Source: Agromyces allii (GTDB lineage: Bacteria > Actinomycetota > Actinomycetes > Actinomycetales > Microbacteriaceae). Taken from it: DNA of 64,000 nucleotides. The stretch is from NCBI RefSeq assembly GCF_009749385.1, contig NZ_WBIN01000010.1, positions 124,001 through 188,000 on the forward strand. The letters are read 5' to 3'. This document shows positions 1-64,000 of this stretch, one piece after another (position 1 is the stretch's first letter; each line of letters opens with the position of its first letter). Under the pieces are notes generated by a model, which saw nothing but the letters and a program-made list of their open reading frames with translations, made no database searches and was not told the origin of the DNA. The position numbers were made by a program, and so were the translations under genes.

Positions 1-1
1 C

Positions 2-502
2 GTCTCGATGCCGCAGACGGGCATCACCCAGGGCATGCAGCCGATCGTCGGCTTCAACGCCGGCCGAGGCCTCGAGGAGCGCGTCGAGCGCACGCGCACG
101 CTCGCGACGCGCGCGACCCTCGCCGCGGGCGCGATCGCCACCCTCGTCGTGATGACCGGCGCCGAACCGCTCGTCTCAGCGTTCCTGACCGATCCGGCCG
201 CCGTCTCGACGGCCACGACCGCGCTCCGCGTCATCTCGATCGGCTTCGTCTTCACGGGCGTCGCACCCCTGCTCTCGGCCTACTTCCAGGCGCTCGGTCG
301 ACCGGCGCCGTCGTACGCGATCTCGGTCGGAACCCTGATCGGCCTGAAGATCCCGCTGGTGCTGACGTTCGGTCTGCTCTGGCCGCAGGCTGTCTGGGTC
401 GCACTCCCCGTCGGCGAGGTGCTCGCCGCGGCCGCCGCCTGGGCGATCTTCCATGCGTCTCGCAGGCTCGCCCCCGCCCCGCTACATTCGAACCGACCAT
501 GA
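2..502 (+). CDS. MATE-family multidrug exporter, C-terminal part (5' end outside window)
   Basis: The reading frame is open from the first bases, so this is the 3' part of a longer gene. The opening residues (PQTGITQGMQPIVGFNAG) match the conserved MATE segment before the seventh transmembrane helix, and the rest holds about four to five hydrophobic helices. MATE proteins are inner-membrane Na+/H+-driven antiporters that export cationic drugs. The ATG at 8 is an internal Met, not the start. The stop codon overlaps the start of the following TetR gene (ATGA), so the two are translationally coupled, which suggests the regulator controls the exporter. The substrate cannot be read from this fragment. 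Confidence 0.85.
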   Translation, partial: VSMPQTGITQGMQPIVGFNAGRGLEERVERTRTLATRATLAAGAIATLVVMTGAEPLVSAFLTDPAAVSTATTALRVISIGFVFTGVAPLLSAYFQALGRPAPSYAISVGTLIGLKIPLVLTFGLLWPQAVWVALPVGEVLAAAAAWAIFHASRRLAPAPLHSNRP

Positions 503-1140
503 ACGACGCCCGCGCAGATCCGACCGCCGCCGAACGCGTCGCGAACTCGTACCCGAAGGGCGAGCGGCGTCGCGCCGAGATCATCGAGACGGCGTTCTCG
601 GTGTTCGCCTCCGACTCCTACCGAGGCGCAAGCATGGTGCAGATCGCCGCGGCCGTCGGCATCTCGCGAGCCGGCCTCCTCCACCACTTCCCCACCAAGG
701 AGTCGCTCCTCGCCGCGGTGCTCGAGGAACGCGACCGGGTCAACGGCGTGCGGTACTTCGAGGGAGCGGACCCGCAGCGCGACGGGATCGACTACTTCCG
801 GCATCTCCTCCGTCTCGTCGACGCGAACGCCGGGCAACGCGAGCTCGTCCAGCTGTTCGCCACGCTCTCCACCGAGGCGGCCGACCCCGGGCATCCGGCC
901 CACGGCTACTTCGTCGACCGGTACCGCTGGCTCGAGGCCGACATCGACCACGCCCTGGGTGAAGCGGCCTCCCGCGGACTGCTGCGGCCGGGCCGCGACC
1001 TCGACGGGGTCGCACGAGACCTCATCGCCCTCATCGACGGGCTCCAGATCCAGTGGCTCATCGACCCGACCGGCATCGACATCGGCGCCCGGCTGCGGCG
1101 CCGCCTCGCCGAGTTCCTGACGGCCGACCTCGAGGCCTGA
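499..1140 (+). CDS. TetR/AcrR-family transcriptional regulator
   Basis: A 213-residue one-domain repressor. The N-terminal helix-turn-helix is clear at about residues 27-72 (helices around RRRAEIIETAFSVFA, the recognition helix GISRAGLLHHF and the conserved PTKESLLAAV). The C-terminal ligand-binding region is all-helical and not specific enough to name a ligand. The start ATG overlaps the stop of the MATE exporter by four bases, so it is the distal gene of that operon and probably a local drug-responsive repressor. The name rests on family features; the target operator lies outside the window. Confidence 0.9.
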   Translation: MNDARADPTAAERVANSYPKGERRRAEIIETAFSVFASDSYRGASMVQIAAAVGISRAGLLHHFPTKESLLAAVLEERDRVNGVRYFEGADPQRDGIDYFRHLLRLVDANAGQRELVQLFATLSTEAADPGHPAHGYFVDRYRWLEADIDHALGEAASRGLLRPGRDLDGVARDLIALIDGLQIQWLIDPTGIDIGARLRRRLAEFLTADLEA

Positions 1141-1207
1141 CCTCCGGGTCCCGACCCCGCGCGCACGTCGGCGCGCGGGCGGGCGCACGCGCCTCGGCGC
1201 GGGCGGC

Positions 1208-2656
1208 TCAGGCGAGCCGCAGCAGCCGCTCCGTGACGCGGGCCGAGAATGCGAGCGCGTCGACCGGGATGTGCTCGTCGGCCGTGTGGAACTGGCCGAA
1301 CACGTCGAAGCCGTCGGGCACGCGCAGGGGCACGAAGCCGTAGCCGGCGATGCCGAGCCGCGACAGGTGCTTGTTGTCGGTGCTCGCGGGCAGCAGGTAC
1401 GGCACGACGAGCCCTTCGGGGTCGTCGGCCTCGATCGCCTGCTGCATGGCCGAGACGATGGGTGCGTCGACGGGCGACGCGATCGGGGCGATCCACGTGC
1501 TCACCTCGAGCTCGACGTCGGGGCCGATGACGGCGCGCAGTTCGTCGACGAAGGTCTCCTCGTGGCCGGGCAGCACGCGCAGGTCGAGGCTCGCTGTGGC
1601 GACGCCCGGGATCACGTTGGTCTTGGATCCGGCGTCGAGCACGGTCGGCGACGCCGTGTCGCGCGCGCCGGCCCCGAGGAGCGACCCCGTGAAGCCGAGC
1701 TCGGCGAGCTCGGCCTCGACGTCGGCCGCGGCATCCGGGAACGCGAGACCGCGCGCCTCGCCGAAGCGTTCGAGGAACGTCTCGAGCGCCGGCGTGCGCG
1801 TGAACGGGAACCTGTGGTCGCCGATCGCGGCGACCGCGCGTCCGATGCGCACCACGGGATTGTCCGTCGTCGGACGCGAGCCGTGCCCGGGGCGGCCGCG
1901 TGCCGTGACCCGCGCCCAGGCGACGCCCTTCTCGGCGGTGGCCACGAGGTACGCGCGACGGTGCCGAACTGTCGCGGCCCCGGCATCCGGAGCCTCCGAA
2001 CGCTCTGAAGCCGCAGCCGCAGCAGGGATCGGCACCGAGAACCCGCCGACCTCGCTGAGCGCCTCGGTGGCCCCCTCGAAGAGGTCGGGCCGGTGCTCGA
2101 CAAGCCACTTGGCTCCCCAGACGCCGCCCGCCTCCTCGTCGGCGAAGAACGCGAAGACGAGGTCGCGCGGCGGCACGAAGCCCTCGCGCGCGAAGGAACG
2201 TGCGACCGCGACGAGCACGCCCGCGAAGTTCTTCATGTCGACCGCGCCGCGCCCGTAGAGCAGGCCGTCGTGGATCTCGGCGCCGAACGGCGGGTGCCGC
2301 CAGTCCTGCCCGTCGACGGGTACCACGTCGAGGTGGGCGTGCACGACGAGTGCACCCCGCTCTGGCGCGCCGCCGTCGGGGCCCGCGCCCCGCAGCCGGG
2401 CCACGACGTTGCCGCGGCCCGGCGTGGACTCGATGAACTCGCTCTCGAGGCCGACCTCGGCGAGCGCCGCCTGCACGAGCCGGGCGGCCCGCGCCTCACC
2501 GTCGCCGATGGTGCGCAGGTCGCCCGTGTTGACGCTGTCGATGCGGATCAGCTCGCGGATGTTGTGCAACGCCTCGCGCTCGAGCAGCGTCTCGCCCGCC
2601 TCGCTGCCGTCGCTGGAAGTCTCGCTCACCGTCTCAGTCAACAGCGTCTCGCCCAT
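1208..2656 (-). CDS. M20/ArgE-DapE-family metallopeptidase or deacylase
   Basis: 482 residues. The dinuclear-metal motifs of the M20 family are present in order: HAHLDVVP (metal His plus Asp), GRGAVDMKNF (bridging Asp) and ADEEAGG (catalytic Glu pair). These enzymes hydrolyse amide bonds of small peptides or N-acyl amino acids in the cytosol. The ATG at 2656 is chosen because it overlaps the stop of the upstream AhpD-like gene; longer readings only add antisense-like sequence. It is the last gene of a minus-strand operon with an oligopeptide-type ABC transporter, so it plausibly trims an imported amide. The exact substrate is unknown. Confidence 0.9.
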   Translation of the reverse strand: MGETLLTETVSETSSDGSEAGETLLEREALHNIRELIRIDSVNTGDLRTIGDGEARAARLVQAALAEVGLESEFIESTPGRGNVVARLRGAGPDGGAPERGALVVHAHLDVVPVDGQDWRHPPFGAEIHDGLLYGRGAVDMKNFAGVLVAVARSFAREGFVPPRDLVFAFFADEEAGGVWGAKWLVEHRPDLFEGATEALSEVGGFSVPIPAAAAASERSEAPDAGAATVRHRRAYLVATAEKGVAWARVTARGRPGHGSRPTTDNPVVRIGRAVAAIGDHRFPFTRTPALETFLERFGEARGLAFPDAAADVEAELAELGFTGSLLGAGARDTASPTVLDAGSKTNVIPGVATASLDLRVLPGHEETFVDELRAVIGPDVELEVSTWIAPIASPVDAPIVSAMQQAIEADDPEGLVVPYLLPASTDNKHLSRLGIAGYGFVPLRVPDGFDVFGQFHTADEHIPVDALAFSARVTERLLRLA

Positions 2657-2994
2657 CAGTGCTCGTGCAATCCGGAGAGCTTGAACGCGAGTCGCCCGTG
2701 CGCGTACCCGCCGCCCGCGCGGATCGCGGTCGCAACCCACGCCGACTCGGCGAGCTCGGCCTCGGTGGCGCCGGCCTTGACCGCGTTCTTCGAGTGCGCG
2801 TCGATGCAATAGGAGCACTGCGTGGTGATCGACACCGCGAGCGCGATGAGCTCGCGGAACTTCAGCGGGATCTCGCGCCCCTCGGCGGCGAACACCGTCG
2901 CGTCGAAGTCGGCGAACGCCTTGAGGATGTCGGGCGTGTGCTCCTTGTAGACCTTGGTGTAGCTGCGGTCCGTGGGCTCGTAGTAGCCGCTCAC
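2656..2994 (-). CDS. Carboxymuconolactone decarboxylase/AhpD-like protein
   Basis: A short (112 aa) all-helical protein with the AhpD signature: a C-S-Y-C redox pair about two thirds through (TQCSYCIDAHSKNAV), with the following His in the expected place. AhpD-type proteins reduce peroxidic or disulfide intermediates or act as small alkylhydroperoxidases. I favour the GTG at 2994, which overlaps the upstream binding-protein stop as GTGA; an ATG at 3009 would overlap by 19 bases. Its position between an ABC transporter and an M20 hydrolase, with a luciferase-like oxygenase in the operon, resembles clusters that pair FMN oxygenases with AhpD proteins. The physiological substrate is not known. 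Confidence 0.85.
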   Translation of the reverse strand: MSGYYEPTDRSYTKVYKEHTPDILKAFADFDATVFAAEGREIPLKFRELIALAVSITTQCSYCIDAHSKNAVKAGATEAELAESAWVATAIRAGGGYAHGRLAFKLSGLHEH

Positions 2995-4610
2995 TCGGCT
3001 TCTTCCCATGCGCCGACGAGCGAGTCGAGGCGCGAGTCCGCGCCGAGGCTCACGCCGTGAACGGTCGGCAGCGTGCCGAGGATCGAGGTGAGCTCGTGCA
3101 CGGGAACCTGGTGCACCTGCTCGGCGATGCGCGCCTGGGCCTCGGCGAGCACCTCGTCGCGGGCGTCGACGTCGGCGAGGGTGGCCTGCTCCTGGAGCAG
3201 CGCCTCGAGCTCGGGGTCGTCGAGGTGCAGGCGGTTGCTCGCCGCCGTCGAGTAGGTGGTGCGCAGCACGTCGCCGTCGGCGCGGGAGAGGTTCTGCCAC
3301 GACAGGTCGAAGTCGCCGGTCTCCTGGATCTTCAGGAACTCGGGCACGCTGCCGCCGACGAGCTCGACCGTGATGCCGACCTCCTTCAGCTGCTGCTGGA
3401 TGAGTTCGAGCGAGGTCTGGTTCGGGCCGAAGTTCGTGATCCACGCGAGCTTCAGGCTGAGCGGCTGGCCGTCCTTCGAGCGGGTGCCGTCGGCGCCCTC
3501 GGTCCAGCCGGCCTCGTCGAGCAGGTCGGCTGCAGCCTCGGGGTCGTACTCGAACGCGTCGCCCTCGTCGGCGAAGCCCGGGGTGGTCTTCGCGAGCGAA
3601 CTCGTGGCAACGGCGAAGAGGTCGTTCAGGGCGGTGTCGCGCACGACCTCGGGGTCGATGGCGGCGGCGATGGCCTGGCGCACGGCGAGGTCGGAGACGG
3701 CCGGGCGCGACTCGTTGAAGTAGATACCGAAGGTCGCGCCGGGGTTGCCGCGGTACACGAGCGGGAAGCCGGCGTCGTCGATGGTCTGCACGTCGTTCGG
3801 CTGCACGCCGCCGATGACGTCGACCTGCTCGGAGGTCAGGCTGCCGGTGCGCACGCTCGCCTCGGGCACGACCTGGAACACGACCTCGTCGAGGTGCGCG
3901 GCGCCGTCGTTGCCGAGGGCCTCGGGGGCCCAGGCGTAGTCGTCGCGGGCCTCGAGCACGGTCTCGACGTCCTTGGTGTACTCGCCGAGCGTGAAGGCGC
4001 CGGTGCCGACGACGGCCTTGCCGTCTGCGCGCTGGTCGTAGGGGGTCTCCAGCGTCGCGGCGCCGACGATGCCGAGGGCGACGGTCGCGGTGGAGTTCGG
4101 GAACGCGGCGTTCGGGACGCTGAAGTGCACCTCGACCGTGTGGTCGTCGACGGCGACGGTCTCGTCGTAGCCGATGAGCAGCGCGGAGGCCTGGCTCGCG
4201 GCGCCGGCCGCGATGATGTCGTCGAAGGTGCCCTTGACGTCGGCCGCGGTCAGCGGCGTGCCGTCGGAGAAGGTCACGTCGTCGCGCAGCGTGAACGTGA
4301 AGACGGTCGCGTCGTCGTTCGACGACCAGTCGCTCGCGAGCCACGGCTCGAGGCGGCCGCTCTCGGGGTTCTGGTACAGCAGCGAGTCGACGAGCTGGCG
4401 CGTCACGTAGAGGGTGTCGTTGCCCGAGCCCGTGCCCGAGGGGTTCAGCGAGATGGGGTCGTTCGCGATCGCGAAGGCGAGCTGTCCGCCGTCGACGACG
4501 GTCGCGGTGGATTCGCCCGAGCCGGCCGACTGGGCGTCGGCGCAGCCCGCGAGGGCGAAGACGGTCGTCGTCGCGATGGCCGCGACGGCGAAGCGTGTGG
4601 TGGTGCGCAT
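2991..4610 (-). CDS. ABC transporter substrate-binding lipoprotein, oligopeptide/nickel family 5
   Basis: 539 residues. The N-terminus is a classic lipoprotein signal: basic start, hydrophobic core and lipobox FALAGC, giving a lipidated Cys at about residue 23. The mature part has the family 5 (DppA/OppA-type) hallmarks, including the SLNP segment near the start, the 'FTLRDDVTFSDGTPLTAADV' block and a later 'RQAIAAAIDPEVV' block. It presents a peptide-like or other polar organic ligand to the permeases encoded upstream. It is separated from the upstream ATPase gene by about 126 bp that hold two 19-bp direct repeats. The ligand is not predictable from motifs. Confidence 0.93.
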   Translation of the reverse strand: MRTTTRFAVAAIATTTVFALAGCADAQSAGSGESTATVVDGGQLAFAIANDPISLNPSGTGSGNDTLYVTRQLVDSLLYQNPESGRLEPWLASDWSSNDDATVFTFTLRDDVTFSDGTPLTAADVKGTFDDIIAAGAASQASALLIGYDETVAVDDHTVEVHFSVPNAAFPNSTATVALGIVGAATLETPYDQRADGKAVVGTGAFTLGEYTKDVETVLEARDDYAWAPEALGNDGAAHLDEVVFQVVPEASVRTGSLTSEQVDVIGGVQPNDVQTIDDAGFPLVYRGNPGATFGIYFNESRPAVSDLAVRQAIAAAIDPEVVRDTALNDLFAVATSSLAKTTPGFADEGDAFEYDPEAAADLLDEAGWTEGADGTRSKDGQPLSLKLAWITNFGPNQTSLELIQQQLKEVGITVELVGGSVPEFLKIQETGDFDLSWQNLSRADGDVLRTTYSTAASNRLHLDDPELEALLQEQATLADVDARDEVLAEAQARIAEQVHQVPVHELTSILGTLPTVHGVSLGADSRLDSLVGAWEEAE

Positions 4611-4675
4611 GTGCTTCTCCTGGTGTGTTCGGTGTGCTGGTCGTGTGGTTCGGGTGGTCTGTGGTCCCGGTCGTG

Positions 4676-4729
4676 CGGGTTCCGGATGCCGCGGCGCCGG
4701 GTTCGTGGTTCGGGTTCCGGATGCCGCGG
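4676..4729. repeat. Two 19-bp direct repeats around the dispersed GGATGCCGCGG word
   Basis: The 19 bases at 4676-4694 and 4711-4729 are identical (CGGGTTCCGGATGCCGCGG), 35 bp apart, in the spacer between the ABC ATPase gene and its binding-protein gene. Each copy contains the GGATGCCGCGG word that recurs across the window. The 4620-4675 part of the spacer is GT-rich with short imperfect repeats. No function is evident. Confidence 0.8.
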
Positions 4730-4736
4730 GCGGCCG

Positions 4737-6446
4737 TCAGGCGCGGGCGGCGCGCCCCGGGATCGCGTCGAGGAGCTCCTGCGTGTACGCCTCGCGTGGA
4801 TCGCGGAAGAGCCGCGAGGTCTCCCCCGCCTCGACGACGTGGCCGTCGCGCAGCACGATCACGTCGTGCGCGATGCGGCGCACCACGGCGAGGTCGTGCG
4901 AGATGAACAGGTAGCTCACCCCGAACTCGCCCTGGATCTCGGTGAGGAGCGTCAGGATCTGGTCCTGGATCGACACGTCGAGCGCCGAGACGGGCTCGTC
5001 GAGCACGACGAGGTCGGGCGCGAGGGCGAGGGCCCTCGCGATCGCGACGCGCTGGCGCTGCCCGCCAGAGAGCTCGGCCGGCTTGCGGTCGATCGTGCCG
5101 GCGGGCAGTGCGACGACGTCGAGCAGTTCCTCGACGCGGCGCCGCCGTTCGGCCCGCGTGCCGACGCCGAACGCCTCGAGCGGGTCGGAGACGATGCGGC
5201 CGATCGGCAGCCGCGGGTTGAGCGACGCGTACGGGTTCTGGTGCACGAGCTGCGCACGGCGGCGGAACCGCCGCACCGCGCCCGAGCCGAGCGACGTGAG
5301 GTCGACGCCGTCGAACTCGACGCTGCCCGACGTCGGCTCGGCGAGCCGCAGCACGAGGCGGGCGGTCGTCGACTTGCCCGACCCCGACTCGCCGACGAGG
5401 GCGAGCGTGCGTCCGCGCGGGATCGCGAAGCTCACGCCGTCGACGGCGCGGTGCACGCCGCCGCCCGCCGCTCTCGGCACCGGGAACTCCTTCACGAGGT
5501 CGTGGGCGACCACGAGCGGGCCGAATGCCGCGGCGAGCGCCTGCCCTGCGGCATCCGTCTCGCCCGAGGCATCCGCCGACCCCGTGGCATCCGTCACCCG
5601 AACCGGCTCGGCGAACGGGGCGTCGAGGTCGAGGCTCGGCGCCGCCGCGATGAGTGCCCGCGTGTAGGGGTGCGAGGGCGAGCCGAGCACCTCGGCGGGC
5701 GTGCCCTGCTCGACGACCTCGCCCTGCGACATGACGACGATGCGGTCGGCGCGATCGGCCGCGACGCCCAGATCGTGCGTGATGAGCAGCACGGCCGTGC
5801 CGAGCTCCTGCTTGAGCTGGTCGATGCGGTCGAGGATCTGGCGCTGCACGGTGACGTCGAGGGCGCTCGTGGGCTCGTCGGCGATCACGAGCGCCGGCCG
5901 CGCGATGAGCGCGATCGCGATGAGCACGCGCTGGCGCATGCCGCCCGAGAGCTCGTGCGGGTACTGCTGCGCCTGCCGCGCGGGGTCGGGCAGGCCGGCC
6001 TCGGCGAGCGCGTCGATCGCCCGGGCCGCGGCGGTGCGCCGGTCGGCGAGCCCGTGGATTTCGAGCACCTCGGCGACCTGACGCCCGATGCGCTGCACGG
6101 GATTGAGGCTCACGGTGGGGTCCTGCGGTACGAAGCCGATGGCGCGCCCGCGAAGGCCGCGGAGCTCGACGCGCGAGATCTTCGTGACGTCGCGCCCTTC
6201 GAACCGCACGGTGCCGCCCGCGATCGACGCGGTCGACGGCAGCAGTTGCACGACCGCGTGCGCGGTCGTGGACTTGCCCGACCCCGACTCGCCCACGATC
6301 GCGACGGTCTCGCCGGCGTGCACCGTGAGGCTCGCGTCGCGGACCGCGGCGATCGTGCCGCCGGCCGTGCGGTAGCTGACCGCGAGGTTCGTGATCTCGA
6401 GGAGGGGCGTGCGGTCGTCGGGCGTCCGGTCGTTCTCGGCGCTCAT
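4737..6446 (-). CDS. Dipeptide-type ABC transporter ATPase with two fused ATP-binding domains (DppD-DppF fusion)
   Basis: 569 residues containing two complete ABC ATPases in tandem. The first (about residues 15-260) has Walker A GESGSGKSTT, signature LSGGMRQR and Walker B LVIADEPTSALD. The second (about 300-560) has Walker A GESGSGKSTT, signature LSGGQRQR and Walker B LVVLDEPVSALD, followed by the switch His (ISHD). The linker carries Ala/Asp-rich sequence with repeated GCATCC words. Such fusions replace the separate D and F subunits of peptide importers and power the two permeases encoded just upstream. The ATG at 6446 overlaps the DppC-like stop by four bases. Activity is certain at family level; the substrate is open. 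Confidence 0.95.
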   Translation of the reverse strand: MSAENDRTPDDRTPLLEITNLAVSYRTAGGTIAAVRDASLTVHAGETVAIVGESGSGKSTTAHAVVQLLPSTASIAGGTVRFEGRDVTKISRVELRGLRGRAIGFVPQDPTVSLNPVQRIGRQVAEVLEIHGLADRRTAAARAIDALAEAGLPDPARQAQQYPHELSGGMRQRVLIAIALIARPALVIADEPTSALDVTVQRQILDRIDQLKQELGTAVLLITHDLGVAADRADRIVVMSQGEVVEQGTPAEVLGSPSHPYTRALIAAAPSLDLDAPFAEPVRVTDATGSADASGETDAAGQALAAAFGPLVVAHDLVKEFPVPRAAGGGVHRAVDGVSFAIPRGRTLALVGESGSGKSTTARLVLRLAEPTSGSVEFDGVDLTSLGSGAVRRFRRRAQLVHQNPYASLNPRLPIGRIVSDPLEAFGVGTRAERRRRVEELLDVVALPAGTIDRKPAELSGGQRQRVAIARALALAPDLVVLDEPVSALDVSIQDQILTLLTEIQGEFGVSYLFISHDLAVVRRIAHDVIVLRDGHVVEAGETSRLFRDPREAYTQELLDAIPGRAARA

Positions 6447-7390
6447 CGCGTGCGCCTCCCTTCGGTGTCGAGGGCTCGCGAGAGCCGGTTGGCGGCGAGC
6501 ACGGTGGCCGCGATCACGAGACCCGGGAACGTCGTGAGCCACCAGGCGTTCCGCAGGAAGTCGCGGCCGCCCGAGACGAGCGATCCCCACTCGGGCGCGG
6601 GCGGCGGGGCGCCGTAGCCGAGGAAGCTCAGTGCGGAGACGGCGAGGATCGCCCCGGCGAACTCGAGCACGGCGAGCACGAGCACCGGGCCCGCCGAGTT
6701 CGGCAGCACGTGACGGAACAGCACGCGACCCCAGCGGTCGCCCGAAGCCCTGGCCGCGTCGATGTAGACCGAGCTGCGCACGCGCAGCACCTCGGAGCGC
6801 GAGATGCGCGAGACGGTCGCGATGCTCGCGAAGCCGACCGCGACGGCCACGTTGATCGTGCCGAAGCCGAGTGCGGTGATGATCGCGAGCGAGAGCAGCA
6901 GCGCGGGGATCGCGAGCAGCACGTCGGCCAGGCGCATGACGGCCTCGTCGACGAACCGGCCGACGAAGCCCGCGAGGAGGCCGAGCAGCGTGCCCACGAC
7001 GAGGCCGACGGCGACCGCGATGCCCGCGGCCGAGAGCGTGAGGGCCGTGCCGTGCACGACGCGCGTGTAGAGGTCGCGGCCGAGCTGGTCGGTGCCGAAC
7101 CAGTGCGCGGCGGACGGGCCCTGCAGACGGTCGGCGGGCACGCCGTCGAGCGGGTCGCCGGGCGCGAGCAGGTTCGGCGCGATCGCGGCGATCACGACGA
7201 GCGCGAGCCACACGATCGCGATGAGCAGCGTGGGCCGGGCCAGCACGCGTCCGATGCCGCGGCCGGCCCGGAGGGCAGCATCGGCCGAGCGGCTGCGCAC
7301 CGCGTCGGCGAAGCGCGCGTCGGCGGTCGCCGCGAAGACGTCCTGCGACTGCTCGTGCCGTTCGGGCACGAGGGCGGTCGTGTCGCTCAT
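6443..7390 (-). CDS. ABC transporter permease, DppC-like
   Basis: 315 residues with a hydrophilic N-terminus of about 60 residues, then about six transmembrane helices of the BPD_transp_1 fold. Family features include the 'GTDQLGRDLYTRVVHGT' segment typical of DppC/OppC and an EAA loop around EVLRVRSSVYIDAARASGDR. It forms the heterodimeric channel with the DppB-like protein encoded upstream. Start ATG and stop both overlap the neighbouring genes by four bases, so the importer subunits are translationally coupled. Confidence 0.94.
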   Translation of the reverse strand: MSDTTALVPERHEQSQDVFAATADARFADAVRSRSADAALRAGRGIGRVLARPTLLIAIVWLALVVIAAIAPNLLAPGDPLDGVPADRLQGPSAAHWFGTDQLGRDLYTRVVHGTALTLSAAGIAVAVGLVVGTLLGLLAGFVGRFVDEAVMRLADVLLAIPALLLSLAIITALGFGTINVAVAVGFASIATVSRISRSEVLRVRSSVYIDAARASGDRWGRVLFRHVLPNSAGPVLVLAVLEFAGAILAVSALSFLGYGAPPPAPEWGSLVSGGRDFLRNAWWLTTFPGLVIAATVLAANRLSRALDTEGRRTR

Positions 7391-8478
7391 GCGGGCTCCC
7401 CCTGGGTCGTTGCGGCGGCCGAGACGGCGGTGGCGGATGCCACGGGCGCGGGCCGTGCGCCGGACGCCGAGGCGGCGGGCCGGGCCGAGGCGGGTCGGGC
7501 CGCCGGGCGGGCTGCGGCGGCCGCGGCACCGCGGCGCGGAGATCGCGCGCCCGTCGTCACGATGCGCGGATCGAGCAGCGGAGCCACGAGGTCGACGGCG
7601 AGGTTGGCGAGCACGAACGCGATCGCGGCGACGAGCACGACGCCCTGCACGACCGGCACGTCCTGCTGCTGCACGGCGCCCGCGGTGACGCGTCCGATGC
7701 CGGGTCGGGAGAACACGGTCTCGGTCACGACCGTGCCCGAGAGCAGCTGTCCGACGATGAGGCCCGTGACGGTGAGGGCGGGCAGCGCCGCGTTCTTCAG
7801 CGCGTGGCCGAGGTGCACGCGGGCGCGGCTGGCGCCCTTCGCCCAGGCGGTGTCGACGTACGGCTCGCGGAGCGTGTTCGAGAGGCTCTTCGAGAGCAGC
7901 TGCGCGATCGTCGCGCCCGTCGGCAGGGCGAGCGTGATCGCCGGCAGCACGAGCGAGATGAAGCCGCGGTCGCCCACGGCCGGGAAGATCGGCACCGTGA
8001 ACGAGAACCACTGGATGAGCATGAGCCCGAACCAGAACGCGGGCACGGCGACGCCGAGCGGCGGCAGGCCGAGCAGCACGTCGGCCAGCCAGCGGTGCCG
8101 TGTGTAGTTCGCGGCGATCGCGATGCCGGCCCCTGCGACGACGGCGATCACGAGCGCGAACGCCGCGATCGCGATGGTCGGCGGCAGCGCCTCGCCGATG
8201 ATCTCGGTCACCGGCCGGCCAGTGACGATCGAGGTGCCGAGGTCGCCGCGAAGCACGGCGGCGAGCTGGTCGAGGTACTGCACGATGAGCGGGCGGTCGA
8301 GGCCGAGCTCCGCGCGCAGGGCGTCGAGCTGCGCGGGCGTGATGTCGGTCGCATCCGCGCCGGCCAGCAGGGTCACGGGGTCGCCGGGCAGCGCGTAGAG
8401 CACCAGGAACGACACCGTGTACGCGGCCCAGAGCACGCCGACGGCCTGCAGCAGCCGCAGCAGCACGTACCTGACCAT
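7387..8478 (-). CDS. ABC transporter permease, DppB-like
   Basis: 363 residues. The N-terminus (MVRYVLLRLLQAVGVLWAA) is the usual first helix of DppB/OppB, followed by 'LPGDPVTLL', a periplasmic 'ALRAELGLDRPLIVQYL' stretch and the EAA loop (about KGASRARVHLGHALKNAALP). The last roughly 45 residues are an Ala/Pro/Ser-rich low-complexity tail not normal for the family. The start shares one base with the stop of the luciferase-like gene (TGATG). It makes the membrane channel with the DppC-like subunit. Confidence 0.94.
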   Translation of the reverse strand: MVRYVLLRLLQAVGVLWAAYTVSFLVLYALPGDPVTLLAGADATDITPAQLDALRAELGLDRPLIVQYLDQLAAVLRGDLGTSIVTGRPVTEIIGEALPPTIAIAAFALVIAVVAGAGIAIAANYTRHRWLADVLLGLPPLGVAVPAFWFGLMLIQWFSFTVPIFPAVGDRGFISLVLPAITLALPTGATIAQLLSKSLSNTLREPYVDTAWAKGASRARVHLGHALKNAALPALTVTGLIVGQLLSGTVVTETVFSRPGIGRVTAGAVQQQDVPVVQGVVLVAAIAFVLANLAVDLVAPLLDPRIVTTGARSPRRGAAAAAARPAARPASARPAASASGARPAPVASATAVSAAATTQGEPA

Positions 8479-9596
8479 CAGGCGGCCTCCGTGGCCGATG
8501 CGGTGCCGACAGCACCGGTTCCGGATGCCGCGGCACGCGCTGCGGCATCCGTCGCCGAACCTGCGCGCGAACCGCCGCCCGCCCAGCCGAGCTCGGGCGC
8601 GATGAGCGAGGCGACGTCGTCGAGGATCTGGCGGTAGTCCTCGACCGAGAACTCGTAGGGCAGCTCGAGCCGCAGGTCGGTCGCGGCGGAGACCACGGGA
8701 TCGGCGGCGAGCTGCTCGAGGATCTCCTCGGCCGTGCCGATGAGGTCGGGTGCGAACTGGGTGAGGCGCTCGCCGTGGGCGATGCGCGTGCGCTCCTCGC
8801 GGCTCGCGCGGTACTCGGCGTACTTCGCGCGGGTGGCCCGGTCGGCGCCGTCGGTCGGCACGATGACCCGGCCGAGGGCGACCCGCGGCGAGCCCGCGCC
8901 CCGGTACGCGTCGCGGTAGCGGGCGAGCACGTCGGCCTGCGTCGCGGCGAACGCGGACGGGCCGCCCTCGACGACCGGGCCGCCAGAGACGATGTTGCCG
9001 GTCAGCAGGCCCAGCCCGCGCTCGGCGGCCCATTCGGCCGACCGCGCCGAACCCGCGCCGATCCAGACGCGGTCGCGCAGGCCAGCCGCGTGCGGCTGCA
9101 GTCGCGGCCGCTGCACGTTGCCCGGCGAGTGGATGACCGTGTCGGCGTCGCCGATGAACTCGCCCGAGAGGTTCTCGAGCAGCCGGTCGACCCTGGCGTG
9201 CGAGAAGTCCTGCCCGCTCCAGTCGCCGTCGAACACGCGCTCGCCGATGAGCTCGACGTGCGGCGGGCGGCCCGCGCTCACGCCGACCTCGAGGCGTCCG
9301 CCCGAGAGCACGTCGGCCGTCGAGAGGTCTTCGGCGAGGCGGAACGGGCTCTCGAAGCCGATCGGGATCACGCCGATGCCGAGCCGGATGCGACTCGTGC
9401 GCTGCGAGGCCGCGGCGAGGAACACGGGCGCCGACGACACCCCGTGCTCGAGGTGCCGCTGACGCACCCATGCTCCGTCGTAGCCCAGGCGCTCGCCGTG
9501 CTCGAACAGGGCGAGGGTGTCCTCGAGGCCCTGCTCGGGGCGGGCGTCGTCGTAGTTGCCGGGGGTCAGGAACGCGATGGTCGAAAGGGTGGTCAT
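8478..9596 (-). CDS. LLM-class FMN-dependent monooxygenase, first gene of the ABC-transporter operon
   Basis: 372 residues with the bacterial-luciferase TIM-barrel pattern: the N-terminal beta strand STIAFLTPGNY, the helix LFEHGERLGYDGAWVRQRHL, then RIRLGIGVIPIGFESPFRLAEDL and the sugar-phosphate pocket region GGRLEVGVSAGRP. These enzymes use FMNH2 and O2 to oxidise small molecules, often cleaving C-N or C-S bonds. It leads the minus-strand operon, so transporter, oxygenase, AhpD-like protein and hydrolase are co-expressed. It resembles the LLM type that sits beside peptide-type ABC transporters (TIGR KPN_01858-like), but I could not check that assignment. The C-terminal 35 residues are Ala-rich and contain an inverted repeat in the DNA. 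Confidence 0.88.
   Translation of the reverse strand: MTTLSTIAFLTPGNYDDARPEQGLEDTLALFEHGERLGYDGAWVRQRHLEHGVSSAPVFLAAASQRTSRIRLGIGVIPIGFESPFRLAEDLSTADVLSGGRLEVGVSAGRPPHVELIGERVFDGDWSGQDFSHARVDRLLENLSGEFIGDADTVIHSPGNVQRPRLQPHAAGLRDRVWIGAGSARSAEWAAERGLGLLTGNIVSGGPVVEGGPSAFAATQADVLARYRDAYRGAGSPRVALGRVIVPTDGADRATRAKYAEYRASREERTRIAHGERLTQFAPDLIGTAEEILEQLAADPVVSAATDLRLELPYEFSVEDYRQILDDVASLIAPELGWAGGGSRAGSATDAAARAAASGTGAVGTASATEAA
8522..8551. repeat. Inverted repeat of the dispersed word CGGATGCCGC inside a coding region
   Basis: CGGATGCCGC at 8522-8531 is followed, after 10 bases, by its exact reverse complement at 8542-8551. It lies in the Ala-rich C-terminal tail of the LLM gene, close to the stop codon, and could form a 10-bp stem. 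It is one of several places where the dispersed word is paired head-to-head. Confidence 0.75.
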
Positions 9597-9822
9597 GCCG
9601 CCACTGTCGCCTGCTCGCCGGGCTCCGCCAAGCCGTGTCGCGAACCGTGACCGAAGGTGGCGTCGGGTGTCGCCGCGCGACGGATCGTGACGGTCGGCGG
9701 CCGAGGGGTGTGACCGCGTATGACCTCGCCCCGCGGCATCCGATGAAGCCGTATGACGCTCGACTTCACCTCGTGACGGGCCGCCTTGCGGGCCATGCCG
9801 GGTCGCGCGGAAGGTGAATCGC
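9597..9822. promoter_or_regulatory. Divergent promoter region between the two LLM operons
   Basis: 226 bp between divergent start codons, so it must hold promoters for both the minus-strand transporter operon and the plus-strand oxygenase operon. I see no perfect long palindrome or convincing riboswitch; the 9720-9780 part is somewhat less GC-rich and contains the CCGCGGCATCC word. The plus-strand gene has a good ribosome binding site (GGAAGG at 9809-9814). Confidence 0.5.
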
Positions 9823-11037
9823 ATGACTCGACGACCCACCATCGCCGTCGCCCTCGACGGGGCCGGCTGGCACCCCGCCGCCTGGCGCGACCCGTCGGCC
9901 CGACCGGCCGAACTCTTCACCGCCCGGTACTGGCGCGACCTCACGCAGTTCGCCGAGCGCGCCGACGTCGACCTCGTCACCTTCGAAGACGCGCTCGGCC
10001 TCCAGTCCTCGACGCTGTGGTCGACCGACGAGCGCACCGACCAGGTGCGCGGCCGCCTCGACGCGCTGCTCATCGCCTCGTTCGTCGCCCCCGTGACCGA
10101 GCGCATCGGCCTCGTGCCGACCGTGACGACGACGCATACCGAGCCCTTCCACGTCGCGACCGGCGTGCAGACCCTCGACGTCGCGAGCCGCGGCCGCGCC
10201 GGCTGGCGCGCGCAGATCTCCGGCTCGCCGCTCGAGGCCGCGCACTTCGGGCGTCGCACGGTTCCGACGATCGACCTCGAGGCGCTGCACCGGGGCGACT
10301 CCGAGCAGATCCGCCCGGGCTTCGACGAGGCCCGCGAGGTCGTCGAGGTCGTGCGCCGCCTCTGGGACAGCTGGGAGGCCGACGCGATCATCCGCGACGC
10401 CTCGACCGGCCGCTTCATCGACCGCGACCGCATCCACGGCGCCGAGTACGAGGGCGAGCACTTCTCGGTCACGGGCGCGTCGATCGTGCCGCGCTCGCCG
10501 CAGGGGCAGCCCCTCGTCGCCGTGCTCGGGCACCAGACGATCCCCTACGAGCTCGCCGCGACGAGCGCCGACCTCGTGTTCATCACGCCGCTCGACGACG
10601 CGCAGTCGGTGTCGATCCTCGGCGAGGTCCGCGACGCCGAGGCCCGCACGGGCCGCACCGGTCGTCCGCTCTCGGTGCTCGCCGACGTGATCGTCGTGCT
10701 CGAGTCGACGCCGGCCGCCGCACGTGCCGCGCTCGAACGGCTCGACGAGCAGAACGGCTCGCCCCTGACATCCGACGCCCTGATCTTCGCCGGAACGCCC
10801 GAGCAGCTGCTCGAGCGCATCGACGCCTGGACCGCGCTCGGCTACGACGGCGTGCGCATCCGCCCCGCCCGCCTGCCGCGCGACCTCGAACAGCTGGCCG
10901 ACTGGGTGCTGCCCGCACTCGGACGATCGGATGCCGCGGGCACGACCCTGCGCGAACGGCTCGGCTTCGAACTGCCCGAGAACCGATACACCGCGGCCCG
11001 CACGTCGGCCGCACGACAGAACGGGGAGGCCGCCTGA
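9823..11037 (+). CDS. LLM-class flavin-dependent monooxygenase
   Basis: 404 residues with the luciferase-like fold: an opening strand PTIAVALDGAG, 'RIGLVPTVTTTHTEPFHVATGVQTLD' and 'SRGRAGWRAQISGSPLEAAHFG' around the flavin phosphate site, then the family VVRRLWDSWEADAI helix. This pattern is close to the NtaA/SnaA/DszA branch. The ATG at 9823 is preferred over the GTG at 9814 because GGAAGG sits eight bases upstream of it. It is the first of three consecutive LLM genes whose ends overlap, suggesting partial redundancy or a multi-step oxidation. Substrate unknown. Confidence 0.88.
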   Translation: MTRRPTIAVALDGAGWHPAAWRDPSARPAELFTARYWRDLTQFAERADVDLVTFEDALGLQSSTLWSTDERTDQVRGRLDALLIASFVAPVTERIGLVPTVTTTHTEPFHVATGVQTLDVASRGRAGWRAQISGSPLEAAHFGRRTVPTIDLEALHRGDSEQIRPGFDEAREVVEVVRRLWDSWEADAIIRDASTGRFIDRDRIHGAEYEGEHFSVTGASIVPRSPQGQPLVAVLGHQTIPYELAATSADLVFITPLDDAQSVSILGEVRDAEARTGRTGRPLSVLADVIVVLESTPAAARAALERLDEQNGSPLTSDALIFAGTPEQLLERIDAWTALGYDGVRIRPARLPRDLEQLADWVLPALGRSDAAGTTLRERLGFELPENRYTAARTSAARQNGEAA

Positions 11038-12452
11038 TGGCCGATGCCAAGCGCCAGGTGCACCTGGCCGCCCACTTCCCGGGCGTGAACAACACGACGC
11101 TCTGGGCCGACCCGCTGCACCGCAGCCAGATCGACTTCTCGGCGTTCGAGCACTTCGGCCGTACCGCCGAACGCGGCCGCTTCGACTACGTGTTCCTCGC
11201 CGAGGGCCTGCGCCTGCGCGAGCACAAGGGGCAGCTGCACGAGCTCGACGTCGTGGGCCGCCCGAACACGCTCGCCGTGCTCACCGCGCTGGCCGCGGTC
11301 ACCGAGCACATCGGACTCGTCGGCACGCTGAACTCCACGTTCAACGAGCCCTACGAGCTCGCCCGGCAGCTCTCGACGCTCGATCACCTCTCGGGCGGCC
11401 GCGCGGGCTGGAACGTGGTGACGAGCTCCGACGCCTTCCACGGGGCGAACTTCCGCCGCGGCGGGTTCCTCGACCACGGCGACCGCTACCACCGCGCCAA
11501 CGAGTTCGTGAGCCTGGCGAAGGAACTCTGGGACAGCTGGACCGCCGACGCGATCGTCGCCGACCGCGCCACCGGGCAGTTCCTCGCCGAAGACGCGGCC
11601 GATGCAGGGGCGTTCGCGCACCGCGGCGCGCAGTTCGACGTGCGCGGCCGCTTCGCGACGCCCGCGAGCCCGCAGCGGTACCCCGTGATCGTGCAGGCCG
11701 GCGACTCGGCCGACGGCCGCGACTTCGCGTCCGAGCACGCCGAGGTGATCTTCTCCCGGCACAGCGCCTTCGACGAGGCGCGCGCGTTCTACTCCGACGT
11801 CAAGGGCCGCCTCGCCGGCTGGGGCCGCACCGAGGACTCGCTGAAGATCCTGCCGGCCGTCACGTTCGCGATCGGCGACACGCAGGCCGAGGCCGAAGAG
11901 GTCGCCCGCGAGATCTCGCTCGCCCAGGTGACGCCGCGCAACGCGATCACGGTGCTCGAGCAGCTCTGGGGCACCGACCTCACGTCGTACGACGCCGACG
12001 GCCCGCTGCCCGCGTTCGACCCGGGCGAGGGCCCGGCCGACACGGTCTCGGGCACGATCACGAAGGGCTGGGCGCCCCGCTTCCCGAACGCGGTGCAGAT
12101 CGCGCAGACGTGGCGCGCGCAGTCCGAGGCCGAAGGGCTCTCGATCCGCGAGCTCGTGATCAAGGTCGCCGGGCGCCAGTCGTTCATCGGCACGCCGTCG
12201 CACATCGCCTCCGAGCTCGACCGCTACGTGCAGGAGCGCGCGACGGACGGGTTCGTCGTCGTCGGCACGACCTCGCCGCACGGCCTCGACGAGTTCGTCG
12301 ACCGCGTCGTGCCCGAGCTGCAGGACCGCGGCGTCTACCGCACCGAGTACGAGCCCGGCGCGACGCTGCGGCAGAACCTCGAGCTGCCCGAGCCCGGCGC
12401 CCGCGTGGCGGCCGTGCGCGACGCGGAAGAGGAGGTGCGTCGTGTCGGCTGA
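11037..12452 (+). CDS. NtaA/SnaA/DszA-family FMN-dependent monooxygenase
   Basis: 471 residues. Hallmarks of the NtaA/DszA branch are plain: HLAAHFPGVNNTTLWADP near the N-terminus, 'FDYVFLAEGLRLR', 'STFNEPYELARQLSTLDHLSGGRAGWNVVTS' and the NFRRGG...RYHRANEFV block. Members oxidise nitrilotriacetate, EDTA, dibenzothiophene sulfone and related compounds with FMNH2 from a partner reductase, which I do not see nearby. The start shares one base with the preceding stop (TGATG). It supports a role of the locus in cleaving an N- or S-containing organic molecule. Confidence 0.92.
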   Translation: MADAKRQVHLAAHFPGVNNTTLWADPLHRSQIDFSAFEHFGRTAERGRFDYVFLAEGLRLREHKGQLHELDVVGRPNTLAVLTALAAVTEHIGLVGTLNSTFNEPYELARQLSTLDHLSGGRAGWNVVTSSDAFHGANFRRGGFLDHGDRYHRANEFVSLAKELWDSWTADAIVADRATGQFLAEDAADAGAFAHRGAQFDVRGRFATPASPQRYPVIVQAGDSADGRDFASEHAEVIFSRHSAFDEARAFYSDVKGRLAGWGRTEDSLKILPAVTFAIGDTQAEAEEVAREISLAQVTPRNAITVLEQLWGTDLTSYDADGPLPAFDPGEGPADTVSGTITKGWAPRFPNAVQIAQTWRAQSEAEGLSIRELVIKVAGRQSFIGTPSHIASELDRYVQERATDGFVVVGTTSPHGLDEFVDRVVPELQDRGVYRTEYEPGATLRQNLELPEPGARVAAVRDAEEEVRRVG

Positions 12453-13860
12453 GCAGCGTGACGCCGGTCGAGGAGCGCAGCGTCTCGAGACCACCGCCGC
12501 CGCCAGCGCCACCCCGGCTCGCCGCGTCCCCCTCGCCGTGCTCGACCTCGTGCCGATCGCCGAGGGCTCGAACGCCGGCGAGGCGCTGCACCGCTCGATC
12601 GACCTCGCCCGTCGGGCGGAGTCCGCGGGCTACGCGCGCTACTGGCTCGCCGAGCACCACCTCAACCCGGGCGTCGCGGGTGCCGCGCCGCACACGTTCC
12701 TCGGCATCCTCGCCGCGTCGACCGAGCGCATCCGCGTTGGCACCGCGGCGACGATCCTCGGCAACTACGAGCCGATCCAGGTCGCCGAGGCGTTCGGCAC
12801 GGTCGCGGCGCTCTGGCCCGACCGCGTCGACCTGGGCCTCGGCCGCAGCGGGCTTCCCCCCGCCAAGGCGCACGCGCCGAGCACCGACGGCGCACCGGGG
12901 CAGCCCGATGCCGTGCCCGCGGCCCCGCCGCTGCCCGCGGTGCCGGTCGCAGCCGAGGCTCCCGCCGAGCCCGCTCCGCCCGCACCCAACGAGGTGATCG
13001 ACGGACTCGTGATCCCGCCGCAGCGGCCGTTCACGTTCGACCGGGCGCGGTTCGCGCTGCAGGCTCGGCTCCTCGGGCGCACGGTGGGCGACGCCGACCG
13101 TTTCTCCGACGACGTCGACGCCCTGCGCGCCTTCTTCGCCGGGCCCGTGCGCTACGCCGACGACAGCCGCCCAGACGGCGTGACCGTGCAGGCGCAGCCG
13201 GCGACGGGCACCCCCGTCGAGCTCTGGGTGCACGGATCGAGCGCGGGCGAGAGCGCGCGCCTCGCCGGACGCCTCGGCCTGCGCTTCGGCGCGAACTACC
13301 ACGTCGCCCCGAGCGGCGTGCTCGCGGCCGTCGCCGAGTACCGGGCGCACTTCGTCCCCTCGCCCGAGCTCGCCGCTCCGCACACGATCGTGTCGGTCGA
13401 CGTGGTCGTGGCCGAGACGGATGCCGAGGCGCAGCGCCTCGCTCGCGGCTACGCGGAGTGGGTGCTCTCGATCCGCGAGGGCCAGGGCGCCGTGCCCTAC
13501 CCGCGCCCCGAGAACGCGACCCCCGACGCCGAGCTGTCGAGCATCGAGCTCGACGCCGTGCAGGACCGCCTCGACACCCGCTTCGTCGGCTCGGCCGCGA
13601 GCGTCGTCGCGCAGCTCGAGACGCTGCAGCGCGCCACGGGCGCCGACGAGCTGCTCGTGACGACGATCACGCACGACCACGAGGCGCGCGTTGCGTCGTA
13701 CCGCCTACTCGCCGAGGCGTGGGGCGTCGAGTCGTCGGCGGCCGCGACATCCGTCGACGCAGCCGACGCCGACGCCGACGTCGACGCCGTTGAAAGCGAC
13801 GAGCGAGCGGATGCCGCGGGCGACCGCCCCGAGCTCGCAGTCGCCGCGGTCGGGGCGTGA
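12442..13860 (+). CDS. LLM-class flavin-dependent oxidoreductase with Pro/Ala-rich insert
   Basis: 472 residues. The family core starts only at about residue 30 (VPLAVLDLVPIAEG), followed by YARYWLAEHHLNPGVAG and RIRVGTAATILGNYEPIQVAEAFGT, the usual LLM order. The GTG at 12442 has GAGGAGG upstream and overlaps the previous stop by 11 bases. The first 28 residues come from a stretch resembling an intergenic REP-like repeat (12465-12493), so the N-terminus may be a recent addition. A Pro/Ala/Glu-rich insert (about residues 150-185) interrupts the barrel after the 'LGLGRSG' loop. The C-terminal tail is also Ala/Asp-rich. Function otherwise as for its neighbours. Confidence 0.85.
   Translation: MSAEQRDAGRGAQRLETTAAASATPARRVPLAVLDLVPIAEGSNAGEALHRSIDLARRAESAGYARYWLAEHHLNPGVAGAAPHTFLGILAASTERIRVGTAATILGNYEPIQVAEAFGTVAALWPDRVDLGLGRSGLPPAKAHAPSTDGAPGQPDAVPAAPPLPAVPVAAEAPAEPAPPAPNEVIDGLVIPPQRPFTFDRARFALQARLLGRTVGDADRFSDDVDALRAFFAGPVRYADDSRPDGVTVQAQPATGTPVELWVHGSSAGESARLAGRLGLRFGANYHVAPSGVLAAVAEYRAHFVPSPELAAPHTIVSVDVVVAETDAEAQRLARGYAEWVLSIREGQGAVPYPRPENATPDAELSSIELDAVQDRLDTRFVGSAASVVAQLETLQRATGADELLVTTITHDHEARVASYRLLAEAWGVESSAAATSVDAADADADVDAVESDERADAAGDRPELAVAAVGA
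12465..12493 (+). repeat. REP-like repeat captured in a coding N-terminus
   Basis: The bases around 12465-12493 (CGGTCGAGGAG...CGTCTCGAGACCA) match, with small gaps, the reverse complement of an intergenic palindromic element at 49394-49430. Here the element lies inside the first 28 codons of the LLM gene. The match was made by eye; family-wide counting would be needed to prove it is one repeat family. Confidence 0.5.
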
Positions 13861-15251
13861 CGTCCGCCACGCACGGCCTGCGGATCGGTGCCCGGCCCAC
13901 GACGCCGAGCACCCTGCACCTGGACGCCGTCGCCCGCGAGGCCGAACGCCTCGCGGGCGCGGCTCCGCCCATCTCGTCGCCGCACGTCGGCGCACCGCCC
14001 GAGCTGCGCGCCGCCCTCGCCGCGGCCGTCGACGACCTGGCGTCCGCCCTCGGCGGCCTGTCGGCGCACCTGTTCGCGCTCGCCGAGCCCGGGTTCGCCG
14101 AGGTGAAGAGCGCGGCAGCCATCGTCGAGACGCTCGAGGCCCGCGGCCTCCGTTCGGAGCTCGACGTCTACGGCCTGCCGACCGCGTTCGTCGCCGAGCT
14201 GCCCGCGGCACCCGCCGCGTCCGGCGCCCCCGACGCGTCCGACGCGTCCGGCCCCACCATCGCGCTCCTCGCCGAGTACGACGCCCTGCCCGGGGTCGGC
14301 CACGCCTGCGGCCACAACCTCATCGCCGCGGCATCCGTCGGCGCCTTCCTCGCCCTCGCCGAGGCGAGGCGCCAGAACCCCGCGAGCGTGCCCGGCCGCG
14401 TGCTCCTCATCGGCACGCCCGCCGAGGAGGGCGGCAACGGCAAGGAGCTGCTCGCCCGTGCCGGCGCGTTCGACGACGTCGACATCGCGGTCATGGCGCA
14501 CCCGTTCGGCGCCGACCTCGCCGACCCCGTCTTCATCGGCCGACGCATCGTGCGCATCGTGTACCACGGGGTCGCCGCGCATGCCGCGGCCGCGCCCTTC
14601 CAGGGTCGCAACGCGCTCGACGCGGCGGCCCTCAACTACCAGGCGGTCGGCCTGCTGCGGCAGCACCTGCCGCCGGGCGACCGCATCCACGGCGTCTTCG
14701 TCGACGGCGGCGCACGCCCCAACGTGGTGCCCGAGCGCGCCGAGCTCGAGTACTACGTGCGCTCGCACGAGATCTCGACCCTGCGGGAGCTCTCGGCGCG
14801 CGTCGACGACATCGCCAACGGCATCGCGCTCGCGACCGGCACGGGCGTCGAGGTCACGTGGGATCCGCAACCGTTCAGCCTCCCGATCCGCCACAACGGC
14901 CCGCTCGCCGAGCGCTGGGCGCTCGCGCAGGCCGAGCGCGGCCGCCGCGTGCTGCGCGCCGCCGACGCGCCGGGCGCGCAGGCCGCATCGACCGACTTCG
15001 GCAACATCAGCCAGCGCGTGCCCGGCATCCATCCGGTCATCGCGATCGCGCCGCCCGAGATCGCCCTGCACACGCGCGAGTTCGCCGAGTACGCGGGCTC
15101 CCCCACGTCGATCGAGTCGGTGACGGATGCCGCGTACGGCCTCGCGGCGACCGTCGCCGATGCCCTGCTCGACGCCGACCTGCTGGCCGCCGTGCGCGAC
15201 GACTTCGCGGCGGCGGGCGGACCGGTCGACGTCGAGCGCACGTTCGCGTGA
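13857..15251 (+). CDS. M20D-family amidohydrolase (AbgB/HipO-like)
   Basis: 464 residues. The metal-binding pattern of the M20D branch is visible: LLAEYDALPGVGHACGHN (Asp and Cys-Gly-His), GTPAEEGGNGK (Glu pair) and later MAHPF; a dimerisation domain follows with RIVYHGVAAHAAAAPFQGRNALD. These enzymes hydrolyse N-acyl or aminobenzoyl amides. The GTG start overlaps the previous stop as GTGA. Its sequence class differs from the M20 enzyme at 1.2 kb, so the locus has two unrelated amide hydrolases flanking the oxygenases, consistent with catabolism of an amide-containing compound. Confidence 0.9.
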   Translation: MTSATHGLRIGARPTTPSTLHLDAVAREAERLAGAAPPISSPHVGAPPELRAALAAAVDDLASALGGLSAHLFALAEPGFAEVKSAAAIVETLEARGLRSELDVYGLPTAFVAELPAAPAASGAPDASDASGPTIALLAEYDALPGVGHACGHNLIAAASVGAFLALAEARRQNPASVPGRVLLIGTPAEEGGNGKELLARAGAFDDVDIAVMAHPFGADLADPVFIGRRIVRIVYHGVAAHAAAAPFQGRNALDAAALNYQAVGLLRQHLPPGDRIHGVFVDGGARPNVVPERAELEYYVRSHEISTLRELSARVDDIANGIALATGTGVEVTWDPQPFSLPIRHNGPLAERWALAQAERGRRVLRAADAPGAQAASTDFGNISQRVPGIHPVIAIAPPEIALHTREFAEYAGSPTSIESVTDAAYGLAATVADALLDADLLAAVRDDFAAAGGPVDVERTFA

Positions 15252-16657
15252 GGCCCGCGACATCCGCGACCCCACGGGATCGCACCTCGGGGCGCGTGCT
15301 CGCGCTCGGCGTCTCGACGGGGTTCGTGACGATCATCGACCAGTCGGCGTTCGCGTTCGCCGTGCCGGGGCTGCGCGACGACCTCGGCGCCGACGCCGCG
15401 CAGGTGCAGTGGCTCGTCGCGGGGTACTCGCTCGCGTTCGGGGCGGCCCTGCTGCCCGCCGGACGCCTCGGCGACGTGTTCGGCCGGCGGGCGCCGTACC
15501 TCGTGGGTCTGCTGCTGTTCGCGCTCGGCGGGCTGTTCGCCGCGAGCGCGGCCGACGCGAACGTCGCGATCGTCGCGCGGCTCGTGCAGGGCCTCGGCGC
15601 CGGGCTGGTGAATCCGCAGGTGCTCGGCTACTTCCAGGACCTGTTCACCGGTCCGGCGCGCGCCAAGGCGCTCGGCGCCTACACGGTCTCGGCGTCGGTC
15701 GCGGGGCTCATCTCCCCGCCCGTCGCCGGCTGGATCCTCGCCGCCGCGAGCCCCGGCCTCGGCTGGCGGTTCGTGGTGCTGCTCTCGGTGCCCGTCGCGC
15801 TCGCGCTGTTCGTCGTCGGACTCGCGGTGCTGCCGTCGACGCCCCGGACGCCCGAGGAGCTCCGCCGCCGCGCCGGCGGTCTCGACGTCATCGGGCTCTC
15901 GCTGCTCATGGCGGCGATCCTCGCGCTGATGCTGCCGGTCACCGCCGGGGTGCCGGGCGGTCCGTTGTGGCTCATCGTCGCCGGACTGGCGGGACTCTCG
16001 TTCACCGGATGGGAGCGCCGCGTCGCCCGCCGAGGCGGATCGCCCGTGCTCGACCCCGCGCTCATGCGCTCGCGCGGCTTCATGCTCGGCACCGGCGTCG
16101 CCACCCTCATCTTCGGCGCCGGCATCGGGCTCGGCATGGTCACCACGCTCTACCTCATCGACGGGCTCGGGATGTCGGCGCTCGCCGCCGCGCTCCTGCT
16201 CGCGCCGCGCGCGCTCGGCATGGCCGTCGGCAGCATGCAGTCCTGGCGTGTGGCGACACGGTTCGGTCGCCGCGGCATCACGTTCGTGCTCGCGGCCGGT
16301 GCCGTCGCGGTCGCCGTCGAGGCCGCGCTCGTGGCGACCGGCCAGGAAGTGCTCGTGCTCATCGCGCTCGTGGGCGTCGGAACGGTGCACGGCGTGCTCT
16401 CCGGACTCACGATCCCCTCGAACCAGACGCTCACGCTCGAGCACGCCCCTGCCGAGGCTGCCGGCGTCGGAGCCGGCGTGCTCGCCCTCGCCCAACGCCT
16501 CGCCGGAGCCGTGTGCCTCGCGGTCGGCATCGGCCTCTTCCTCGCGGGCGCCACCCCGACGGCCGGGTTCGCGACGGCGGCGGGCGTGTTCGCCGCACTC
16601 TCGGCCGCGGCGGTCGCGATCTCGGCGTTCGACCGCTCGGCCGTGCGCGTCGCCTGA
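15248..16657 (+). CDS. MFS transporter, DHA2-like (14-TM drug:H+ antiporter type)
   Basis: 469 residues, almost all hydrophobic, with about 12-14 helices. The MFS motif A is present (GRLGDVFGRRAPYLVG) and motif C-like sequence follows (GLGAGLVNPQVLGYFQD). The DHA2/EmrB type exports hydrophobic or cationic compounds by proton antiport. The GTG start overlaps the M20D stop by four bases. In this operon it may secrete an oxidation product or protect against the substrate. Confidence 0.9.
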   Translation: MRPATSATPRDRTSGRVLALGVSTGFVTIIDQSAFAFAVPGLRDDLGADAAQVQWLVAGYSLAFGAALLPAGRLGDVFGRRAPYLVGLLLFALGGLFAASAADANVAIVARLVQGLGAGLVNPQVLGYFQDLFTGPARAKALGAYTVSASVAGLISPPVAGWILAAASPGLGWRFVVLLSVPVALALFVVGLAVLPSTPRTPEELRRRAGGLDVIGLSLLMAAILALMLPVTAGVPGGPLWLIVAGLAGLSFTGWERRVARRGGSPVLDPALMRSRGFMLGTGVATLIFGAGIGLGMVTTLYLIDGLGMSALAAALLLAPRALGMAVGSMQSWRVATRFGRRGITFVLAAGAVAVAVEAALVATGQEVLVLIALVGVGTVHGVLSGLTIPSNQTLTLEHAPAEAAGVGAGVLALAQRLAGAVCLAVGIGLFLAGATPTAGFATAAGVFAALSAAAVAISAFDRSAVRVA

Positions 16658-16740
16658 GGTCTGGGGCCCGCCCGGTTACGCCCCGTGACGACCGCCCGAA
16701 ACCTGCCGTCACGACCTCCGAAACCCCCTTGCGACCTGCC

Positions 16741-16752
16741 TAGCATCTCCAC
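16741..16752 (+). promoter_or_regulatory. Possible leaderless promoter (-10 TAGCAT) for the DUF1684 gene
   Basis: TAGCAT at 16741-16746 lies six bases before the ATG at 16753, the spacing expected for leaderless transcription, which is common in actinobacteria. No Shine-Dalgarno sequence is visible. A 95-bp gap separates this gene from the MFS gene, so a second transcription unit may start here. No convincing -35 box was seen. Confidence 0.35.
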
Positions 16753-17646
16753 ATGACCGACACGCTGACCTCCACGAACACCGCCGCCGCGACATCCGTC
16801 GACGCGCCCGCAGCACCCGCCGCACCCCTCGACCGCGCCGCCTTCGCCCGCGAGTGGGAGGAGTGGCACCGCGGCCACGAGGCGTCCCGCGCGAGCGGCC
16901 ACGGCTTCCTCGCCGTGACCGGTCTGCACTGGCTCGGCGCCGAGCCGCAGCGCCTCGCCGGCACGCCCGGCCTGTGGTCGACGAGCGACGCCGGCCCCGT
17001 CGTCGAACTCGCCGATGGCGAGGTGCTCGAGCTCGACGGCGTCGCGCTCGAGGGTCGCCACGAGTTCGGTCCGATCCCCGAGCGCGGGGGCGTCACGCTC
17101 CGCTCGGGAGACCTCGCCATCGAGCTCGCGCGCCGAGGCGGCAACGACATCGTGCGTCCGCGCGACCCGGCGTTCCCGTTCCTGGCGGCCTACTCGGGCA
17201 CGCCCACGTACCTGCCGAACCCGCGCTGGCTCGCACTGGGCCGTTTCGTTCCGTTCGACGAGCCGCGCGAGGTCACGGTCGACGCCGCGGTCGAAGGACT
17301 GCAGCACGTCTACGAGGCGCCGGGCGAGGTCGAGTTCGTGCTGCGCGGCGAGACGTTCCGCCTCATCGCGTTCAACGGCCACGCGCCGGGCAGCCTCTTC
17401 GTGCTGTTCACCGATGCCACGAGCGGACTCACCACGTACGCCGCCAACCGCAGCCTCGCGATCGACGCGCCCGCCGAAGACGGCACCGTGGTCGTCGACT
17501 TCAACCGCGCCGTGAACCTGCCGTGCGCCTACACCGACTACGCGACGTGCCCGCTGCCGCCCGCCGGCAACCAGCTGCCCGTCGGCATCGAGGCCGGCGA
17601 GAAGACCCCGCTCGCGCGGGTCGAGGCCACGAGCACGGAGGCCTGA
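16753..17646 (+). CDS. DUF1684 domain-containing protein
   Basis: 297 residues with the DUF1684 landmarks: the start of the domain at RAAFAREWEEWHRGHEA, GHGFLAVTGLHWLG, a central ...YLPNPRWLALGRFVPF strand region, and the C-terminal NLPCAYTDYATCPLPPAGNQLP motif with conserved Cys residues. The N-terminal 30 residues are a Thr/Ala-rich extension. The biochemical role of the family is not established; it often sits in LLM/ABC catabolic clusters like this one. It is followed after three bases by another LLM gene. Confidence 0.9.
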   Translation: MTDTLTSTNTAAATSVDAPAAPAAPLDRAAFAREWEEWHRGHEASRASGHGFLAVTGLHWLGAEPQRLAGTPGLWSTSDAGPVVELADGEVLELDGVALEGRHEFGPIPERGGVTLRSGDLAIELARRGGNDIVRPRDPAFPFLAAYSGTPTYLPNPRWLALGRFVPFDEPREVTVDAAVEGLQHVYEAPGEVEFVLRGETFRLIAFNGHAPGSLFVLFTDATSGLTTYAANRSLAIDAPAEDGTVVVDFNRAVNLPCAYTDYATCPLPPAGNQLPVGIEAGEKTPLARVEATSTEA

Positions 17647-17649
17647 CCC

Positions 17650-18795
17650 ATGCGGTTCCAGCTGCTCGACATCGTTCCCCACGTCGAGAACCCGGTCACC
17701 GGGCGTCTCGTGAGCGCGGCCGAGCGCCTCGACCAGACCGTCGAGTCCGCGCGCCGTGCCGAGCGCCTCGGGTTCGACGCGTTCTCGGTCGGCGAGCGTC
17801 ACGCGGGGCACTTCCTGTCGTCGTCGCCGACGGTGCTGCTCGGTGCGATCGCCGCGACGACCTCGCGCATCCGCCTGCACTCGGGCGTCACGGTGCTCTC
17901 GGTGCTCGACCCGGTGCGCGTCGCCGAGGACTACGCGACGATCGACCAGCTCTCGCGCGGCCGCCTCGAGATCACGATCGGCAAGGGCAACGAGGTCGCC
18001 CAGTTCCCGCTGTTCGGGCTCGAGATCGACGACCAGTGGGAGCTCCTCGCCGACAAGTACGCGCTGCTGCGTCGCCTCTGGCGCGAGACCGACGTCGACT
18101 GGCAGGCAACCGCCTACACGAGAGACCAGCACGCGACGACGACGCTCCCCCGCCCGTTCGCCGGCGCCCCGCGCGTCTGGCACGGGTCGGCCACGACCCT
18201 GGCGAGCGCGGCCCTCGCGGCCAAGTGGGGCGACCCGCTGTTCAGCGCGAACGCGATCCAGCCGCTCCAGAACTACGCGGTGCTCGTGCGGCACTACCGC
18301 GACGAGTACGCGAGGCACGGGCACGACCCGCGCTTCGCCTACGTGGGCGCCGGATCGGGCTCGCTCTTCATCGCCGATACGACCCAGCAGGCCAAGGAGC
18401 TCTACGGCCCCGTCTACGATGCTTTGGTGGCAGCCACCAACGTTCCGGGCAACAACACCCCCTTCCGCGACATCGATCACGCGATCGCCGAGGGCCCGGC
18501 CCTCGTCGGCAGCCCGCAGCAGGTCATCGACAAGATCGGCCGGTTCCACGAGAGCCTCGGCCACGACCTGCAGTCGGTGAGCCTGCCCACGACGCTGCCC
18601 GTCGAGCAGCAGCACGAGCAGCTCGACCGCCTCGCGTCAGAGGTGTTCCCGGTGCTGCGGCGCGAGCTGCCGACGACGCTGTGGGGCGAGGGCGACCCGT
18701 ACGAGGCGCGCCCGGCCTTCGCCGGCGGTTCCGAGGCGGATGCCGCGGCGGCCGTCGAGGCGTCCCGCACCGTTCGCGAGCCGGTGGCCGCCTGA
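17650..18795 (+). CDS. LLM-class flavin-dependent oxidoreductase (CE1758-like type)
   Basis: 381 residues with the luciferase-like order: MRFQLLDIVPHVENPVTG, 'RAERLGFDAFSVGERHAGHFL', 'TTSRIRLHSGVTVLSVLDPVRVAEDYATIDQLSRGRLEI' and the substrate-side GNEVAQFPLFGLE. The C-terminus has PQQVIDKIGRFHE, the usual LLM ending, then an Ala-rich tail with the GCGGATGCCGCGG word. It is the fifth LLM gene within 10.5 kb. It resembles a small LLM subfamily found with DUF1684 proteins (TIGR CE1758-type), an assignment I could not test. Confidence 0.87.
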   Translation: MRFQLLDIVPHVENPVTGRLVSAAERLDQTVESARRAERLGFDAFSVGERHAGHFLSSSPTVLLGAIAATTSRIRLHSGVTVLSVLDPVRVAEDYATIDQLSRGRLEITIGKGNEVAQFPLFGLEIDDQWELLADKYALLRRLWRETDVDWQATAYTRDQHATTTLPRPFAGAPRVWHGSATTLASAALAAKWGDPLFSANAIQPLQNYAVLVRHYRDEYARHGHDPRFAYVGAGSGSLFIADTTQQAKELYGPVYDALVAATNVPGNNTPFRDIDHAIAEGPALVGSPQQVIDKIGRFHESLGHDLQSVSLPTTLPVEQQHEQLDRLASEVFPVLRRELPTTLWGEGDPYEARPAFAGGSEADAAAAVEASRTVREPVAA

Positions 18796-19892
18796 TGGCC
18801 GGGGCGACCGCGTTCACGATCCGCGCCGCGCGACCCGAGGAGTACCCGGCCGTCGCCGCGCTGACCGACCGCGCCTTCGCGGCCGGACCGTACGGGCACC
18901 TGCCCGTCTCGGCCGAGCGGCGCGCGCTCGTGAACGCGGTCGCCGAACGCGCCGCCGACGGCGCGGTGCTCGTCGCCGTCGAGACGGCTTCCGAAAGCGA
19001 ATCCGAGCGAGCGGATGCCGCGGGCAGCCGCCTCCTCGGAACCGTCAGCGTGGTGCGCGCAGCCTCCCCGCAGTCCCGGCTCGCCGTCGGCGACGAGGCG
19101 GAGCTGCGCCTGCTGGCCGTCGCCCCCGAGGCGCGCGGACGCGGCCTCGGCGAGGCGCTCGCCCTCGCCGCGCAGGAGGAGGCGCTCACCTGGGGCTCGC
19201 CCGCCGTCGTCCTCGACACCGGCACCCTGAACCACACCTCGCAGCGACTTTACGAACGACTCGGCTACGAGCGGTTCACGTCGGCCGCGCCTGTGCCGAC
19301 GACGGATGCCGCGGCATCCGAAGACCGGATCGACCACATCGACTACCGCCTGCCGCTGCGTGACCGCGAAGACCTGGTCGTCAGACTCGTGCGCGACGAC
19401 GAGATCGACGCCGTCGCGGCGCTCTCGGTGCGGGCGTACGAGTACGCGTACGAGCTCTCCGACGAGTACCGCGCCTCGATCGCCGACGTCGCGCCCCGCG
19501 CCGTCGAGCACCAGGTCTGGGTAGCTGCGGACGCGACCACCGGCGAGCTCCTCGGCAGCGTCGCGACGCCCCGACGCGGCAGCACGATCTCGCCGCTGGC
19601 CCAGCCGGGCGAGCTCGACTTCCGCCTGCTCGCCGTCGACCCGCCCGCCCGCGGACGCGGCGTCGGCGAAGAGCTCACGCGCCTCGCCATCGAGCTCGCC
19701 CGCCTGCGCGGCCTCGACCGCGTCGTCATGAACAGCGGACCGCAGATGACCGGCGCCCACCGCCTCTACGCGAAGCTCGGCTTCGACCGCCTGCACGACC
19801 GCGAGCGCGAGATCGTCGACGGCGACCGGCGGTTCCTGCTGCTCGCCTTCACGATCGACGTGCCCCGCGCGACGCGGAGCATCGCCGCATGA
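18795..19892 (+). CDS. Tandem double GNAT-fold N-acetyltransferase
   Basis: 365 residues made of two complete GNAT domains. In the first (about residues 5-155) the acetyl-CoA pyrophosphate loop is APEARGRGLGEAL; in the second (about 190-355) it is DPPARGRGVGEEL, each followed by the expected helix and a YERLGYERF or YAKLGFDRL C-terminal strand. The linker (about 160-185) is Ala/Asp-rich and is encoded by a perfect 18-bp palindrome of the dispersed word. The start shares one base with the LLM stop. In this context it may acetylate an amine intermediate or toxic substrate; that is inference. Confidence 0.88.
   Translation: MAGATAFTIRAARPEEYPAVAALTDRAFAAGPYGHLPVSAERRALVNAVAERAADGAVLVAVETASESESERADAAGSRLLGTVSVVRAASPQSRLAVGDEAELRLLAVAPEARGRGLGEALALAAQEEALTWGSPAVVLDTGTLNHTSQRLYERLGYERFTSAAPVPTTDAAASEDRIDHIDYRLPLRDREDLVVRLVRDDEIDAVAALSVRAYEYAYELSDEYRASIADVAPRAVEHQVWVAADATTGELLGSVATPRRGSTISPLAQPGELDFRLLAVDPPARGRGVGEELTRLAIELARLRGLDRVVMNSGPQMTGAHRLYAKLGFDRLHDREREIVDGDRRFLLLAFTIDVPRATRSIAA
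19303..19320. repeat. Perfect 18-bp palindrome built from two copies of the dispersed word
   Basis: CGGATGCCGCGGCATCCG reads identically on both strands. It lies in the linker between the two GNAT domains, encoding a short Asp-Ala-Ala-Ala-Ser stretch. It is the tightest head-to-head arrangement of the CGGATGCCGCGG word in the window. Confidence 0.9.
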
Positions 19893-21001
19893 CCGATCAC
19901 GACGTCATCATCGTCGGCGGCGGCGCCATGGGCTCGGCCGCCGCCTGGCAGCTCGCCTCGCGCGGGCGCGACGTGCTGCTGCTCGAGCGCTTCGCCGCCG
20001 GGCACGCCAACGGCGCCTCGCACGGTGCCAGCCGCAACTTCAACGTCTCCTATGCGGATGCCGCGCACGTCGCCCTGCTCGTCGAAGCCGGCCGGCAGTG
20101 GCGCGAGCTCGAGGCGGAGACCGGCGCGAGCCTGCTCGCCCAGGTCGGCATCGTGAACCACGGCGACCACCCCGACCTCGACGCCGTGCACGAGGCGCTC
20201 GGCGCCGTCGGTATCCCGAGCGAGTTCCTGCCCGCGTCGGAGGCCGGTGCACGCTGGCCCGGCCTGCGCTTCGAGACCCGCGTGCTGCACACGCCGACGG
20301 CCGGGCGCCTCAACGCCGACGCTTCGGTGGACGCCCTGCAGCAGGCGGCCGCCGCCCGAGGCGCCGAGGTGCGCCACGAGGCGCCCGTACGCGGCATCCG
20401 CGTGCTCGACGACGACCTCGTCGAGGTGACGCTCGACGATGGCGACGGCACCGCCCTCACCGCGCGCCGTGTGATTGTCGCCGCCGGCGCCTGGACCTCG
20501 AAGCTCGTCGGCGGCCTGCTGCCGCTGCCCGAGCTCGTCGTCACCCAGGAGCAGCCCGGACACTTCGCCGCGATCGATACCTCGTTCGAATGGCCCGGCT
20601 TCAACCACCGCCCCGGCCCCGGCGACGAGTGGTGGTACTCGGGCGTCTACGGCATGCTCACGCCCGGCGAGGGCGTCAAGGCCGGCTGGCACGGCACCGG
20701 ACCCGTCGTCGACCCCGACCACCGCGACTTCACGGCCGAGCCCGTGCAGTTCGAGGCACTGCGCCGCTACGTGCGCGAGTGGATCCCCGGAGCCGATGCC
20801 GACGCCGCCCGCGCCATCAGCTGCACCTACACGACGAGCCCCGACTCGGTCTTCGTGCTCGACGCCGTCGGCCCCCTCGTCGTGGCCGCCGGCTTCTCCG
20901 GCCACGGCTTCAAGTTCACCCCCGCGATCGGCCGCGTGCTCGCCGACCTCGCCGAGGGCCGCCCCTCCCCCGAGCCGTTCCGCCTCGCGCGCTTCGCCTG
21001 A
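19889..21001 (+). CDS. Sarcosine oxidase / N-methyl-amino-acid oxidase family flavoenzyme (SolA/MSOX-like)
   Basis: 370 residues. The N-terminus has the dinucleotide-binding motif VIIVGGGAMGSAAAWQLASRG. Near the C-terminus is SCTYTTSPDSVFVLD, matching the MSOX/SolA segment whose Cys carries covalent FAD. The family oxidises secondary amines (sarcosine, N-methyltryptophan, N-methyl amino acids) to imines with H2O2 release. The ATG overlaps the GNAT stop (ATGA), making it the last gene of the oxygenase operon. An amine oxidase at the end supports breakdown of an N-alkylated compound. It converges on the next gene with a single base between stop codons. Confidence 0.9.
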   Translation: MTDHDVIIVGGGAMGSAAAWQLASRGRDVLLLERFAAGHANGASHGASRNFNVSYADAAHVALLVEAGRQWRELEAETGASLLAQVGIVNHGDHPDLDAVHEALGAVGIPSEFLPASEAGARWPGLRFETRVLHTPTAGRLNADASVDALQQAAAARGAEVRHEAPVRGIRVLDDDLVEVTLDDGDGTALTARRVIVAAGAWTSKLVGGLLPLPELVVTQEQPGHFAAIDTSFEWPGFNHRPGPGDEWWYSGVYGMLTPGEGVKAGWHGTGPVVDPDHRDFTAEPVQFEALRRYVREWIPGADADAARAISCTYTTSPDSVFVLDAVGPLVVAAGFSGHGFKFTPAIGRVLADLAEGRPSPEPFRLARFA

Positions 21002-21002
21002 G

Positions 21003-22577
21003 CTACCCGACCTTGGGGAGCAGACGGCCGCTCGTGCGGTACCAGGCGACCTCCCCGCTCGGGCCTCGCACGAAGTCGGAGCGGGGCGAGAGCGGGCTCG
21101 CGCCGACCACGTGGTCGTCGCCGTAGAAGTCCACGTACTCGGGCGGCGCTGCGTCGGACACCGTGCCATCCGGATTCAGTGGGCGGATGCGCAGCCGACC
21201 GTTCTCACCGGCGAACTCGAGCGTCACCCTCGCCGTGGTGCCGTCGGGTCCGATCTCGGCGAGGTCGTACCGACCTTCGTAGGGGGCCAGCTGCACAGCG
21301 GTGCTGGTTCGGGGATCGGCCGGCAGGTTGTGCACGCCGGCGAACCGCGACAACGCCCAGTCGTCCTGGAAGAAGCTGCTCAGGAGCTTCGGGCCATCCT
21401 CGGAGTTCGTGAGCATGGCGATGCCGAAGTCCCGTTCGGGAACGAAGAGGAACCCGCTGTGCTGTCCGGGCCAATCGCCGCCGTGCTGCACGACGTCGAC
21501 CCCTTCGGCGGTCGGTCGCAGCCGGAGGCTGACTGCGTACCCGTCGATCTCGATGAAGATCGTTCCGCCCGGGCCCGGATTCGAGTGCATCGCCTCGAGC
21601 GACGCAGGACTGAGGATGCGACGGCCGTCGAGTCCGGTGCCGTCGCCCAGGTGGAAGCGCAGGTAGTGCAGTTGATCGCGAGCGCTCGAGATGAGGGCGC
21701 CGGTCGGGTTGAGCGACCTCGGGACGTACCAGAAGGACGGATCCAGCACCGCCTTGCCATCGACCACGTTGTGGGCGCCGGTGAAGGTGTGTCCGACGAG
21801 GTCGTCGGTGAAGAACCGGGTCTGGTCGAGGCCCAGCGGATCGAGCACGAGCTCCTGCATGGCCTGCTCGAAGGTCGTTCCGTGCACCTTCTCCACCACG
21901 CGGCCCGCGAGCACGACGGCGGCGTTGTTGTAGAAGAACGTGGACCCGAGCGGTGTCAGCTGGGGCAGGCCCGCCATGCTCGCCACGTAGCGCTCGATCG
22001 CATCGTCGCCCCGCCCGAAGTCCTCCAGGTCGTCACCGAACCAGCCGGCGGTGTGGTTCAGCAGGTGCCGCACGGTCACGTTGGCCGCCACGTCCTCGTC
22101 GGCGACGGTGAACTCCGGCACATAGGAGCGCACGGTCTGGTCGAGGTCCACCTTGCCCGCATCGACCAGGCGCATCATCGCGGTGCCGGTGAACGTCTTG
22201 GTCGTCGATCCGATGCGGAACAACGAGCGCTCGTCCACCGGCACCGGAGCGTCGACGCTGGTGATCCCGAAGCCGCGCACGTGCTCGTTCCCGTCGTGCA
22301 GCACCGCCACCGCGACGCCGGGCACCGCGTACTCCTCCATCAACGACTGGATCTTGGCGTCGAGCTCGGCGAAGAGGGCGTCGGACGCGCTGGGCGACGA
22401 GGCGACCGTCGGGCCGGCGCTCCCGGTGGGGCTCGAAGCCCCCACGTCTTCGGCGGTGCATCCCGCCAGCGCCGTGCCGGCCGCCACGATGGCAGCCAGA
22501 TCAGCGGATCTCCGCAGCATCGACCGCCTGGACATCGTCCACGACGCAGGCGGAACTTCGTTCTCCAGCAGGCCCAT
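21003..22577 (-). CDS. Tat-exported lipoprotein serine hydrolase (class C beta-lactamase/PBP4-like)
   Basis: 524 residues. A Tat-type signal (SRRSMLRR, then a hydrophobic stretch) ends at the lipobox LAGC, so the mature protein is an extracellular lipoprotein. Active-site motifs of the S12 family are seen: S-T-T-K at about 124-127, a later Y-N-N and an H-G-G. The ATG at 22577 has a strong GAGGAGG site upstream. Members are D-aminopeptidases, esterases or PBP-like enzymes rather than true beta-lactamases in most cases. The C-terminal domain of about 130 residues is beta-rich. It closes the core-genome side next to the accessory island. Confidence 0.9.
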   Translation of the reverse strand: MGLLENEVPPASWTMSRRSMLRRSADLAAIVAAGTALAGCTAEDVGASSPTGSAGPTVASSPSASDALFAELDAKIQSLMEEYAVPGVAVAVLHDGNEHVRGFGITSVDAPVPVDERSLFRIGSTTKTFTGTAMMRLVDAGKVDLDQTVRSYVPEFTVADEDVAANVTVRHLLNHTAGWFGDDLEDFGRGDDAIERYVASMAGLPQLTPLGSTFFYNNAAVVLAGRVVEKVHGTTFEQAMQELVLDPLGLDQTRFFTDDLVGHTFTGAHNVVDGKAVLDPSFWYVPRSLNPTGALISSARDQLHYLRFHLGDGTGLDGRRILSPASLEAMHSNPGPGGTIFIEIDGYAVSLRLRPTAEGVDVVQHGGDWPGQHSGFLFVPERDFGIAMLTNSEDGPKLLSSFFQDDWALSRFAGVHNLPADPRTSTAVQLAPYEGRYDLAEIGPDGTTARVTLEFAGENGRLRIRPLNPDGTVSDAAPPEYVDFYGDDHVVGASPLSPRSDFVRGPSGEVAWYRTSGRLLPKVG

Positions 22578-22625
22578 GGTCGCCTCCTCGCGCAGAGTCT
22601 GGCAGAGGAACACACGGCCACGCAC

Positions 22626-23107
22626 ATCCGCGTGATGATCCGCCTGCTGCGCCAGATGTTCGCCGTGCCCGAAGAGATACGCATCACTGGCGTGATCTAT
22701 CTCCCCTGGCGCCCGGGTGACGCGATCACGAGCCAGCTCCTCCGCGACCTGCCGACCGCTCGCATCGAGGCCGCGATCAACCAGCGCCTCCTCGCGATGA
22801 AGTGAACTGCGACGATCATGGGCGACAAGATCGTGCTGCCCTCAGGCTGCAGAATCAGCTGGCGCGACCTACTCAATCCCCTCGGTGAGCCGAATAAGAC
22901 GCCCGACTTCCACGAGTTGGTCGCCCTGCAGCACGGCCAGCTCACCCGGCGACAGAAACCCTGAGCGCGACGATGGCGGAGATCAACGGCGTGGCCCTCT
23001 CCACCGCTCAAGGCTAGATCACGAAGGCGCGCGAGCGCGGCCTGCTGCCGCCCAGTCGCGGCCGTGCAGGTGATGCCGCCGTCAGCTGCAGGATGAGCCT
23101 GTGGTAG
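22626..23107 (+). pseudogene. Decayed actinobacterial HTH-type hypothetical gene
   Basis: Three consecutive fragments read like one protein. The first ends IRITGVIYLPWRPGDAITS...INQRLLAMK with an in-frame TGA at 22803. The same frame then continues through PNKTPDFHELVALQHGQL to a stop near 22964. After a frame change comes MAEINGVALSTAQG, a stop, and ITKARERGLLPPSRGR, the ending typical of small actinobacterial proteins with a C-terminal winged or helix-turn-helix region. One frameshift and two stops make it non-functional as a whole. It marks the left end of the lower-GC island. The family resemblance is from memory, not from a search. Confidence 0.5.
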
Positions 23108-23234
23108 CGATCAGATGGCCGAGTCGTCGATTTTCTCCAGACCAACTGCGACGCTGGGCGAATTGGAGCACCGGATGCACCAGCCCGTCCTTTCGGCCCG
23201 GCTACGCCCCAACAAAGCATGGTCTTCGCTCGCA

Positions 23235-23702
23235 TTAGGACTGGGCAGTGCCCTCCGAGGCAGTCAGATCCAAGAAGGGCGCGAGACGCTGCGCGATCTC
23301 GCGCGCCTGATCAAGTGAGATCTCTGGGACGGGCCCGAAGTCAGTCCCACCACCAGGAAGAGTGCCGGCCACATGAAAATGCAGGTGTGGTATCTGCTGC
23401 GCCGCGGCGAGCCCATTGTTCTGCCACACCGCGATCCCTTCGGGTTTCTCTGCGCTGGCAATCGCTATGGCCGCGCCCCGCAGCGCCCGCATCAATGGAC
23501 CCGTAACCCCGTTCGGAATGTCCATTAGGGTTGCGAAATGCCCGACCGGCAGGACGAGCAGATGTGCACGGCCTCGCTGCTCCAGTGTGACGGCGACCGC
23601 GACGACGGAATTCCGATCGACGAAGACATAGGGTCGAGCGCCTGAAAGGTAGTCACAGAAGGCACAGCGGTCGGCCTCGGGCATCGCGATCCCGTCGCTC
23701 AT
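23235..23702 (-). CDS. HIT-family nucleotide hydrolase/transferase coupled to the Thoeris pair
   Basis: 155 residues. It has the histidine triad HLHFHVAG (His at about 106, 108 and 110) and the N-terminal CAFC pair of zinc-binding HIT proteins. HIT enzymes cleave nucleotide phosphoramidates, dinucleoside polyphosphates or related nucleotide conjugates through a His-nucleotidyl intermediate. Its ATG overlaps the stop of the Macro-domain gene by four bases, so it is translated with the Thoeris effector. HIT proteins are not a described Thoeris subunit that I know of. It might degrade the TIR-made signal, or be an unrelated passenger; this is inference. Confidence 0.9.
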   Translation of the reverse strand: MSDGIAMPEADRCAFCDYLSGARPYVFVDRNSVVAVAVTLEQRGRAHLLVLPVGHFATLMDIPNGVTGPLMRALRGAAIAIASAEKPEGIAVWQNNGLAAAQQIPHLHFHVAGTLPGGGTDFGPVPEISLDQAREIAQRLAPFLDLTASEGTAQS

Positions 23703-24535
23703 GCGCGCGCCAATCCCGACAGGAAGGCCTGAAGTTCCAAGTGGTTTAGCCGGTCGTACAGTTCGGGAAGCGCAACAATCCGCAATTCATGGCATACAGG
23801 GCTTTGCCGGGCAGCGATGATGTATGACAGGGCGATGAAGCGGATGGCGTCTTCGGCGGGTAGCACCGGGGAGAGCCCGGACTGACCACCGCCGAGCACG
23901 GGAATTGAGAGCGCCTCACCGTTGCTGTGGCGGCGAACCGACGCCCACAGATTTCCCAGGCTGAGCCAGAGACCATCCGCAGTTCCGTGGGCCTTGTTGT
24001 GAACGTCCATAGACGTGTACGCGACGAAGAAATCACGCGTTCCGTGAGACTCGAGAGGGACAACAGTACCGAGCTCGAAACGCGCAGTTCTCCCAGTCTT
24101 TGCCACGGTACCGATTGACACCAGCTTGGCGAGGTGAACGTCGATCGCTGCGTCAAGTCCATCTGCGTCACCGCGCCACTTCCGTGAAAGGTAAATTCCT
24201 TGCACGCTTCTTGGCGATATCTGCGGGGAACGCATATCGAATGTGTCGCAGGTCCCGACAACAAGATGGGTGTCCTGCTCAAAAAGGTCACCTCGAACGA
24301 CTTTGATCGTCGTATTCGGCGCGCTGAACGCCGCCTCGACTGGCCGCGGCCAGGCCCTCCACAGCCCAAACCCGATCGCGATGATCAGACATGGCCACAC
24401 GACCCACGCCTGCTCCGCTTCCAGGGTCCCGACGAACAGCGATACCAGTCCGGCGACCGCTGAAAACACGCCGAGCGCGGCGAACAAGCTAACGAAAAAT
24501 CGGCGCCAAAAGCGCCATCGCTTTAGGTGGTTCAC
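23699..24535 (-). CDS. thsA: Thoeris type II effector ThsA: two transmembrane helices plus Macro domain (DUF6430-like)
   Basis: 278 residues. Two hydrophobic helices (about 14-36 and 44-61) follow a very basic N-terminus (RWRFWRR). The rest is a Macro-like domain with the DUF6430/ThsA_Macro pattern: TIKVVRGDLFEQ, VVGTCDTFD, then ISPRSVQGIYLSRKW and a C-terminal IPVLGGGQSGLS. In type II Thoeris this protein binds a histidine-ADP-ribose signal through its Macro domain and kills the infected cell at the membrane. It follows the TIR gene by eight bases and is coupled to the HIT gene. Base composition is clearly lower in GC than the core genes. Family call is by motif memory. Confidence 0.82.
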   Translation of the reverse strand: MNHLKRWRFWRRFFVSLFAALGVFSAVAGLVSLFVGTLEAEQAWVVWPCLIIAIGFGLWRAWPRPVEAAFSAPNTTIKVVRGDLFEQDTHLVVGTCDTFDMRSPQISPRSVQGIYLSRKWRGDADGLDAAIDVHLAKLVSIGTVAKTGRTARFELGTVVPLESHGTRDFFVAYTSMDVHNKAHGTADGLWLSLGNLWASVRRHSNGEALSIPVLGGGQSGLSPVLPAEDAIRFIALSYIIAARQSPVCHELRIVALPELYDRLNHLELQAFLSGLARA

Positions 24536-24543
24536 AGCTGTCG

Positions 24544-25053
24544 TCAGATCCCAAGCCGCTCGTAGACTTCAGGCTTGTAGTGGTACGGCCCCTTATTCGA
24601 ACTTGACGCAAAGCTCGTGGCGTAGTTGTCAAGTGCGTACATGATGATGGCAGGCTGAAATGAAACCGACATCGTGTAGTAGTCCGCGGTCAAGAGCGGA
24701 CTAGGAATGAAACGCGTGTCGACGGTTCGGTCGCTGTCGTGATTGGCCACCACGACGGGGAGATTGAACTCCATCAAGACCTTGATCTCGTGCGCCAGGA
24801 ACGAGTCTCCGTCAGCCCCCTTCGCCTTCGCCTCGGGGGTGCCAATGAGCACGACCTGCTTCGCATTCTTCATTCGCTGCCGGAGGTTGTCCTTGATCGT
24901 CTCTGGCTTGCTTGTGTCTCGCGAGATAAACAGGTTGTGCGCGTCATAGAAATCGAAGTCGATCTTGTCGTTGTCGCGCCAAGCTTCCATCATCCGATAG
25001 AGGTGGATGTTCTCGCTCGCAAAGGCGACGTACGTCTTGTTGCGATAGCTCAT
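24544..25053 (-). CDS. thsB: Thoeris TIR-like sensor ThsB (DUF1863-type)
   Basis: 169 residues. The sequence follows the TIR-like ThsB pattern closely: KTYVAFASENIHLYRMMEAW, then DFDFYDAHNL, a helix ETIKDNLRQRMKNAKQVVLI, a HEIKVLMEFNLPVVVAN segment with the likely catalytic Glu at about residue 89, and the C-terminal KGPYHYKPEVYERLGI. ThsB senses phage and makes a NAD-derived signal for ThsA. The ATG at 25053 has GGGAG four bases upstream; a longer reading from 25071 (MPTGSQ...) is possible, and one from 25161 is unlikely. It is the first gene of a three-gene minus-strand operon. Confidence 0.85.
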   Translation of the reverse strand: MSYRNKTYVAFASENIHLYRMMEAWRDNDKIDFDFYDAHNLFISRDTSKPETIKDNLRQRMKNAKQVVLIGTPEAKAKGADGDSFLAHEIKVLMEFNLPVVVANHDSDRTVDTRFIPSPLLTADYYTMSVSFQPAIIMYALDNYATSFASSSNKGPYHYKPEVYERLGI

Positions 25054-25360
25054 TTGACTCCCAGTTGGCATCCAGCGTTTACCCAACTCATTTCTAGTAC
25101 CCGCCCCCGACAATGAGCAGTTGCACTCGCAAGGTAGAGCGAAAGTCGCCACGACTGGCACGGCTGCACGTCGGCCTCAGTACATGCTCTTGGCAAGATC
25201 ATGAATCACCGTTTCCCGGTGAACGAAGTGGCGAGCGAACTCGCAGATCGACGAACTTCTCGGCCACGACACCTGAAGCAACAGCCGAACACCAAGTACG
25301 GGGACGCCAGGAGCACCTCGGCCGTTGTGTGTCAAGCAGTGCTCTGACACTTGAGTCTCA
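25054..25360. other. Intergenic region upstream of thsB (about 300 bp)
   Basis: Lower-GC sequence containing the thsB ribosome binding site and presumably its promoter; I found no well-spaced -35/-10 pair. A stem-loop at its far end (25329-25350) probably terminates the upstream peptide operon. Short open frames here have no recognisable product. Confidence 0.6.
25329..25350 (-). terminator. Stem-loop after the RiPP-like operon
   Basis: GTGTCA at 25329-25334 pairs with TGACAC at 25345-25350, and AGCA/TGCT extends the stem inside with one bulged base. It starts 11 bases beyond the stop of the membrane-protein gene on the minus strand. There is no T-run, so it may act with Rho or be a weak terminator. 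Confidence 0.4.
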
Positions 25361-26017
25361 CTACGGCGCCGGTGAGGGGCTCGGGCTGACTACTACGACT
25401 AGTGGTGCGGGTGTTGTTGTTGCGTCGACGGGGAGAGCCCAGGAAATGGCGTGGGCTACAGCGAGCATCGTCAATCCCAACAACGCGATCAAGAACCCAT
25501 CACGGAACACGGTGACCATAGCGCGGCGCGTTCTTGAGGTCACGTGAACCGCCCAAGCATACTGACGCAGCTCCTCGCGCTGTGGGTTCTTGAGGTGAGC
25601 GAATGACTGCACGTCGACGACGCCAAGTACCTTCTTCGATACCGCCACGCCACCGAAAACAAGTACGGAGAGGGCAAGCTCGAGAATTCCAACCAGCCAA
25701 ATAATGAGCGGCCAGGAATTGGTGGGCACGACTATCCAGAGCCGCTCGAAGGCGCCTGCGCTGAGTCCTGCCGCTGCTATCACCGCAGTAAGGGCGAATT
25801 CCGCGCGTCGACGCACAGCCTCGACACCTACTGTTTCGGACTTCAGACGCTCACTATAAACGTCACGAAATGCGCTGATATTCCGCCTATGCGCCCCGTC
25901 AATCCACTCCGTGCTAGGAGGCGCGGCTTTCGGCAGCCACACCGTTCTGCCGAAGAAAAGACCCGCGATGGTTGTCCCCAGCATCCGAGCTTCGTCACGG
26001 AGTTCAGCCAAGCTCAT
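25361..26017 (-). CDS. Three-helix membrane protein of the ATP-grasp peptide operon
   Basis: 218 residues, family not recognised. The first 90 residues are soluble and charged (LAELRDEARMLG...), followed by helices at about 93-112, 121-146 and 190-210. The second and third helices are separated by a loop with QREELRQYAWAVHVTSRTRR. The tail is Pro/Thr/Ser-rich. The ATG overlaps the stop of the ATP-grasp gene (ATGA), so it belongs to the peptide operon, where a membrane protein could serve export, immunity or be the effector. No ABC or protease motif is present. Composition is lower in GC than the core genome. Confidence 0.8.
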   Translation of the reverse strand: MSLAELRDEARMLGTTIAGLFFGRTVWLPKAAPPSTEWIDGAHRRNISAFRDVYSERLKSETVGVEAVRRRAEFALTAVIAAAGLSAGAFERLWIVVPTNSWPLIIWLVGILELALSVLVFGGVAVSKKVLGVVDVQSFAHLKNPQREELRQYAWAVHVTSRTRRAMVTVFRDGFLIALLGLTMLAVAHAISWALPVDATTTPAPLVVVVSPSPSPAP

Positions 26018-26979
26018 GGACGCTCCAGAAGTAGGTCTGCGATTGCGTCGGCGACTGCGATGCCGATCTTTCTCGGCAGAAAGAGCCACTGCCCGCCTGG
26101 ATTCACATCGACAAGGATCGATTCGCCCGCTTCAGTCCGTATCCAATCTTGGCTTGAGTATCCCAACTCGAGATCCTGTGCGACCAGCAATGCCCTGTCT
26201 CTAACGAGCTGTGGCACTTCTTCGAGTTCTTGAAAGCCGGAGTGATTGGCCGAGCACTGTCGCCAATCGGCCGGTGCGCCCACCTGCACATCTAGAGCGG
26301 CCGCCCAGAGGCGATTCCCAACCGTTACGACGCGAAGATGTTGCGACGCGTGCAGACGTTCCTGAATCATGAAGGGCGCTGAACTCAGAGCCTGCAAGCG
26401 AGCATCGTCTGGCATCATTGGCTCTACGAACACCGTTCGGACTTCTCCTTCAGAGATGAATTGGCCTGTGCCTAGAGGTTTGACCACAATCTCATCGGTG
26501 AAGGTAGCCGTGACGGCGTCCCGGCTTGTAGTCACCACCGTTCGCGGATACGGCACACCAAGCGACCTCGCTGACTGCCATTGTGAGACCTTCGATTCAG
26601 CGCGCCTTAGAGCCTGGGGTTTTGTGACCCACCCAGCATTGGCGGCATCGATCAACGATGAGTACGCCGAGTACCACGTGCCCAGTTCCAGCGCCTTCAC
26701 CGAGCCAGTTTCAACCCCGAGTCCCCACTCTGCACGGTGGAACCTACGCAGCCAGCCCTGACGGCGCCGGCCGAGGTCTATCCACTCTCCGTCCAACTTC
26801 ACGGAGCAGCCGCTGTCGTCAATTGAAAGTCCCGAAGCGCCGCCATTATCAATGATCAGGTCAAGATCGAGCACCAAGGCATCCTGCCCCCGCCCCGCGA
26901 GCGCATCTACAACAACTGCAACATGCGGATCCTCTCGGTGCCCCACAATGATTGGTGCCTCTCTACCCGACGGCGTCAA
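26014..26979 (-). CDS. ATP-grasp ligase of the graspetide (MvdD-like) type
   Basis: 321 residues with the ATP-grasp layout of peptide macrocyclases: an N-terminal strand APIIVGHREDPHVAVVVDAL, central 'SKVSQWQSARSLGVPYPRTVVTT', the nucleotide-binding DEIVVKPLGTG, 'MIQERLHASQHLRVVTVGNRLWAA' (Glu and Arg of the active site) and 'ILVDVNPGGQWLFL' (metal-binding Asp and Asn). This ending is typical of graspetide ligases, which join Ser/Thr/Lys side chains to Asp/Glu of a precursor. The start is TTG at 26979, overlapping the stop of the upstream small peptide as TTGA. The natural substrates are probably the two peptides immediately upstream. Confidence 0.85.
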   Translation of the reverse strand: MTPSGREAPIIVGHREDPHVAVVVDALAGRGQDALVLDLDLIIDNGGASGLSIDDSGCSVKLDGEWIDLGRRRQGWLRRFHRAEWGLGVETGSVKALELGTWYSAYSSLIDAANAGWVTKPQALRRAESKVSQWQSARSLGVPYPRTVVTTSRDAVTATFTDEIVVKPLGTGQFISEGEVRTVFVEPMMPDDARLQALSSAPFMIQERLHASQHLRVVTVGNRLWAAALDVQVGAPADWRQCSANHSGFQELEEVPQLVRDRALLVAQDLELGYSSQDWIRTEAGESILVDVNPGGQWLFLPRKIGIAVADAIADLLLERP

Positions 26980-27137
26980 CGCAGCGTCAATACAAGAGGG
27001 GCGACAGTCTCGTCAGAATCGGAAGTCTCGATTGACTCGGTGATCGTTGCGGTGCCGCGCGTCCCAACATCAACCGGGGAGGGGCGAGCCAACTCGGAGA
27101 ACAACGACGGGCCGGTAGACCCGATCGGCATCAGCAT
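26976..27137 (-). CDS. Putative graspetide-like precursor peptide B
   Basis: 53 residues from the ATG at 27137 (or 51 from the ATG at 27131, which shares a base with the stop of peptide A). The leader has PSLFSELARPSPVDVG and the C-terminal part GTATITESIETSDSDETVA, rich in Thr/Ser and Asp/Glu, then APLVLTLR. Peptide A shares SLF..LA and a TATI...ETSD core, so the two are likely paralogous precursors. Its stop overlaps the start of the ATP-grasp gene (TTGA). It is an inference from shared motifs and gene order that the acidic/hydroxyl core is the modified part. Confidence 0.7.
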   Translation of the reverse strand: MLMPIGSTGPSLFSELARPSPVDVGTRGTATITESIETSDSDETVAPLVLTLR

Positions 27138-27295
27138 GCCACGCCAGGAATGATCGCCGCAGCGTACCCAAACCCATGGTCTGACGTCTCAATAGTCGCA
27201 GTCAGCGTCGAAGGCTCGGGCCGAGGGCGCGGATCAGGATCCGGGCGTGCGCCATCGACGGCGAGCAACGTGAACAATGACATTGAAGTGCTCAT
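27131..27295 (-). CDS. Putative graspetide-like precursor peptide A
   Basis: 54 residues starting at the ATG at 27295, which has a textbook AAAGGAG five bases upstream. The leader contains MSLFTLLAVDG, a Pro-rich spacer RPDPDPRPRPEP follows, then the core-like STLTATIETSDHGFGYAAA and a C-terminal Cys. The SLF..LA and TATI.ETSD features are repeated in the next gene, which it overlaps by 7 bases. Two short homologous peptides directly before an ATP-grasp ligase is the usual RiPP arrangement. Function and modification are not shown by sequence alone. Confidence 0.72.
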   Translation of the reverse strand: MSTSMSLFTLLAVDGARPDPDPRPRPEPSTLTATIETSDHGFGYAAAIIPGVAC

Positions 27296-27300
27296 CGCGA

Positions 27301-27307
27301 CTCCTTT
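27301..27307 (-). promoter_or_regulatory. Strong ribosome binding site of precursor peptide A
   Basis: AAAGGAG on the minus strand ends five bases before the ATG at 27295. It fixes the start of peptide A and stands out from the weak or absent sites of the coupled genes downstream, as expected for a precursor made in excess over its enzyme. Confidence 0.8.
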
Positions 27308-27904
27308 GGACATAGACGATTGAGGTGAGCGCAGGCTATCGCAGGGCCCCACGGCAAGCGTAGAGACGCGCCCCGGGCTCACCCTTCCGCAACCGAGAAT
27401 GCACGGCAGCATGATGTCCAGCAAGCACGAACGCGACCAATCGCACGAATAGTCACTCCCCGTGGTGGAGTGATCCTGTACCGGGTTCCGGGGCCGACGC
27501 GCGCCGGTACTCGAGTCCGATCGCTCCCGCGCCGACTAGGTCGCTGCGATGGACCGGGATCCGCCGATCATGGGCTCGCACGAGCTGCTGCGGCTGTACG
27601 CAAATCCGTGCAGGGACTCCACGCCAGCGAGAAGAATCTCCGTCCCAGCATGCACGCCATTTACGAGACCAACTTCAGCCGTGGCTCCGCGAACTCGAAA
27701 CGGGACGAAGGCTTGCGCCGATGACGGGATGCACGCGCTAGTGCGGAAGCGCTGTCTCAGCGAACGCGCGCCGAGCTTTCGAGATAGGAGGCAAGTACGG
27801 GGCTCGCCGACTCACCAAAACTGAGGATGAGCGCTGGCCGTCAGCGCGCCGCAGAGTGCCACACGGCAACGCCGGGTAGCGTCAGCACGTCGACTGGGGA
27901 GAAT
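27308..27904. other. Divergent intergenic region between the peptide operon and the DUF262 gene
   Basis: About 600 bp separate the minus-strand peptide operon from the plus-strand DUF262 gene, so promoters for both should be here. The only coding-like part is a short decayed HTH-like reading near 27549-27752. A GGGGAGA site lies just before the DUF262 ATG. I could not fix promoter boxes. Confidence 0.5.
27549..27752 (+). pseudogene. Possible remnant of a small AlpA-like DNA-binding gene
   Basis: The start DRDPPIMGSHELLRLY resembles the opening of small AlpA/MerR-like excisionase proteins (PIMGxHEL pattern), but the expected SRQRVYQ helix does not follow in frame; readings in other frames give only partial matches. 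It may be a frameshifted leftover of a mobile element. This is weak and based on the first 16 residues. Confidence 0.2.
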
Positions 27905-29473
27905 ATGGCACTGACCATCAGAAAGATCCTTGAGAACGTGCAGAGCGGTACCATCCGAATTCCTGCGTTCCAGCGCGGGTTCGTGTGGGACGCCGAGCGC
28001 GTTGCGTATCTGATGGACTCGATCTACAAGGGTTACCCATTCGGCGCCCTTATCCTTTGGCGGACCAAGGAAAAGCTGGTGCACGAGCGCCAACTCGGGC
28101 CGTTCCAACTGCCGGAGGTTGAACCGGATTACCCGATCGACTACGTGCTCGATGGGCAGCAGCGGCTTACATCGATCTTTGGTGTCTTTCAAACCGAGCT
28201 GACGGCTGTAGAGGATGCCCCCTGGACCGGCATCTACTTTGATATGTCGGCCGAGGCGGACCTACAGGAAAGCCAGTTCATCTGCCCTTCGAGCGAGGAT
28301 ATCGACCTTGCGCGTCACTTCCCGATTGGGACTTTCTTCGACGTAACCGCCTACCGAAAGGCCACAGCGGACCTTCCGGCAGACCGTGCGGAACTAATCG
28401 ACAAGGTGCAGTCCGTATTCAAAGAGGCGACCATTCCTACCCAGGAGGTCGCAACAGAGGATCGTGCCCGAGTCGCCATCGTCTTTGAACGAGTCAACAG
28501 ACTCGGCGTTGAACTGGATACGTTTCAGTTGCTGTCGGCCTGGACCTGGAGCGAGGACTTCGACTTACAGGAGCGCATTCGCGGCCTTGCGGAAGACGTT
28601 GCGCCCCACGGGTTTGGAGACATCTCTCAAGACACAAACCTGATCCTCCGCTGTTGCGCAGCAGTTGTCGCGGAGGACGCCTCGCCGGCCGCTCTCATGG
28701 GCCTCAAGGGCGCGGACGTTCGAGCCAGATTCGATGAGATCGAGAACGGCGTCAAGGGAGCGATCGATTTTCTCCGCAAGAATCTCCGCGTCCACCGTCT
28801 GATCAACCTCCCGTACTCGGCCCTACTCGTCCCCCTAGCCGTCTTCTTCGCTACTCCCGGCTCCAAGGGCGTAGATGTGTCGACCGCTCAGCGGGAGTCT
28901 CTGGAGCGCTGGTTCTGGAAGGCATGCTTCTCGCGTCGGTTCAGCGCGGGCGTGCTCCGAAATCTGAAGCGCGACATCGACGAGATGATCTCGCTTCGCA
29001 AGAACGGCGCCTCGGCTTTGGACAAGATCGCCGCGTCCACCGACGCGGAGTACTTTGCGGATCAGTCGTTCACCATCGGCACGGTGCACACCAAGACACT
29101 TATCCTTCTGCTCGCAAACAAAGATCCGAAGTCGTTCGTATCTGGGGCGGGCGTCGATCTTGGGCCGGTCCTACAGGCGTATAACCGCGAAGAATTCCAT
29201 CACCTCATGCCCCGTAGCTTCCTCAAGAAGAAGGGGATTTCTACCTCGGATATCAACAGTTTGGCGAACTTCGCGATCATCTCAGCGCAGGACAACAAGC
29301 GGCTCGGTGGCGTGGCGCCGAGTGTTTACAAGAAGAAGATGGATGTCGGATCGGTGGACGCCATCCTGGAAGCCGCTCTATGTCCGCACTCGCTGTTCGA
29401 TGACGACTTCCACACCTTCATCGAGGCGCGCGCCCGCACGCTTGCGGACTACGCAAACAAGAAGATGGCCTAG
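27905..29473 (+). CDS. Solitary DUF262/GmrSD-type protein with C-terminal HNH-like domain
   Basis: 522 residues. The N-terminal DUF262 domain shows IRIPAFQRGFVW (about 18-29) and DGQQR at 83-87, the NTP-dependent signature. A long helical middle ends in an HNH/DUF1524-like region with EEFHHLMPRSFL (about 429-440), then SLANFAIIS and NKRLGG. Such proteins act in type IV restriction of modified DNA or in phosphorothioate (SspE) and BREX-linked defence. No partner gene is adjacent. The ATG at 27905 has GGGGAGA upstream; earlier in-frame starts lack a site. Codon use is intermediate and fits the island. Confidence 0.88.
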   Translation: MALTIRKILENVQSGTIRIPAFQRGFVWDAERVAYLMDSIYKGYPFGALILWRTKEKLVHERQLGPFQLPEVEPDYPIDYVLDGQQRLTSIFGVFQTELTAVEDAPWTGIYFDMSAEADLQESQFICPSSEDIDLARHFPIGTFFDVTAYRKATADLPADRAELIDKVQSVFKEATIPTQEVATEDRARVAIVFERVNRLGVELDTFQLLSAWTWSEDFDLQERIRGLAEDVAPHGFGDISQDTNLILRCCAAVVAEDASPAALMGLKGADVRARFDEIENGVKGAIDFLRKNLRVHRLINLPYSALLVPLAVFFATPGSKGVDVSTAQRESLERWFWKACFSRRFSAGVLRNLKRDIDEMISLRKNGASALDKIAASTDAEYFADQSFTIGTVHTKTLILLLANKDPKSFVSGAGVDLGPVLQAYNREEFHHLMPRSFLKKKGISTSDINSLANFAIISAQDNKRLGGVAPSVYKKKMDVGSVDAILEAALCPHSLFDDDFHTFIEARARTLADYANKKMA

Positions 29474-29898
29474 GCACGTCATATCCTCTGGGGCACCCGC
29501 AGACGCCCAATCCGGGCTAGCGGAGGCCGTCTTGGGGGTTTGCGGCTGCCACGCCGCGCCATCGCGACCGATCGGAAATCGGAAATCGGGCACATCCTCA
29601 GAGCGCATGGTACTGCCCCTCGACGCGCCACCGACCCGGCCTCAGTACTCACTGGGTGATCGAGCGGGGTCGGGAAACGTGCTTTCAATCGCGGCGGCGA
29701 TCGATTTGGAGAATCGAGCGGCGTCGCTGACCGTGAAGCCGGCCCGAACCAAGAGACCATTTCGAAGCATCCCTGATCATAGGGGTATTGTCACCACAAG
29801 AATTGAGCGAAACCGGCCATGGCTCACTGAAAATCGAAGGGTCACCGGATCGGCGCCGTCTGAGCCGGGAGCACTCTCGTGCTCAGCAAAGGACTTCG
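29474..29898. other. Non-coding right arm of the island up to the tRNA
   Basis: About 425 bp between the DUF262 stop and the tRNA 3' end. It holds no convincing gene, integrase fragment or tRNA 3'-end duplicate. A short ATCGGAAATCGGAAATCGGG repeat lies at about 29571-29590. GC falls towards the tRNA. Confidence 0.5.
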
Positions 29899-29972
29899 AC
29901 GCGATGGCAGGATTTGAACCTGCGAATAGCGGGATATGAGTCCGCTCCCTTGGGCCGCTTGGGTACACCGCG
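29899..29972 (-). tRNA. tRNA-like gene with CAT anticodon (Met/Ile2 type)
   Basis: A 74-nt cloverleaf folds on the minus strand. The acceptor CGCGGTG pairs with CATCGCG, the D arm is CCC/GGG, and the anticodon arm is GCGGA-CTCATAT-CCCGC with loop anticodon CAT. A 5-nt variable loop precedes the T arm GCAGG-TTCAAAT-CCTGC. The first base pair is C-G, one anticodon-stem pair is A-C, and CCA is not encoded (TCGA follows). The body resembles tRNA-Tyr-like genes that are often mistranslated as VPKRPKGAD...RRFKSC. It could be a working tRNA, a tRNA-Ile2 or a degenerate copy. Its 3' end faces the island. Confidence 0.7.
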
Positions 29973-29992
29973 ATGGGGTCGGTACAGGTGGT

Positions 29993-30259
29993 TCAGCCGG
30001 GCTCGAGGCCGGCGGTGATGCGGGCGAACGCCCGGGTGACGCGACGATCGTTCAGCCGGTGACATCCGGCATCGCAGCGCCCTGAGGTGTCCTGGCAGGC
30101 GCGTGATCCGCGAGTCCCCGACGCCGGCGCCGGCTCGATGTCGCCCGGAGCAGCGTCGAGCGCCTCGCTGTGCAGCACGAGCCCGACGGCCGGCACCATG
30201 AAGAGGGCGCCGTATCCGCACGAGCCGAGCACGAGCATGAACCGATCGAAGGAGTTCAT
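29993..30259 (-). CDS. Small hypothetical protein with one transmembrane helix
   Basis: 88 residues from the ATG at 30259, which has GGAGAGGTGGAG upstream. One hydrophobic segment (about 6-26, FMLVLGSCGYGALFMVPAVG) is followed by a polar Cys-containing tail. No family is recognised. It lies between the tRNA and the amino-acid transporter and is not clearly part of an operon. The coding call is moderate because the tail composition is not distinctive. Confidence 0.5.
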   Translation of the reverse strand: MNSFDRFMLVLGSCGYGALFMVPAVGLVLHSEALDAAPGDIEPAPASGTRGSRACQDTSGRCDAGCHRLNDRRVTRAFARITAGLEPG

Positions 30260-30326
30260 CGGCTCCACCTCTCCGTCACGAGCACTGGTTCAGGAGCCCG
30301 ACAGAAGTGCACCGGCCCGGAGAAAC

Positions 30327-30361
30327 CGGATGCCGCGCAGCCACCCGCTGCGCGGCATCCG
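30327..30361 (-). terminator. 14-bp stem-loop built from the dispersed word, after the amino-acid SBP gene
   Basis: CGGATGCCGCGCAG at 30327-30340 pairs perfectly with CTGCGCGGCATCCG at 30348-30361 across a 7-base loop. It begins about 20 bases beyond the stop of the binding-protein gene on the minus strand, so it is a likely terminator of the transporter operon. The stem is a head-to-head pair of the GGATGCCGCG word. Confidence 0.7.
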
Positions 30362-30381
30362 CCGTCATCCGAGCTTCTGCC

Positions 30382-31410
30382 TCACTCGGACTTCGGCAAC
30401 CCGGGAGGGTTGATCTCGGAGGCATCGACCGACTCGCTGGTCAGCGCCCAACGGTCGAGCACCTCGGCGTAGGTGCCGTCGTCGATGATCGACTGGAGCA
30501 CGAGCTGCACGGGCTCGATGAGGCCGTTGCCCTTGGCGGTGCCTGCGGCGATCGGCGCGGTCTCGGGCCATCCGCCGTTGATGGTGCCGACGAGCTTCGT
30601 CTCACCGGTCGTGGCCGCCTGGTAGGCGGAGGTGGCGTTCGGGCCGAAGGTCGCGTCGACACGTCCGGAGGTGAGCGCGAGGGTCGCCGCGGCCTGGTCG
30701 TCGTAGTAGACGAGTTCTGCGGGCTCTTCGCCGTCGGCCTCGAGCTCCTCGTTCCAGGCGAGCAGGATCTTCTCCTGGTTGGTGCCCGAGCCGACGACGA
30801 TCGACAGGCCGGAGATGTCGGCGGCCTCGGAGATCGAGTCGATCTCGTTGTCGGCCTTCACGTAGAAGCCGAGCAGGTCCTGACGGTAGCTCGCGAAGTC
30901 GTAGAGCTCCTTGCGCTCTTCGGTCACGGTCACGTTCGACGCGATGAGGTCGTACTTGCCCGACTGGATGCCGAGGGGCCAGTCGGCCCAGTTCACGGCG
31001 ACCGGGTTGTACTCGAGGTCGAGGCCGTCGGCGATGAGCGCGCCGAAGTCCGCCTCGCTGCCGATGATGGTGGTGTCGTCGTCGGACGCGAGCACGCCGA
31101 GCGGGGCCGCGAACGGCGAGATCGCGACGGTGAGCTTGCCGGCCTCGATGGGCTCGAAGCCGCTCTCCTTGAGCGCTGCGACGGCCGCCTCGACCGGCTC
31201 GATGCTCGGGCGGTCGGCCGCGTTCTGCGACGTGAGGTCGAACTGCGTCGAGGCCTCGACCTGCTCCTCGGTGGTCTTGCTGCCGCCGTCGGCCGCCTCG
31301 GCCGAGTTGTTGGCGCCGGCCAGGACGGCCCACGTGATGCCGCCGCCGATGAGGGCCACCGCCGCGACGCCCGCGACGATCACCCCCGCCTGCTTCTTGT
31401 TGATCGCCAT
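30382..31410 (-). CDS. Polar amino-acid ABC transporter substrate-binding protein
   Basis: 342 residues. After a short basic start there is one hydrophobic segment (AGVIVAGVAAVALIGGGITWAVLAGA) with no lipobox Cys, so the protein is either signal-peptide cleaved or membrane anchored. The SBP_bac_3 (family 3) domain follows: 'PLGVLASDDDTTIIGSEADFGALIADGLDLE', 'KYDLIASNVTVTEERKELYDF' and 'ISGLSIVVGSGTNQEKILL'. It binds a polar amino acid for the permease and ATPase encoded upstream. An AGGAG site lies eight bases before the ATG. The specific amino acid is not evident. Confidence 0.92.
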   Translation of the reverse strand: MAINKKQAGVIVAGVAAVALIGGGITWAVLAGANNSAEAADGGSKTTEEQVEASTQFDLTSQNAADRPSIEPVEAAVAALKESGFEPIEAGKLTVAISPFAAPLGVLASDDDTTIIGSEADFGALIADGLDLEYNPVAVNWADWPLGIQSGKYDLIASNVTVTEERKELYDFASYRQDLLGFYVKADNEIDSISEAADISGLSIVVGSGTNQEKILLAWNEELEADGEEPAELVYYDDQAAATLALTSGRVDATFGPNATSAYQAATTGETKLVGTINGGWPETAPIAAGTAKGNGLIEPVQLVLQSIIDDGTYAEVLDRWALTSESVDASEINPPGLPKSE

Positions 31411-31548
31411 GATGGATGCTCCTAGTGTCGAACTGTTCCGATGGCCGGACGGTTTCTCGGATCGCCCGGTGCGGCACTGCCATGCCGCACCGGGGCTTGT
31501 CTTGCTCGCGATGCGTGCCCGACGCGAGGTCGGACTCGGTGCCCGGTG

Positions 31549-32376
31549 CTAGAGCACCTTCGCAAGGAAGTCCCTGGTGCGCTGCTGCTTCGGCGAGCGC
31601 AGCACTTGAATGGGCGTGCCCTGCTCGACGATCTCGCCGCCGTCGAGGAAGACGACGCGGTCGGCGACCTCCCTGGCGAACCCGATCTCGTGCGTGACCA
31701 CGATGAGCGTGGTGCCGTCGCGCGCGAGTCCGCGGATCACGTCGAGCACCTCGCCGACGAGTTCGGGGTCGAGCGCGCTGGTCGGTTCGTCGAAGAGCAG
31801 CACCTTCGGCGAGAGCGCGAGGGCGCGTGCGATCGCGACGCGCTGCTGCTGCCCGCCCGAGAGCTGGCGCGGGTAGTGGTCGACCTTGTCGGCGAGGCCG
31901 ACCCGTGCGAGCAGCGCCTTGGCGAGCTCGCGGGCCTCGGGCTTCGTGAGCCGCTTGAGGGCGACCGGCGCCTCGACGACGTTCTCGATCGCGGTGAGGT
32001 GCGGGAACAGGTTGAAGTTCTGGAACACGAGCCCGAACTGGGTGCGCCGCCGCAGGATCTCGGCCTCGCGCAGCTCGTGCAGCTTGCCGCCACGCTCCTC
32101 GTAGCCGATGTACTGGCCGTCGAGCGTGATCGATCCGCGGTCGACGGTCTCGAGGTGATTGATCGTTCGCAGCAGCGTCGACTTGCCCGATCCCGAGGGG
32201 CCGATGAGCGCAACGACCTCGCCGGGCGCGATGGTCAGCGACACGTCGCGCAGCACGGTGTTCGTGCCGTACGACTTCGTGACGTCGCTGATCTCGACGC
32301 GGCCGACAGTCGCCGTCGGGCGAGGGGCAATGGGGATGTTGCCGTCGAACGACGGGGCGAGGGCGGTCTGGCTCAT
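31549..32376 (-). CDS. Polar amino-acid ABC transporter ATP-binding protein (GlnQ-like)
   Basis: 275 residues with a complete ABC ATPase: Walker A GPSGSGKST, Q-loop QNFNLFPHLTAIENVV, signature LSGGQQQR, Walker B VLLFDEPTSALDPEL and the switch His in VTHE. This order and spacing is that of GlnQ/HisP-type ATPases. The ATG overlaps the upstream permease stop by four bases. A 138-bp gap separates it from the binding-protein gene downstream, which may therefore also have its own promoter. Confidence 0.95.
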   Translation of the reverse strand: MSQTALAPSFDGNIPIAPRPTATVGRVEISDVTKSYGTNTVLRDVSLTIAPGEVVALIGPSGSGKSTLLRTINHLETVDRGSITLDGQYIGYEERGGKLHELREAEILRRRTQFGLVFQNFNLFPHLTAIENVVEAPVALKRLTKPEARELAKALLARVGLADKVDHYPRQLSGGQQQRVAIARALALSPKVLLFDEPTSALDPELVGEVLDVIRGLARDGTTLIVVTHEIGFAREVADRVVFLDGGEIVEQGTPIQVLRSPKQQRTRDFLAKVL

Positions 32377-33635
32377 CGGGTGCCTCCGTTGCGGCGCTGG
32401 GCGGTCGTGGTCAGTGCGGCGGTCGGGCCGGCGGCGTCGGCCGCGTCACAGGCTCCGGCTGCATCGGCGACGGATGCCGCGGCGGCACGTTTGGCCACGG
32501 TCACGCCCGGCGCGGCCGACGTTGCGCGTTCGTGCGCGGGCTCGCCCTCGCCGGGGGCTCGGTCGCCCGCCCCGGCCGGCGTGCTTGGAGTCGTGGCGTG
32601 CGCCGCGGCATCCGCCCCACCGCCCTGGCTCGGGTTGTCGCCGAGGCGCGACCACTGCTCGGAGACCCACTGGCGTGCGCGCTGGATGGGCGTCGGCGGC
32701 AATTCGCGCACCGCGCCTCGGGCGTATCGGCGCTCGACGTAGTACTGCGCGACCGAGAGCACGGTCGTGATGATCGCGTACCAGACGACGGCCACGAGCA
32801 GCAGCGGGATGACCCGCTGGTTGCGGTTGTAGATGACCTGCACCGTGTAGAAGAGCTCGGGCAGCGCGACGATGAAGACCACCGAGGTGCCCTTCACGAG
32901 TCCGATGATCTCGTTGAACGCGTTCGGCACGATCGCCCGGGCCGCCTGCGGCAGCGTGATGCGGAAGAAGCGGATGCGACGCGGCAGGCCGAGCGAGGCG
33001 GCGGCCTCGACCTGACCCTGGTCGACCGACAGGATGCCGGCGCGGATGATCTCGGCCGAGTACGCCGCCTGGTGCAGCGAGAGTCCGATGGTCGCGGCAG
33101 CGAACGCGCTGATCAGGGTCGTGGTCGGGAACTCGGCGAGCCAGAAGTCCGTCGTGAACGGGGTGCCGAGCCCGAGCGTCGGATACAGGTAGCCGAGGTT
33201 GTACCAGACGAGGATCTGCACGACGAGCGGCACCGACCGGAAGAACCAGATGTACCACCACGCTGCGGCGTTCAGCAGCGGCGACTTCGACAGGCGGAAC
33301 ACCGCGAGCACGGCGCCGAGCGCGAAGCCGATGACGCCCGAGATGACGGTGAGCTGCAGCGTGAGCACGAGCGAGTTCAGCACCGAGGGGGCGAAGAAGT
33401 ACTCGGCGAAGACGTCCCACTGCCACTTCTCGTTGCTCGCGAGCGACCACAGGAACTGGAGGATGACGAATGCGACGACTGCCGAGAGCACCCAACGGCC
33501 CCAGTGCTTGACCGGCACGACCTTCAGGCCGTGCTCGATCTCGCCGCGGTAGCGGTCGGGGCCGGTCGCGCCGGGGCCGGTCGTGCCCGGGCTGGTCGCG
33601 TTCTGCTGCTTGAGCTGGGCGGATGTCGCGCTCAT
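32373..33635 (-). CDS. Polar amino-acid ABC transporter permease with long low-complexity tail
   Basis: 420 residues. The HisM/GlnP-like permease core spans about residues 40-310 with five to six helices, the 'FRSVPLVVQILVWY' segment and the EAA loop VEAAASLGLPRRIRFFRITLPQA. The N-terminal 35 residues are Gly/Pro-rich. The last 100 residues are Ala/Thr/Pro-rich low complexity with scattered GCATCC words, an unusual cytoplasmic extension for this family. The ATG overlaps the GNAT stop by four bases. Confidence 0.92.
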   Translation of the reverse strand: MSATSAQLKQQNATSPGTTGPGATGPDRYRGEIEHGLKVVPVKHWGRWVLSAVVAFVILQFLWSLASNEKWQWDVFAEYFFAPSVLNSLVLTLQLTVISGVIGFALGAVLAVFRLSKSPLLNAAAWWYIWFFRSVPLVVQILVWYNLGYLYPTLGLGTPFTTDFWLAEFPTTTLISAFAAATIGLSLHQAAYSAEIIRAGILSVDQGQVEAAASLGLPRRIRFFRITLPQAARAIVPNAFNEIIGLVKGTSVVFIVALPELFYTVQVIYNRNQRVIPLLLVAVVWYAIITTVLSVAQYYVERRYARGAVRELPPTPIQRARQWVSEQWSRLGDNPSQGGGADAAAHATTPSTPAGAGDRAPGEGEPAHERATSAAPGVTVAKRAAAASVADAAGACDAADAAGPTAALTTTAQRRNGGTR

Positions 33636-34228
33636 GCGAGGGCTCCTTCACGGGCGACGGATGCCGCGGCGGGGGTGGTTGCGTGCGTGCTTGCTGCCGC
33701 GCTCGCGGGGACCGAGCCGGTGTCGACCGGAACCCCGCCGACGTGCTTGCGGAACCCGTGGATGCCGACCTCGGCCGGCGGCAGCGTCGTGTCGAACTGC
33801 GGCTCGTACCCCTCGCGCAGGTAGAGCGAGACGGCCTCGGGCTGACGCGGGCCGGTGGTCAGGTAGATGTCGGTGTAGCCCAGTCGACGCGCCTCGGCCT
33901 CGAGGGCGGCGACGACCCGGCCGGCGAGGCCCTGGCCGCGACGGTCGGCGCGGGTCCAGATGCGCTTGAGCTCGGCCGTGCGCTCGTCGTAGCGGCGGAA
34001 CGCGCCGCCGGCGATCGGCGTCTCGACGCCGTCGACGAACTCGACGAGCACGAGGAAGGCACCGGACGGCAGTGCGAACTCCTGCACCGGGTAGCGGTTG
34101 ATCTCCACGCTCGCGACCTCACCGAAGAGGTCGCCGTAGCGTGCGTCGTATTCGCGCTCGAGGTCATCGAGCAGCGGTCTGGCCAGCGGGTCGTCCGCGG
34201 CGATGAACCGCACGATCGTGTCGCTCAT
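33632..34228 (-). CDS. GNAT-family N-acetyltransferase leading the amino-acid transporter operon
   Basis: 198 residues. The GNAT core shows AELKRIWTRADRRGQGLAGRVV (acetyl-CoA loop) and ...YTDIYLTTGPRQPEAVSLYLREGYEP (C-terminal strands). The ATG at 34228 has GGAGG upstream. It heads the operon GNAT-permease-ATPase-SBP, so it may acetylate the imported amino acid or a toxic analogue. The last 30 residues are Ala/Thr-rich. Confidence 0.9.
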   Translation of the reverse strand: MSDTIVRFIAADDPLARPLLDDLEREYDARYGDLFGEVASVEINRYPVQEFALPSGAFLVLVEFVDGVETPIAGGAFRRYDERTAELKRIWTRADRRGQGLAGRVVAALEAEARRLGYTDIYLTTGPRQPEAVSLYLREGYEPQFDTTLPPAEVGIHGFRKHVGGVPVDTGSVPASAAASTHATTPAAASVAREGALA

Positions 34229-34354
34229 CGGTGCCTCCTTCGCGTGTCGGCCGGGCGGTGTCCCCGGGGTGAGCACGAAGGTACGAAGGCGGTCGGCCCG
34301 CCCGCAATCGCGGTGGACACGCGGTGTCCGATGACGTCACCGACCGTCACGCTC

Positions 34355-34403
34355 GGGCGTTTCAGGGCGTTTCGAGGCCGTTTCGCGGCGTTCGCGTGCG
34401 TTC
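34355..34403. repeat. Short imperfect repeats of GCGTTTCG in a divergent intergenic region
   Basis: About five tandem imperfect copies of a 9-11-bp unit (GGGCGTTTCAG, GGCGTTTCGAG, GCCGTTTCGCG, GCGTTCGCG, GCGTTCGG) lie between the GNAT operon and the Stealth gene. They could be protein-binding boxes or simply slippage. A TAGAAT -10-like box for the Stealth gene follows at 34460-34465. Confidence 0.5.
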
Positions 34404-34475
34404 GGCCGCGTCATCCGGCGCAATGCACGTGACGATATCGGTCGTTCAGGCGGCGGCCGTAGAATCGAGGTTCCG

Positions 34476-36305
34476 ATGAGCTTCGTGCGGCTCCCAGACA
34501 TTCAGGAGTCCAGCTACGTGACGACGAACGACCTCGAACCCCAGTCCGACCGCAAGCGCGGGAGCGACGACGAGCGCAACCGCGATCGCGGCCATGACCG
34601 CCTCGCCGATCGCGCCGCCTCCTTCGCGCGCACCGATCCCTCGAGCCAGCCGCCCCTGCGCATCTCGGATGCCGCAGAGCTCGTGCTCGTGACCTCGCCG
34701 CCGCGCGACCCTCGCTTCGACCGCGACGACATCGTCATGCGCAAGGGGCAGTACGCACTGCGCAACGGACACCTCACCCCGCGCGAGTCGATGATCGAGG
34801 ACCTGTGCGCGCTCGGAGCCGCCCTCGACGAGGCCGGCATCGGCTTCCTGCTCGTGCGCGGCAACGACGAGCGCCTGGTGATCGCCGTCGACCGCGCCGA
34901 CCGCAAGGCCGTGACGCGCGCCCTCGCCGAGGCGTTCGCGACCGAACCGTTCTACGCCGAGACCGTCGAGCCGGCCCGCAACGGCGGCGCCTACCCGGTG
35001 CTGCTCGCCGACGGGCGGCTGTCGGGCCACCGCAAGGCGTCGGTCGTGCGCATCCACCGCCCCCGCGTCGAGCCGGTCGGCCGTCTGCGCTACGGTGCCG
35101 AGACCGGCGTGCAGCTGGAGTTCTGGCGGTTCGGCGACGACACCATCGAGGCGCCGCACGAGAACGCGCTCATGCGCCGCACGCTCCCCCGCTCCGAGGC
35201 GATCGACGACGTCGTGCACCTGCACGGCCGCGACTGGCCCACGCTCGAGCACATGTTCACGCCGCTCGCGAGCGACGTCGACTTCGACATCGACCTCGTC
35301 TTCTCGTGGGTCGACGGCTCGAGCGACGAGTTCGTGCGCGAGCGCGCGAAGCGCATGGCCAGCTACGTCGTCGGCGACGGCGACGACTCCGAGGCCCGCT
35401 ACCGGCAGATCGACGAACTCAAGTACGCCCTGCGGTCGGTGCACCTGTTCGCCCCGTGGATCAGGCGCATCTTCATCGCGACCGATTCGCCGGCGCCCGA
35501 GTGGCTGGCGCGGCATCCGAAGGTCACCATCGTGCGCAGCGAGGAGATGTTCGCCGACACCTCGGTGCTGCCCACGCACAACTCGCACGCCGTCGAGAGC
35601 CAGCTGCACAACATCGAGGGCCTCGCCGAGCACTTCCTCTACTCGAACGACGACATGTTCTTCGGGCGCCCGGTCTCACCCGACCTGTTCTTCTCGCCCG
35701 GCGGCATCACGAAGTTCGTCGAGGCGGCGACCCGCATCGGACTCGGCGACACCCACCCCGGCCGCTCGGGCTTCGAGAACGCCGCACGCGTCAACCGCGC
35801 CCTGCTGCGCGACCGCTTCGGCAAGGTCACGACGCGCCACCTCGAGCACTGCGCGGCGCCCCTGCGCAAGTCGGGCATGGCCGACCTCGAGGCCGCGTTC
35901 CCCGAGGAGTTCCGACGCACGGCCGCGAGCCGCTTCCGCTCGGCGACCGACATCTCGGTCACGAACTCGCTCTACCACTACTACGCGCTGCTCACCGGGC
36001 GCGCGGTCGTGCAGACCGACGCGCGCGTGAAGTACATCGAGACCACGCTGAAGCGCGCCCTGCCTGCGATGCGCCGGCTGCTGAAGCGCCGCGACCAGGA
36101 CATGTTCTGCCTCAACGACGGCAGCAAGCCCGAGATCTCGGTCGAGGAGCGCACTGCGGCGGTCACCGAGTTCCTCGAGCACTACTTCCCGTTCCCCGCC
36201 CCATGGGAGAAGGCGACGGATGCCTCTGGCGCGCCACTGCTCTCGGCCTCGACGCCGGCCGGCTCGCCGCCCGCCGCGCCCTCGGTGCCCGACCTCACCG
36301 CCTGA
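34476..36305 (+). CDS. Stealth-family sugar-phosphate transferase (capsule/cell-wall polysaccharide phosphotransferase)
   Basis: 609 residues with all four Stealth conserved regions. CR1 is DFDIDLVFSWVDGSS (about residues 270-284). CR2 is RYRQIDELKYALRSVHLFAPWIRRIFIATDS through HFLYSNDDMFFGRPV. CR3 is THPGRSGFENAARVNRALL...HLEHCAAPL, and CR4 follows near YIETTLKRALPAMRRLLKRRD. Family members transfer sugar-1-phosphate units to glycans such as capsules. The N-terminal 250 residues are a less conserved domain. It has its own promoter region and stands alone; no other polysaccharide genes are adjacent. Confidence 0.9.
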   Translation: MSFVRLPDIQESSYVTTNDLEPQSDRKRGSDDERNRDRGHDRLADRAASFARTDPSSQPPLRISDAAELVLVTSPPRDPRFDRDDIVMRKGQYALRNGHLTPRESMIEDLCALGAALDEAGIGFLLVRGNDERLVIAVDRADRKAVTRALAEAFATEPFYAETVEPARNGGAYPVLLADGRLSGHRKASVVRIHRPRVEPVGRLRYGAETGVQLEFWRFGDDTIEAPHENALMRRTLPRSEAIDDVVHLHGRDWPTLEHMFTPLASDVDFDIDLVFSWVDGSSDEFVRERAKRMASYVVGDGDDSEARYRQIDELKYALRSVHLFAPWIRRIFIATDSPAPEWLARHPKVTIVRSEEMFADTSVLPTHNSHAVESQLHNIEGLAEHFLYSNDDMFFGRPVSPDLFFSPGGITKFVEAATRIGLGDTHPGRSGFENAARVNRALLRDRFGKVTTRHLEHCAAPLRKSGMADLEAAFPEEFRRTAASRFRSATDISVTNSLYHYYALLTGRAVVQTDARVKYIETTLKRALPAMRRLLKRRDQDMFCLNDGSKPEISVEERTAAVTEFLEHYFPFPAPWEKATDASGAPLLSASTPAGSPPAAPSVPDLTA

Positions 36306-36328
36306 GGCGCCCGCACGCCCGCGCCCGT

Positions 36329-36354
36329 GTGCGGCGCTCCGCGCCGCGCCGCAC
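36329..36354. terminator. Bidirectional stem-loop between convergent genes
   Basis: GTGCGGCGC (36329-36337) pairs with GCGCCGCAC (36346-36354) across an 8-base loop. It lies between the convergent Stealth and metallophosphoesterase genes. There is no T-run. The surrounding 36356-36430 stretch has further GC-rich inverted repeats around the CGGATGCC word. Confidence 0.55.
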
Positions 36355-36483
36355 CTGCGGAACTCCGGATGCCGGCTCCGGCACGCCGCGGATCCGCGCC
36401 GGGTGACGGCGCGTCCGCGTCGACATCCGGAGTTGCGCCGATGAACGGGCGCGCGGCGAACCGCGGGACCTAAGCGGCAGGGG

Positions 36484-37440
36484 TCAGCGGGAGAGCACCG
36501 GGATCGGCATGGTGAACGGCGGGTCCTTCGGCACCGGTGGCGCCGCGACATCCGCGATCGAGATGCCGTCGGCCGCGAGTCGGCGGGCGCTCTCGGCGGC
36601 GTCGATCCAGTCGAGGGCGGGCGTCGCGCCCAGCGGCACGACCGAGTGCAGCACGGTCGACGGGTACACGTGAATGAGGTTGAAGGCGCGCGCGCCGTCG
36701 CGGCCGCGGGTGCCGCCGACGGGCACGTTGAGGTCTTGCGTGTAGCAGCTGGCCGACGCGACCGACACGGGCACGCCCGCGAACATCGCCGTCGACGAGT
36801 AGTGCAGGTGCCCGGCGATGATCGAGCGGATGTCGCTGCCCTCGACGACCTCGGCGAGACCGGACTGCTCGCGCAGCTCGACCGACACCGCGAGGTCGAG
36901 CACGCTCGGCACGGGCGGGTGGTGCATGGCGAGGATCGTGCCGTGCGGCGCCGGGATCGAGAGCTCCTCGGCGAGCCAGTCGAGCTGGTCGGCCGAGACC
37001 TCGCCGTGGTGGTGCCCGGGCACGGTCGAGTCGAGCGTGATGACCCGCAGGCCGTTGACGTCGTCGACGCGGTCGACCGACCGGTATCCGCCGACCTCGT
37101 CGTCGAGCAGGCCCTTGCGGAAGGCCGCCCGGTCGTCGTGGTTGCCCATGACCCAGATCACCTGCGACCCGAGGCGCTCGGCCACGGGGTCGACGATCCG
37201 GCGGATGCGGTCGTACGCGTCGGGCTCGCCCTTGTCGGCCAGGTCGCCCGTGAAGACGATCGCCTCGGGGCGCCCGCCCGAGGCCTCGAACTCGTCGAAG
37301 AGCGTGCGCAGGTGCTGCTCGCTGGCCACGCGATCGTAGAGGCTGCCGCCGCCGGCGAGCAGGTGCGTGTCGCTGATGTGCAGCAGGAAATGGAGCGGCC
37401 GAGGGTATTCGGCGATCCGGGTGTTCACGGGGAGTCCCAT
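36484..37440 (-). CDS. Metallophosphoesterase, CpdA/class III cyclic-nucleotide phosphodiesterase-like
   Basis: 318 residues. The metal ligands of calcineurin-type phosphoesterases appear in order: ISDTHL, FTGDLADKG, MGNHDD, ...LAMHHPP and AGHLHYSS. This set and size fits class III cAMP phosphodiesterases or related phosphodiesterases of lipids and nucleotides. The ATG at 37440 precedes a plausible soluble N-terminus; the longer reading to 37497 lacks a ribosome site. It is single and convergent to the Stealth gene. Confidence 0.9.
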   Translation of the reverse strand: MGLPVNTRIAEYPRPLHFLLHISDTHLLAGGGSLYDRVASEQHLRTLFDEFEASGGRPEAIVFTGDLADKGEPDAYDRIRRIVDPVAERLGSQVIWVMGNHDDRAAFRKGLLDDEVGGYRSVDRVDDVNGLRVITLDSTVPGHHHGEVSADQLDWLAEELSIPAPHGTILAMHHPPVPSVLDLAVSVELREQSGLAEVVEGSDIRSIIAGHLHYSSTAMFAGVPVSVASASCYTQDLNVPVGGTRGRDGARAFNLIHVYPSTVLHSVVPLGATPALDWIDAAESARRLAADGISIADVAAPPVPKDPPFTMPIPVLSR

Positions 37441-37560
37441 CGATCGGCTGTGACGCACGACGTCGGGCGTCGCGCTCAACCTAGCCGACCACGCCAATCT
37501 GAACGAGACATGAAGGCGGAGTGTGACCGAGTCGAAACCTCGCGGGCTCCGGATGCCGCG

Positions 37561-38004
37561 TCAGCCGTCGTCGCGTGCTGCCCGAGGATCGGTGGCCCTC
37601 GTGGTGGCCCGCCCGTTCGCCCGCGCTGAAGCTCCGCCCCGCACTGCGGCGGCACGCGCGAGGGGCACGAGCGCGAGCAGCAGCAGGGCGCCGAGCGCAT
37701 ACCCGACGAGGTCGAGCGGGTCGAACGAGCTGCCGAACACGAGCCGCAGGGGCGGCACGACGTCGACGAGGCGCGACGGGATGCCGGTGAGCTGCAGCAG
37801 CTCGACCGCGGCCGAGATGCCGAAGCCGGCCGAGGCGATGGCCCAGCCGGGCAGGCGCGGCCACGCGATCGCGACGAGGAGCCCGACGAGGCACGCGTAG
37901 AGCGCGCTCCCGGCGAGGTCGATCGCGACCGTGCGGTCGAGCAACTGCAGGGCGAGGCCCGCGAGCAGCACGACCGCAGCGGTCGCGGCGAGGATCAGCC
38001 GCAC
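37561..38004 (-). CDS. DUF2809 family membrane protein
   Basis: 147 residues with four hydrophobic helices and the DUF2809 landmarks: an acidic ISAAVELLQLTG helix, the RLVDVVPPLRLVFG loop and SSFDPLDLVGYALGALLLL. The function of the family is unknown; it is a small integral membrane protein. It ends in a basic, Arg/Ala-rich tail. The gene starts close after the DEAD-box helicase stop and may be co-transcribed with it. Confidence 0.85.
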   Translation of the reverse strand: MRLILAATAAVVLLAGLALQLLDRTVAIDLAGSALYACLVGLLVAIAWPRLPGWAIASAGFGISAAVELLQLTGIPSRLVDVVPPLRLVFGSSFDPLDLVGYALGALLLLALVPLARAAAVRGGASARANGRATTRATDPRAARDDG

Positions 38005-38010
38005 GGGCGA

Positions 38011-39981
38011 CTACTCGTCGCGCGTGCCCTTGTGGCGCGGCTTGCGGGAGGCGCCGTCGTCGCCGGCCGGGGCGTCGTCGTTCGAGCGCGCGGGCTTGTC
38101 GTCGTAGGAGCGGGCCGGCTTGTCGTCGTACGAACGGCGCGGCTTGTCGTCGCGGTCGAACGAGCGGCGAGGCCGGTCGTCGCGGTCGCCGTACGAGCGG
38201 CGCGGGCCGCCGTCGCGTCCGCCGTCACGACGCTGAGGGGCGCCGCGGTCGGGGCGCAGTTCGATGAGGCGTCCGCTGATGCGCGTGCCGTCGAGGCGCT
38301 CGAGCGTCTCGCGGGGCAGGTCGGCCGGCAGCTCGACGAGCGAGAAGTCGGGGCGGATCTGGATCGCACCGAAGTCTTCGCGGCGCAGGCCGCCCTCGTT
38401 GGCGAGCGCGCCGACGATCTGGCGCGGCTCGACCTTGTGGCGTCGCCCGACGGCGATGCGGTAGGTCGCGAGCTGGGGGCCGCCGCGCGAGCGACGGTCG
38501 CCGCCGCGGTCGTCGTCGTAGCGTCCGCCGCGCGAGCCGCCATCGCGCCCGCCACGGTCGTCGCGATCGCGGCTGCCGCGGTCGTCGCGCTCCTTCCACT
38601 CGCGCGCGGGGCGCACGGGCTCGGGCTCGAGCAGCAGCGGGGACTCGCCCTGCGCGACCACGGCGAGCGCCGCGGCCACGTCGACCTCGGGCACGTCGTG
38701 GTGCTTCATGTAGTGGCCGATGATGTCGCGGAAGCCCTCGATGCGCTCGGACTGCTCGAGCGCCGCGGTGATGCGGTCGTCGAAGCGCGAGAGGCGCGTG
38801 ACGTTGACGTCTTCGACGCTCGGGAGCTGCATCTGCGTGAGCTCCTGGCGGGTGGCCTTCTCGATCGCCGAAATGAGACGGCGCTCGCGGGGGGTCGCGA
38901 AGCTGATCGCGTCGCCGGTGCGGCCGGCGCGGCCGGTGCGGCCGATGCGGTGCACGTACGACTCGGTGTCGGTCGGGATGTCGTAGTTGACCACGTGCGA
39001 GATGCGCTCGACGTCGAGGCCGCGAGCCGCGACATCCGTCGCCACGAGGATGTCGAGCTTGCCCGACTTCAGCTGGTTGACGGTGCGCTCGCGCTGGGCC
39101 TGGGCGATGTCGCCGTTGATGGCCGCGGCGGAGTACCCGCGTGCGCGGAGCTTCTCGGCGAGTTCTTCGGTGACGCTCTTGGTGCGTACGAAGATGATCA
39201 TGCCCTCGAAGTTCTCGACCTCGAGGATGCGCGTGAGGGCGTCGATCTTCTGCTGGTGCGCGACGACGAGGTAGCGCTGCGTGATGGTCGAGGAGGTCGT
39301 GGTCTTGGTCTTGACCGTGATCTCTTCGGGGTTGTTCAGGTACTGCTTCGAGATGCGCCGGATGGCCGACGGCATGGTCGCCGAGAACAGGGCGACCTGC
39401 TTGTCGTCGGGGGTGTCGGCGAGGATCGTCTCGACGTCTTCGGCGAAGCCCATCTTGAGCATCTCGTCGGCCTCGTCGAGCACGAGGTACTTGAGCTCCG
39501 AGAGGTCGAGCGTGCCCTTGTCGAGGTGGTCCATGATGCGACCGGGCGTGCCGACGACGATGTGCACGCCGCGGCGCAGGGCCGAGAGCTGCACGCCGTA
39601 GCCCTGTCCGCCGTAGACGGGCAGGATGTGCACGCCGCGCATGCGCGACGCGTACTTCTCGAACGCCTCGCAGACCTGCAGGGCGAGCTCGCGCGTCGGA
39701 GCGAGCACGAGCGCCTGCGGGGTCTTCTGGGACTCGTCGAGTCGGGCGAGGATCGGCAGCGCGAAGGCGGCCGTCTTGCCGGTGCCGGTCTGGGCCAGGC
39801 CCACGACGTCGCGCCCTGCGAGGAGGGTCGGAATGGTAGCGGCCTGGATGGCCGAGGGAGTTTCATAGCCGACGTCGGAGAGGGCCTTGAGTACGGCGCC
39901 GTCGAGTCCGAGGTCGGCGAAGCTGATCGCGGCGGGCTCTTCAGGAGCCTCGGCCACGACGGGGTTTTCGCCGGAAGTCAC
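38011..39981 (-). CDS. deaD: DEAD-box ATP-dependent RNA helicase (DeaD/CsdA type)
   Basis: 656 residues. Motifs in order: Q motif (AISFADLGLDGAVLKALSDVGYETPSAIQ), Walker A AQTGTGKTAAFALP, PTRELALQV, DEAD, SAT, 'VATDVAARGLDVERISHVVNYDIP' and HRIGRTGRAGR. A DbpA-like RNA-binding domain (about 480-560) follows, then an Arg/Asp/Gly-rich tail with repeated DDKPRRSYDDKPARS units. Actinobacterial DeaD proteins unwind RNA in cold adaptation and ribosome assembly. The start is GTG at 39981; an ATG two bases upstream is out of frame. Confidence 0.95.
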   Translation of the reverse strand: MTSGENPVVAEAPEEPAAISFADLGLDGAVLKALSDVGYETPSAIQAATIPTLLAGRDVVGLAQTGTGKTAAFALPILARLDESQKTPQALVLAPTRELALQVCEAFEKYASRMRGVHILPVYGGQGYGVQLSALRRGVHIVVGTPGRIMDHLDKGTLDLSELKYLVLDEADEMLKMGFAEDVETILADTPDDKQVALFSATMPSAIRRISKQYLNNPEEITVKTKTTTSSTITQRYLVVAHQQKIDALTRILEVENFEGMIIFVRTKSVTEELAEKLRARGYSAAAINGDIAQAQRERTVNQLKSGKLDILVATDVAARGLDVERISHVVNYDIPTDTESYVHRIGRTGRAGRTGDAISFATPRERRLISAIEKATRQELTQMQLPSVEDVNVTRLSRFDDRITAALEQSERIEGFRDIIGHYMKHHDVPEVDVAAALAVVAQGESPLLLEPEPVRPAREWKERDDRGSRDRDDRGGRDGGSRGGRYDDDRGGDRRSRGGPQLATYRIAVGRRHKVEPRQIVGALANEGGLRREDFGAIQIRPDFSLVELPADLPRETLERLDGTRISGRLIELRPDRGAPQRRDGGRDGGPRRSYGDRDDRPRRSFDRDDKPRRSYDDKPARSYDDKPARSNDDAPAGDDGASRKPRHKGTRDE

Positions 39982-40093
39982 ATTTCAGCCTAGTCCTGTC
40001 GCCTGTGAGGCGGCAGGGTGCGCCCTGGGCGGCTCGGTCGGTGGTACCGTGGCGCGGATTTCACCGTTGAAACGCGCCCGAGAACGAGGACCC

Positions 40094-41185
40094 ATGAGCC
40101 GCCCCGACGACCCCGCCGCCGCCCCGACCGTCGGCGTCCGCGCCGGCCGCTTCGTCGCCGAGCGCGAGCTCACCTCGACGGTCGCCCTGTGCGGTCCCGA
40201 TGGGCGCCTCGACCCCGCGGCCGTCGGCTGGACCCGCACCCCGCTGCACGACACCTCGGGCATCGACGGACGCCGGGTGTGGGGCCGCAACAAGCGCTGG
40301 GAGTACTGGGGCGTGATGACGCCGACGCACGTGCTCGCCGTCACCGTCTCGTCGATCGACTACGCGGCGGTGCACGCCGTGCTCGTGTACGACCGTCGCG
40401 ATGGGCGGGTGATCGACCGCACCGCGATCGCGCCGTTCGGTCGCGGGGCGACCCTGCCCGCGTCGCTCGGCGACGGCCCGGCGGCGGCCCGCGCCCGCGG
40501 GCTCGCGATCGACATCGCCGACGCGCAGCGCGACGGCGTCGACGGCACGCTGCTCAGGGCGACGGTCTCGGGCGCCGAGGGCGTGCGGTTCGAGGTGTTC
40601 GCCGAGCGACCGGCGGGGCACGAGGCCCTCGGCGTGGTCGTGCCCTGGTCGAGCACGCGCTTCCAGTACACCGTGAAGGATGTCGCGCGCCCGGCGACCG
40701 GCTGGGTCGAGGTCGACTCAGCGGCCGGGGTCGAGCGCACCGAGGTCGTGGCCGGCGAGAGCTGGGCCGTGCTCGACCACGGCCGCGGGCGCTGGCCGTA
40801 CCGCATGGTCTGGAACTGGGGCGCCGGCTCCGGCACGGTCGACGGCCGCACGGTCGGGCTGCAGCTCGGCGCCAAGTGGACCGACGACACCGGTTCGACC
40901 GAGAACGCCGTCGTCGTCGACGGGCGCCTGCACAAGATCGGCGAGGAGCTCGACTGGGTCTACGACGAGGCCGACTGGCTCGCGCCGTGGCGCGTCCACG
41001 GCGCGACGGCCGACCTGCGATTCGAACCGTTCTGGGATCGCGTGAGCGCGACCGAGCTCGTCGTCTTCGGCTCGCACGGGCACCAGTGCTTCGGCTCCTG
41101 GTCGGGCTGGGTCGAGGTCGACGGCGAGCGGCTCGAGGTCGACGGGCTGGTCGGCTGGGCCGAGGACGTGCGCAACCGCTGGTGA
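40094..41185 (+). CDS. DUF2804 domain-containing protein
   Basis: 363 residues matching the DUF2804 layout: REL..TVALCGPDGRLDPAAVGWTR near the start, HDTSGIDGRRVWGRNKRWEYWGVMTP, a central AVLDHGRGRWPYRMVWNWGAGSG, and an ending FGSHGHQCFGSWSGWV. A CGAGGA site lies before the ATG. The role of the family is unknown; the fold resembles lipocalin-like hydroxyneurosporene synthase proteins. It runs towards the tocopherol-cyclase-like gene, which is a related beta-rich fold. Confidence 0.88.
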   Translation: MSRPDDPAAAPTVGVRAGRFVAERELTSTVALCGPDGRLDPAAVGWTRTPLHDTSGIDGRRVWGRNKRWEYWGVMTPTHVLAVTVSSIDYAAVHAVLVYDRRDGRVIDRTAIAPFGRGATLPASLGDGPAAARARGLAIDIADAQRDGVDGTLLRATVSGAEGVRFEVFAERPAGHEALGVVVPWSSTRFQYTVKDVARPATGWVEVDSAAGVERTEVVAGESWAVLDHGRGRWPYRMVWNWGAGSGTVDGRTVGLQLGAKWTDDTGSTENAVVVDGRLHKIGEELDWVYDEADWLAPWRVHGATADLRFEPFWDRVSATELVVFGSHGHQCFGSWSGWVEVDGERLEVDGLVGWAEDVRNRW

Positions 41186-41193
41186 GGGCGAGT

Positions 41194-41209
41194 GGATGCC
41201 GCGACATCC
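41194..41209. terminator. Head-to-head pair of the dispersed word just after a stop codon
   Basis: GGATGCCGCGACATCC follows the DUF2804 stop by eight bases; GGATG pairs with CATCC across a CCGCGA loop. The stem is short, so terminator activity is uncertain, but the position and content match the stem-loop at 30327-30361. Confidence 0.4.
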
Positions 41210-41308
41210 GCGCTTCAGGCGAACACGCGCTGCTCAGGATGTTGCGCGCCGAATCGGCCTGACTCGCGTTCGTTTTCCTGATCCGAGGGCGAGCGGATGT
41301 ATCGGCGG

Positions 41309-42325
41309 CTACAGCGCGAGCAGCCGCTCGGTGTCGCCGAACACCTCGAGCCCCGCGCACGCCGCGGTGCCGGCGAGCAGCACCCGCCCGTCGTGGTCGA
41401 GGTGGCGGAACGCGATGCTCGCGTCGAGCGTCTCTTCGACCCGCTGGTGCATCGCCGTGCGGAGCGGCGCGTGCAGCAGTCCGCCGCGCACGCGCTCGGC
41501 GTCGAGCTCGAGCACGCCGTCCGGCCCGGTGACGCTCCAGCGCACGTGGGTGTCGTCGATCGAGAGGCGCGTCTCCTTCGAGCGGTTGTACGTGGTCCAC
41601 CGGTGGAGGCGGCCGCTGTGGCGCAGCCCCACGATCGAGCCGCGGAACGCCCGCCCGAGCCACGGGATGATCGCGATCGAGGCGATGAGCGAGGCATCCG
41701 TTCCGTCGCCGATCTCGGTGTCGAGGTGGTTGCTGGCCATCCACACGTACCCGGCCGGGAACGCCTTGCCCCAGTCCTTCTCGAGGTAGCCGCGGCCGCC
41801 GTCGAAGCTCGCGGGCCGGCCCTCGATCTCGATCTCGCCGGCGAGGCCGTGCCCGAACGAGACGATGCCGTGGAAGCACTCCATGGCGGGCACGAGGCCG
41901 TACCAGCCCATGATGCCGGGCTCGCGCGCGGTGACCGGCCACGGCTCGAGCGGGGTGGCGTAGGCGATCTCGCCGCGCAGCTGCGGCAGGTCGAGGGTCA
42001 TGCCGCTGGGCGAGAAGCGGTTCGGTCCGACGCGCACGTCGAACTCCCGGTCGGATGCCGCGAACTCGCCGACCTCGAACCGGTGGTACCAACTGCGCCC
42101 GGTGAGTCCGTCGAGCACCTGCACGAACGCCTCGTCGGTGCTCGCCCCGGTCGTCGAATCGGCGCCGATGCCCCGGAACACCCCGGGGATCACGGCCCAC
42201 CGCTGTGCGCGGTCGGCCGTGACCACCTTGTTGTACCAGCCCTCGAAGTAGCCCTTCGTCACCCCGTCGCCGTGGAACGCCTCAGGGTGACGCACTCCAC
42301 GCACATAGGCCGCCGGGCTCCGCAT
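41309..42325 (-). CDS. Tocopherol-cyclase-like (hydroxyneurosporene-synthase-fold) protein
   Basis: 338 residues with the tocopherol cyclase signatures FEGWYNKVV near the N-terminus, GGRGYLEKDWGKAFPAGYVWMASNH in the centre and multiple Trp/His-rich beta strands. In plants the family cyclises tocopherol precursors; bacterial members are of unknown role and lack plastid context. The ATG at 42325 begins directly after the MMPL stop region (21 bp away), so the two could be one operon. No prenylquinone genes are seen nearby. Confidence 0.85.
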   Translation of the reverse strand: MRSPAAYVRGVRHPEAFHGDGVTKGYFEGWYNKVVTADRAQRWAVIPGVFRGIGADSTTGASTDEAFVQVLDGLTGRSWYHRFEVGEFAASDREFDVRVGPNRFSPSGMTLDLPQLRGEIAYATPLEPWPVTAREPGIMGWYGLVPAMECFHGIVSFGHGLAGEIEIEGRPASFDGGRGYLEKDWGKAFPAGYVWMASNHLDTEIGDGTDASLIASIAIIPWLGRAFRGSIVGLRHSGRLHRWTTYNRSKETRLSIDDTHVRWSVTGPDGVLELDAERVRGGLLHAPLRTAMHQRVEETLDASIAFRHLDHDGRVLLAGTAACAGLEVFGDTERLLAL

Positions 42326-42346
42326 GGGGCGAGCCTAGGGCCCGGC

Positions 42347-44938
42347 TCACGCCTGGTCGAGAGCCGGTTCCGCTTCTGCAGCGGGCTCGCCCGCGGCATC
42401 CGCCCCGTCCTCGACCGTGACGAGGTGGTGGCGACGCTCGAGCGCGGCCCCCTCGACGTCGACGTCGGGCATGATGCGGTCGAGCCACTTCGGGATCCAC
42501 CAGGCCGAGCGGCCGAGCAGGTGCATGATCGCGGGCATGAGGAGCATGCGCACGACGAACGCGTCGACGAGCACGCCGAAGGCGAGGCCGAAGCCGACCG
42601 AGCGGATCATGGTCGAGTCCGAGAACACGAACCCGCCGAAGACCGAGACCATGATGAGCGCCGCGGCCGTCACGACCGAGCGGCCGGCGCGGAAGCCCTG
42701 CGCCACCGCGAGCTTGGCCGACGACCCGTGCACGTACGCCTCGCGCATGCCGGTCGCGAGGAACAGCTGGTAGTCCATCGCGAGCCCGAACAGGATGCCG
42801 ACGAGGATCACCGGCAGGAAGCTCAGGATCGGGCCCGTGCTGATGCCGAGCGGGTCGGCGAACCAGCCCCACTGGAACACCGCGACGATCGCGCCGTACG
42901 TCGCGAACAGCGACAGGATGAACCCGCCGGTGGCGATGAGCGGCACGAGCAGCGAGCGGAACACCAGGATCATGATGAGGAGCGAGAGCCCGACGACCAC
43001 CGTGAGGTAGAGCGGCAGCACGTCGGACAGCCCCTCGGAGATGTCGATGTTGATCGCGGTCTGGCCTGCGACGCCGAGCGGGATGTCGCCGTTCACGGGC
43101 GGCAGATCGCGCAGGTCCCGCACGAGCTGCTCGGTCGACTCGGCGCTGGGGCCCTCGGCCGGCACCACCTGGAACGCCGCGAGGGTGTTGTCGTCGGAGA
43201 CCGCGATGGGCGCGACGGCGACCACGCTGTCCTGTGCGGCGAGCGTCGAGGCCACGTCGACCTGCAGCGCGAGCACCTCGTCGTCGGTCGTGCCCTCTGG
43301 CAGCTGCGCCGTGACGAGCAGCGGGCTGTTCGCACCGGCGCCGAACTGCTGCTCGGCGACTGTGAACGCCTCGTAGGAGGACGAGTCGTGCGGTTCGGTC
43401 GAGCCGTCGGGCAGGCCGACGCGCATCGAGAGGGCGGGGATCGCGACGACGAGCAGCGCGACGATCGCGACGAGGCCGGTCAGCACGGCACGCAGCGTCG
43501 ACATGGGCTTCACGACGGGTGGCTCGTGCCGGTTGCCCTCGCCCAGGTGGGCGCGCACCTTCCGGCGGAGGATCCGCATGCCGAGCAGCCCGAGCAGGGC
43601 GGGGGTGAGGGTCGTCGAGATGATCACGGCGACGAACACGGCGACCGCGCCGACCGTGCCCATGAGCCCGAGGAACGGCACGCCCGTGATGTTCAGGGCG
43701 AGCAGGGCCACGATCACCGTGGTGCCGGCGAAGACGACCGCGTTGCCCGAGGTGCCGTTCGCGAGCCCGATCGACTCGACGACCTCGGCGCCCTGGAGGA
43801 GCTGCTTGCGGTGCCGGTTCACGACGAAGAGCGAGTAGTCGATGCCGACCGCGAGGCCCAGCATGACGGCGAGCATCGGCGTGACCGAGGCCATGTCGAC
43901 GACGCCCGAGAAGGCGAGCGATCCGAGGATGCCGACGGCGACGCCGAAGATCGCGGTGACGAGCGGCAGCGATGCGGCGATGACCGAACCGAGCATCACG
44001 AGCAGCACGATGGCGGCGATGATGAGGCCGATCGCCTCGCCGACGCCGAAGATCTCGGGGATGCCCTGCGAGATGTCGGTCGAGAACGAGACCGAGACGC
44101 CCTCGATGGGCTCGGACTCGAAGTGGTCGATCACCGACTGCTTCGACTCCTCCGAGAGGTCGAGGCGCGGCTCGGTGAATGACACGCTCACGAGGGCGGT
44201 CGAGCCGTCTTCGGAGACGAGGCGGATGCCGTCGGCGTAGCCGGCGAGCTCGGTGCCGAGCTCGAGCTGTTCGGCCTGCGTCTCGAGCTCGGTGCGCCCG
44301 TCGTCGAGCTGCTGCTGCTGGTCTGCGAGCTGCGCCGTGCCGGCGTCGAGCTGGGCCTGCTGGGCGTCGAGCTGCGCCTGCTGCGCGTCGAGCTCGTCGG
44401 TCGGGGCGCCGGCGGCCTCGGCCTGCTGGCGCCCGGCGTCGAGCTGCGCCTGCGCGGCGTCGAGCTGGGCCTGGCCGGCCTCCGCCTGCGCCGTGCCCGC
44501 GTCGAGCTGCTGCTGGCCCGCATCGAGCTGGGCGGTCGCGTCGTCGATCTTCGCCTGTCCGTCGGCGAGCTGCTGCTGCTGGTCTTCGAGCTGCTGCTGC
44601 GCTTCGAACGGGTCGATGACGTCGGCGACGTCGATCAGGTCGTTCTGGTCGGCGACGAGCGCGCTGATCTGCGCCTGCTGGTCGGCCGTGAGCGCCGAGC
44701 CGTCGTCGGTCGTGAAAACGACGGTTCCGGATGCCCCGCTGAACTCGGCCAGCTCCTGCTCGAGTTCGGCGATCACGTCGCCCGAAGCGGTGCCGGGCAC
44801 GTCGAAGCTCGTCGCGAGGCCCTTGAAGCCGATGAGGAACCCACCGACGGCGATGGCGAGCACCACGAGCCAGGCGCCGATGACGACCCAGGCCCGCCTC
44901 GCCGAGAACTTGCCCAGTCGGTACAACAGCTCAGCCAC
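42347..44938 (-). CDS. MMPL/RND-family exporter with a large heptad-repeat ectodomain
   Basis: 863 residues, two MMPL halves with about 11-12 helices. The first helix (AWVVIGAWLVVLAIAVGGFL) is followed by a periplasmic domain that contains Gln-rich heptads (about residues 112-228, repeated QLDAGxAQ units) predicted as coiled coil. The second half has IDISEGLSDVLPLYLTVV and the MMPL end pattern 'GFGLAFGVLVDAFVVRMLLMPAIMHLLG'. MMPL proteins export lipids, siderophores or drugs with proton force. The GTG at 44938 has AGAGGA upstream. Divergent TetR and a 19-bp palindrome suggest ligand-controlled expression. Confidence 0.9.
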   Translation of the reverse strand: MAELLYRLGKFSARRAWVVIGAWLVVLAIAVGGFLIGFKGLATSFDVPGTASGDVIAELEQELAEFSGASGTVVFTTDDGSALTADQQAQISALVADQNDLIDVADVIDPFEAQQQLEDQQQQLADGQAKIDDATAQLDAGQQQLDAGTAQAEAGQAQLDAAQAQLDAGRQQAEAAGAPTDELDAQQAQLDAQQAQLDAGTAQLADQQQQLDDGRTELETQAEQLELGTELAGYADGIRLVSEDGSTALVSVSFTEPRLDLSEESKQSVIDHFESEPIEGVSVSFSTDISQGIPEIFGVGEAIGLIIAAIVLLVMLGSVIAASLPLVTAIFGVAVGILGSLAFSGVVDMASVTPMLAVMLGLAVGIDYSLFVVNRHRKQLLQGAEVVESIGLANGTSGNAVVFAGTTVIVALLALNITGVPFLGLMGTVGAVAVFVAVIISTTLTPALLGLLGMRILRRKVRAHLGEGNRHEPPVVKPMSTLRAVLTGLVAIVALLVVAIPALSMRVGLPDGSTEPHDSSSYEAFTVAEQQFGAGANSPLLVTAQLPEGTTDDEVLALQVDVASTLAAQDSVVAVAPIAVSDDNTLAAFQVVPAEGPSAESTEQLVRDLRDLPPVNGDIPLGVAGQTAINIDISEGLSDVLPLYLTVVVGLSLLIMILVFRSLLVPLIATGGFILSLFATYGAIVAVFQWGWFADPLGISTGPILSFLPVILVGILFGLAMDYQLFLATGMREAYVHGSSAKLAVAQGFRAGRSVVTAAALIMVSVFGGFVFSDSTMIRSVGFGLAFGVLVDAFVVRMLLMPAIMHLLGRSAWWIPKWLDRIMPDVDVEGAALERRHHLVTVEDGADAAGEPAAEAEPALDQA

Positions 44939-44986
44939 GTCGTGTCCTCTCATCGCGATCGCCGGCACGATCGACCTCGACATCAT

Positions 44987-45005
44987 ACGAGACGGACCGT
45001 CTCGT
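44987..45005. promoter_or_regulatory. 19-bp palindromic TetR operator between the MMPL exporter and its regulator
   Basis: ACGAGACGGACCGTCTCGT is a perfect inverted repeat with one central base. It lies in the short divergent region, about 49 bp before the exporter GTG and 24 bp before the TetR GTG, so one bound repressor could control both genes. The repeated GAGACGG half-sites are typical of TetR operators. Confidence 0.75.
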
Positions 45006-45028
45006 CTTTCTGTGAGTACCATGTGCAG

Positions 45029-45592
45029 GTGTCCGAGCATCGACGTGGTCCGGTCCGCAGCGAAGCCGCGCGGGTCGCCATTCTCGAGGCCACCGCCCGC
45101 CTGTTCGAGACTCGCGGCTACGACCAGCTCACCATGGAGGGCATCGCTGCCGAGGCGCACGTCGGCAAGCAGACCATCTACCGCTGGTGGCCCTCCAAGA
45201 GCGCGGTCGTCGCCGACTGCATGGTCGAGGGCCTGCTGCTCCGCGAGTACATGTCGCCGCCCGACACGGGCGACCTGCGTGCCGACCTCACGGTCTGGAT
45301 CGGCGGCATCCTGAACTTCCTCGACGGCGGCGGGGCCTCTCTCGTGCGCTCCCTCGTCGCGGCGGCCATCGACCGGCCGAGCATCGGCGAACGCCTCGGC
45401 GAGGCGCTCGGCATCAACCACCTGCTGAACGCCCGCCTCGAGTCCGCAGTGGACGTCGGGCAGTTCTCGCCGACGCGACCGACGCAGCCGTTCAGCCGGG
45501 CGCTCGTCGGCGCGATCGTGCTCCTCGCGCTGGCCGGCGAACCGGCCGAACCCGAGACGGCCGCGCAGCTCGTCGACGCCGTTCTCGGCTGA
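45029..45592 (+). CDS. TetR-family regulator, divergent from the MMPL exporter
   Basis: 187 residues from the GTG at 45029, which follows the palindrome. The HTH is clear: RSEAARVAILEATARLFETRG, then ...LTMEGIAAEAHVGKQTIYRWWPSKSAVV. The C-terminal helices (about 100-185) form the ligand pocket. The longer reading from 44942 covers the operator and is unlikely to be translated. It most likely represses the MMPL exporter and itself. Confidence 0.9.
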   Translation: MSEHRRGPVRSEAARVAILEATARLFETRGYDQLTMEGIAAEAHVGKQTIYRWWPSKSAVVADCMVEGLLLREYMSPPDTGDLRADLTVWIGGILNFLDGGGASLVRSLVAAAIDRPSIGERLGEALGINHLLNARLESAVDVGQFSPTRPTQPFSRALVGAIVLLALAGEPAEPETAAQLVDAVLG

Positions 45593-45630
45593 ACCGGCGC
45601 GTCCGAGCCGCAGCGCGCCAGACTGGTCCC

Positions 45631-46701
45631 GTGGCCTCCTGGGTGCTGCACGTCGACCTCGACCAGTTCATCGCTGCGGTCGAGGTGCTGCGGCGCCCCG
45701 AACTCGAGGGACTCCCGGTCATCGTCGGCGGTCGCGGCGACCCGACGGAACGCGCGGTCGTGTCGACGGCGTCGTACGAGGCCCGCGCGTTCGGCGTCGG
45801 TTCCGGGATGCCGCTGCGTATCGCCGCGCGCAAGGCACCCGACGCGGTGATCCTCCCGGTCGACCACGACGCCTACACCGAGGCATCCGTCGCCGTCATG
45901 TCGACGTTGCGCGCGCAGCCGGGCGCGACCGTGCAGGTGCTCGGATGGGACGAGGCGTTCGTGGGCGTCGATGTCGACGACCCCGAGGCGTCTGCGAGAG
46001 CGATGCAGCGCGCCGTGCTCGATCGCACGCGGCTGCACTGCAGCGTGGGCATCGGCGACACGCTCGTGCGCGCGAAGATCGCGACCGGGTTCGGCAAGCC
46101 GCAGGGGGTGTTCCGCCTCACCGCCGAGAACTGGCTCGAGGTGATGGGCCACCGGCCCACGATCGAGCTGTGGGGCGTCGGATCGAAGGTCTCGAAGCGG
46201 CTCGGCACCCTCGGCATCGCGACGGTGGCCGAGCTGGCCGCTGCCGAGCTCGAGCCGCTGATCGCCGAGTTCGGTCCGCGGATGGGCGCCTGGTACCGCG
46301 AACTCGGCCGCGGCGAGGGCGGCAGCGTGGTCGACGACTCCGAGCGGGTCGCCCGCGGACACAGCAGGGAGACCACGTACCAGCATGATCTCGTCGAGGC
46401 CGCCGAGGTCGAGGCCGCGCTGCGCGTGCTCGCCGAGGCGGTGCTCGACGACGTCGCCGCCGAGGGGCGACCCGTGATGCGCCTGACGCTCAAGGTGCGG
46501 TACGCGCCGTTCCTCACCAAGACGTTCAGCCGCAAGGTGCCGACCACTGCCGATCGCGAGGAGGTGCTGGCGCACGTGCGCCGGTTCGCCGCCGACCGCA
46601 TCGAGCCCGCCCGTCCGATCCGACTGCTCGGGCTGAGGGCCGAGATGGAGATGCCCGACGACGCACGCGAGAGCGAGACCCCGACGCGGGGCGGGTGGTA
46701 G
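45631..46701 (+). CDS. dinB: DNA polymerase IV (Y-family, DinB)
   Basis: 356 residues. The Y-family palm motifs are present: HVDLDQFIAAVE (first catalytic Asp) and LGWDEAFVGVD with the Asp-Glu pair, where typical enzymes have SIDEAF. The thumb has 'CSVGIGDTLVRAKIATGFGKPQGVFRL' and the helix-hairpin region 'LWGVGSKVSKRLGTLGIATVAEL', followed by the little-finger domain ending AEMEMPD. It is an error-prone lesion-bypass polymerase. The GTG start at 45631 gives a normal length for DinB. Confidence 0.92.
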   Translation: MASWVLHVDLDQFIAAVEVLRRPELEGLPVIVGGRGDPTERAVVSTASYEARAFGVGSGMPLRIAARKAPDAVILPVDHDAYTEASVAVMSTLRAQPGATVQVLGWDEAFVGVDVDDPEASARAMQRAVLDRTRLHCSVGIGDTLVRAKIATGFGKPQGVFRLTAENWLEVMGHRPTIELWGVGSKVSKRLGTLGIATVAELAAAELEPLIAEFGPRMGAWYRELGRGEGGSVVDDSERVARGHSRETTYQHDLVEAAEVEAALRVLAEAVLDDVAAEGRPVMRLTLKVRYAPFLTKTFSRKVPTTADREEVLAHVRRFAADRIEPARPIRLLGLRAEMEMPDDARESETPTRGGW

Positions 46702-46724
46702 TCGGCACGGGTGGTAGCCGGCAC
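46693..46724. repeat. 16-bp tandem direct repeat over the dinB stop codon
   Basis: GGGTGGTAGTCGGCAC (46693-46708) is followed directly by GGGTGGTAGCCGGCAC (46709-46724), one base different. The first copy includes the TAG stop of dinB. It looks like a recent duplication. Confidence 0.8.
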
Positions 46725-46748
46725 CGTCGCGACGTACGGTGGACGCAG

Positions 46749-46764
46749 GGCGCCGTACGGCGCC
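46749..46764. promoter_or_regulatory. 16-bp perfect palindrome upstream of poxB
   Basis: GGCGCCGTACGGCGCC reads the same on both strands and lies about 26 bp before the ATG of the pyruvate oxidase gene. It may be an operator for poxB or a terminator for dinB; position alone does not decide. Confidence 0.5.
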
Positions 46765-46789
46765 GGCACACCATCCGGGGGGATGACGC

Positions 46790-48523
46790 ATGTCGCAGAC
46801 GGTCGCCGAACTGTTCGTCGAGACGCTGAAGCGGGCGGGGGTGAGCCGGGTCTGGGGCCTGCCGGGCGACTCGCTCAACGCGTTCACCGACGCGCTGCGC
46901 CGTGACGGCGGCATCCGCTGGATGCATGTGCGGCACGAGGAGACCGCCGCCTTCGCCGCCGCCGCCGACGCCGCCGTCACGGGCGAGCTCGCGGTCGTGG
47001 CCGGCAGCTGCGGGCCGGGGAACCTGCACTTCATCAACGGACTCTTCGACGCGCAGCGCAGCCGCGTGCCCGTGCTGGCGATCGCGTCGCAGATCCCGTC
47101 GTCGGAGATCGGCAGCGGCTACTTCCAGGAGACGCATCCGCAGGAGCTGTTCCGCGAGTGCAGCGTGTACAGCGAGCTCGTCGGCGACCCCTCGCAGCTG
47201 CCGTGGGTGCTCGAGATCGCGATGCGCACGGCCGTCGAGAAGCAGGGCGTCGCGGTCGTCGTCGTTCCGGGCGACGTGTTCTTCGCCGACGCACCCGCGC
47301 GCAGGCCCGGCTCGCCCATCCGCGCCGCGAGCCCGCGCGTCGTGCCCTCCCCCGACGAGCTCGCCGAGGCGGCCGCGGCGCTGAACGCCGCGGCATCCGT
47401 CACGATCCTCGCCGGTGCGGGCGTCGCCGGCGCGCACGACGAGGTGCTCGCGCTCGCCGAACGCCTGCAGGCGCCCATCGTGCACGCGTTCCGCGGCAAG
47501 GAGCACATCGAGTACGACAACCCGTACGACGTCGGCATGACCGGGCTGCTCGGCTTCGCCTCGGGGTACCGCGCCATGGAGAAGTGCGACGCGCTGCTGA
47601 TCCTCGGCAGCGACTTCCCGTACCGCCAGTTCTACCCGTCGAAGGCGAAGATCGTGCAGGTCGACCTGCGCGGCGAGCAGCTCGGACGCCGCACGCCCGT
47701 CGACGTCGGCCTCGTCGGCGACGTGCGCGAGACCGCGATCGCGCTGCTGCCGCTGATCGCCGATGAGCGCAGCCCGAAGCACCTCGAGTCGAGCGTGAAG
47801 CACTACGAGAAGACGCGCAAGGAACTCGACGGCCTCGCGAACGACGACGGCAAGGAGCCGATCCATCCCGAGTACGTCGCGAAGCTCATCGATCGGCTCG
47901 CCGACTCCGATGCGATCTTCACGGCGGATGTCGGTTCGCCCGTCGTCTGGACGGCGAGATACCTGCACCTGACGCGCGACCGCCGATTGATCGGTTCGTT
48001 CACGCACGGGTCGATGGCCAACGCGATGCCGCACGCGCTCGGCGCCAAGGGCGCGGCCCCCGAACGCCAGGTCATCGCGCTCGCCGGCGACGGCGGCCTC
48101 TCGATGCTCATGGGCGACCTGCTCTCGATCCGGCAGAACGACCTGCCCATCAAGATCGTCGTGTTCAACAACTCGTCGCTGAACTTCGTCGAGGTCGAGA
48201 TGAAGGCGGCCGGCATCGTGAACTTCGGCACCGAGCTCGTGAACCCCGACTTCGCCGCGGTCGCCGAGTCGGTCGGCATCACCGGCATCCGGGTCGAGCG
48301 CGGGGCCGATCTCGAGGCCGCGTTGACCCGCGCGTTCGCCGCACCGGGCGCCGCGCTCGTCGACGTCGTCGTCGCGCGCCAGGAGCTCTCGATCCCGCCG
48401 TCGATCACGGCCGCGCAGACGAAGGGGTTCGCCCTCTACGCACTGCGCACGGTCATGTCGGGCCGCGGCGACGAGCTGCTCGACCTCGCCGACACGAACG
48501 TGTGGCGGCGCCTCTTCGGCTAG
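46790..48523 (+). CDS. poxB: Pyruvate oxidase / pyruvate:quinone dehydrogenase (PoxB-like), ThDP-dependent
   Basis: 577 residues with the three-domain layout of ThDP enzymes. The N-terminal Pyr domain has VWGLPGDSLNAF and HVRHEETAAFAAAADA (cofactor Glu). The middle FAD/regulatory domain spans about 190-320, and the C-terminal PP domain carries 'ALAGDGGLSMLMGDLLSIRQNDLPIKIVVFNN', the GDG...NN ThDP-Mg motif. It converts pyruvate to acetate and CO2, feeding electrons to the quinone pool. Its stop overlaps the convergent MarR gene by four bases. PoxB enzymes are peripheral membrane proteins activated by lipid at the C-terminus. Confidence 0.93.
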   Translation: MSQTVAELFVETLKRAGVSRVWGLPGDSLNAFTDALRRDGGIRWMHVRHEETAAFAAAADAAVTGELAVVAGSCGPGNLHFINGLFDAQRSRVPVLAIASQIPSSEIGSGYFQETHPQELFRECSVYSELVGDPSQLPWVLEIAMRTAVEKQGVAVVVVPGDVFFADAPARRPGSPIRAASPRVVPSPDELAEAAAALNAAASVTILAGAGVAGAHDEVLALAERLQAPIVHAFRGKEHIEYDNPYDVGMTGLLGFASGYRAMEKCDALLILGSDFPYRQFYPSKAKIVQVDLRGEQLGRRTPVDVGLVGDVRETAIALLPLIADERSPKHLESSVKHYEKTRKELDGLANDDGKEPIHPEYVAKLIDRLADSDAIFTADVGSPVVWTARYLHLTRDRRLIGSFTHGSMANAMPHALGAKGAAPERQVIALAGDGGLSMLMGDLLSIRQNDLPIKIVVFNNSSLNFVEVEMKAAGIVNFGTELVNPDFAAVAESVGITGIRVERGADLEAALTRAFAAPGAALVDVVVARQELSIPPSITAAQTKGFALYALRTVMSGRGDELLDLADTNVWRRLFG

Positions 48524-49038
48524 TCGCTCGTCGCCAGTCGCTCGTCGCGGCCGGGTGCGCCTTCGGCGGGCTGACCGCCGGGGCCGGGGCTGATGCGCTG
48601 GATCAGCGTGGAGAGCTCGGCGTGCAGGCGCACGAGGTCGTCGACCTCGACGCCGAGCGAGGCGACGACCTGCTCGGGCACGCGCTCGGCCTGGTCGCGG
48701 AGCCGGCGGCCGGCGTCGGTGAGTCGCAGCGCGAGCTGTCGTTCGTCGCGCGGCGAGCGCTCGCGGGTCACGAGCCCGGCGGCCTCGAGGCGCTTGACGA
48801 GCGGCGACAGCGTCGCGGGCTCGAGCCGCACGAGGGCCGCGATCTCGGAGAGGGCGAGCGGCTCGTGCTCCCAGAGGGCGAGCATCACGAGGTACTGCGG
48901 ATGCGTGAGCCCCATGGGCTCGAGGATCGGCTTGTACGTGCCGATCACGAGCCGCGATGCGACGGCGAGCGCGAAGCAGAGCTGACGGTCGAGGGCGAGC
49001 GGGTCGACCTCGTCGACTGCGGCGGTGGCGGCATCCAT
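48520..49038 (-). CDS. MarR-family transcriptional regulator, probably leaderless
   Basis: 172 residues from the ATG at 49038. The winged HTH is at about 60-110: ALSEIAALVRLEPATLSPLVKRLEAAGLVTRERSPRDERQLALRLT. I choose 49038 over 49044 because a TATACT box lies exactly seven bases upstream, the same geometry as for the divergent gene, which fits leaderless transcription. The 12-bp palindrome TTAGTATACTAA between them is the likely MarR operator. Ligand unknown; the neighbour poxB and the small zinc-ribbon gene are candidates for its control. Confidence 0.85.
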   Translation of the reverse strand: MDAATAAVDEVDPLALDRQLCFALAVASRLVIGTYKPILEPMGLTHPQYLVMLALWEHEPLALSEIAALVRLEPATLSPLVKRLEAAGLVTRERSPRDERQLALRLTDAGRRLRDQAERVPEQVVASLGVEVDDLVRLHAELSTLIQRISPGPGGQPAEGAPGRDERLATSD

Positions 49039-49043
49039 ATTCA

Positions 49044-49055
49044 TTAGTATACTAA
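49044..49055. promoter_or_regulatory. Palindromic MarR operator containing a symmetric bidirectional -10 box
   Basis: TTAGTATACTAA is a perfect 12-bp palindrome. TATACT is read on both strands (49048-49053 plus, 49051-49046 minus), and in each direction an ATG lies exactly seven bases after it (49061 plus, 49038 minus). Transcription would start at or near the A of each ATG, giving two leaderless mRNAs from one shared box that a bound MarR would block in both directions. Confidence 0.7.
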
Positions 49056-49060
49056 CTGTT

Positions 49061-49348
49061 ATGGCACGAACGAATGAGGACCCGGCGAACTGGACGCCCG
49101 AGCGCGGCCTCAACCCGCTGAACCCGTTCCTCGGCAAGCGCGGCTTCTACAACGCCTTCAACCGCATGATCTTCCGGTTCACGGGCCCCGCGCAGGTCGG
49201 CATCGGCCGCCCCGAGGCGCCGTACGTTCCGCCGGCCGACCCCCGCTGCCCGCTCTGCGGCGGGCCCATGGCCGCGCACGACATCGACCGTTCGGGCGAG
49301 CGCACGCAGGTGCACTGCCCGCCTGCCGCCGCTTCGCCCGTCGAGTAG
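49061..49348 (+). CDS. Small zinc-ribbon-like protein, probably leaderless
   Basis: 95 residues. It has a Trp/Asn/Pro-rich first half (NEDPANWTPERGLNPLNPFLG) and a C-terminal CPLCGG...HCPP segment, a probable zinc-binding knuckle. No family is assigned. The ATG at 49061 has no ribosome site and follows a TATACT box by seven bases, so it is probably leaderless. It is divergent from the MarR gene and likely regulated by it. Its stop codon lies within a REP-like intergenic repeat. Confidence 0.75.
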   Translation: MARTNEDPANWTPERGLNPLNPFLGKRGFYNAFNRMIFRFTGPAQVGIGRPEAPYVPPADPRCPLCGGPMAAHDIDRSGERTQVHCPPAAASPVE

Positions 49349-49430
49349 CGACGAAGGAGCGAATCGAGACCAGCGCGCCCCGTGCCACCCCGCTGGTCTC
49401 GAGACGGCGCTGTCGCGCCTCCTCGACCGG
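49340..49430. repeat. REP-like palindromic intergenic element, possible bidirectional terminator
   Basis: TCGAGACCAGCG (49364-49375) and CGCTGGTCTCGA (49391-49402) are exact inverted repeats with a 15-base loop; GTCGAGTAGCGACG and a CCTCGACCGG end complete the element. It lies between the convergent zinc-ribbon and aldose-epimerase genes. A related sequence occurs in the N-terminus of the LLM gene at 12465-12493. Such GTCTCGAGAC elements are, as far as I recall, common in Microbacteriaceae intergenic DNA. Confidence 0.6.
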
Positions 49431-49550
49431 CGAGCCGCGTACGCGAACGGCCCGGCTGGAGCCGGGTCGACCACCACCCTCGTCGAAGGGCGGTGACCGA
49501 CCGAGCCCCAGCCGGGCCGAGTCATGTCGCGACGAGACGCGCCGAGCGCG

Positions 49551-50480
49551 TCAGATGCCGAAGATCGTCCAGTGCGCCGACGTCGAGGCGCCGGGGTCCA
49601 GCACGATGAGGTCGGTGCCCGAGTTGAAGGCGTCGGGCGGGCAGGTCATCGGCTCGACCGCGAGGCCGGTGCGACCGCTGCCGTCGGCCGTGTGGATCTG
49701 CACCCACGGACACTCCCGACCCCACGCCATGCCGACGCCGCGTCCGCTCGCGTCGACGACCGTGACCTGCACGGCACCGTCGGCCGCGGGGCTGTCGTAC
49801 GCCAGGCCCGTGAACGCGTGGTCGATCTCGGTCGAGGCGATGCGCCGCGGCATCCGGTAGTCGAACGAGTCGCCGTCGCGGGGGGCGTCGACCGCGGCCA
49901 GGTGCGTCGGGATGAGCCGGTCGGGCGTGACCTCGAGCACCTCGGCGGCGGGCAGCGTGAGCGTCCAGTCGTCGACGAGGCCGTCGCCCGCCACGAGGTA
50001 CGGGTGGGGGCCCGTGCCGTAGGGTGCGGCATCCGGCCCGACGTTCGTCGCGGTGACCGTGGTGTGCAGGCCGCCGGCGTCGACGCGGAAGTCGACCGAG
50101 ATCTCGACGCGGTGCGGGTAGCCCGCCTGCGCCTCGATGGTCGCCGTCAGCACGACGCGCGCGCTCTCGCGGAGCACGGGGGTGAAGTCGAGCCACGCCG
50201 CGAGCCCGTGCAGCGCGTGGCCGCGGTCGGGCTCGGTGAGCGGCAGCTGCTCGTCGACGCCGCCGAAGCGGTACCGTCCGTCGGTGACGCGGTTCGGCCA
50301 CGGCACGAGCGTCACGCCGCGGTATGCCGGGCGCACCTCGTCGGCTTCGAACGGCACGACGAGGTCGCGCCCCTCGAAGGTGAGCGAACGCAGCGAGGCG
50401 CCGATGCTGGCGATGGTCGCCTCGTAGCCGTGCGCGGCGATCGTGTGCTGGTGGCCCGAGAGCGCGTGCTCCGCGACCAC
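49551..50480 (-). CDS. Aldose 1-epimerase (mutarotase)
   Basis: 309 residues with the galactose-mutarotase-like beta sandwich: the early YRGVTLVPWPNRVTDGRYRF loop (catalytic Arg region), DRGHALHGLAAW with the His pair, YGTGPHPYLVA (second catalytic His) and the end NSGTDLIVLDPG. The enzyme interconverts alpha and beta anomers. The GTG start is directly adjacent to the araA stop, so it is the last gene of the arabinose operon and probably prepares L-arabinose. Confidence 0.93.
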   Translation of the reverse strand: MVAEHALSGHQHTIAAHGYEATIASIGASLRSLTFEGRDLVVPFEADEVRPAYRGVTLVPWPNRVTDGRYRFGGVDEQLPLTEPDRGHALHGLAAWLDFTPVLRESARVVLTATIEAQAGYPHRVEISVDFRVDAGGLHTTVTATNVGPDAAPYGTGPHPYLVAGDGLVDDWTLTLPAAEVLEVTPDRLIPTHLAAVDAPRDGDSFDYRMPRRIASTEIDHAFTGLAYDSPAADGAVQVTVVDASGRGVGMAWGRECPWVQIHTADGSGRTGLAVEPMTCPPDAFNSGTDLIVLDPGASTSAHWTIFGI

Positions 50481-52004
50481 TTACAGGCCCTGCGCGAGAC
50501 GGTAGTACGCCTGGTTCCAGCGCACCTCGTGCTTGAACCCGGGCAGCGTGGTCTCCTCGTCGATGACGAGCAGCTCGAGCTCGGCCATCTCGGCGAAGTC
50601 GCGGAACACCTCGATGCCGACCGCGGTCGACATGACCGTGTGGTGCGCGGCGCCGGCCGTGAGCCACGCTGCGGCCGAGGTGCGGAAGTCGGGGGCCGGC
50701 TTCCAGACGGCACGGCCGACGGGCAGGTTCGGCAGCGACTCGCGCGGCGGCACGTTCTCGACGACGTTGGCCGTGAGGCGGAACCGGTCGCGCATGTCGC
50801 TCATCGCGACGACGACGGCGGGGCCGGGGTCGGCCGTGAAGACGAGGCGCACGGGGTCGTCCTTGCCGCCGATGCCGAGCGGGTGCACCTCGAGGGTGGG
50901 CTTGGCGCTCGTCAGCGAGGGCGAGACCTCGAGCATGTGCGCGCCGAGGATCAGCTCGTCGCCGGGGGTCATGTCGTAGGTGTAGTCCTCCATGAGGCTC
51001 GCGCCGCCGGGCAGGCCGGCGCCCATGACGTTCGCGATGCGCACGAGGATCGCGGTCTTCCAATCGCCCTCGGCGCCGAAGCCGTAGCCCTCTGCCATGA
51101 GGCGCTGCACGGCGAGGCCGGGCAGCTGCTTCAGCTCGCCCAGGTCTTCGAACGACGTGGTGAACGCGCCGAAGCCGCCCTCCTCGAGGAACGAGCGCAG
51201 GCCGATCTCGATCGCGGCGCCGTCGCGCAGCGACTGGTGGCGCTCGCCGCCCTTGCGCAGCTCGGGAACGACGTCGTACTCGGTCTCGTAGACCGCGACG
51301 AGCTCGTCGATCTCGGCCTCGGATGCCGCGGCGACCGCTTCGGCGAGCTCGTTGACGCCCCACGTGTTGACCTGCACGCCGAGGCGCAGCTCGGCCTCGG
51401 TCTTGTCGCCCTCGGTGACGGCGACGTAGCGCATGTTGTCGCCGAAGCGGGCGAGCTTCAGGTCGCGGCTCGCGGCGAGACCCGCGGCCGCACGCTGCCA
51501 GGTGCCGAGCTGCTGCTGCACGACGGGGTCGCTCGCGTGGCCGACGATGGTCTTGCGGGGCACGCCGAGGCGCGTCTGGATGTAGCCGAACTCGCGGTCG
51601 CCGTGGGCGGCCTGGTTCAGGTTCATGAAGTCGAAGTCGATGTCGGCCCAGGGCAGCTCGACATTGGCCTGCGTGTGCAGGTGCGCGAGCGGCTTCTGCA
51701 GCGCGTCGAGGCCGGCGATCCACATCTTCGCGGGGCTGAACGTGTGCATCCAGGCGACGAGGCCGATGACGTTCGGCGCGGCGTTCGCCTCGAGGGCGAC
51801 CTTCTTGATCGCGGCCGAGTCGGTGAGCACGGGCAGCCAGACGATCTTCACGGGCACGTCGGATGCCGCGTCGAGCGTCGCGGCGATGGCCTCCGACTGC
51901 TCGGCGACCTGTGCGAGGGTCTCGGGGCCGTACAGGTGCTGGCTGCCGGTGAGGAACCAGACCTCGTACTGGTCGAGCGAGGTGGTGAGCGGCGTGCGGG
52001 TCAT
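50481..52004 (-). CDS. araA: L-arabinose isomerase
   Basis: 507 residues, the usual length. Recognisable landmarks are [15 protein letters not shown] at the start, '[19 protein letters not shown]', '[19 protein letters not shown]', and the later '[21 protein letters not shown]' with the catalytic Glu and 'MEDYTYD...ILGAHMLEV' with the metal Glu and His. It converts L-arabinose to L-ribulose. Gene order araD-araB-araA and co-direction with the epimerase define the operon. Confidence 0.97.
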
Positions 52005-52033
52005 GTTCGTTTCCTTCTGGTGGGAGGTGGAGG

Positions 52034-53671
52034 TCAGAGTGCGTCGACGGCGGCGGCCTCGGCCGCGAGGCCGGCCCGGTACCGCTCGAGGTAGGCGGCG
52101 AAGCCGGCGACATCCGCCGGATCCGGATCGACCGTGTCGAAGCCCGCATCGGCGAAGACGCGGTCGTTCAGGTAGGTGCCGAGGTCGGTGTCGTCGGTGC
52201 CGGCGACGGCCTGCAGGTACGACGCGAGCACCGCGATGCCCCAGGCGCCGCCCTCGGAGGCGGTCTCGCCGACGGCGACCGGCGCGTCGAGCGCACCGGC
52301 GAGGAAGCGCTGGGCGACGCCGGCCGTGCGGAACATGCCGCCGTGCGCGAACATGCGGTCGAGCTCGACGCCCTCGCCGTCGAGCACGCGCATGCCGAGC
52401 GCGAGCGTGCCGAACACGCCGTAGAGCTGCGCGCGCACGAAGTTCGGCAGCGTGAGCCGGCTGTCGGGGGTGCGCACGACGAGCGGCCGGCCTTCGGAGA
52501 GGCCCGCGATGGGCTCGCCCGCGAGGTGGTTGTAGGCGAGCAGTCCGCCGGCGTCGGCCTCGCCCTCGAGCGCGGCCGTGAACAGCGCCTCGAAGACGGC
52601 GTCGGAGGAGATCGGGGTTCCGGATGCCGCGGCGAACTGCCCGAATACGCCCGCCCACGCGGCGAGCTCGCTCGCGCCGTTGTTGCAGTGCACCATCGCG
52701 ACGGGGTCGCCGGCGGGCGTGGTCACGAGGTCGAGCTCGTGGTGCGCGTGCTCGAGGGCGCGCTCGAGCACGACCATCGCGAAGATGCTCGTGCCGGCGC
52801 TGACGTTGCCGGTGCGCGGGGCGACCGAGTTCGTCGCGACCATGCCCGTGCCGGCGTCGCCCTCGGGCGGGCACAGCAGGGCGCCCGGCTTCAGGCCGCC
52901 GGTCGGGTCGAGCAGCGCGGCGCCCGCCGAGGTCAGCACGCCGGCGGGGGCACCGGCCTCGAGCGACTGGGGCAGCAGCTCGACGAGCGGCTTCGGCAGG
53001 CGATCGCCGACGAGCTCGTCGTACGAGGCGACGAGGGCGGCGTCGTAGTCGTGGGTCACGGCGTCGATGGGGAACATGCCCGACGCGTCGCCGACGCCCA
53101 GCACCTTGCGGTCGGTCAGCTTCCAGTGCACGTAACCGGCGAGGGTCGTCACGAAGCGGATGTCGGGCCCGTGCGCCTCGGCGTCGAGCACTGCCTGATG
53201 CAGGTGGGCGATCGACCAGCGCAGTGGGATGTTCACGCCGAACCGCTCGCTGAGCTCGGCCGACGCCGCGCCCGTCGAGGTGTTGCGCCACGTGCGGAAC
53301 GGCACGAGCAGGTCGCCCCGCTCGTCGAAGGCGAGGTAGCCGTGCATCATCGCCGAGACGCCGATCGCGCCGAACGTCTCGGGCGTCGCGTCGTAGCGGC
53401 GGCGCACGTCGGCGACGAGGTCGGCGTACGAGGCCTGCAGGCCCGACCAGACGTCTTCGAGCGAGTACGTCCAGACGCGGTCGACGAACTCGTTCTCCCA
53501 CTCGTGGCTGCCGACGGCGAGCACGCGCGTCGGGTCGGCCGCATCGACGAGGCAGGCCTTGATGCGGGTGGAACCGAGCTCGATGCCGAGCGACGTGCGG
53601 CCCTCGAGGATCGCGGTGCGCGCGGCATCCGTCTGGGCGCCCTCGTGGGCGTTCTGGGGTTCGGTGCTCAT
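52034..53671 (-). CDS. araB: FGGY-family carbohydrate kinase, ribulokinase-like
   Basis: 545 residues. The FGGY fold is shown by [17 protein letters not shown] (first phosphate loop), [18 protein letters not shown] and a C-terminal '[16 protein letters not shown]' (second phosphate loop). Sequence details differ from enterobacterial AraB (IELGS in place of the usual VDFGS, MHG), as is common in actinobacterial arabinose kinases, so xylulose or another pentulose could also be a substrate. Operon position between araD and araA makes L-ribulose the best guess. The ATG overlaps the araD stop by four bases. Confidence 0.9.
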
Positions 53672-54387
53672 CGTCGGGCATCTCCGCTCTGTCCGTAGAC
53701 GTTCTGGTACCGGTCGTACAACCGGTCGATCGCTTCCTGCGGGATCGGGACCAACGGGCCCGCCTCACGAGCAAGATGCACCGTGCGGGCGACGTCCTCG
53801 ACCATGACCGCGGCCTTGACCGCGTCCTTCGCCGACGACCCGATCGTGAACGGCCCGTGATTGGCCATCAACACCGCCCGGCTGCGATGCCCGGTCAACG
53901 TCTCCACGATGCCCCGACCGATCGAGTCGTCCCCGATGATCGCGAACGGACCCACCGGGATCGGACCACCGAACTCATCGGCCATCGCCGTGATCACGCA
54001 CGGAATCGGCTCATTGCGCGCCGCCCACGCCACCGCATACGTCGAATGCGTGTGCACCACACCGCCGACCTCGGGCATGTTCCGATACACGTACGCATGC
54101 GCCGCCGTGTCCGACGACGGACTGCGCTCAGCACCCGGAGTGCCCTCGATCACGGTGCCGTCCAGATCGCACAGGATCATGTTCTCCGGCGCCAGATCGT
54201 CATAACTCACCCCCGACGGCTTGATCACGAACAGATCCGCACCCGGAACCCGACCACTGACGTTCCCGCCCGTCCACACCACCAGGCCATACCGCGTCAA
54301 CTCCGCATGCAACTTCGCAACCTCGGTCCGAACACGGGCGATCGCCGATTCGACGTCGGCACCGAACTCCTGGGGTGGTGCATTCAC
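53668..54387 (-). CDS. araD: L-ribulose-5-phosphate 4-epimerase
   Basis: 239 residues of the class II aldolase fold: [27 protein letters not shown], then [18 protein letters not shown] with the zinc His pair and [11 protein letters not shown] with the third His. It converts L-ribulose-5-phosphate to D-xylulose-5-phosphate. The GTG at 54387 has GGAGG seven bases upstream. Codon use differs somewhat from its neighbours (more ATC/CGA/CAT in places), perhaps from separate acquisition. First gene of the arabinose operon. Confidence 0.95.
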
Positions 54388-54415
54388 GGGGCGTCCTCCA
54401 TCGCGATCGGGCCAC

Positions 54416-54457
54416 TGTGACCGGTCACATTCTGACTCAGACGGATGCGGGTGTCAA
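54416..54457 (-). promoter_or_regulatory. araD promoter with overlapping LacI-type operator
   Basis: On the minus strand TTGACA (54457-54452), a 17-base spacer and CAGAAT (54434-54429) form a promoter. The perfect palindrome TGTGACCGGTCACA (54416-54429) overlaps the end of the -10 box and the expected start point. This is ideal geometry for repression by the LacI-type protein encoded immediately upstream. Confidence 0.75.
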
Positions 54458-54479
54458 TCGCGGAGCCCGACGGGCTCGG

Positions 54480-55586
54480 TCAGCGCGGCACGGACAGCGG
54501 CGCGGACGACGCCCGCACGATCAACTCGGGCACGAGCATCGGGCGGTTCGCCGCGGCATCCGCCCCGCCGAACTCGTCCGGGCGCTCGACGAGCGCGGCG
54601 ACCGCGCGGCGCGCGAGCTCGTCGAAGTCCTGCCGCACGGTCGTGAGCGGCGGCCAGAAGAACTCCGCATCGGGGATGTCGTCGAAGCCCACGAGGCTGA
54701 GCGAACCGGGCACCGCGCCGCCGCGTTCGCGCACGAGGCGCATGAGGCCGAGCGCCATCTGGTCGTTGGCGGCGAAGACGGCGGTCGGGGCATCCGCCAG
54801 CAGGCGCTCCCCTGCGTCATAGCCCGACCGGGCCGACCAGTCGCCGCGAACGACGGCGACGGGCTCGAGGCCGTGCGCCGCGAGCTCGAGGTCGAAGCCG
54901 TGCTCGCGCGAGCTCGACTCCAGCCAGTCCGACGGCCCCGCGAGATGCGCGATGCGCGTGTGGCCGAGCTCGACGAGGTGGCGGGTCGCGATGCGTGCAC
55001 CCTCGACCTGGTCGACGGCCGGGCTGTGGTCGCTGCGACCGCCGCGGCCGCCCGCGAGCAGCGTCACGACGGGCACGTCGACCCGCAGCTCGTCGAGCGC
55101 CTCGAGCACGCGCACGTGCGGCGCGACCACGACGATGCCGTCGACGGCCTGCCCGCGCAGGTGCGCGATGCCGGCCGAGACCGAGTCGAGGTCTTCGGAG
55201 TCGACGTAGGCCGTGCTCACCCAGTGGCCCGCGGCACGCGCGGCAGCCTCGAGGGCCGCGATGCTCGTCGAGGGGCCGTAGTTGCGCGAGTCCGACGCGA
55301 GCACGCCGATGGTGCGCGACCGCTTCGTGCCGAGGGCGCGAGCCGCGAAGTTCGGCGTGTACTGGAGCTCGGCGATCGCATCCATGACCCGGCGCCGCGT
55401 GGCCTCCTTGATCTGCGGATGATCGTTCAGCACGCGCGACACCGTCTGGCGCGAGACCCCGGCGAGCACGGCGACGTCGCGCACGCCGACCGCGCGCGAG
55501 GAGGCAGGGGCGACGGATGCGGCGGCGGGCGTGGCGGCGGGCGCCTCGGGTCCGCCGGGCGCGCGCTCCGTGCCGGATGCCTGCAT
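54480..55586 (-). CDS. LacI-family regulator, probable repressor of the arabinose operon
   Basis: 368 residues. A 35-residue Ala/Pro-rich N-terminal extension precedes the HTH at about 35-60 (VGVRDVAVLAGVSRQTVSRVLNDH). The periplasmic-binding-like sugar domain has RSRTIGVLASDSRNYGPSTS and ends with VGFDDIPDAEFFWPPLTTVRQD. It lies just upstream of the araDBA operon in the same direction, and a LacI-like palindrome covers the araD promoter, so it likely acts as AraR and responds to an arabinose-derived ligand. That link is inference. Confidence 0.9.
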   Translation of the reverse strand: MQASGTERAPGGPEAPAATPAAASVAPASSRAVGVRDVAVLAGVSRQTVSRVLNDHPQIKEATRRRVMDAIAELQYTPNFAARALGTKRSRTIGVLASDSRNYGPSTSIAALEAAARAAGHWVSTAYVDSEDLDSVSAGIAHLRGQAVDGIVVVAPHVRVLEALDELRVDVPVVTLLAGGRGGRSDHSPAVDQVEGARIATRHLVELGHTRIAHLAGPSDWLESSSREHGFDLELAAHGLEPVAVVRGDWSARSGYDAGERLLADAPTAVFAANDQMALGLMRLVRERGGAVPGSLSLVGFDDIPDAEFFWPPLTTVRQDFDELARRAVAALVERPDEFGGADAAANRPMLVPELIVRASSAPLSVPR

Positions 55587-55778
55587 GTCCGCCCCTCGTG
55601 CCCGCGTGGTGTCGATCCCGAGCGTAACCGACCGCCGCCCGGCGGGCGGCCGAGCACGCCTTCTGCCGTTGCACGGTCGGCGATCCACTGCCGTCGGTGC
55701 ACCGCCGCCCGTTCGACCGGCGCCACCGCCGTGCCGACGTTCCGGCGCGACCGCCGCACCCGGCCCTATGATGCCGAC

Positions 55779-56483
55779 ATGAGCAAGCCTCAGCTGTTTC
55801 CGGGCTCCCCCATCGCCGAGGTCGTCGCCGACCTCGACCGCGTGCGGCGCCCGCTGCGCGCCTCCGACGGACTCGCCGTCTTCGTCGACATGTACCGGCA
55901 GGTCACCGCCCTCGTCGGGCAGCGCGTGGCCGAGGGCCGGTTCGACGATCCGGCGTTCATCGAGGAACTCGACGTGGTGTTCGCGGGCTACTTCCTCGCC
56001 GTTCCGAAGGCGATCGCCGCGGGCAAGCCCGTGCCGAAGGCGTGGGATCCGCTCATCGACCGGCGCGCAGCGCGCCTGTATCCGCTCCAGTACGCCCTCG
56101 CCGGCATGAACGCGCACATCAACCACGACCTCGCACTCGCCGTCGTCGAGACCTGCGAGCGGCGCGGACTCGACCCGAACCGCGGCACCGTGCACGCCGA
56201 CTTCGACCGCATCAACGGCGTGCTCGCAGAACTCGTGCGGCCGATCAGGCGGGGCTTCCTCGAGAAGGAGGTCGTGCGCGCCGGGGCGCCGCTCTCGCCA
56301 CTCGCCGACCTCGTCACGAACTTCTCGATGGAGAAGGCCCGCGATGCCGCGTGGGCGACCACCCTGACCCTCTGGGCCGTGCGCGACCTGCCGCTCGTGC
56401 CCGGGTCGACGGCGCGCGCCCTCGCGAGCACGGTCGGGCTGGTGAGCCGCCAACTGCTCGTGCGGTTCGACCCGCAGGACTGA
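55779..56483 (+). CDS. DUF5995 family protein
   Basis: 234 residues, all-helical. Landmarks are 'DGLAVFVDMYRQVTALVGQRV', YPLQYALAGMNAHINHDLALAV with the conserved His residues and HADFDRINGVL, which match the DUF5995 pattern. The N-H-D and H-x-D set suggests a metal site, but no activity is established for the family. It is divergent from the LacI gene over about 190 bp. Confidence 0.8.
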   Translation: MSKPQLFPGSPIAEVVADLDRVRRPLRASDGLAVFVDMYRQVTALVGQRVAEGRFDDPAFIEELDVVFAGYFLAVPKAIAAGKPVPKAWDPLIDRRAARLYPLQYALAGMNAHINHDLALAVVETCERRGLDPNRGTVHADFDRINGVLAELVRPIRRGFLEKEVVRAGAPLSPLADLVTNFSMEKARDAAWATTLTLWAVRDLPLVPGSTARALASTVGLVSRQLLVRFDPQD

Positions 56484-56545
56484 GCCCGCCCGACCCGCAC
56501 GCGACGTGGGCCGAACGGCCGGATGCCGCGGCTCGACGCCCGCGA

Positions 56546-57004
56546 CTACCCCGCCGCCGGCGCCGGCTCGCCGCCGAGCTCCTCGACGAGCTTCGCGATG
56601 CGGCGCTCGCGCGTGGCCTCGGTCTTCGCCTGGTCGATGACGCGAACGAACTGGCGCCGCTGGCTCACGGTCTTCGCGTCGAAGCGTTCGCGCACGGCGG
56701 CATCGGCATCGAGCGCCGCGGCGATGTCGTCGGGCAGGTCGGGCGCGGCGGGCTCGTCCGCCAGATCGAGCCGCACGTCGACCACCTCGCCGACGACGAG
56801 CCCGGCCGCGGCACGGTTGGCGTTGCTCAACCCGATGAGGTTGCGGCCGAGCATGATCGCGATGCGCGTCTCCCACGAGTGCCCGTTGACCGTGACGGTG
56901 ATGCGCGGCCGCTTGCCGCCGCCGAGTTCGTCGACCGCCGCGGGCGGCACCTCGAGGCCGTGCATCTTCTCCTGCGGCTCCACGACCGCCCGGAACTGCG
57001 CCAT
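56546..57004 (-). CDS. DUF1905/YdeI-type (OmdA) small protein
   Basis: 152 residues. DUF1905 is seen as FRAVVEPQEKMHGLEVPPAAVDEL, RITVTVNGHSWETRIAIMLGRNLIGL and GLVVGEVVDVRLDLADEP. The bacteriocin-protection YdeI/OmdA tail follows (about 105-140: AKTVSQRRQFVRVIDQAKTEATRERRI). Role unknown beyond the family names. Standalone gene. Confidence 0.85.
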   Translation of the reverse strand: MAQFRAVVEPQEKMHGLEVPPAAVDELGGGKRPRITVTVNGHSWETRIAIMLGRNLIGLSNANRAAAGLVVGEVVDVRLDLADEPAAPDLPDDIAAALDADAAVRERFDAKTVSQRRQFVRVIDQAKTEATRERRIAKLVEELGGEPAPAAG

Positions 57005-57086
57005 CGGCGTCTCCTCTCGACCCGACCGAGCCTATGACCTCGCCGTGACGCGCGGACGGAAGACGGGCGGATGTCGCGGGCCGACG

Positions 57087-58538
57087 TCAGTCGAGCGCGA
57101 GCCTCGGCGCCGACCTGATGCCGAACTCGTGCCGCAGCGCGCTGCGCGCCGCGTACCAGCCGTTGAGGCCGGTGACGCCTGGCCCGGGCGGCGTCGACGC
57201 CGACGCGAGGTAGACCCCTTCGACCGGCGTGCGCCACGGATCGGTCGAGAGCACCGGGCGTCGCAGCAGCTGCCCGATCGTCGGGGCGCCGGAGGCGATG
57301 TCGCCGAGCACGTAGTTCGGGTCGTACCGCTCGACGTCGAGCGCCGTGCGGCTCGCCGCCTCGAGCACCACGTCGCGGAAGCCGGGCGCGAACCGCTCGA
57401 TCTGCCGGGTGATCGCCTCGCGCTGGTCGACGCCGGAGCCGCTCGGAACGTGCGTGTACGCCCAGAGCACCTGACGCCCGGCGGGCGCGCGGGTGTCGTC
57501 GACGATCGAGGGCTGCGAGACGAGCACGTACGGGGCATCCGAGTGGCGCCCACGGGCGACGTCCCGTTCGGCCCTCGCGATCTCGGCACGGGTGCCGCCG
57601 ACGTGCACGGTGCCGGCGTCCCGGAGCCGTGGATCCGCCCACGGCACCGGGCCCGACAGGGCGAAGTCGACCTTCGCGACCCCGTTGCCGTACCGGAACG
57701 CCTGCAGTGCCCGCGCGTAGCGCCGCGGCATCCGCTCGCCCGCGATCGCGACGAGCGCCTTCGGCGTGACGTCGAACAGCACCGCACGGGCACGGGGCAG
57801 CTCGCGCAGGTCGGTGATCTCGGCATCCGTCGTGATCGTGCCGCCGTGCGCGACCAGGTCTTCGGCGAGCGCGTCGACGATCGACTGGCTGCCGCCGACC
57901 GGGATCGGCCAGCCGCGCGCGTGGGCGTAGCTGCCGAGCGACAGCGCGACGCCGGCGGGGGCGAGACCCGGAAGCGGCAGGATCGCGTGCGCCGCGACCC
58001 CGGCGAGCATCGCCGGCGCGACCTGCTCGGCGAAGCGCGCGTTCCAGAGCGGCGACCCCTGCTCGAGCACGCGCAGCCCGAACCGTGCCGCCGTCACGGG
58101 ATCGCCCGGCACGCCCAGCAGGTTGCTGCCCGTGAACTCCGCGACGGCATCGGCCCGGGCGACGAGCGGCCCCATCAGGCGCCGATAGGCGCGCCCGTCG
58201 CGGCCCAGCCCCTCGACCGTGCGATCGAGATCGCGGTACGCGAGGCCCGCACGGCCCCCGTCGAGCGGGTGCCCGTACGCGGCCTCCGGATGCCGCAGCT
58301 CGACGCGTCGGGCCAGCTCGAACTCGCGGAAGAACCGCGACGCCAGGGCCATCGGATGCACCGCCGAGCACACGTCGTGCCGGAACCCGGGCAGCGTCAG
58401 CTCCTTCGTGCGCGCCCCGCCGCCGATCGTGTCGGCCCGCTCGAACACCTGCACGCGCAGGCCCGCGCGAGCCAGCGTCACGGCCGCCGCGAGCCCGTTG
58501 GGCCCGGCGCCCACGACGACGGCATCGGCATCCGTCAT
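57087..58538 (-). CDS. FAD-dependent oxidoreductase of the phytoene-desaturase/PYROXD2-like family
   Basis: 483 residues. The N-terminus is a Rossmann FAD motif ([22 protein letters not shown]) with the DADAV start, then [26 protein letters not shown]. The C-terminus has the second FAD contact region ([25 protein letters not shown]). This family oxidises or isomerises lipophilic substrates; carotenoid desaturation is one possibility but no other crt genes are nearby. Its start shares one base with the stop of the small membrane gene. Confidence 0.88.
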
Positions 58539-58771
58539 CAGAAGGCGGCCGACGCCCACCAGACGATGATGAACAGGCCCATCGCGACGAACACGACGCC
58601 CACGATCAGGAACACGTTCGCGCTGGGGCCGCGGGCGTCGGCCCTCGCCACGTTCGACTGGCGCTCGGCCGTGATGGTGTCGGCCAACCAACGCCGTCGG
58701 ACGATCAGCGCGACACCGCCGACGAGCGCGAGCACGGCCCACGCGAGGGCGAAGATCAGGCCGGGTTCCAC
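58538..58771 (-). CDS. Small two-helix membrane protein
   Basis: 77 residues with helices at about 4-24 and 52-74 separated by a charged loop ([17 protein letters not shown]). The GTG start at 58771 and the TGATG overlap with the FAD oxidoreductase gene tie the two together. No family is recognised. Confidence 0.7.
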
Positions 58772-58838
58772 CCCGTCAGCCTACCGTCGACCCTGTGCGG
58801 AGCGGTCAGGAGAGCCCGATCGCCCGAGCGGGCGAACC

Positions 58839-58929
58839 TGTCCCCCTCCTGGGGGACACCACGACATTCGGAAATGCTTTGATCTGGTCGATTCCCTTCT
58901 GCTAGGAAAGGGGGGTCCCAAACCCCCCT
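58839..58929 (+). promoter_or_regulatory. Two stem-loops and promoter in front of the haemoglobin operon
   Basis: TGTCCCCC/GGGGGACA (58839-58858) and AGGGGGG/CCCCCCT (58909-58929) are inverted repeats. TTGATC (58879-58884) and TAGGAA (58903-58908) are candidate -35/-10 boxes with an 18-base spacer, which would start the mRNA at the second stem-loop. The ATG at 58948 has no clear ribosome site, so the 5' stem may influence translation or stability. Redox or nitric-oxide control is expected from the genes but no specific operator is identified. Confidence 0.4.
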
Positions 58930-58947
58930 ACTGAATGGACACCCGAC

Positions 58948-59352
58948 ATGACCTCCCTCGATCTGCAGACCGAATCCGCAGCCCAGAGCGACTACGCCGC
59001 CGTCGGCGGTGCGCCCGCGATCACCGCGGTCGTCAACCGGTTCTACGAGCTCGTGCTCGGCGACGACCTGCTCGCCAAGCACTTCGAGGGCACCGAGATG
59101 GCCCGCCTCAAGCGGCACCAGGTCGCCCTCGTCTCCCAGGTCATGGGCGGTCCGGTCGCCTACGAAGGACGCGAGCTGCGCGCGGCCCACGCGAACATGG
59201 GCATCACGGCCGAGGAGTTCGGCGCGGTCGCCGGCCACCTCATCGCCGCACTGACCGAGGCCGGCGTGCCGTCCGAGATCATCGACCGCACCGTTGGCGC
59301 CGTCGCTGCGACCCAGCCCGACATCGTCGAGGTCCCCGCGGCCCAGGCCTGA
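58948..59352 (+). CDS. glbN: Group I truncated haemoglobin (trHbN-like)
   Basis: 134 residues. The 2-on-2 globin fold is shown by YAAVGGAPAITAVVNRFYELVLGDDLLAKHFEG, the proximal His region ARLKRHQVALVSQVMGGPV and the following 'AHANMGITAEEF'. TrHbN proteins bind O2 and oxidise nitric oxide to nitrate. The gene is four bases before a flavohaemoglobin-like gene, so the operon is probably for NO detoxification. The ATG at 58948 is in frame with the family start. Confidence 0.92.
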   Translation: MTSLDLQTESAAQSDYAAVGGAPAITAVVNRFYELVLGDDLLAKHFEGTEMARLKRHQVALVSQVMGGPVAYEGRELRAAHANMGITAEEFGAVAGHLIAALTEAGVPSEIIDRTVGAVAATQPDIVEVPAAQA

Positions 59353-59356
59353 CGGC

Positions 59357-60550
59357 GTGGACACCGCCGCGCTGAAGCACACCTGGTCGCTGGCGGAGAC
59401 GCTCGGCGACGAGGTGCCGCTGTTCTTCTACTCGCACCTCTTCTACACGCACCCCGAGCTCAGGGCGATGTTCCCGGTCGCGATGGCCACCCAGCGCGAC
59501 CGGCTCGTCGGCGCGCTCGGGCGCATCGTGTCGAACGTCGACCAGCTCGACGAGGTGACCGCGTTCATCCAGCAGCTCGGCCGTGACCACCGGCGATTCG
59601 AAGTGGTCGCCGAGCACTACGACGCCGTCGGCCTCTCGCTGCTGACCACGCTGAAGCACTTCCTCGGCGAGCTCTGGACCCCGGAGCTCGCCGCCGACTG
59701 GGCGGCCGCGTACGGCGTCATCGCGACCGCGATGGTGCAGGCCGCAGAGGAGTCGGAGCTGAGCAGTCCGCCGTCCTGGGCGGGCCATGTCATCGGCGTC
59801 GACCGTCGGAGCATGGACATCGCGATCGTGCACGTGCGCCCCGAACCCGACCTCGCGTTCGAGCCGGGGCAGTCGTTCGCGGTCGAGACGCCGTACACGC
59901 CGCGCATGTGGCGGTACTACAGCCCGGCCAACGCGCCGCGCGCCGACGGCACGATCGAGTTCCACGTGCAGCTCGTGCCGGGCGGGCAGGTGTCCGGTGC
60001 CGTCGCGCGTCGACTGAAGGTCGGCGACGTGCTTCGGCTCGGCTCGGCGGTCGGCCAGGAGCTGACCCTCGACGAGGCCGACCGCGGTCGCGATCTCGTG
60101 ATGGTCGCCGGCGGAACCGGCCTCGCCCCGCTGCGGTCGCACCTGGAGCGCATCGACCTGCAGTGGCAGGCGACCGGCGACGCCCCGCGCGTGCACCTGT
60201 TCCACGGCGCCCGGGTGCCGTGGAACCTGTACGAGCACCGGCTGCTGCAGAGCCTGGCCGGTCGGCCCTGGTTCGACTACACGCCCGTCGTGTCCGACGA
60301 CCCCAGCTACCCGGGCCGCAAGGGGCTCGTGAGCGATGCGGTCGCCGAGACCGGGGTCATCCCCGGTGCGCTCGCGATGGTGTGCGGATCGCAGTCGATG
60401 GTCCAGTACACCGCCTCCCGGTTGCGCGACCTCGGCGTGCCCTCCCCCGACATCCGTTTCGAACTGTTCGCCCGACTCGAAGACGATCACGAGCGCCGCG
60501 ACCCGCAGTCGCCGCAGCTCGCCGAACAACCGATGGGAAGTGCCCGATGA
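59357..60550 (+). CDS. Flavohaemoglobin-like protein (globin plus FAD/NAD(P)H reductase)
   Basis: 397 residues. An N-terminal globin domain (about 1-135, with FFYSHLFYTHPELRAMFPV and the proximal-His helix LGRDHRRFEVVAEHYDAVG) is followed by an FAD-binding domain (PRMWRYYSPANAP, FAD RxYS-type motif) and an NAD domain (MVAGGTGLAPLRSHLE, then MVCGSQSMV). This is the Hmp layout for NO dioxygenation. The start is GTG at 59357, four bases after the truncated haemoglobin. It may also supply electrons to that haemoglobin. Confidence 0.92.
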   Translation: MDTAALKHTWSLAETLGDEVPLFFYSHLFYTHPELRAMFPVAMATQRDRLVGALGRIVSNVDQLDEVTAFIQQLGRDHRRFEVVAEHYDAVGLSLLTTLKHFLGELWTPELAADWAAAYGVIATAMVQAAEESELSSPPSWAGHVIGVDRRSMDIAIVHVRPEPDLAFEPGQSFAVETPYTPRMWRYYSPANAPRADGTIEFHVQLVPGGQVSGAVARRLKVGDVLRLGSAVGQELTLDEADRGRDLVMVAGGTGLAPLRSHLERIDLQWQATGDAPRVHLFHGARVPWNLYEHRLLQSLAGRPWFDYTPVVSDDPSYPGRKGLVSDAVAETGVIPGALAMVCGSQSMVQYTASRLRDLGVPSPDIRFELFARLEDDHERRDPQSPQLAEQPMGSAR

Positions 60551-61320
60551 CCATCTGGGACGACGAAGAGGAACTCCCGATCCCCCGACCGCCCGCGCCC
60601 GAAGGCGGCCTCGTGGCCGCCGTCTCACGTCTGCCCTCGTCGGGTGCCGTGAAGTTCGCCCCACGGCCGCTCGGCGGATACGACCGCGCCGAGGTCGACG
60701 CATTCGTCGACGACCTCGCCGAGTCGGTGGCCGCGGTCTGGGCCGCCCTCGACGAGGACCGCCGCGAGCTCGCCGAACTCCGGGCCGAGAACACGAAGCT
60801 CCGCAGCTCCGACAACGCCGACCTCGAGCACGAGGTCACGCTCGGCGCGGTCGGCCTGCTCTCGCAGGCGCAGATGATCGCCGACAAGGCGGTCGCCGAC
60901 GCCGAGGCGTACGCGCGCGACCTCGTGCTCACGGCGCGCACGCAGTACCGCGAGACGCAGGAGCGCCACGCCGCCGAGGCGGCGGCATCCGCACCGGCGG
61001 CGGCTTCCGGCGCGGCGCCCGCCTCGGCCGCGGGCTCCGAGCCGAGCACCGCCACGGGGTCGATCTCGCTGCCGTCCATGCACGAGATCGAGTTCGTGCG
61101 CACCTACGCGCAAGTCGCGCAGGTCCAGTTGCGCTCGGTGCTCGATGCACTCACCGAGCAGGTCGACCGCCTCGGCACGCTGCCGCAGCCCGAGCCCGTC
61201 GAGGCCGTCGAGGCCGTCGGCGCGGTTCCCGACGACGAGTTCCCCGACGAGGAGCCCGACTGGCTGCCCGCCGTGCCTCCGCAACCGACGAAGGGGCGGC
61301 AGTCGTACGTCAGCCCCTGA
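60547..61320 (+). CDS. DivIVA/Wag31-domain protein coupled to the haemoglobin operon
   Basis: 257 residues. The DivIVA signature appears at about 36-90 (KFAPRPLGGYDRAEVDAFVDDLAE, then ALDEDRRELAELRAENTKLR coiled coil). An Ala-rich linker (about 140-165) separates it from a second helical part and an acidic Pro-rich tail. DivIVA proteins mark cell poles and curved membranes. The ATG overlaps the flavohaemoglobin stop (ATGA). It is not the main Wag31 gene, which sits in the dcw cluster, so this is a paralogue; a role with the globins is unknown. Confidence 0.85.
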   Translation: MTIWDDEEELPIPRPPAPEGGLVAAVSRLPSSGAVKFAPRPLGGYDRAEVDAFVDDLAESVAAVWAALDEDRRELAELRAENTKLRSSDNADLEHEVTLGAVGLLSQAQMIADKAVADAEAYARDLVLTARTQYRETQERHAAEAAASAPAAASGAAPASAAGSEPSTATGSISLPSMHEIEFVRTYAQVAQVQLRSVLDALTEQVDRLGTLPQPEPVEAVEAVGAVPDDEFPDEEPDWLPAVPPQPTKGRQSYVSP

Positions 61321-61328
61321 CCCGTCGA

Positions 61329-61396
61329 CGGCCCGACGATCCGCCGCCCTCGCCCCCGCAGTGCGGGAGGCCGAGTGGAGGCGGATCGTCGGGCCG
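61329..61396. terminator. Long 17-bp stem between convergent genes
   Basis: CGGCCCGACGATCCGCC (61329-61345) pairs perfectly with its complement at 61380-61396; the 34-base loop itself contains CCCGCA/TGCGGG. It lies between the convergent DivIVA-like gene and the siderophore-interacting pseudogene, so it is probably a bidirectional terminator, but the stem is unusually long and could also be a small-RNA or cruciform element. Confidence 0.65.
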
Positions 61397-61440
61397 CCGG
61401 TTCGTCGGGCCTTTCCGGCGGATGCCGCGGCGCGGCGTTG

Positions 61441-62246
61441 CTATCCCTCGTCGCCCTCGGTGCGCGCGGAGTCCGCCTTCCACTGGCGGAAGCCGTCTTC
61501 CGAGCGCCCGCGTCGCCAGTACCCCGAGACCGAGAGCTGCTCACGGGCGAGGCCGCGCTCGGCCCGGAGGTAGGGGCGAACGCCGCGCATGACTTCCTCG
61601 GCCTCGCCGTGGACGAAGGCGTGCACCCGGCCCTCGGGCCAGTCGACCGACCGGACGGCCGCGGTGAGCAGTCCGGCGCCGGTGCCGCCGTCGCGATGCA
61701 CGAACACCACGCTCGCGCGTCGGGCCGCGCGAGCTGCGGTTCGTACGCCGCCGACTCGACGAGCACGATCACCCTGGCGACGGCGTCGGCGGGCAGCACC
61801 TCGAGCGCCGCCGCGATCGCGGGCACCGCCGACTCGTCGCCGACGAGCAGATGCCAGTCCGCCTCGGGATCCGGTCGGTACGCACCACCGGGACCGTTGG
61901 CGAGCAGGATGTCGCCCACCCGGGCGTTCGCCGCCCACGGCCCCGCGACCCCCTCGTCGCCGTGAACCACGAAGTCGATGTCGAGCGTGCCGGCCGCGAC
62001 ATCCGGATGCAGTGCCGTGTACGTGCGGACGACCGGCAGGTCTTCAGCCGGCAACGTGCCGCGCAACTCCCGCACGTCGATGTTCTCGGGCAGGGTCACG
62101 CCCGGCTTCGAGAAGACGAGCTTGAGGTACCGGTCGGTGAACCCGCTCCCGAGGAACGCGGAGAGGTCGTCGCTGCGCAGGTGTACCCGGCGCAGGGCGG
62201 GCGTGACCCACGAGGTGCCGGTCACGACGAGACGGGTGGTCGGCAT
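61441..62246 (-). pseudogene. Frameshifted siderophore-interacting protein (SIP/ViuB family)
   Basis: Read from 62246, the frame gives a good FAD-binding SIP N-terminus (RLVVTGTSWVTPALRRVHL, RTYTALHPD, DIDFVVHGDEGVAGPWA, GDESAVPAIAAAL) up to about 61735 (YEPQLARPDARA). The natural continuation (SVVFVHRDGG...WPEGRVHAFVHGEAEEV...LSVSGYWRRGRSEDGFRQWK) is in another frame and ends at 61441. One base seems to be missing in the GC-rich stretch at about 61711-61735. Either the gene is inactivated or there is a sequencing error. Intact SIP proteins reduce ferric siderophores. Confidence 0.8.
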
Positions 62247-62442
62247 GCGGCTGCTCCATGGGTGGCTCGAGGGGCGGGCGGATCGATGACCTCCGGATGC
62301 CGGAGAGGGCCGCGCCGAGCACGGAACCCGCCTTCCATCTCACCATGCATTGCGTCCGTGCACGCCGCTCCGGGCGATCCCGGTCACCGCGAACCGCCCT
62401 CGTCGAAGCGCTCGGCGAGGGCGGTCGCACGACGACTCCGCT

Positions 62443-62856
62443 TCAGAGCACGCCGGGCACGAGCACGCGGTCGATTCTGTGGATCACGCCGTTGGAGGCC
62501 GTGATGTTGATGCCCGAGACCACCAGGCGCGGATCGGTGAACGCCGGGTTCTCGTCGCGCAGCGTGAGCAGGCGCGGCTTCACGATGCCGCCGTTGGCCA
62601 TCGTGAGCGACTTCGACAGCACGACGCGGATCGGGCCGAGCTGCTTGCCCGGAACGACGTGGTACAGCAGCACGTTGGTGAGCTGCTCAGCCGTCAGGGC
62701 GCCCGAGATGGTCGCGAGCGCGTCGGCCTTGCTGGCCGGCGCGGTGCCGGTCAGGTCCTTCACGAGCCGGAGGAACGCCCGGTCGTTGGGGGTGAAGGCC
62801 GTGAACTTCGTCGACGTGTCCGAGAGCGTGGTGACGATCGCTGCATCACCGCCCGC
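62443..62856 (-). pseudogene. Truncated fasciclin-domain protein
   Basis: About 137 residues of a fasciclin domain (AIVTTLSDTSTKFTAFTPND, LTNVLLYHVVPGKQLG, GVIHRIDRVLVPGVL). The N-terminal signal peptide and the first 60-80 residues of a normal fasciclin protein are missing. The frame upstream of about 62856 is the antisense-like shadow of another gene. It looks like a 3' remnant joined by deletion to the neighbouring reading frame. An in-frame ATG at 63036 exists but would give a nonsense N-terminus. Confidence 0.7.
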
Positions 62857-63355
62857 ACCGGCCGTACGGCTCGCCGTCGTTCGGCCGCACGTCGTGGAGC
62901 GAGGCGGCATCGCGGCACAGGATCGCGAGCAGGTCGCCCACGGCCAGGTCGGCGGGCAGCAGCGACGGCCGTTCGGGTGAGCCGAGCAGCGCCGGCGTCG
63001 AGCGCACGGTCGAGATCCGGGCGATGAGACGCGCATCCACGGGCAGGGCCTCGACGTTCGCGAGGTCGGCGTCGAGCTGCACGAGTCGGTCGCCCGAACG
63101 GTCGTCCACGCGGGTCACCCGAGCGACGACGACCGACACGGTCTCCTCGTGCGAGGCACGGCCGCCGGTGCCCGGCTGCACGGCGGCCGCGGTGTGCACG
63201 CACGGGGTGCCGCAGACCTCGGCGAGTCGACGCAGCGAGACCGCGGCGATCACGACGTCGTCGAGTCCGGCCACCGTGTTCGCCGGCCAGTGGCGGGCCA
63301 CGATCGGGTCGGGGATCAGGCGGCGCATGGACGGGAGGATGCTGGTGAGCGTCAT
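62846..63355 (-). CDS. Hypothetical protein abutting the fasciclin remnant (possibly truncated)
   Basis: 169 residues from the ATG at 63355. The start MTLTSILPSMRRLIPDPIVARHWPAN and a hydrophobic AVSLRRLAEVCGTPCVHTAAAV are visible; family not recognised. The last residues (about LHDVRPNDGEPYGRCGR) end exactly where the fasciclin fragment begins in another frame, so the C-terminus may be an artefact of the same deletion. No ribosome site of normal spacing is seen. Confidence 0.5.
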   Translation of the reverse strand: MTLTSILPSMRRLIPDPIVARHWPANTVAGLDDVVIAAVSLRRLAEVCGTPCVHTAAAVQPGTGGRASHEETVSVVVARVTRVDDRSGDRLVQLDADLANVEALPVDARLIARISTVRSTPALLGSPERPSLLPADLAVGDLLAILCRDAASLHDVRPNDGEPYGRCGR

Positions 63356-63465
63356 GTCTCCGGTGTACGCCGCCGCGGGGCTGTCGGCGCCGGCCCATAC
63401 GGATCCCGAACGGCTCGGGCCATGATCCTCATGGCCCGCCGTCGGGGCGGGCCGACGCCGTCGAG

Positions 63466-63768
63466 TCAGGCCGGCAGGTAGGGGGCCACGATCATCGCGC
63501 TGAGGTCCATCGTGTCGCTCATGCCGAGCCCGGAGCCGAACATGAGGTCGCGGGCATCGGTCGCCGGGCCGTCGATCTCGTAGATCGTCGCGTAGCGGAA
63601 CGGCGCCGCGCCGCCGGGCTCCTCGCCCAGCCGCAGCCGGTGCGCCGCGACGAAGCCGGGGAGCGCGAGCACCTCGGGCACGTGCGTGCCCCAGTACCAT
63701 TCGCGGAACTCCTCGTCGCGGCCCGGAACGGAGTTGACGAGCGCGATGAGCGCTTCGTGTGCTGCCAT
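63466..63768 (-). CDS. EthD/DUF4286-like dimeric alpha-beta barrel protein
   Basis: 100 residues. The pattern NSVPGRDEEFREWYWGTHVPEVLALPGFVAAHRLRL is that of DUF4286/EthD-like ferredoxin-fold proteins, often accessory to oxidative degradation. The ATG shares a base with the stop of the upstream flavin monooxygenase (TGATG), so the two are co-translated. It may bind or shield the hydroxylated product; this is inference. Confidence 0.75.
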   Translation of the reverse strand: MAAHEALIALVNSVPGRDEEFREWYWGTHVPEVLALPGFVAAHRLRLGEEPGGAAPFRYATIYEIDGPATDARDLMFGSGLGMSDTMDLSAMIVAPYLPA

Positions 63769-64000
63769 CAGACACCTGCTTTCTCGTGCACGGGGGCGAA
63801 GGCGCCGCCGTAGTCGGGGGTCTCGGTCAACTCGCCGAGCATCTCGTGGAGCTTGGGCCGGCCGCCGGGGTTGAGCAGGAACTTGCGAGGCTTCCCCTGC
63901 ACGTTGGCCCCGTAGTAGTGGCTGTGCTCGGCCGAGAAGATCGAGAGCGGCGCGAGGGTCTCGACCATGGTCATCCAGGCGGCCTCGTGCTCGGCGGTCG
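63768..64000 (-). CDS. Flavin-containing (Baeyer-Villiger-type) monooxygenase, C-terminal part
   Basis: The frame is open to the window edge, so only the last 76 residues are present. TMVETLAPLSIFSAEHSHYYG followed by ANVQGKPRKFLLNPGG is the usual C-terminal strand-loop of BVMO/cyclohexanone monooxygenases (GKPR...N/P-GG). The ATG at 63974 is internal. It is coupled to the EthD-like gene. Rossmann motifs should lie beyond the window. Confidence 0.8.
   Translation of the reverse strand, partial: TAEHEAAWMTMVETLAPLSIFSAEHSHYYGANVQGKPRKFLLNPGGRPKLHEMLGELTETPDYGGAFAPVHEKAGV

What the first reader, a model, noticed from the sequence alone, without database searches (positions are those of the whole stretch)
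25361..27295. Compact RiPP operon with two overlapping paralogous precursors, an ATP-grasp ligase and a membrane protein
Two peptides of about 54 residues (one too short to be noticed by routine gene callers) share SLF..LA in the leader and a TATI...ETSD core rich in Thr/Ser and Asp/Glu. Peptide A overlaps peptide B, peptide B overlaps the ATP-grasp start (TTGA), and the ligase overlaps the membrane protein. A strong AAAGGAG precedes peptide A. The ligase has the graspetide-type ending DVNPGGQW. I do not recognise this core motif or the three-helix membrane partner from known graspetide classes.
Basis: partly seen in the sequence, partly recalled or inferred. Interest (0 to 1): 0.85.

Follow-up and report, generated by a model that had tools for sequence, protein, structure and literature searches.

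The report
Defence-island graspetide cassette with membrane partner
A compact set of four overlapping genes appears to make small ring-shaped peptides together with a membrane protein; it is passed between actinobacteria and often sits among anti-virus genes, so it may be a peptide-based defence system, which has not been tested.

Summary
On the minus strand, peptide A (27131-27295), peptide B (26976-27131), an ATP-grasp ligase (26014-26979) and a three-helix membrane protein (25361-26017) form a translationally coupled operon. The small frames are conserved and under purifying selection (pN/pS 0.27-0.45); a T..E[TS]xD core lies upstream of the ligase in 32 of 33 family loci. The ligase is a graspetide-synthetase homologue in its own fully supported clade, outside TgmB and MvdC/D. 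The membrane gene follows it in 31 of 33 loci and in 0 of 14 TgmB loci.

The operon lies in a roughly 7.3-kb low-GC island at tRNA-Met, absent from a related genome, beside Thoeris and a GmrSD-type gene. Relatives neighbour DISARM, Avs2, PifA-like, OLD-like or Thoeris genes. 88 cassette neighbours matched 144 PADLOC profiles; 88 neighbours of TgmB loci matched 5.

Best reading: a mobile graspetide cassette, a new variant of a known RiPP class, probably a conflict module and plausibly anti-phage with the membrane protein as effector. Bacteriocin-like cargo is the main rival. Ring formation and function are untested.

The parts
27301..27307 (-). AAAGGAG ribosome-binding site of peptide A, 5 nt before the ATG
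   Evidence: read
27131..27295 (-). peptide A, precursor, 54 aa (core STLTATIETSDHGFGY)
26976..27131 (-). peptide B, precursor, 51 aa from ATG 27131 (53 aa from ATG 27137; core GTATITESIETSDSDE)
26014..26979 (-). graspetide-synthetase-like ATP-grasp ligase, 321 aa, TTG start overlapping B's stop
25361..26017 (-). three-TM membrane protein, 218 aa, ATGA overlap with the ligase
24544..25053 (-). ThsB (TIR-like) of a Thoeris system, neighbour; ORF as listed reaches 25161
23699..24535 (-). ThsA (macro domain) of a Thoeris system, neighbour
23235..23702 (-). HIT-domain protein, follows ThsA, neighbour
27827..29473 (+). GmrSD_N-domain protein (PDC-M55C), neighbour
29898..29972 (-). tRNA-Met at the edge of the island
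22609..29875 (.). genomic island that holds the cassette; absent from related genome G054

Best explanation
A mobile four-gene graspetide cassette. Shown by sequence: two paralogous precursors, one graspetide-synthetase homologue and one three-TM protein are co-conserved and translationally coupled, and the cassette is found in defence islands and near conjugation genes. Inferred: the ligase recognises the SL[FY]xxL leader and joins Thr/Ser hydroxyls (about positions -7 and -4) to the carboxylates of the conserved Glu (0), Asp (+3) and, where present, Asp/Glu (+5), giving two or three omega-ester rings per core. Inferred, less certain: because no RiPP leader peptidase or exporter was recognised among the neighbours scanned, the constrained peptides act in or at the producing cell with the membrane protein, as a stand-alone conflict module that most likely protects against phage, with the three-TM protein as a membrane-damaging effector that the peptides hold in check or trigger. 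The confidence given is for the whole statement; for 'graspetide cassette' alone I would put about 0.9.
For: Ligase: NCBIfam and PDB matches to graspetide synthetases; R78 R79 K167 Q206 R216 D238 W239 R240 D278 N293 shared with MvdC/D; own clade of 33 rows with 100/100 support. Precursors; among 56 unique cores T at -4 in 43 and D at +5 in 41 (E, [TS] and D at 0, +1, +3 were fixed by the search); repeats of the same unit in single precursors of L035-L037, L039, L041, L042. Membrane gene directly downstream in 31 of 33 family loci and 0 of 14 TgmB loci; 23 of the 31 rows built the profile, and of the 8 others only L027, L039 and L040/L052 are not near-copies. In 396 phylum genomes its profile found two strong cases, both with the cassette, and one weak partial match without. 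Defence setting: 88 neighbours at 24 cassette loci matched 144 PADLOC profiles against 5 for 88 neighbours at 13 TgmB loci, E <= 1e-10; at least 10 of 24 loci have such a neighbour. Whole-genome rates of the same profiles: ThsA 3 of 299 (own genome included), PifA 0 of 124, Avs2 1 of 124, DrmA 14 of 124. Mobility: empty site, low G+C, TrwC relaxase near L015, identical ligases in different genera.
Against: No dehydration, ring or phage protection has been shown. Position beside defence genes does not prove a defence role: lanthipeptide clusters also co-locate with defence genes (PMC12715929, abstract). PMC8939145 proposes transport for the membrane protein of thuringinin loci. The membrane protein matches no known effector by sequence and no informative fold. 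L010 and L044 lack it; L010 has an EcsC-domain gene upstream of its precursor. L043 shows no precursor. Neighbours tested singly in L010, L020, L029, L031, L033, L035, L038 and L044 had no PADLOC match at 1e-5, and the L020 one is a pyruvate-oxidase-like enzyme. DrmA is not rare in the phylum (14 of 124). The TgmB control comes mostly from Streptomyces and Amycolatopsis, other taxa than most cassette loci, and PADLOC profiles are redundant, so 144 against 5 overstates the number of proteins. Only 30 neighbours (window included) were scanned against Pfam beside the 8, so 'no exporter or peptidase' is a partial result.
Confidence: 0.5

Rival explanations
1. A mobile bacteriocin-like module: the modified peptides are exported and act on competitors, and the three-TM protein exports them or gives immunity. 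It sits beside defence genes because both are mobile-element cargo.
For: Lanthipeptide clusters are reported to co-locate with defence genes (PMC12715929, abstract); PMC8939145 (section 7) suggests transport for the membrane protein of thuringinin loci; cassette near TrwC relaxase genes; identical ligases in different genera; one to three precursors per locus.
Against: No leader peptidase or ABC exporter recognised in the neighbours scanned; three TM helices without an ATPase are an unusual exporter (general knowledge); TgmB graspetide loci, also candidates for secreted products, show few defence neighbours.
Confidence: 0.3
2. An intracellular protease inhibitor or regulator: the ringed peptides block a host or phage protease, and the membrane protein anchors or localises them.
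For: PMC8939145 (passage) states that all graspetides characterised by then are protease inhibitors; the core has the Thr/Glu/Asp pattern of the class.
Against: No protease gene travels with the cassette in the neighbours scanned; the constant membrane partner is not explained.
Confidence: 0.1
3. Not a ring-former: the ATP-grasp enzyme adds amino acids to the peptides in the manner of RimK, or the small proteins are antitoxin-like partners of a membrane toxin.
For: A weak match to the RimK family (5.2e-7); tight coupling of small genes with a membrane protein resembles addiction modules.
Against: Matches to graspetide synthetases are far stronger (9.3e-38 and 1.7e-35); conserved Thr/Ser plus Asp/Glu cores in 32 of 33 family loci.
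Confidence: 0.06
4. An accessory of the neighbouring Thoeris system.
For: ThsB-ThsA-HIT lies next to the cassette in 8 of 33 family loci, in two layouts.
Against: Seven of the eight are near-copies of one element; the other 25 loci lack Thoeris relatives in the stretches searched; two Thoeris-HIT operons have no cassette within the 8.4 and 15 kb fetched, the first of them near a contig end.
Confidence: 0.04

Closest known systems
Thuringinin-type graspetides (Lee groups 3-6; Makarova clusters 13 and 18)
   Same: Single ATP-grasp ligase, Thr/Glu/Asp cores (repeated in some relatives here), and an uncharacterised membrane protein in the locus (PMC8939145). Several relatives (e.g. L033, L040, L046) fit TxxTxxxExxDxD, which I recall, from no call, as the thuringinin motif.
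   Different: I had no thuringinin ligase or cluster 18 sequence to compare, so kinship is open. Window peptide A lacks the last Asp and peptide B has shifted Thr spacing.
TgmB / graspimiditide type (TIGR04187; group 13)
   Same: Best-scoring NCBIfam model of the ligase (130.2 bits); actinobacterial.
   Different: Far below the 350-bit cut-off; separate clade; 14 TgmB loci lack the membrane gene and 13 show few defence neighbours.
Microviridin MvdC/MvdD
   Same: Same enzyme family and shared invariant residues.
   Different: One ligase here, not two; different core; no ABC transporter gene seen beside it such as that in the Nostoc locus L074.
Proteobacterial plasmid trios (L064, L066, L068-L071)
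   Same: Small gene + ATP-grasp + downstream membrane protein; hhalign of the two membrane families gives probability 63%, E 6.9e-5 over 148 columns.
   Different: Precursor repeats of the kind TxTxxxxExDD in L064, L066, L070, L071, not in L068 or L069; different ligase clade; kinship of the membrane proteins is suggestive only.
Lanthipeptide clusters near defence genes
   Same: RiPP genes close to anti-phage genes (PMC12715929, abstract).
   Different: Different chemistry and a different kind of locus, not a coupled four-gene cassette.

Membership tests
Graspetide biosynthetic cluster | ATP-grasp enzyme of the graspetide-synthetase family | tested here: met
Graspetide biosynthetic cluster | adjacent small precursor with conserved leader and Thr/Ser + Asp/Glu core | tested here: met
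Graspetide biosynthetic cluster | side-chain ester or amide rings (loss of 18 Da per ring) | not testable with these tools
   needs co-expression and mass spectrometry
TIGR04187 TgmB subfamily | score above curated cut-off (350 bits) | tested here: not met
   130.2 bits; separate clade
MvdC / MvdD (microviridin) equivalogs | score above curated cut-offs (425 / 475 bits) | tested here: not met
   103.9 and 98.6 bits
Thuringinin-type group | core TxxTxxxExxDxD (motif recalled, from no call) | tested here: inconclusive
   fits several relatives, not window peptides A or B exactly
Thuringinin-type group | cluster 18 membrane protein | not testable with these tools
   no cluster 18 sequence in hand; only the paper's description
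Anti-phage defence system | residence in defence islands above control | tested here: met
   144 against 5 PADLOC profiles; the control is not taxon-matched
Anti-phage defence system | protects against phage | not testable with these tools
   needs plaque assays
Thoeris component | constant partner of ThsA/ThsB | tested here: not met
   Thoeris relatives in 8 of 33 cassette loci; two Thoeris operons without cassette in the stretches fetched
SLATT or Pycsar-type TM effector (Pfam) | Pfam profile match of the membrane protein | tested here: not met
   no such family among the 19 listed at E <= 1 for 23 members
SLATT or Pycsar-type TM effector (fold) | same fold as a solved effector | tested here: inconclusive
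   no informative match

The most novel reading that the evidence does not exclude
A graspetide-based anti-phage immune system: a ribosomal peptide cyclised by an ATP-grasp enzyme controls a small three-TM effector, and the whole module moves between actinobacteria as defence-island cargo beside Thoeris, DISARM and Avs. Ring-bearing peptides would then be part of intracellular immunity, not only secreted inhibitors or toxins.
Probability: 0.38. Interest if true: 0.87.

Novelty: new variant of a known kind. Interest (0 to 1): 0.62.

Why it matters
Graspetides are a large RiPP class with few known functions. A clade that is tied to one membrane protein and often lives in defence islands gives a concrete, testable biological role, and would make omega-ester peptides candidate parts of bacterial immunity. 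It also adds an overlooked module, with one to three small genes per locus, to defence-island annotation.

Tried and rejected

Thoeris accessory considered and put low. tRNA 3'-end repeat as attachment site: not seen; a 16-nt exact repeat at 22710 and 30029 lies outside the tRNA and could be chance.

Limits: 88 of the 129 cassette neighbours and 88 of the 120 control neighbours listed were scanned, because of a residue limit; for cassette loci mostly the nearest two per side of at least 120 aa by a home-made gene caller, with one L023 relaxase and one small L023 gene (11698-12120) left out; for controls mostly the nearest three or four per side. Several of the 33 loci are near-copies (L026/L028, L040/L052, L021/L023, L015/L019), so counts are not independent events.

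Full report
What is there. The minus strand of 25361-27295 holds four coupled genes. Peptide A (27131-27295) has a strong ribosome site 5 nt upstream. Its stop overlaps the likely start of peptide B (ATG 27131) as TGATG. B's stop overlaps the ligase start as TTGA, and the ligase stop overlaps the membrane protein start as ATGA. Two starts differ from the simplest ORF listing: B probably begins at 27131 rather than 27137, because the closest relatives (L015, L019, L020) align to that start, and the membrane protein at 26017 rather than 26089, which gives the ATGA overlap.

The peptides are real genes. Relatives at 57-70% ligase identity keep both peptides in the same order. Between window, L020, L023 and L027 the two frames show pN/pS of 0.27-0.45 in four comparisons each. 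Searching 800 nt upstream of the ligase for T.{2,6}E[TS].D found it in 31 of 33 loci with 63 hits, against 0.03 expected per stretch. One of those 33 loci, L053, belongs to the TgmB clade and is one of the two misses; adding L015, 32 of 33 family loci have at least one precursor, the miss being L043. Random stretches of the same loci give a mean of 0.98 of 31 and a maximum of 5 in 300 draws; TgmB controls 1 of 14. Among 56 unique cores, T at -4 occurs in 43 and D at +5 in 41. Loci carry one to three precursors, and in L035-L037, L039, L041 and L042 one precursor carries two or three repeats of the unit.

The enzyme. NCBIfam places it with graspetide synthetases but far below each curated cut-off; a profile finds AMdnB, 5ig8, 5ig9, CdnC, 7drm and 9bou in the PDB. 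R78, R79, P145, K167, P202, Q206, R216, D238, W239, R240, D278, N293, P294 and G296 are invariant in 25 sequences including Nostoc MvdC and MvdD. A careful tree of 65 rows puts the 33 family members on one side of a branch with 100/100 support, apart from TgmB (12 rows), MvdC/D (2) and six proteobacterial plasmid relatives.

The membrane protein. It has no Pfam family. Three separate hydrophobic segments pass a simple hydropathy threshold in 21 of 23 members; L041 and L046 show two. The model is of good confidence (pLDDT 84.7) with no informative fold match. The profile finds the gene directly downstream of the ligase in 31 of 33 family loci; 23 of those rows built the profile, and of the other 8 several are near-copies. 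It is absent in L010 and L044 and from 14 TgmB loci. In a sample of 396 phylum genomes the profile had two strong matches, both at the cassette, and one partial match at 4.6e-8 without a ligase in the 14 kb fetched.

The setting. Window 23-30 kb has 57-63% G+C; 14-21 kb has 72-76% and 31-39 kb 70-74%. A tRNA-Met lies at 29898-29972. In related genome G054 the left flank (to 22608) and the tRNA side (from 29876) lie 52 nt apart, against 7,267 nt here; in G007 the same site carries about 9.5 kb of other DNA. The island holds ThsB, ThsA and a HIT gene, the cassette and a GmrSD_N protein. Across 24 loci, 88 neighbours matched 144 PADLOC profiles at E <= 1e-10, among them DrmA/DrmB, ThsA/ThsB, PifA, QatA and Avs2; 88 neighbours of 13 TgmB loci matched 5. 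By locus at least 10 of 24 have such a neighbour: window, L023 (Thoeris), L027 (OLD-like 9.4e-18), L030 and L047 (PifA-like), L032 (PDC-S28), L036 (Avs2), L037 and L039 (DISARM), L043 (PDC-S39) (for L023, L037 and L039 the assignment combines). Four more (L031, L034, L035, L042) have conflict-type Pfam domains above cut-off (pPIWI-associated nuclease, ApeA, STAND-type NTPase, AIPR) and L010 a NACHT match just below cut-off. Against this, neighbours tested singly in L010, L020, L029, L031, L033, L035, L038 and L044 had no PADLOC match at 1e-5, and those of L034 and L046 only marginal ones. Whole-genome rates of the same profiles: ThsA 3 of 299 family genomes, own included; PifA 0 of 124, Avs2 1 of 124 and DrmA 14 of 124 phylum genomes.

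Mobility. The cassette is rare: 3 of 397 other family genomes and 1 of 395 other phylum genomes at 1e-30. A TrwC relaxase lies near it in L015, and blast relatives of that protein lie in nine other loci. Ligases are identical in Microbacterium resistens and Gulosibacter chungangensis, and in two Nocardioides species.

How it probably works. Sequence shows a leader motif, a conserved acceptor/donor core, a synthetase homologue and a near-constant membrane partner. From the known chemistry of the class (PMC13097080: abstract, introduction and co-occurrence section read; PMC8939145: abstract, section 6 parts 1 and 2 of 3, sections 7 and 14, and passages read) I infer ester rings between the Thr/Ser and Glu/Asp of the core. 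From position, I infer a conflict role. The step from there to 'anti-phage effector controlled by a graspetide' is inference, and I put it at about 0.4; a mobile bacteriocin-like module is the chief rival, supported by the report that lanthipeptide clusters also co-locate with defence genes (PMC12715929, abstract). PMC11118758 (passages read) reports co-expression of RiPP families with anti-phage families in ocean metatranscriptomes.

Relation to Thoeris. ThsB-ThsA-HIT sits beside the cassette in two layouts (window; the L021-L026 and L028 element), with 67-73% (ThsB), 44-46% (ThsA) and 51-52% (HIT) identity between them. The same Thoeris-HIT operon occurs without a cassette in the stretches fetched from G303 and G141 (L094, L095), and other cassettes have other neighbours. 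I therefore read the cassette as a stand-alone module.

Novelty. Graspetides, and even graspetide loci with an uncharacterised membrane protein, are known (PMC8939145). What I did not find in print (searches listed under Tried and rejected) is this clade, its near-constant three-TM partner and its defence-island residence. I rate it a new variant of a known kind.

Noticed in passing
window 23235-23702; L021-L026, L028, L094, L095: A HIT-domain gene follows the macro-domain ThsA in each of the ten loci of this Thoeris type that I looked at, with or without the cassette; it may be a third component of that system.
   Followed up: partly
window 22609-29875; L085 5414-14947; L086 1793-6286; L087 2175-2228: tRNA-Met is a hotspot: other DNA in two related genomes, empty in G054. 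The G007 cargo includes a 700-aa protein that looks NTPase-like by eye (no search run).
   Followed up: partly
L064, L066, L068-L071: Plasmids of Sinorhizobium, Pseudomonas aeruginosa, Rhizobium, Martelella, Agrobacterium and Croceicoccus carry a small gene + ATP-grasp + membrane protein trio; the Martelella one lies beside AbiE genes.
   Followed up: partly
L010 5180-5728: The Streptomyces plasmid member lacks the three-TM gene but has an EcsC-domain gene upstream of the precursor, a possible substitute partner.
   Followed up: no
L029 14493-16535: A DAC-domain protein with DACNG/DACNH sensor domains near the cassette.
   Followed up: no
L002 (own genome, contig 4, 7950-8876): A second, distant graspetide-type ATP-grasp gene in the same genome; it groups with four from the same genus.
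   Followed up: no
phage record KF114876.1, 59396-60004: Leptospira phage LE1 encodes a RimK-like ATP-grasp distantly similar to the ligase.
   Followed up: no
window 27134-27136: Peptide A ends in a single Cys that the relatives listed lack.
   Followed up: no
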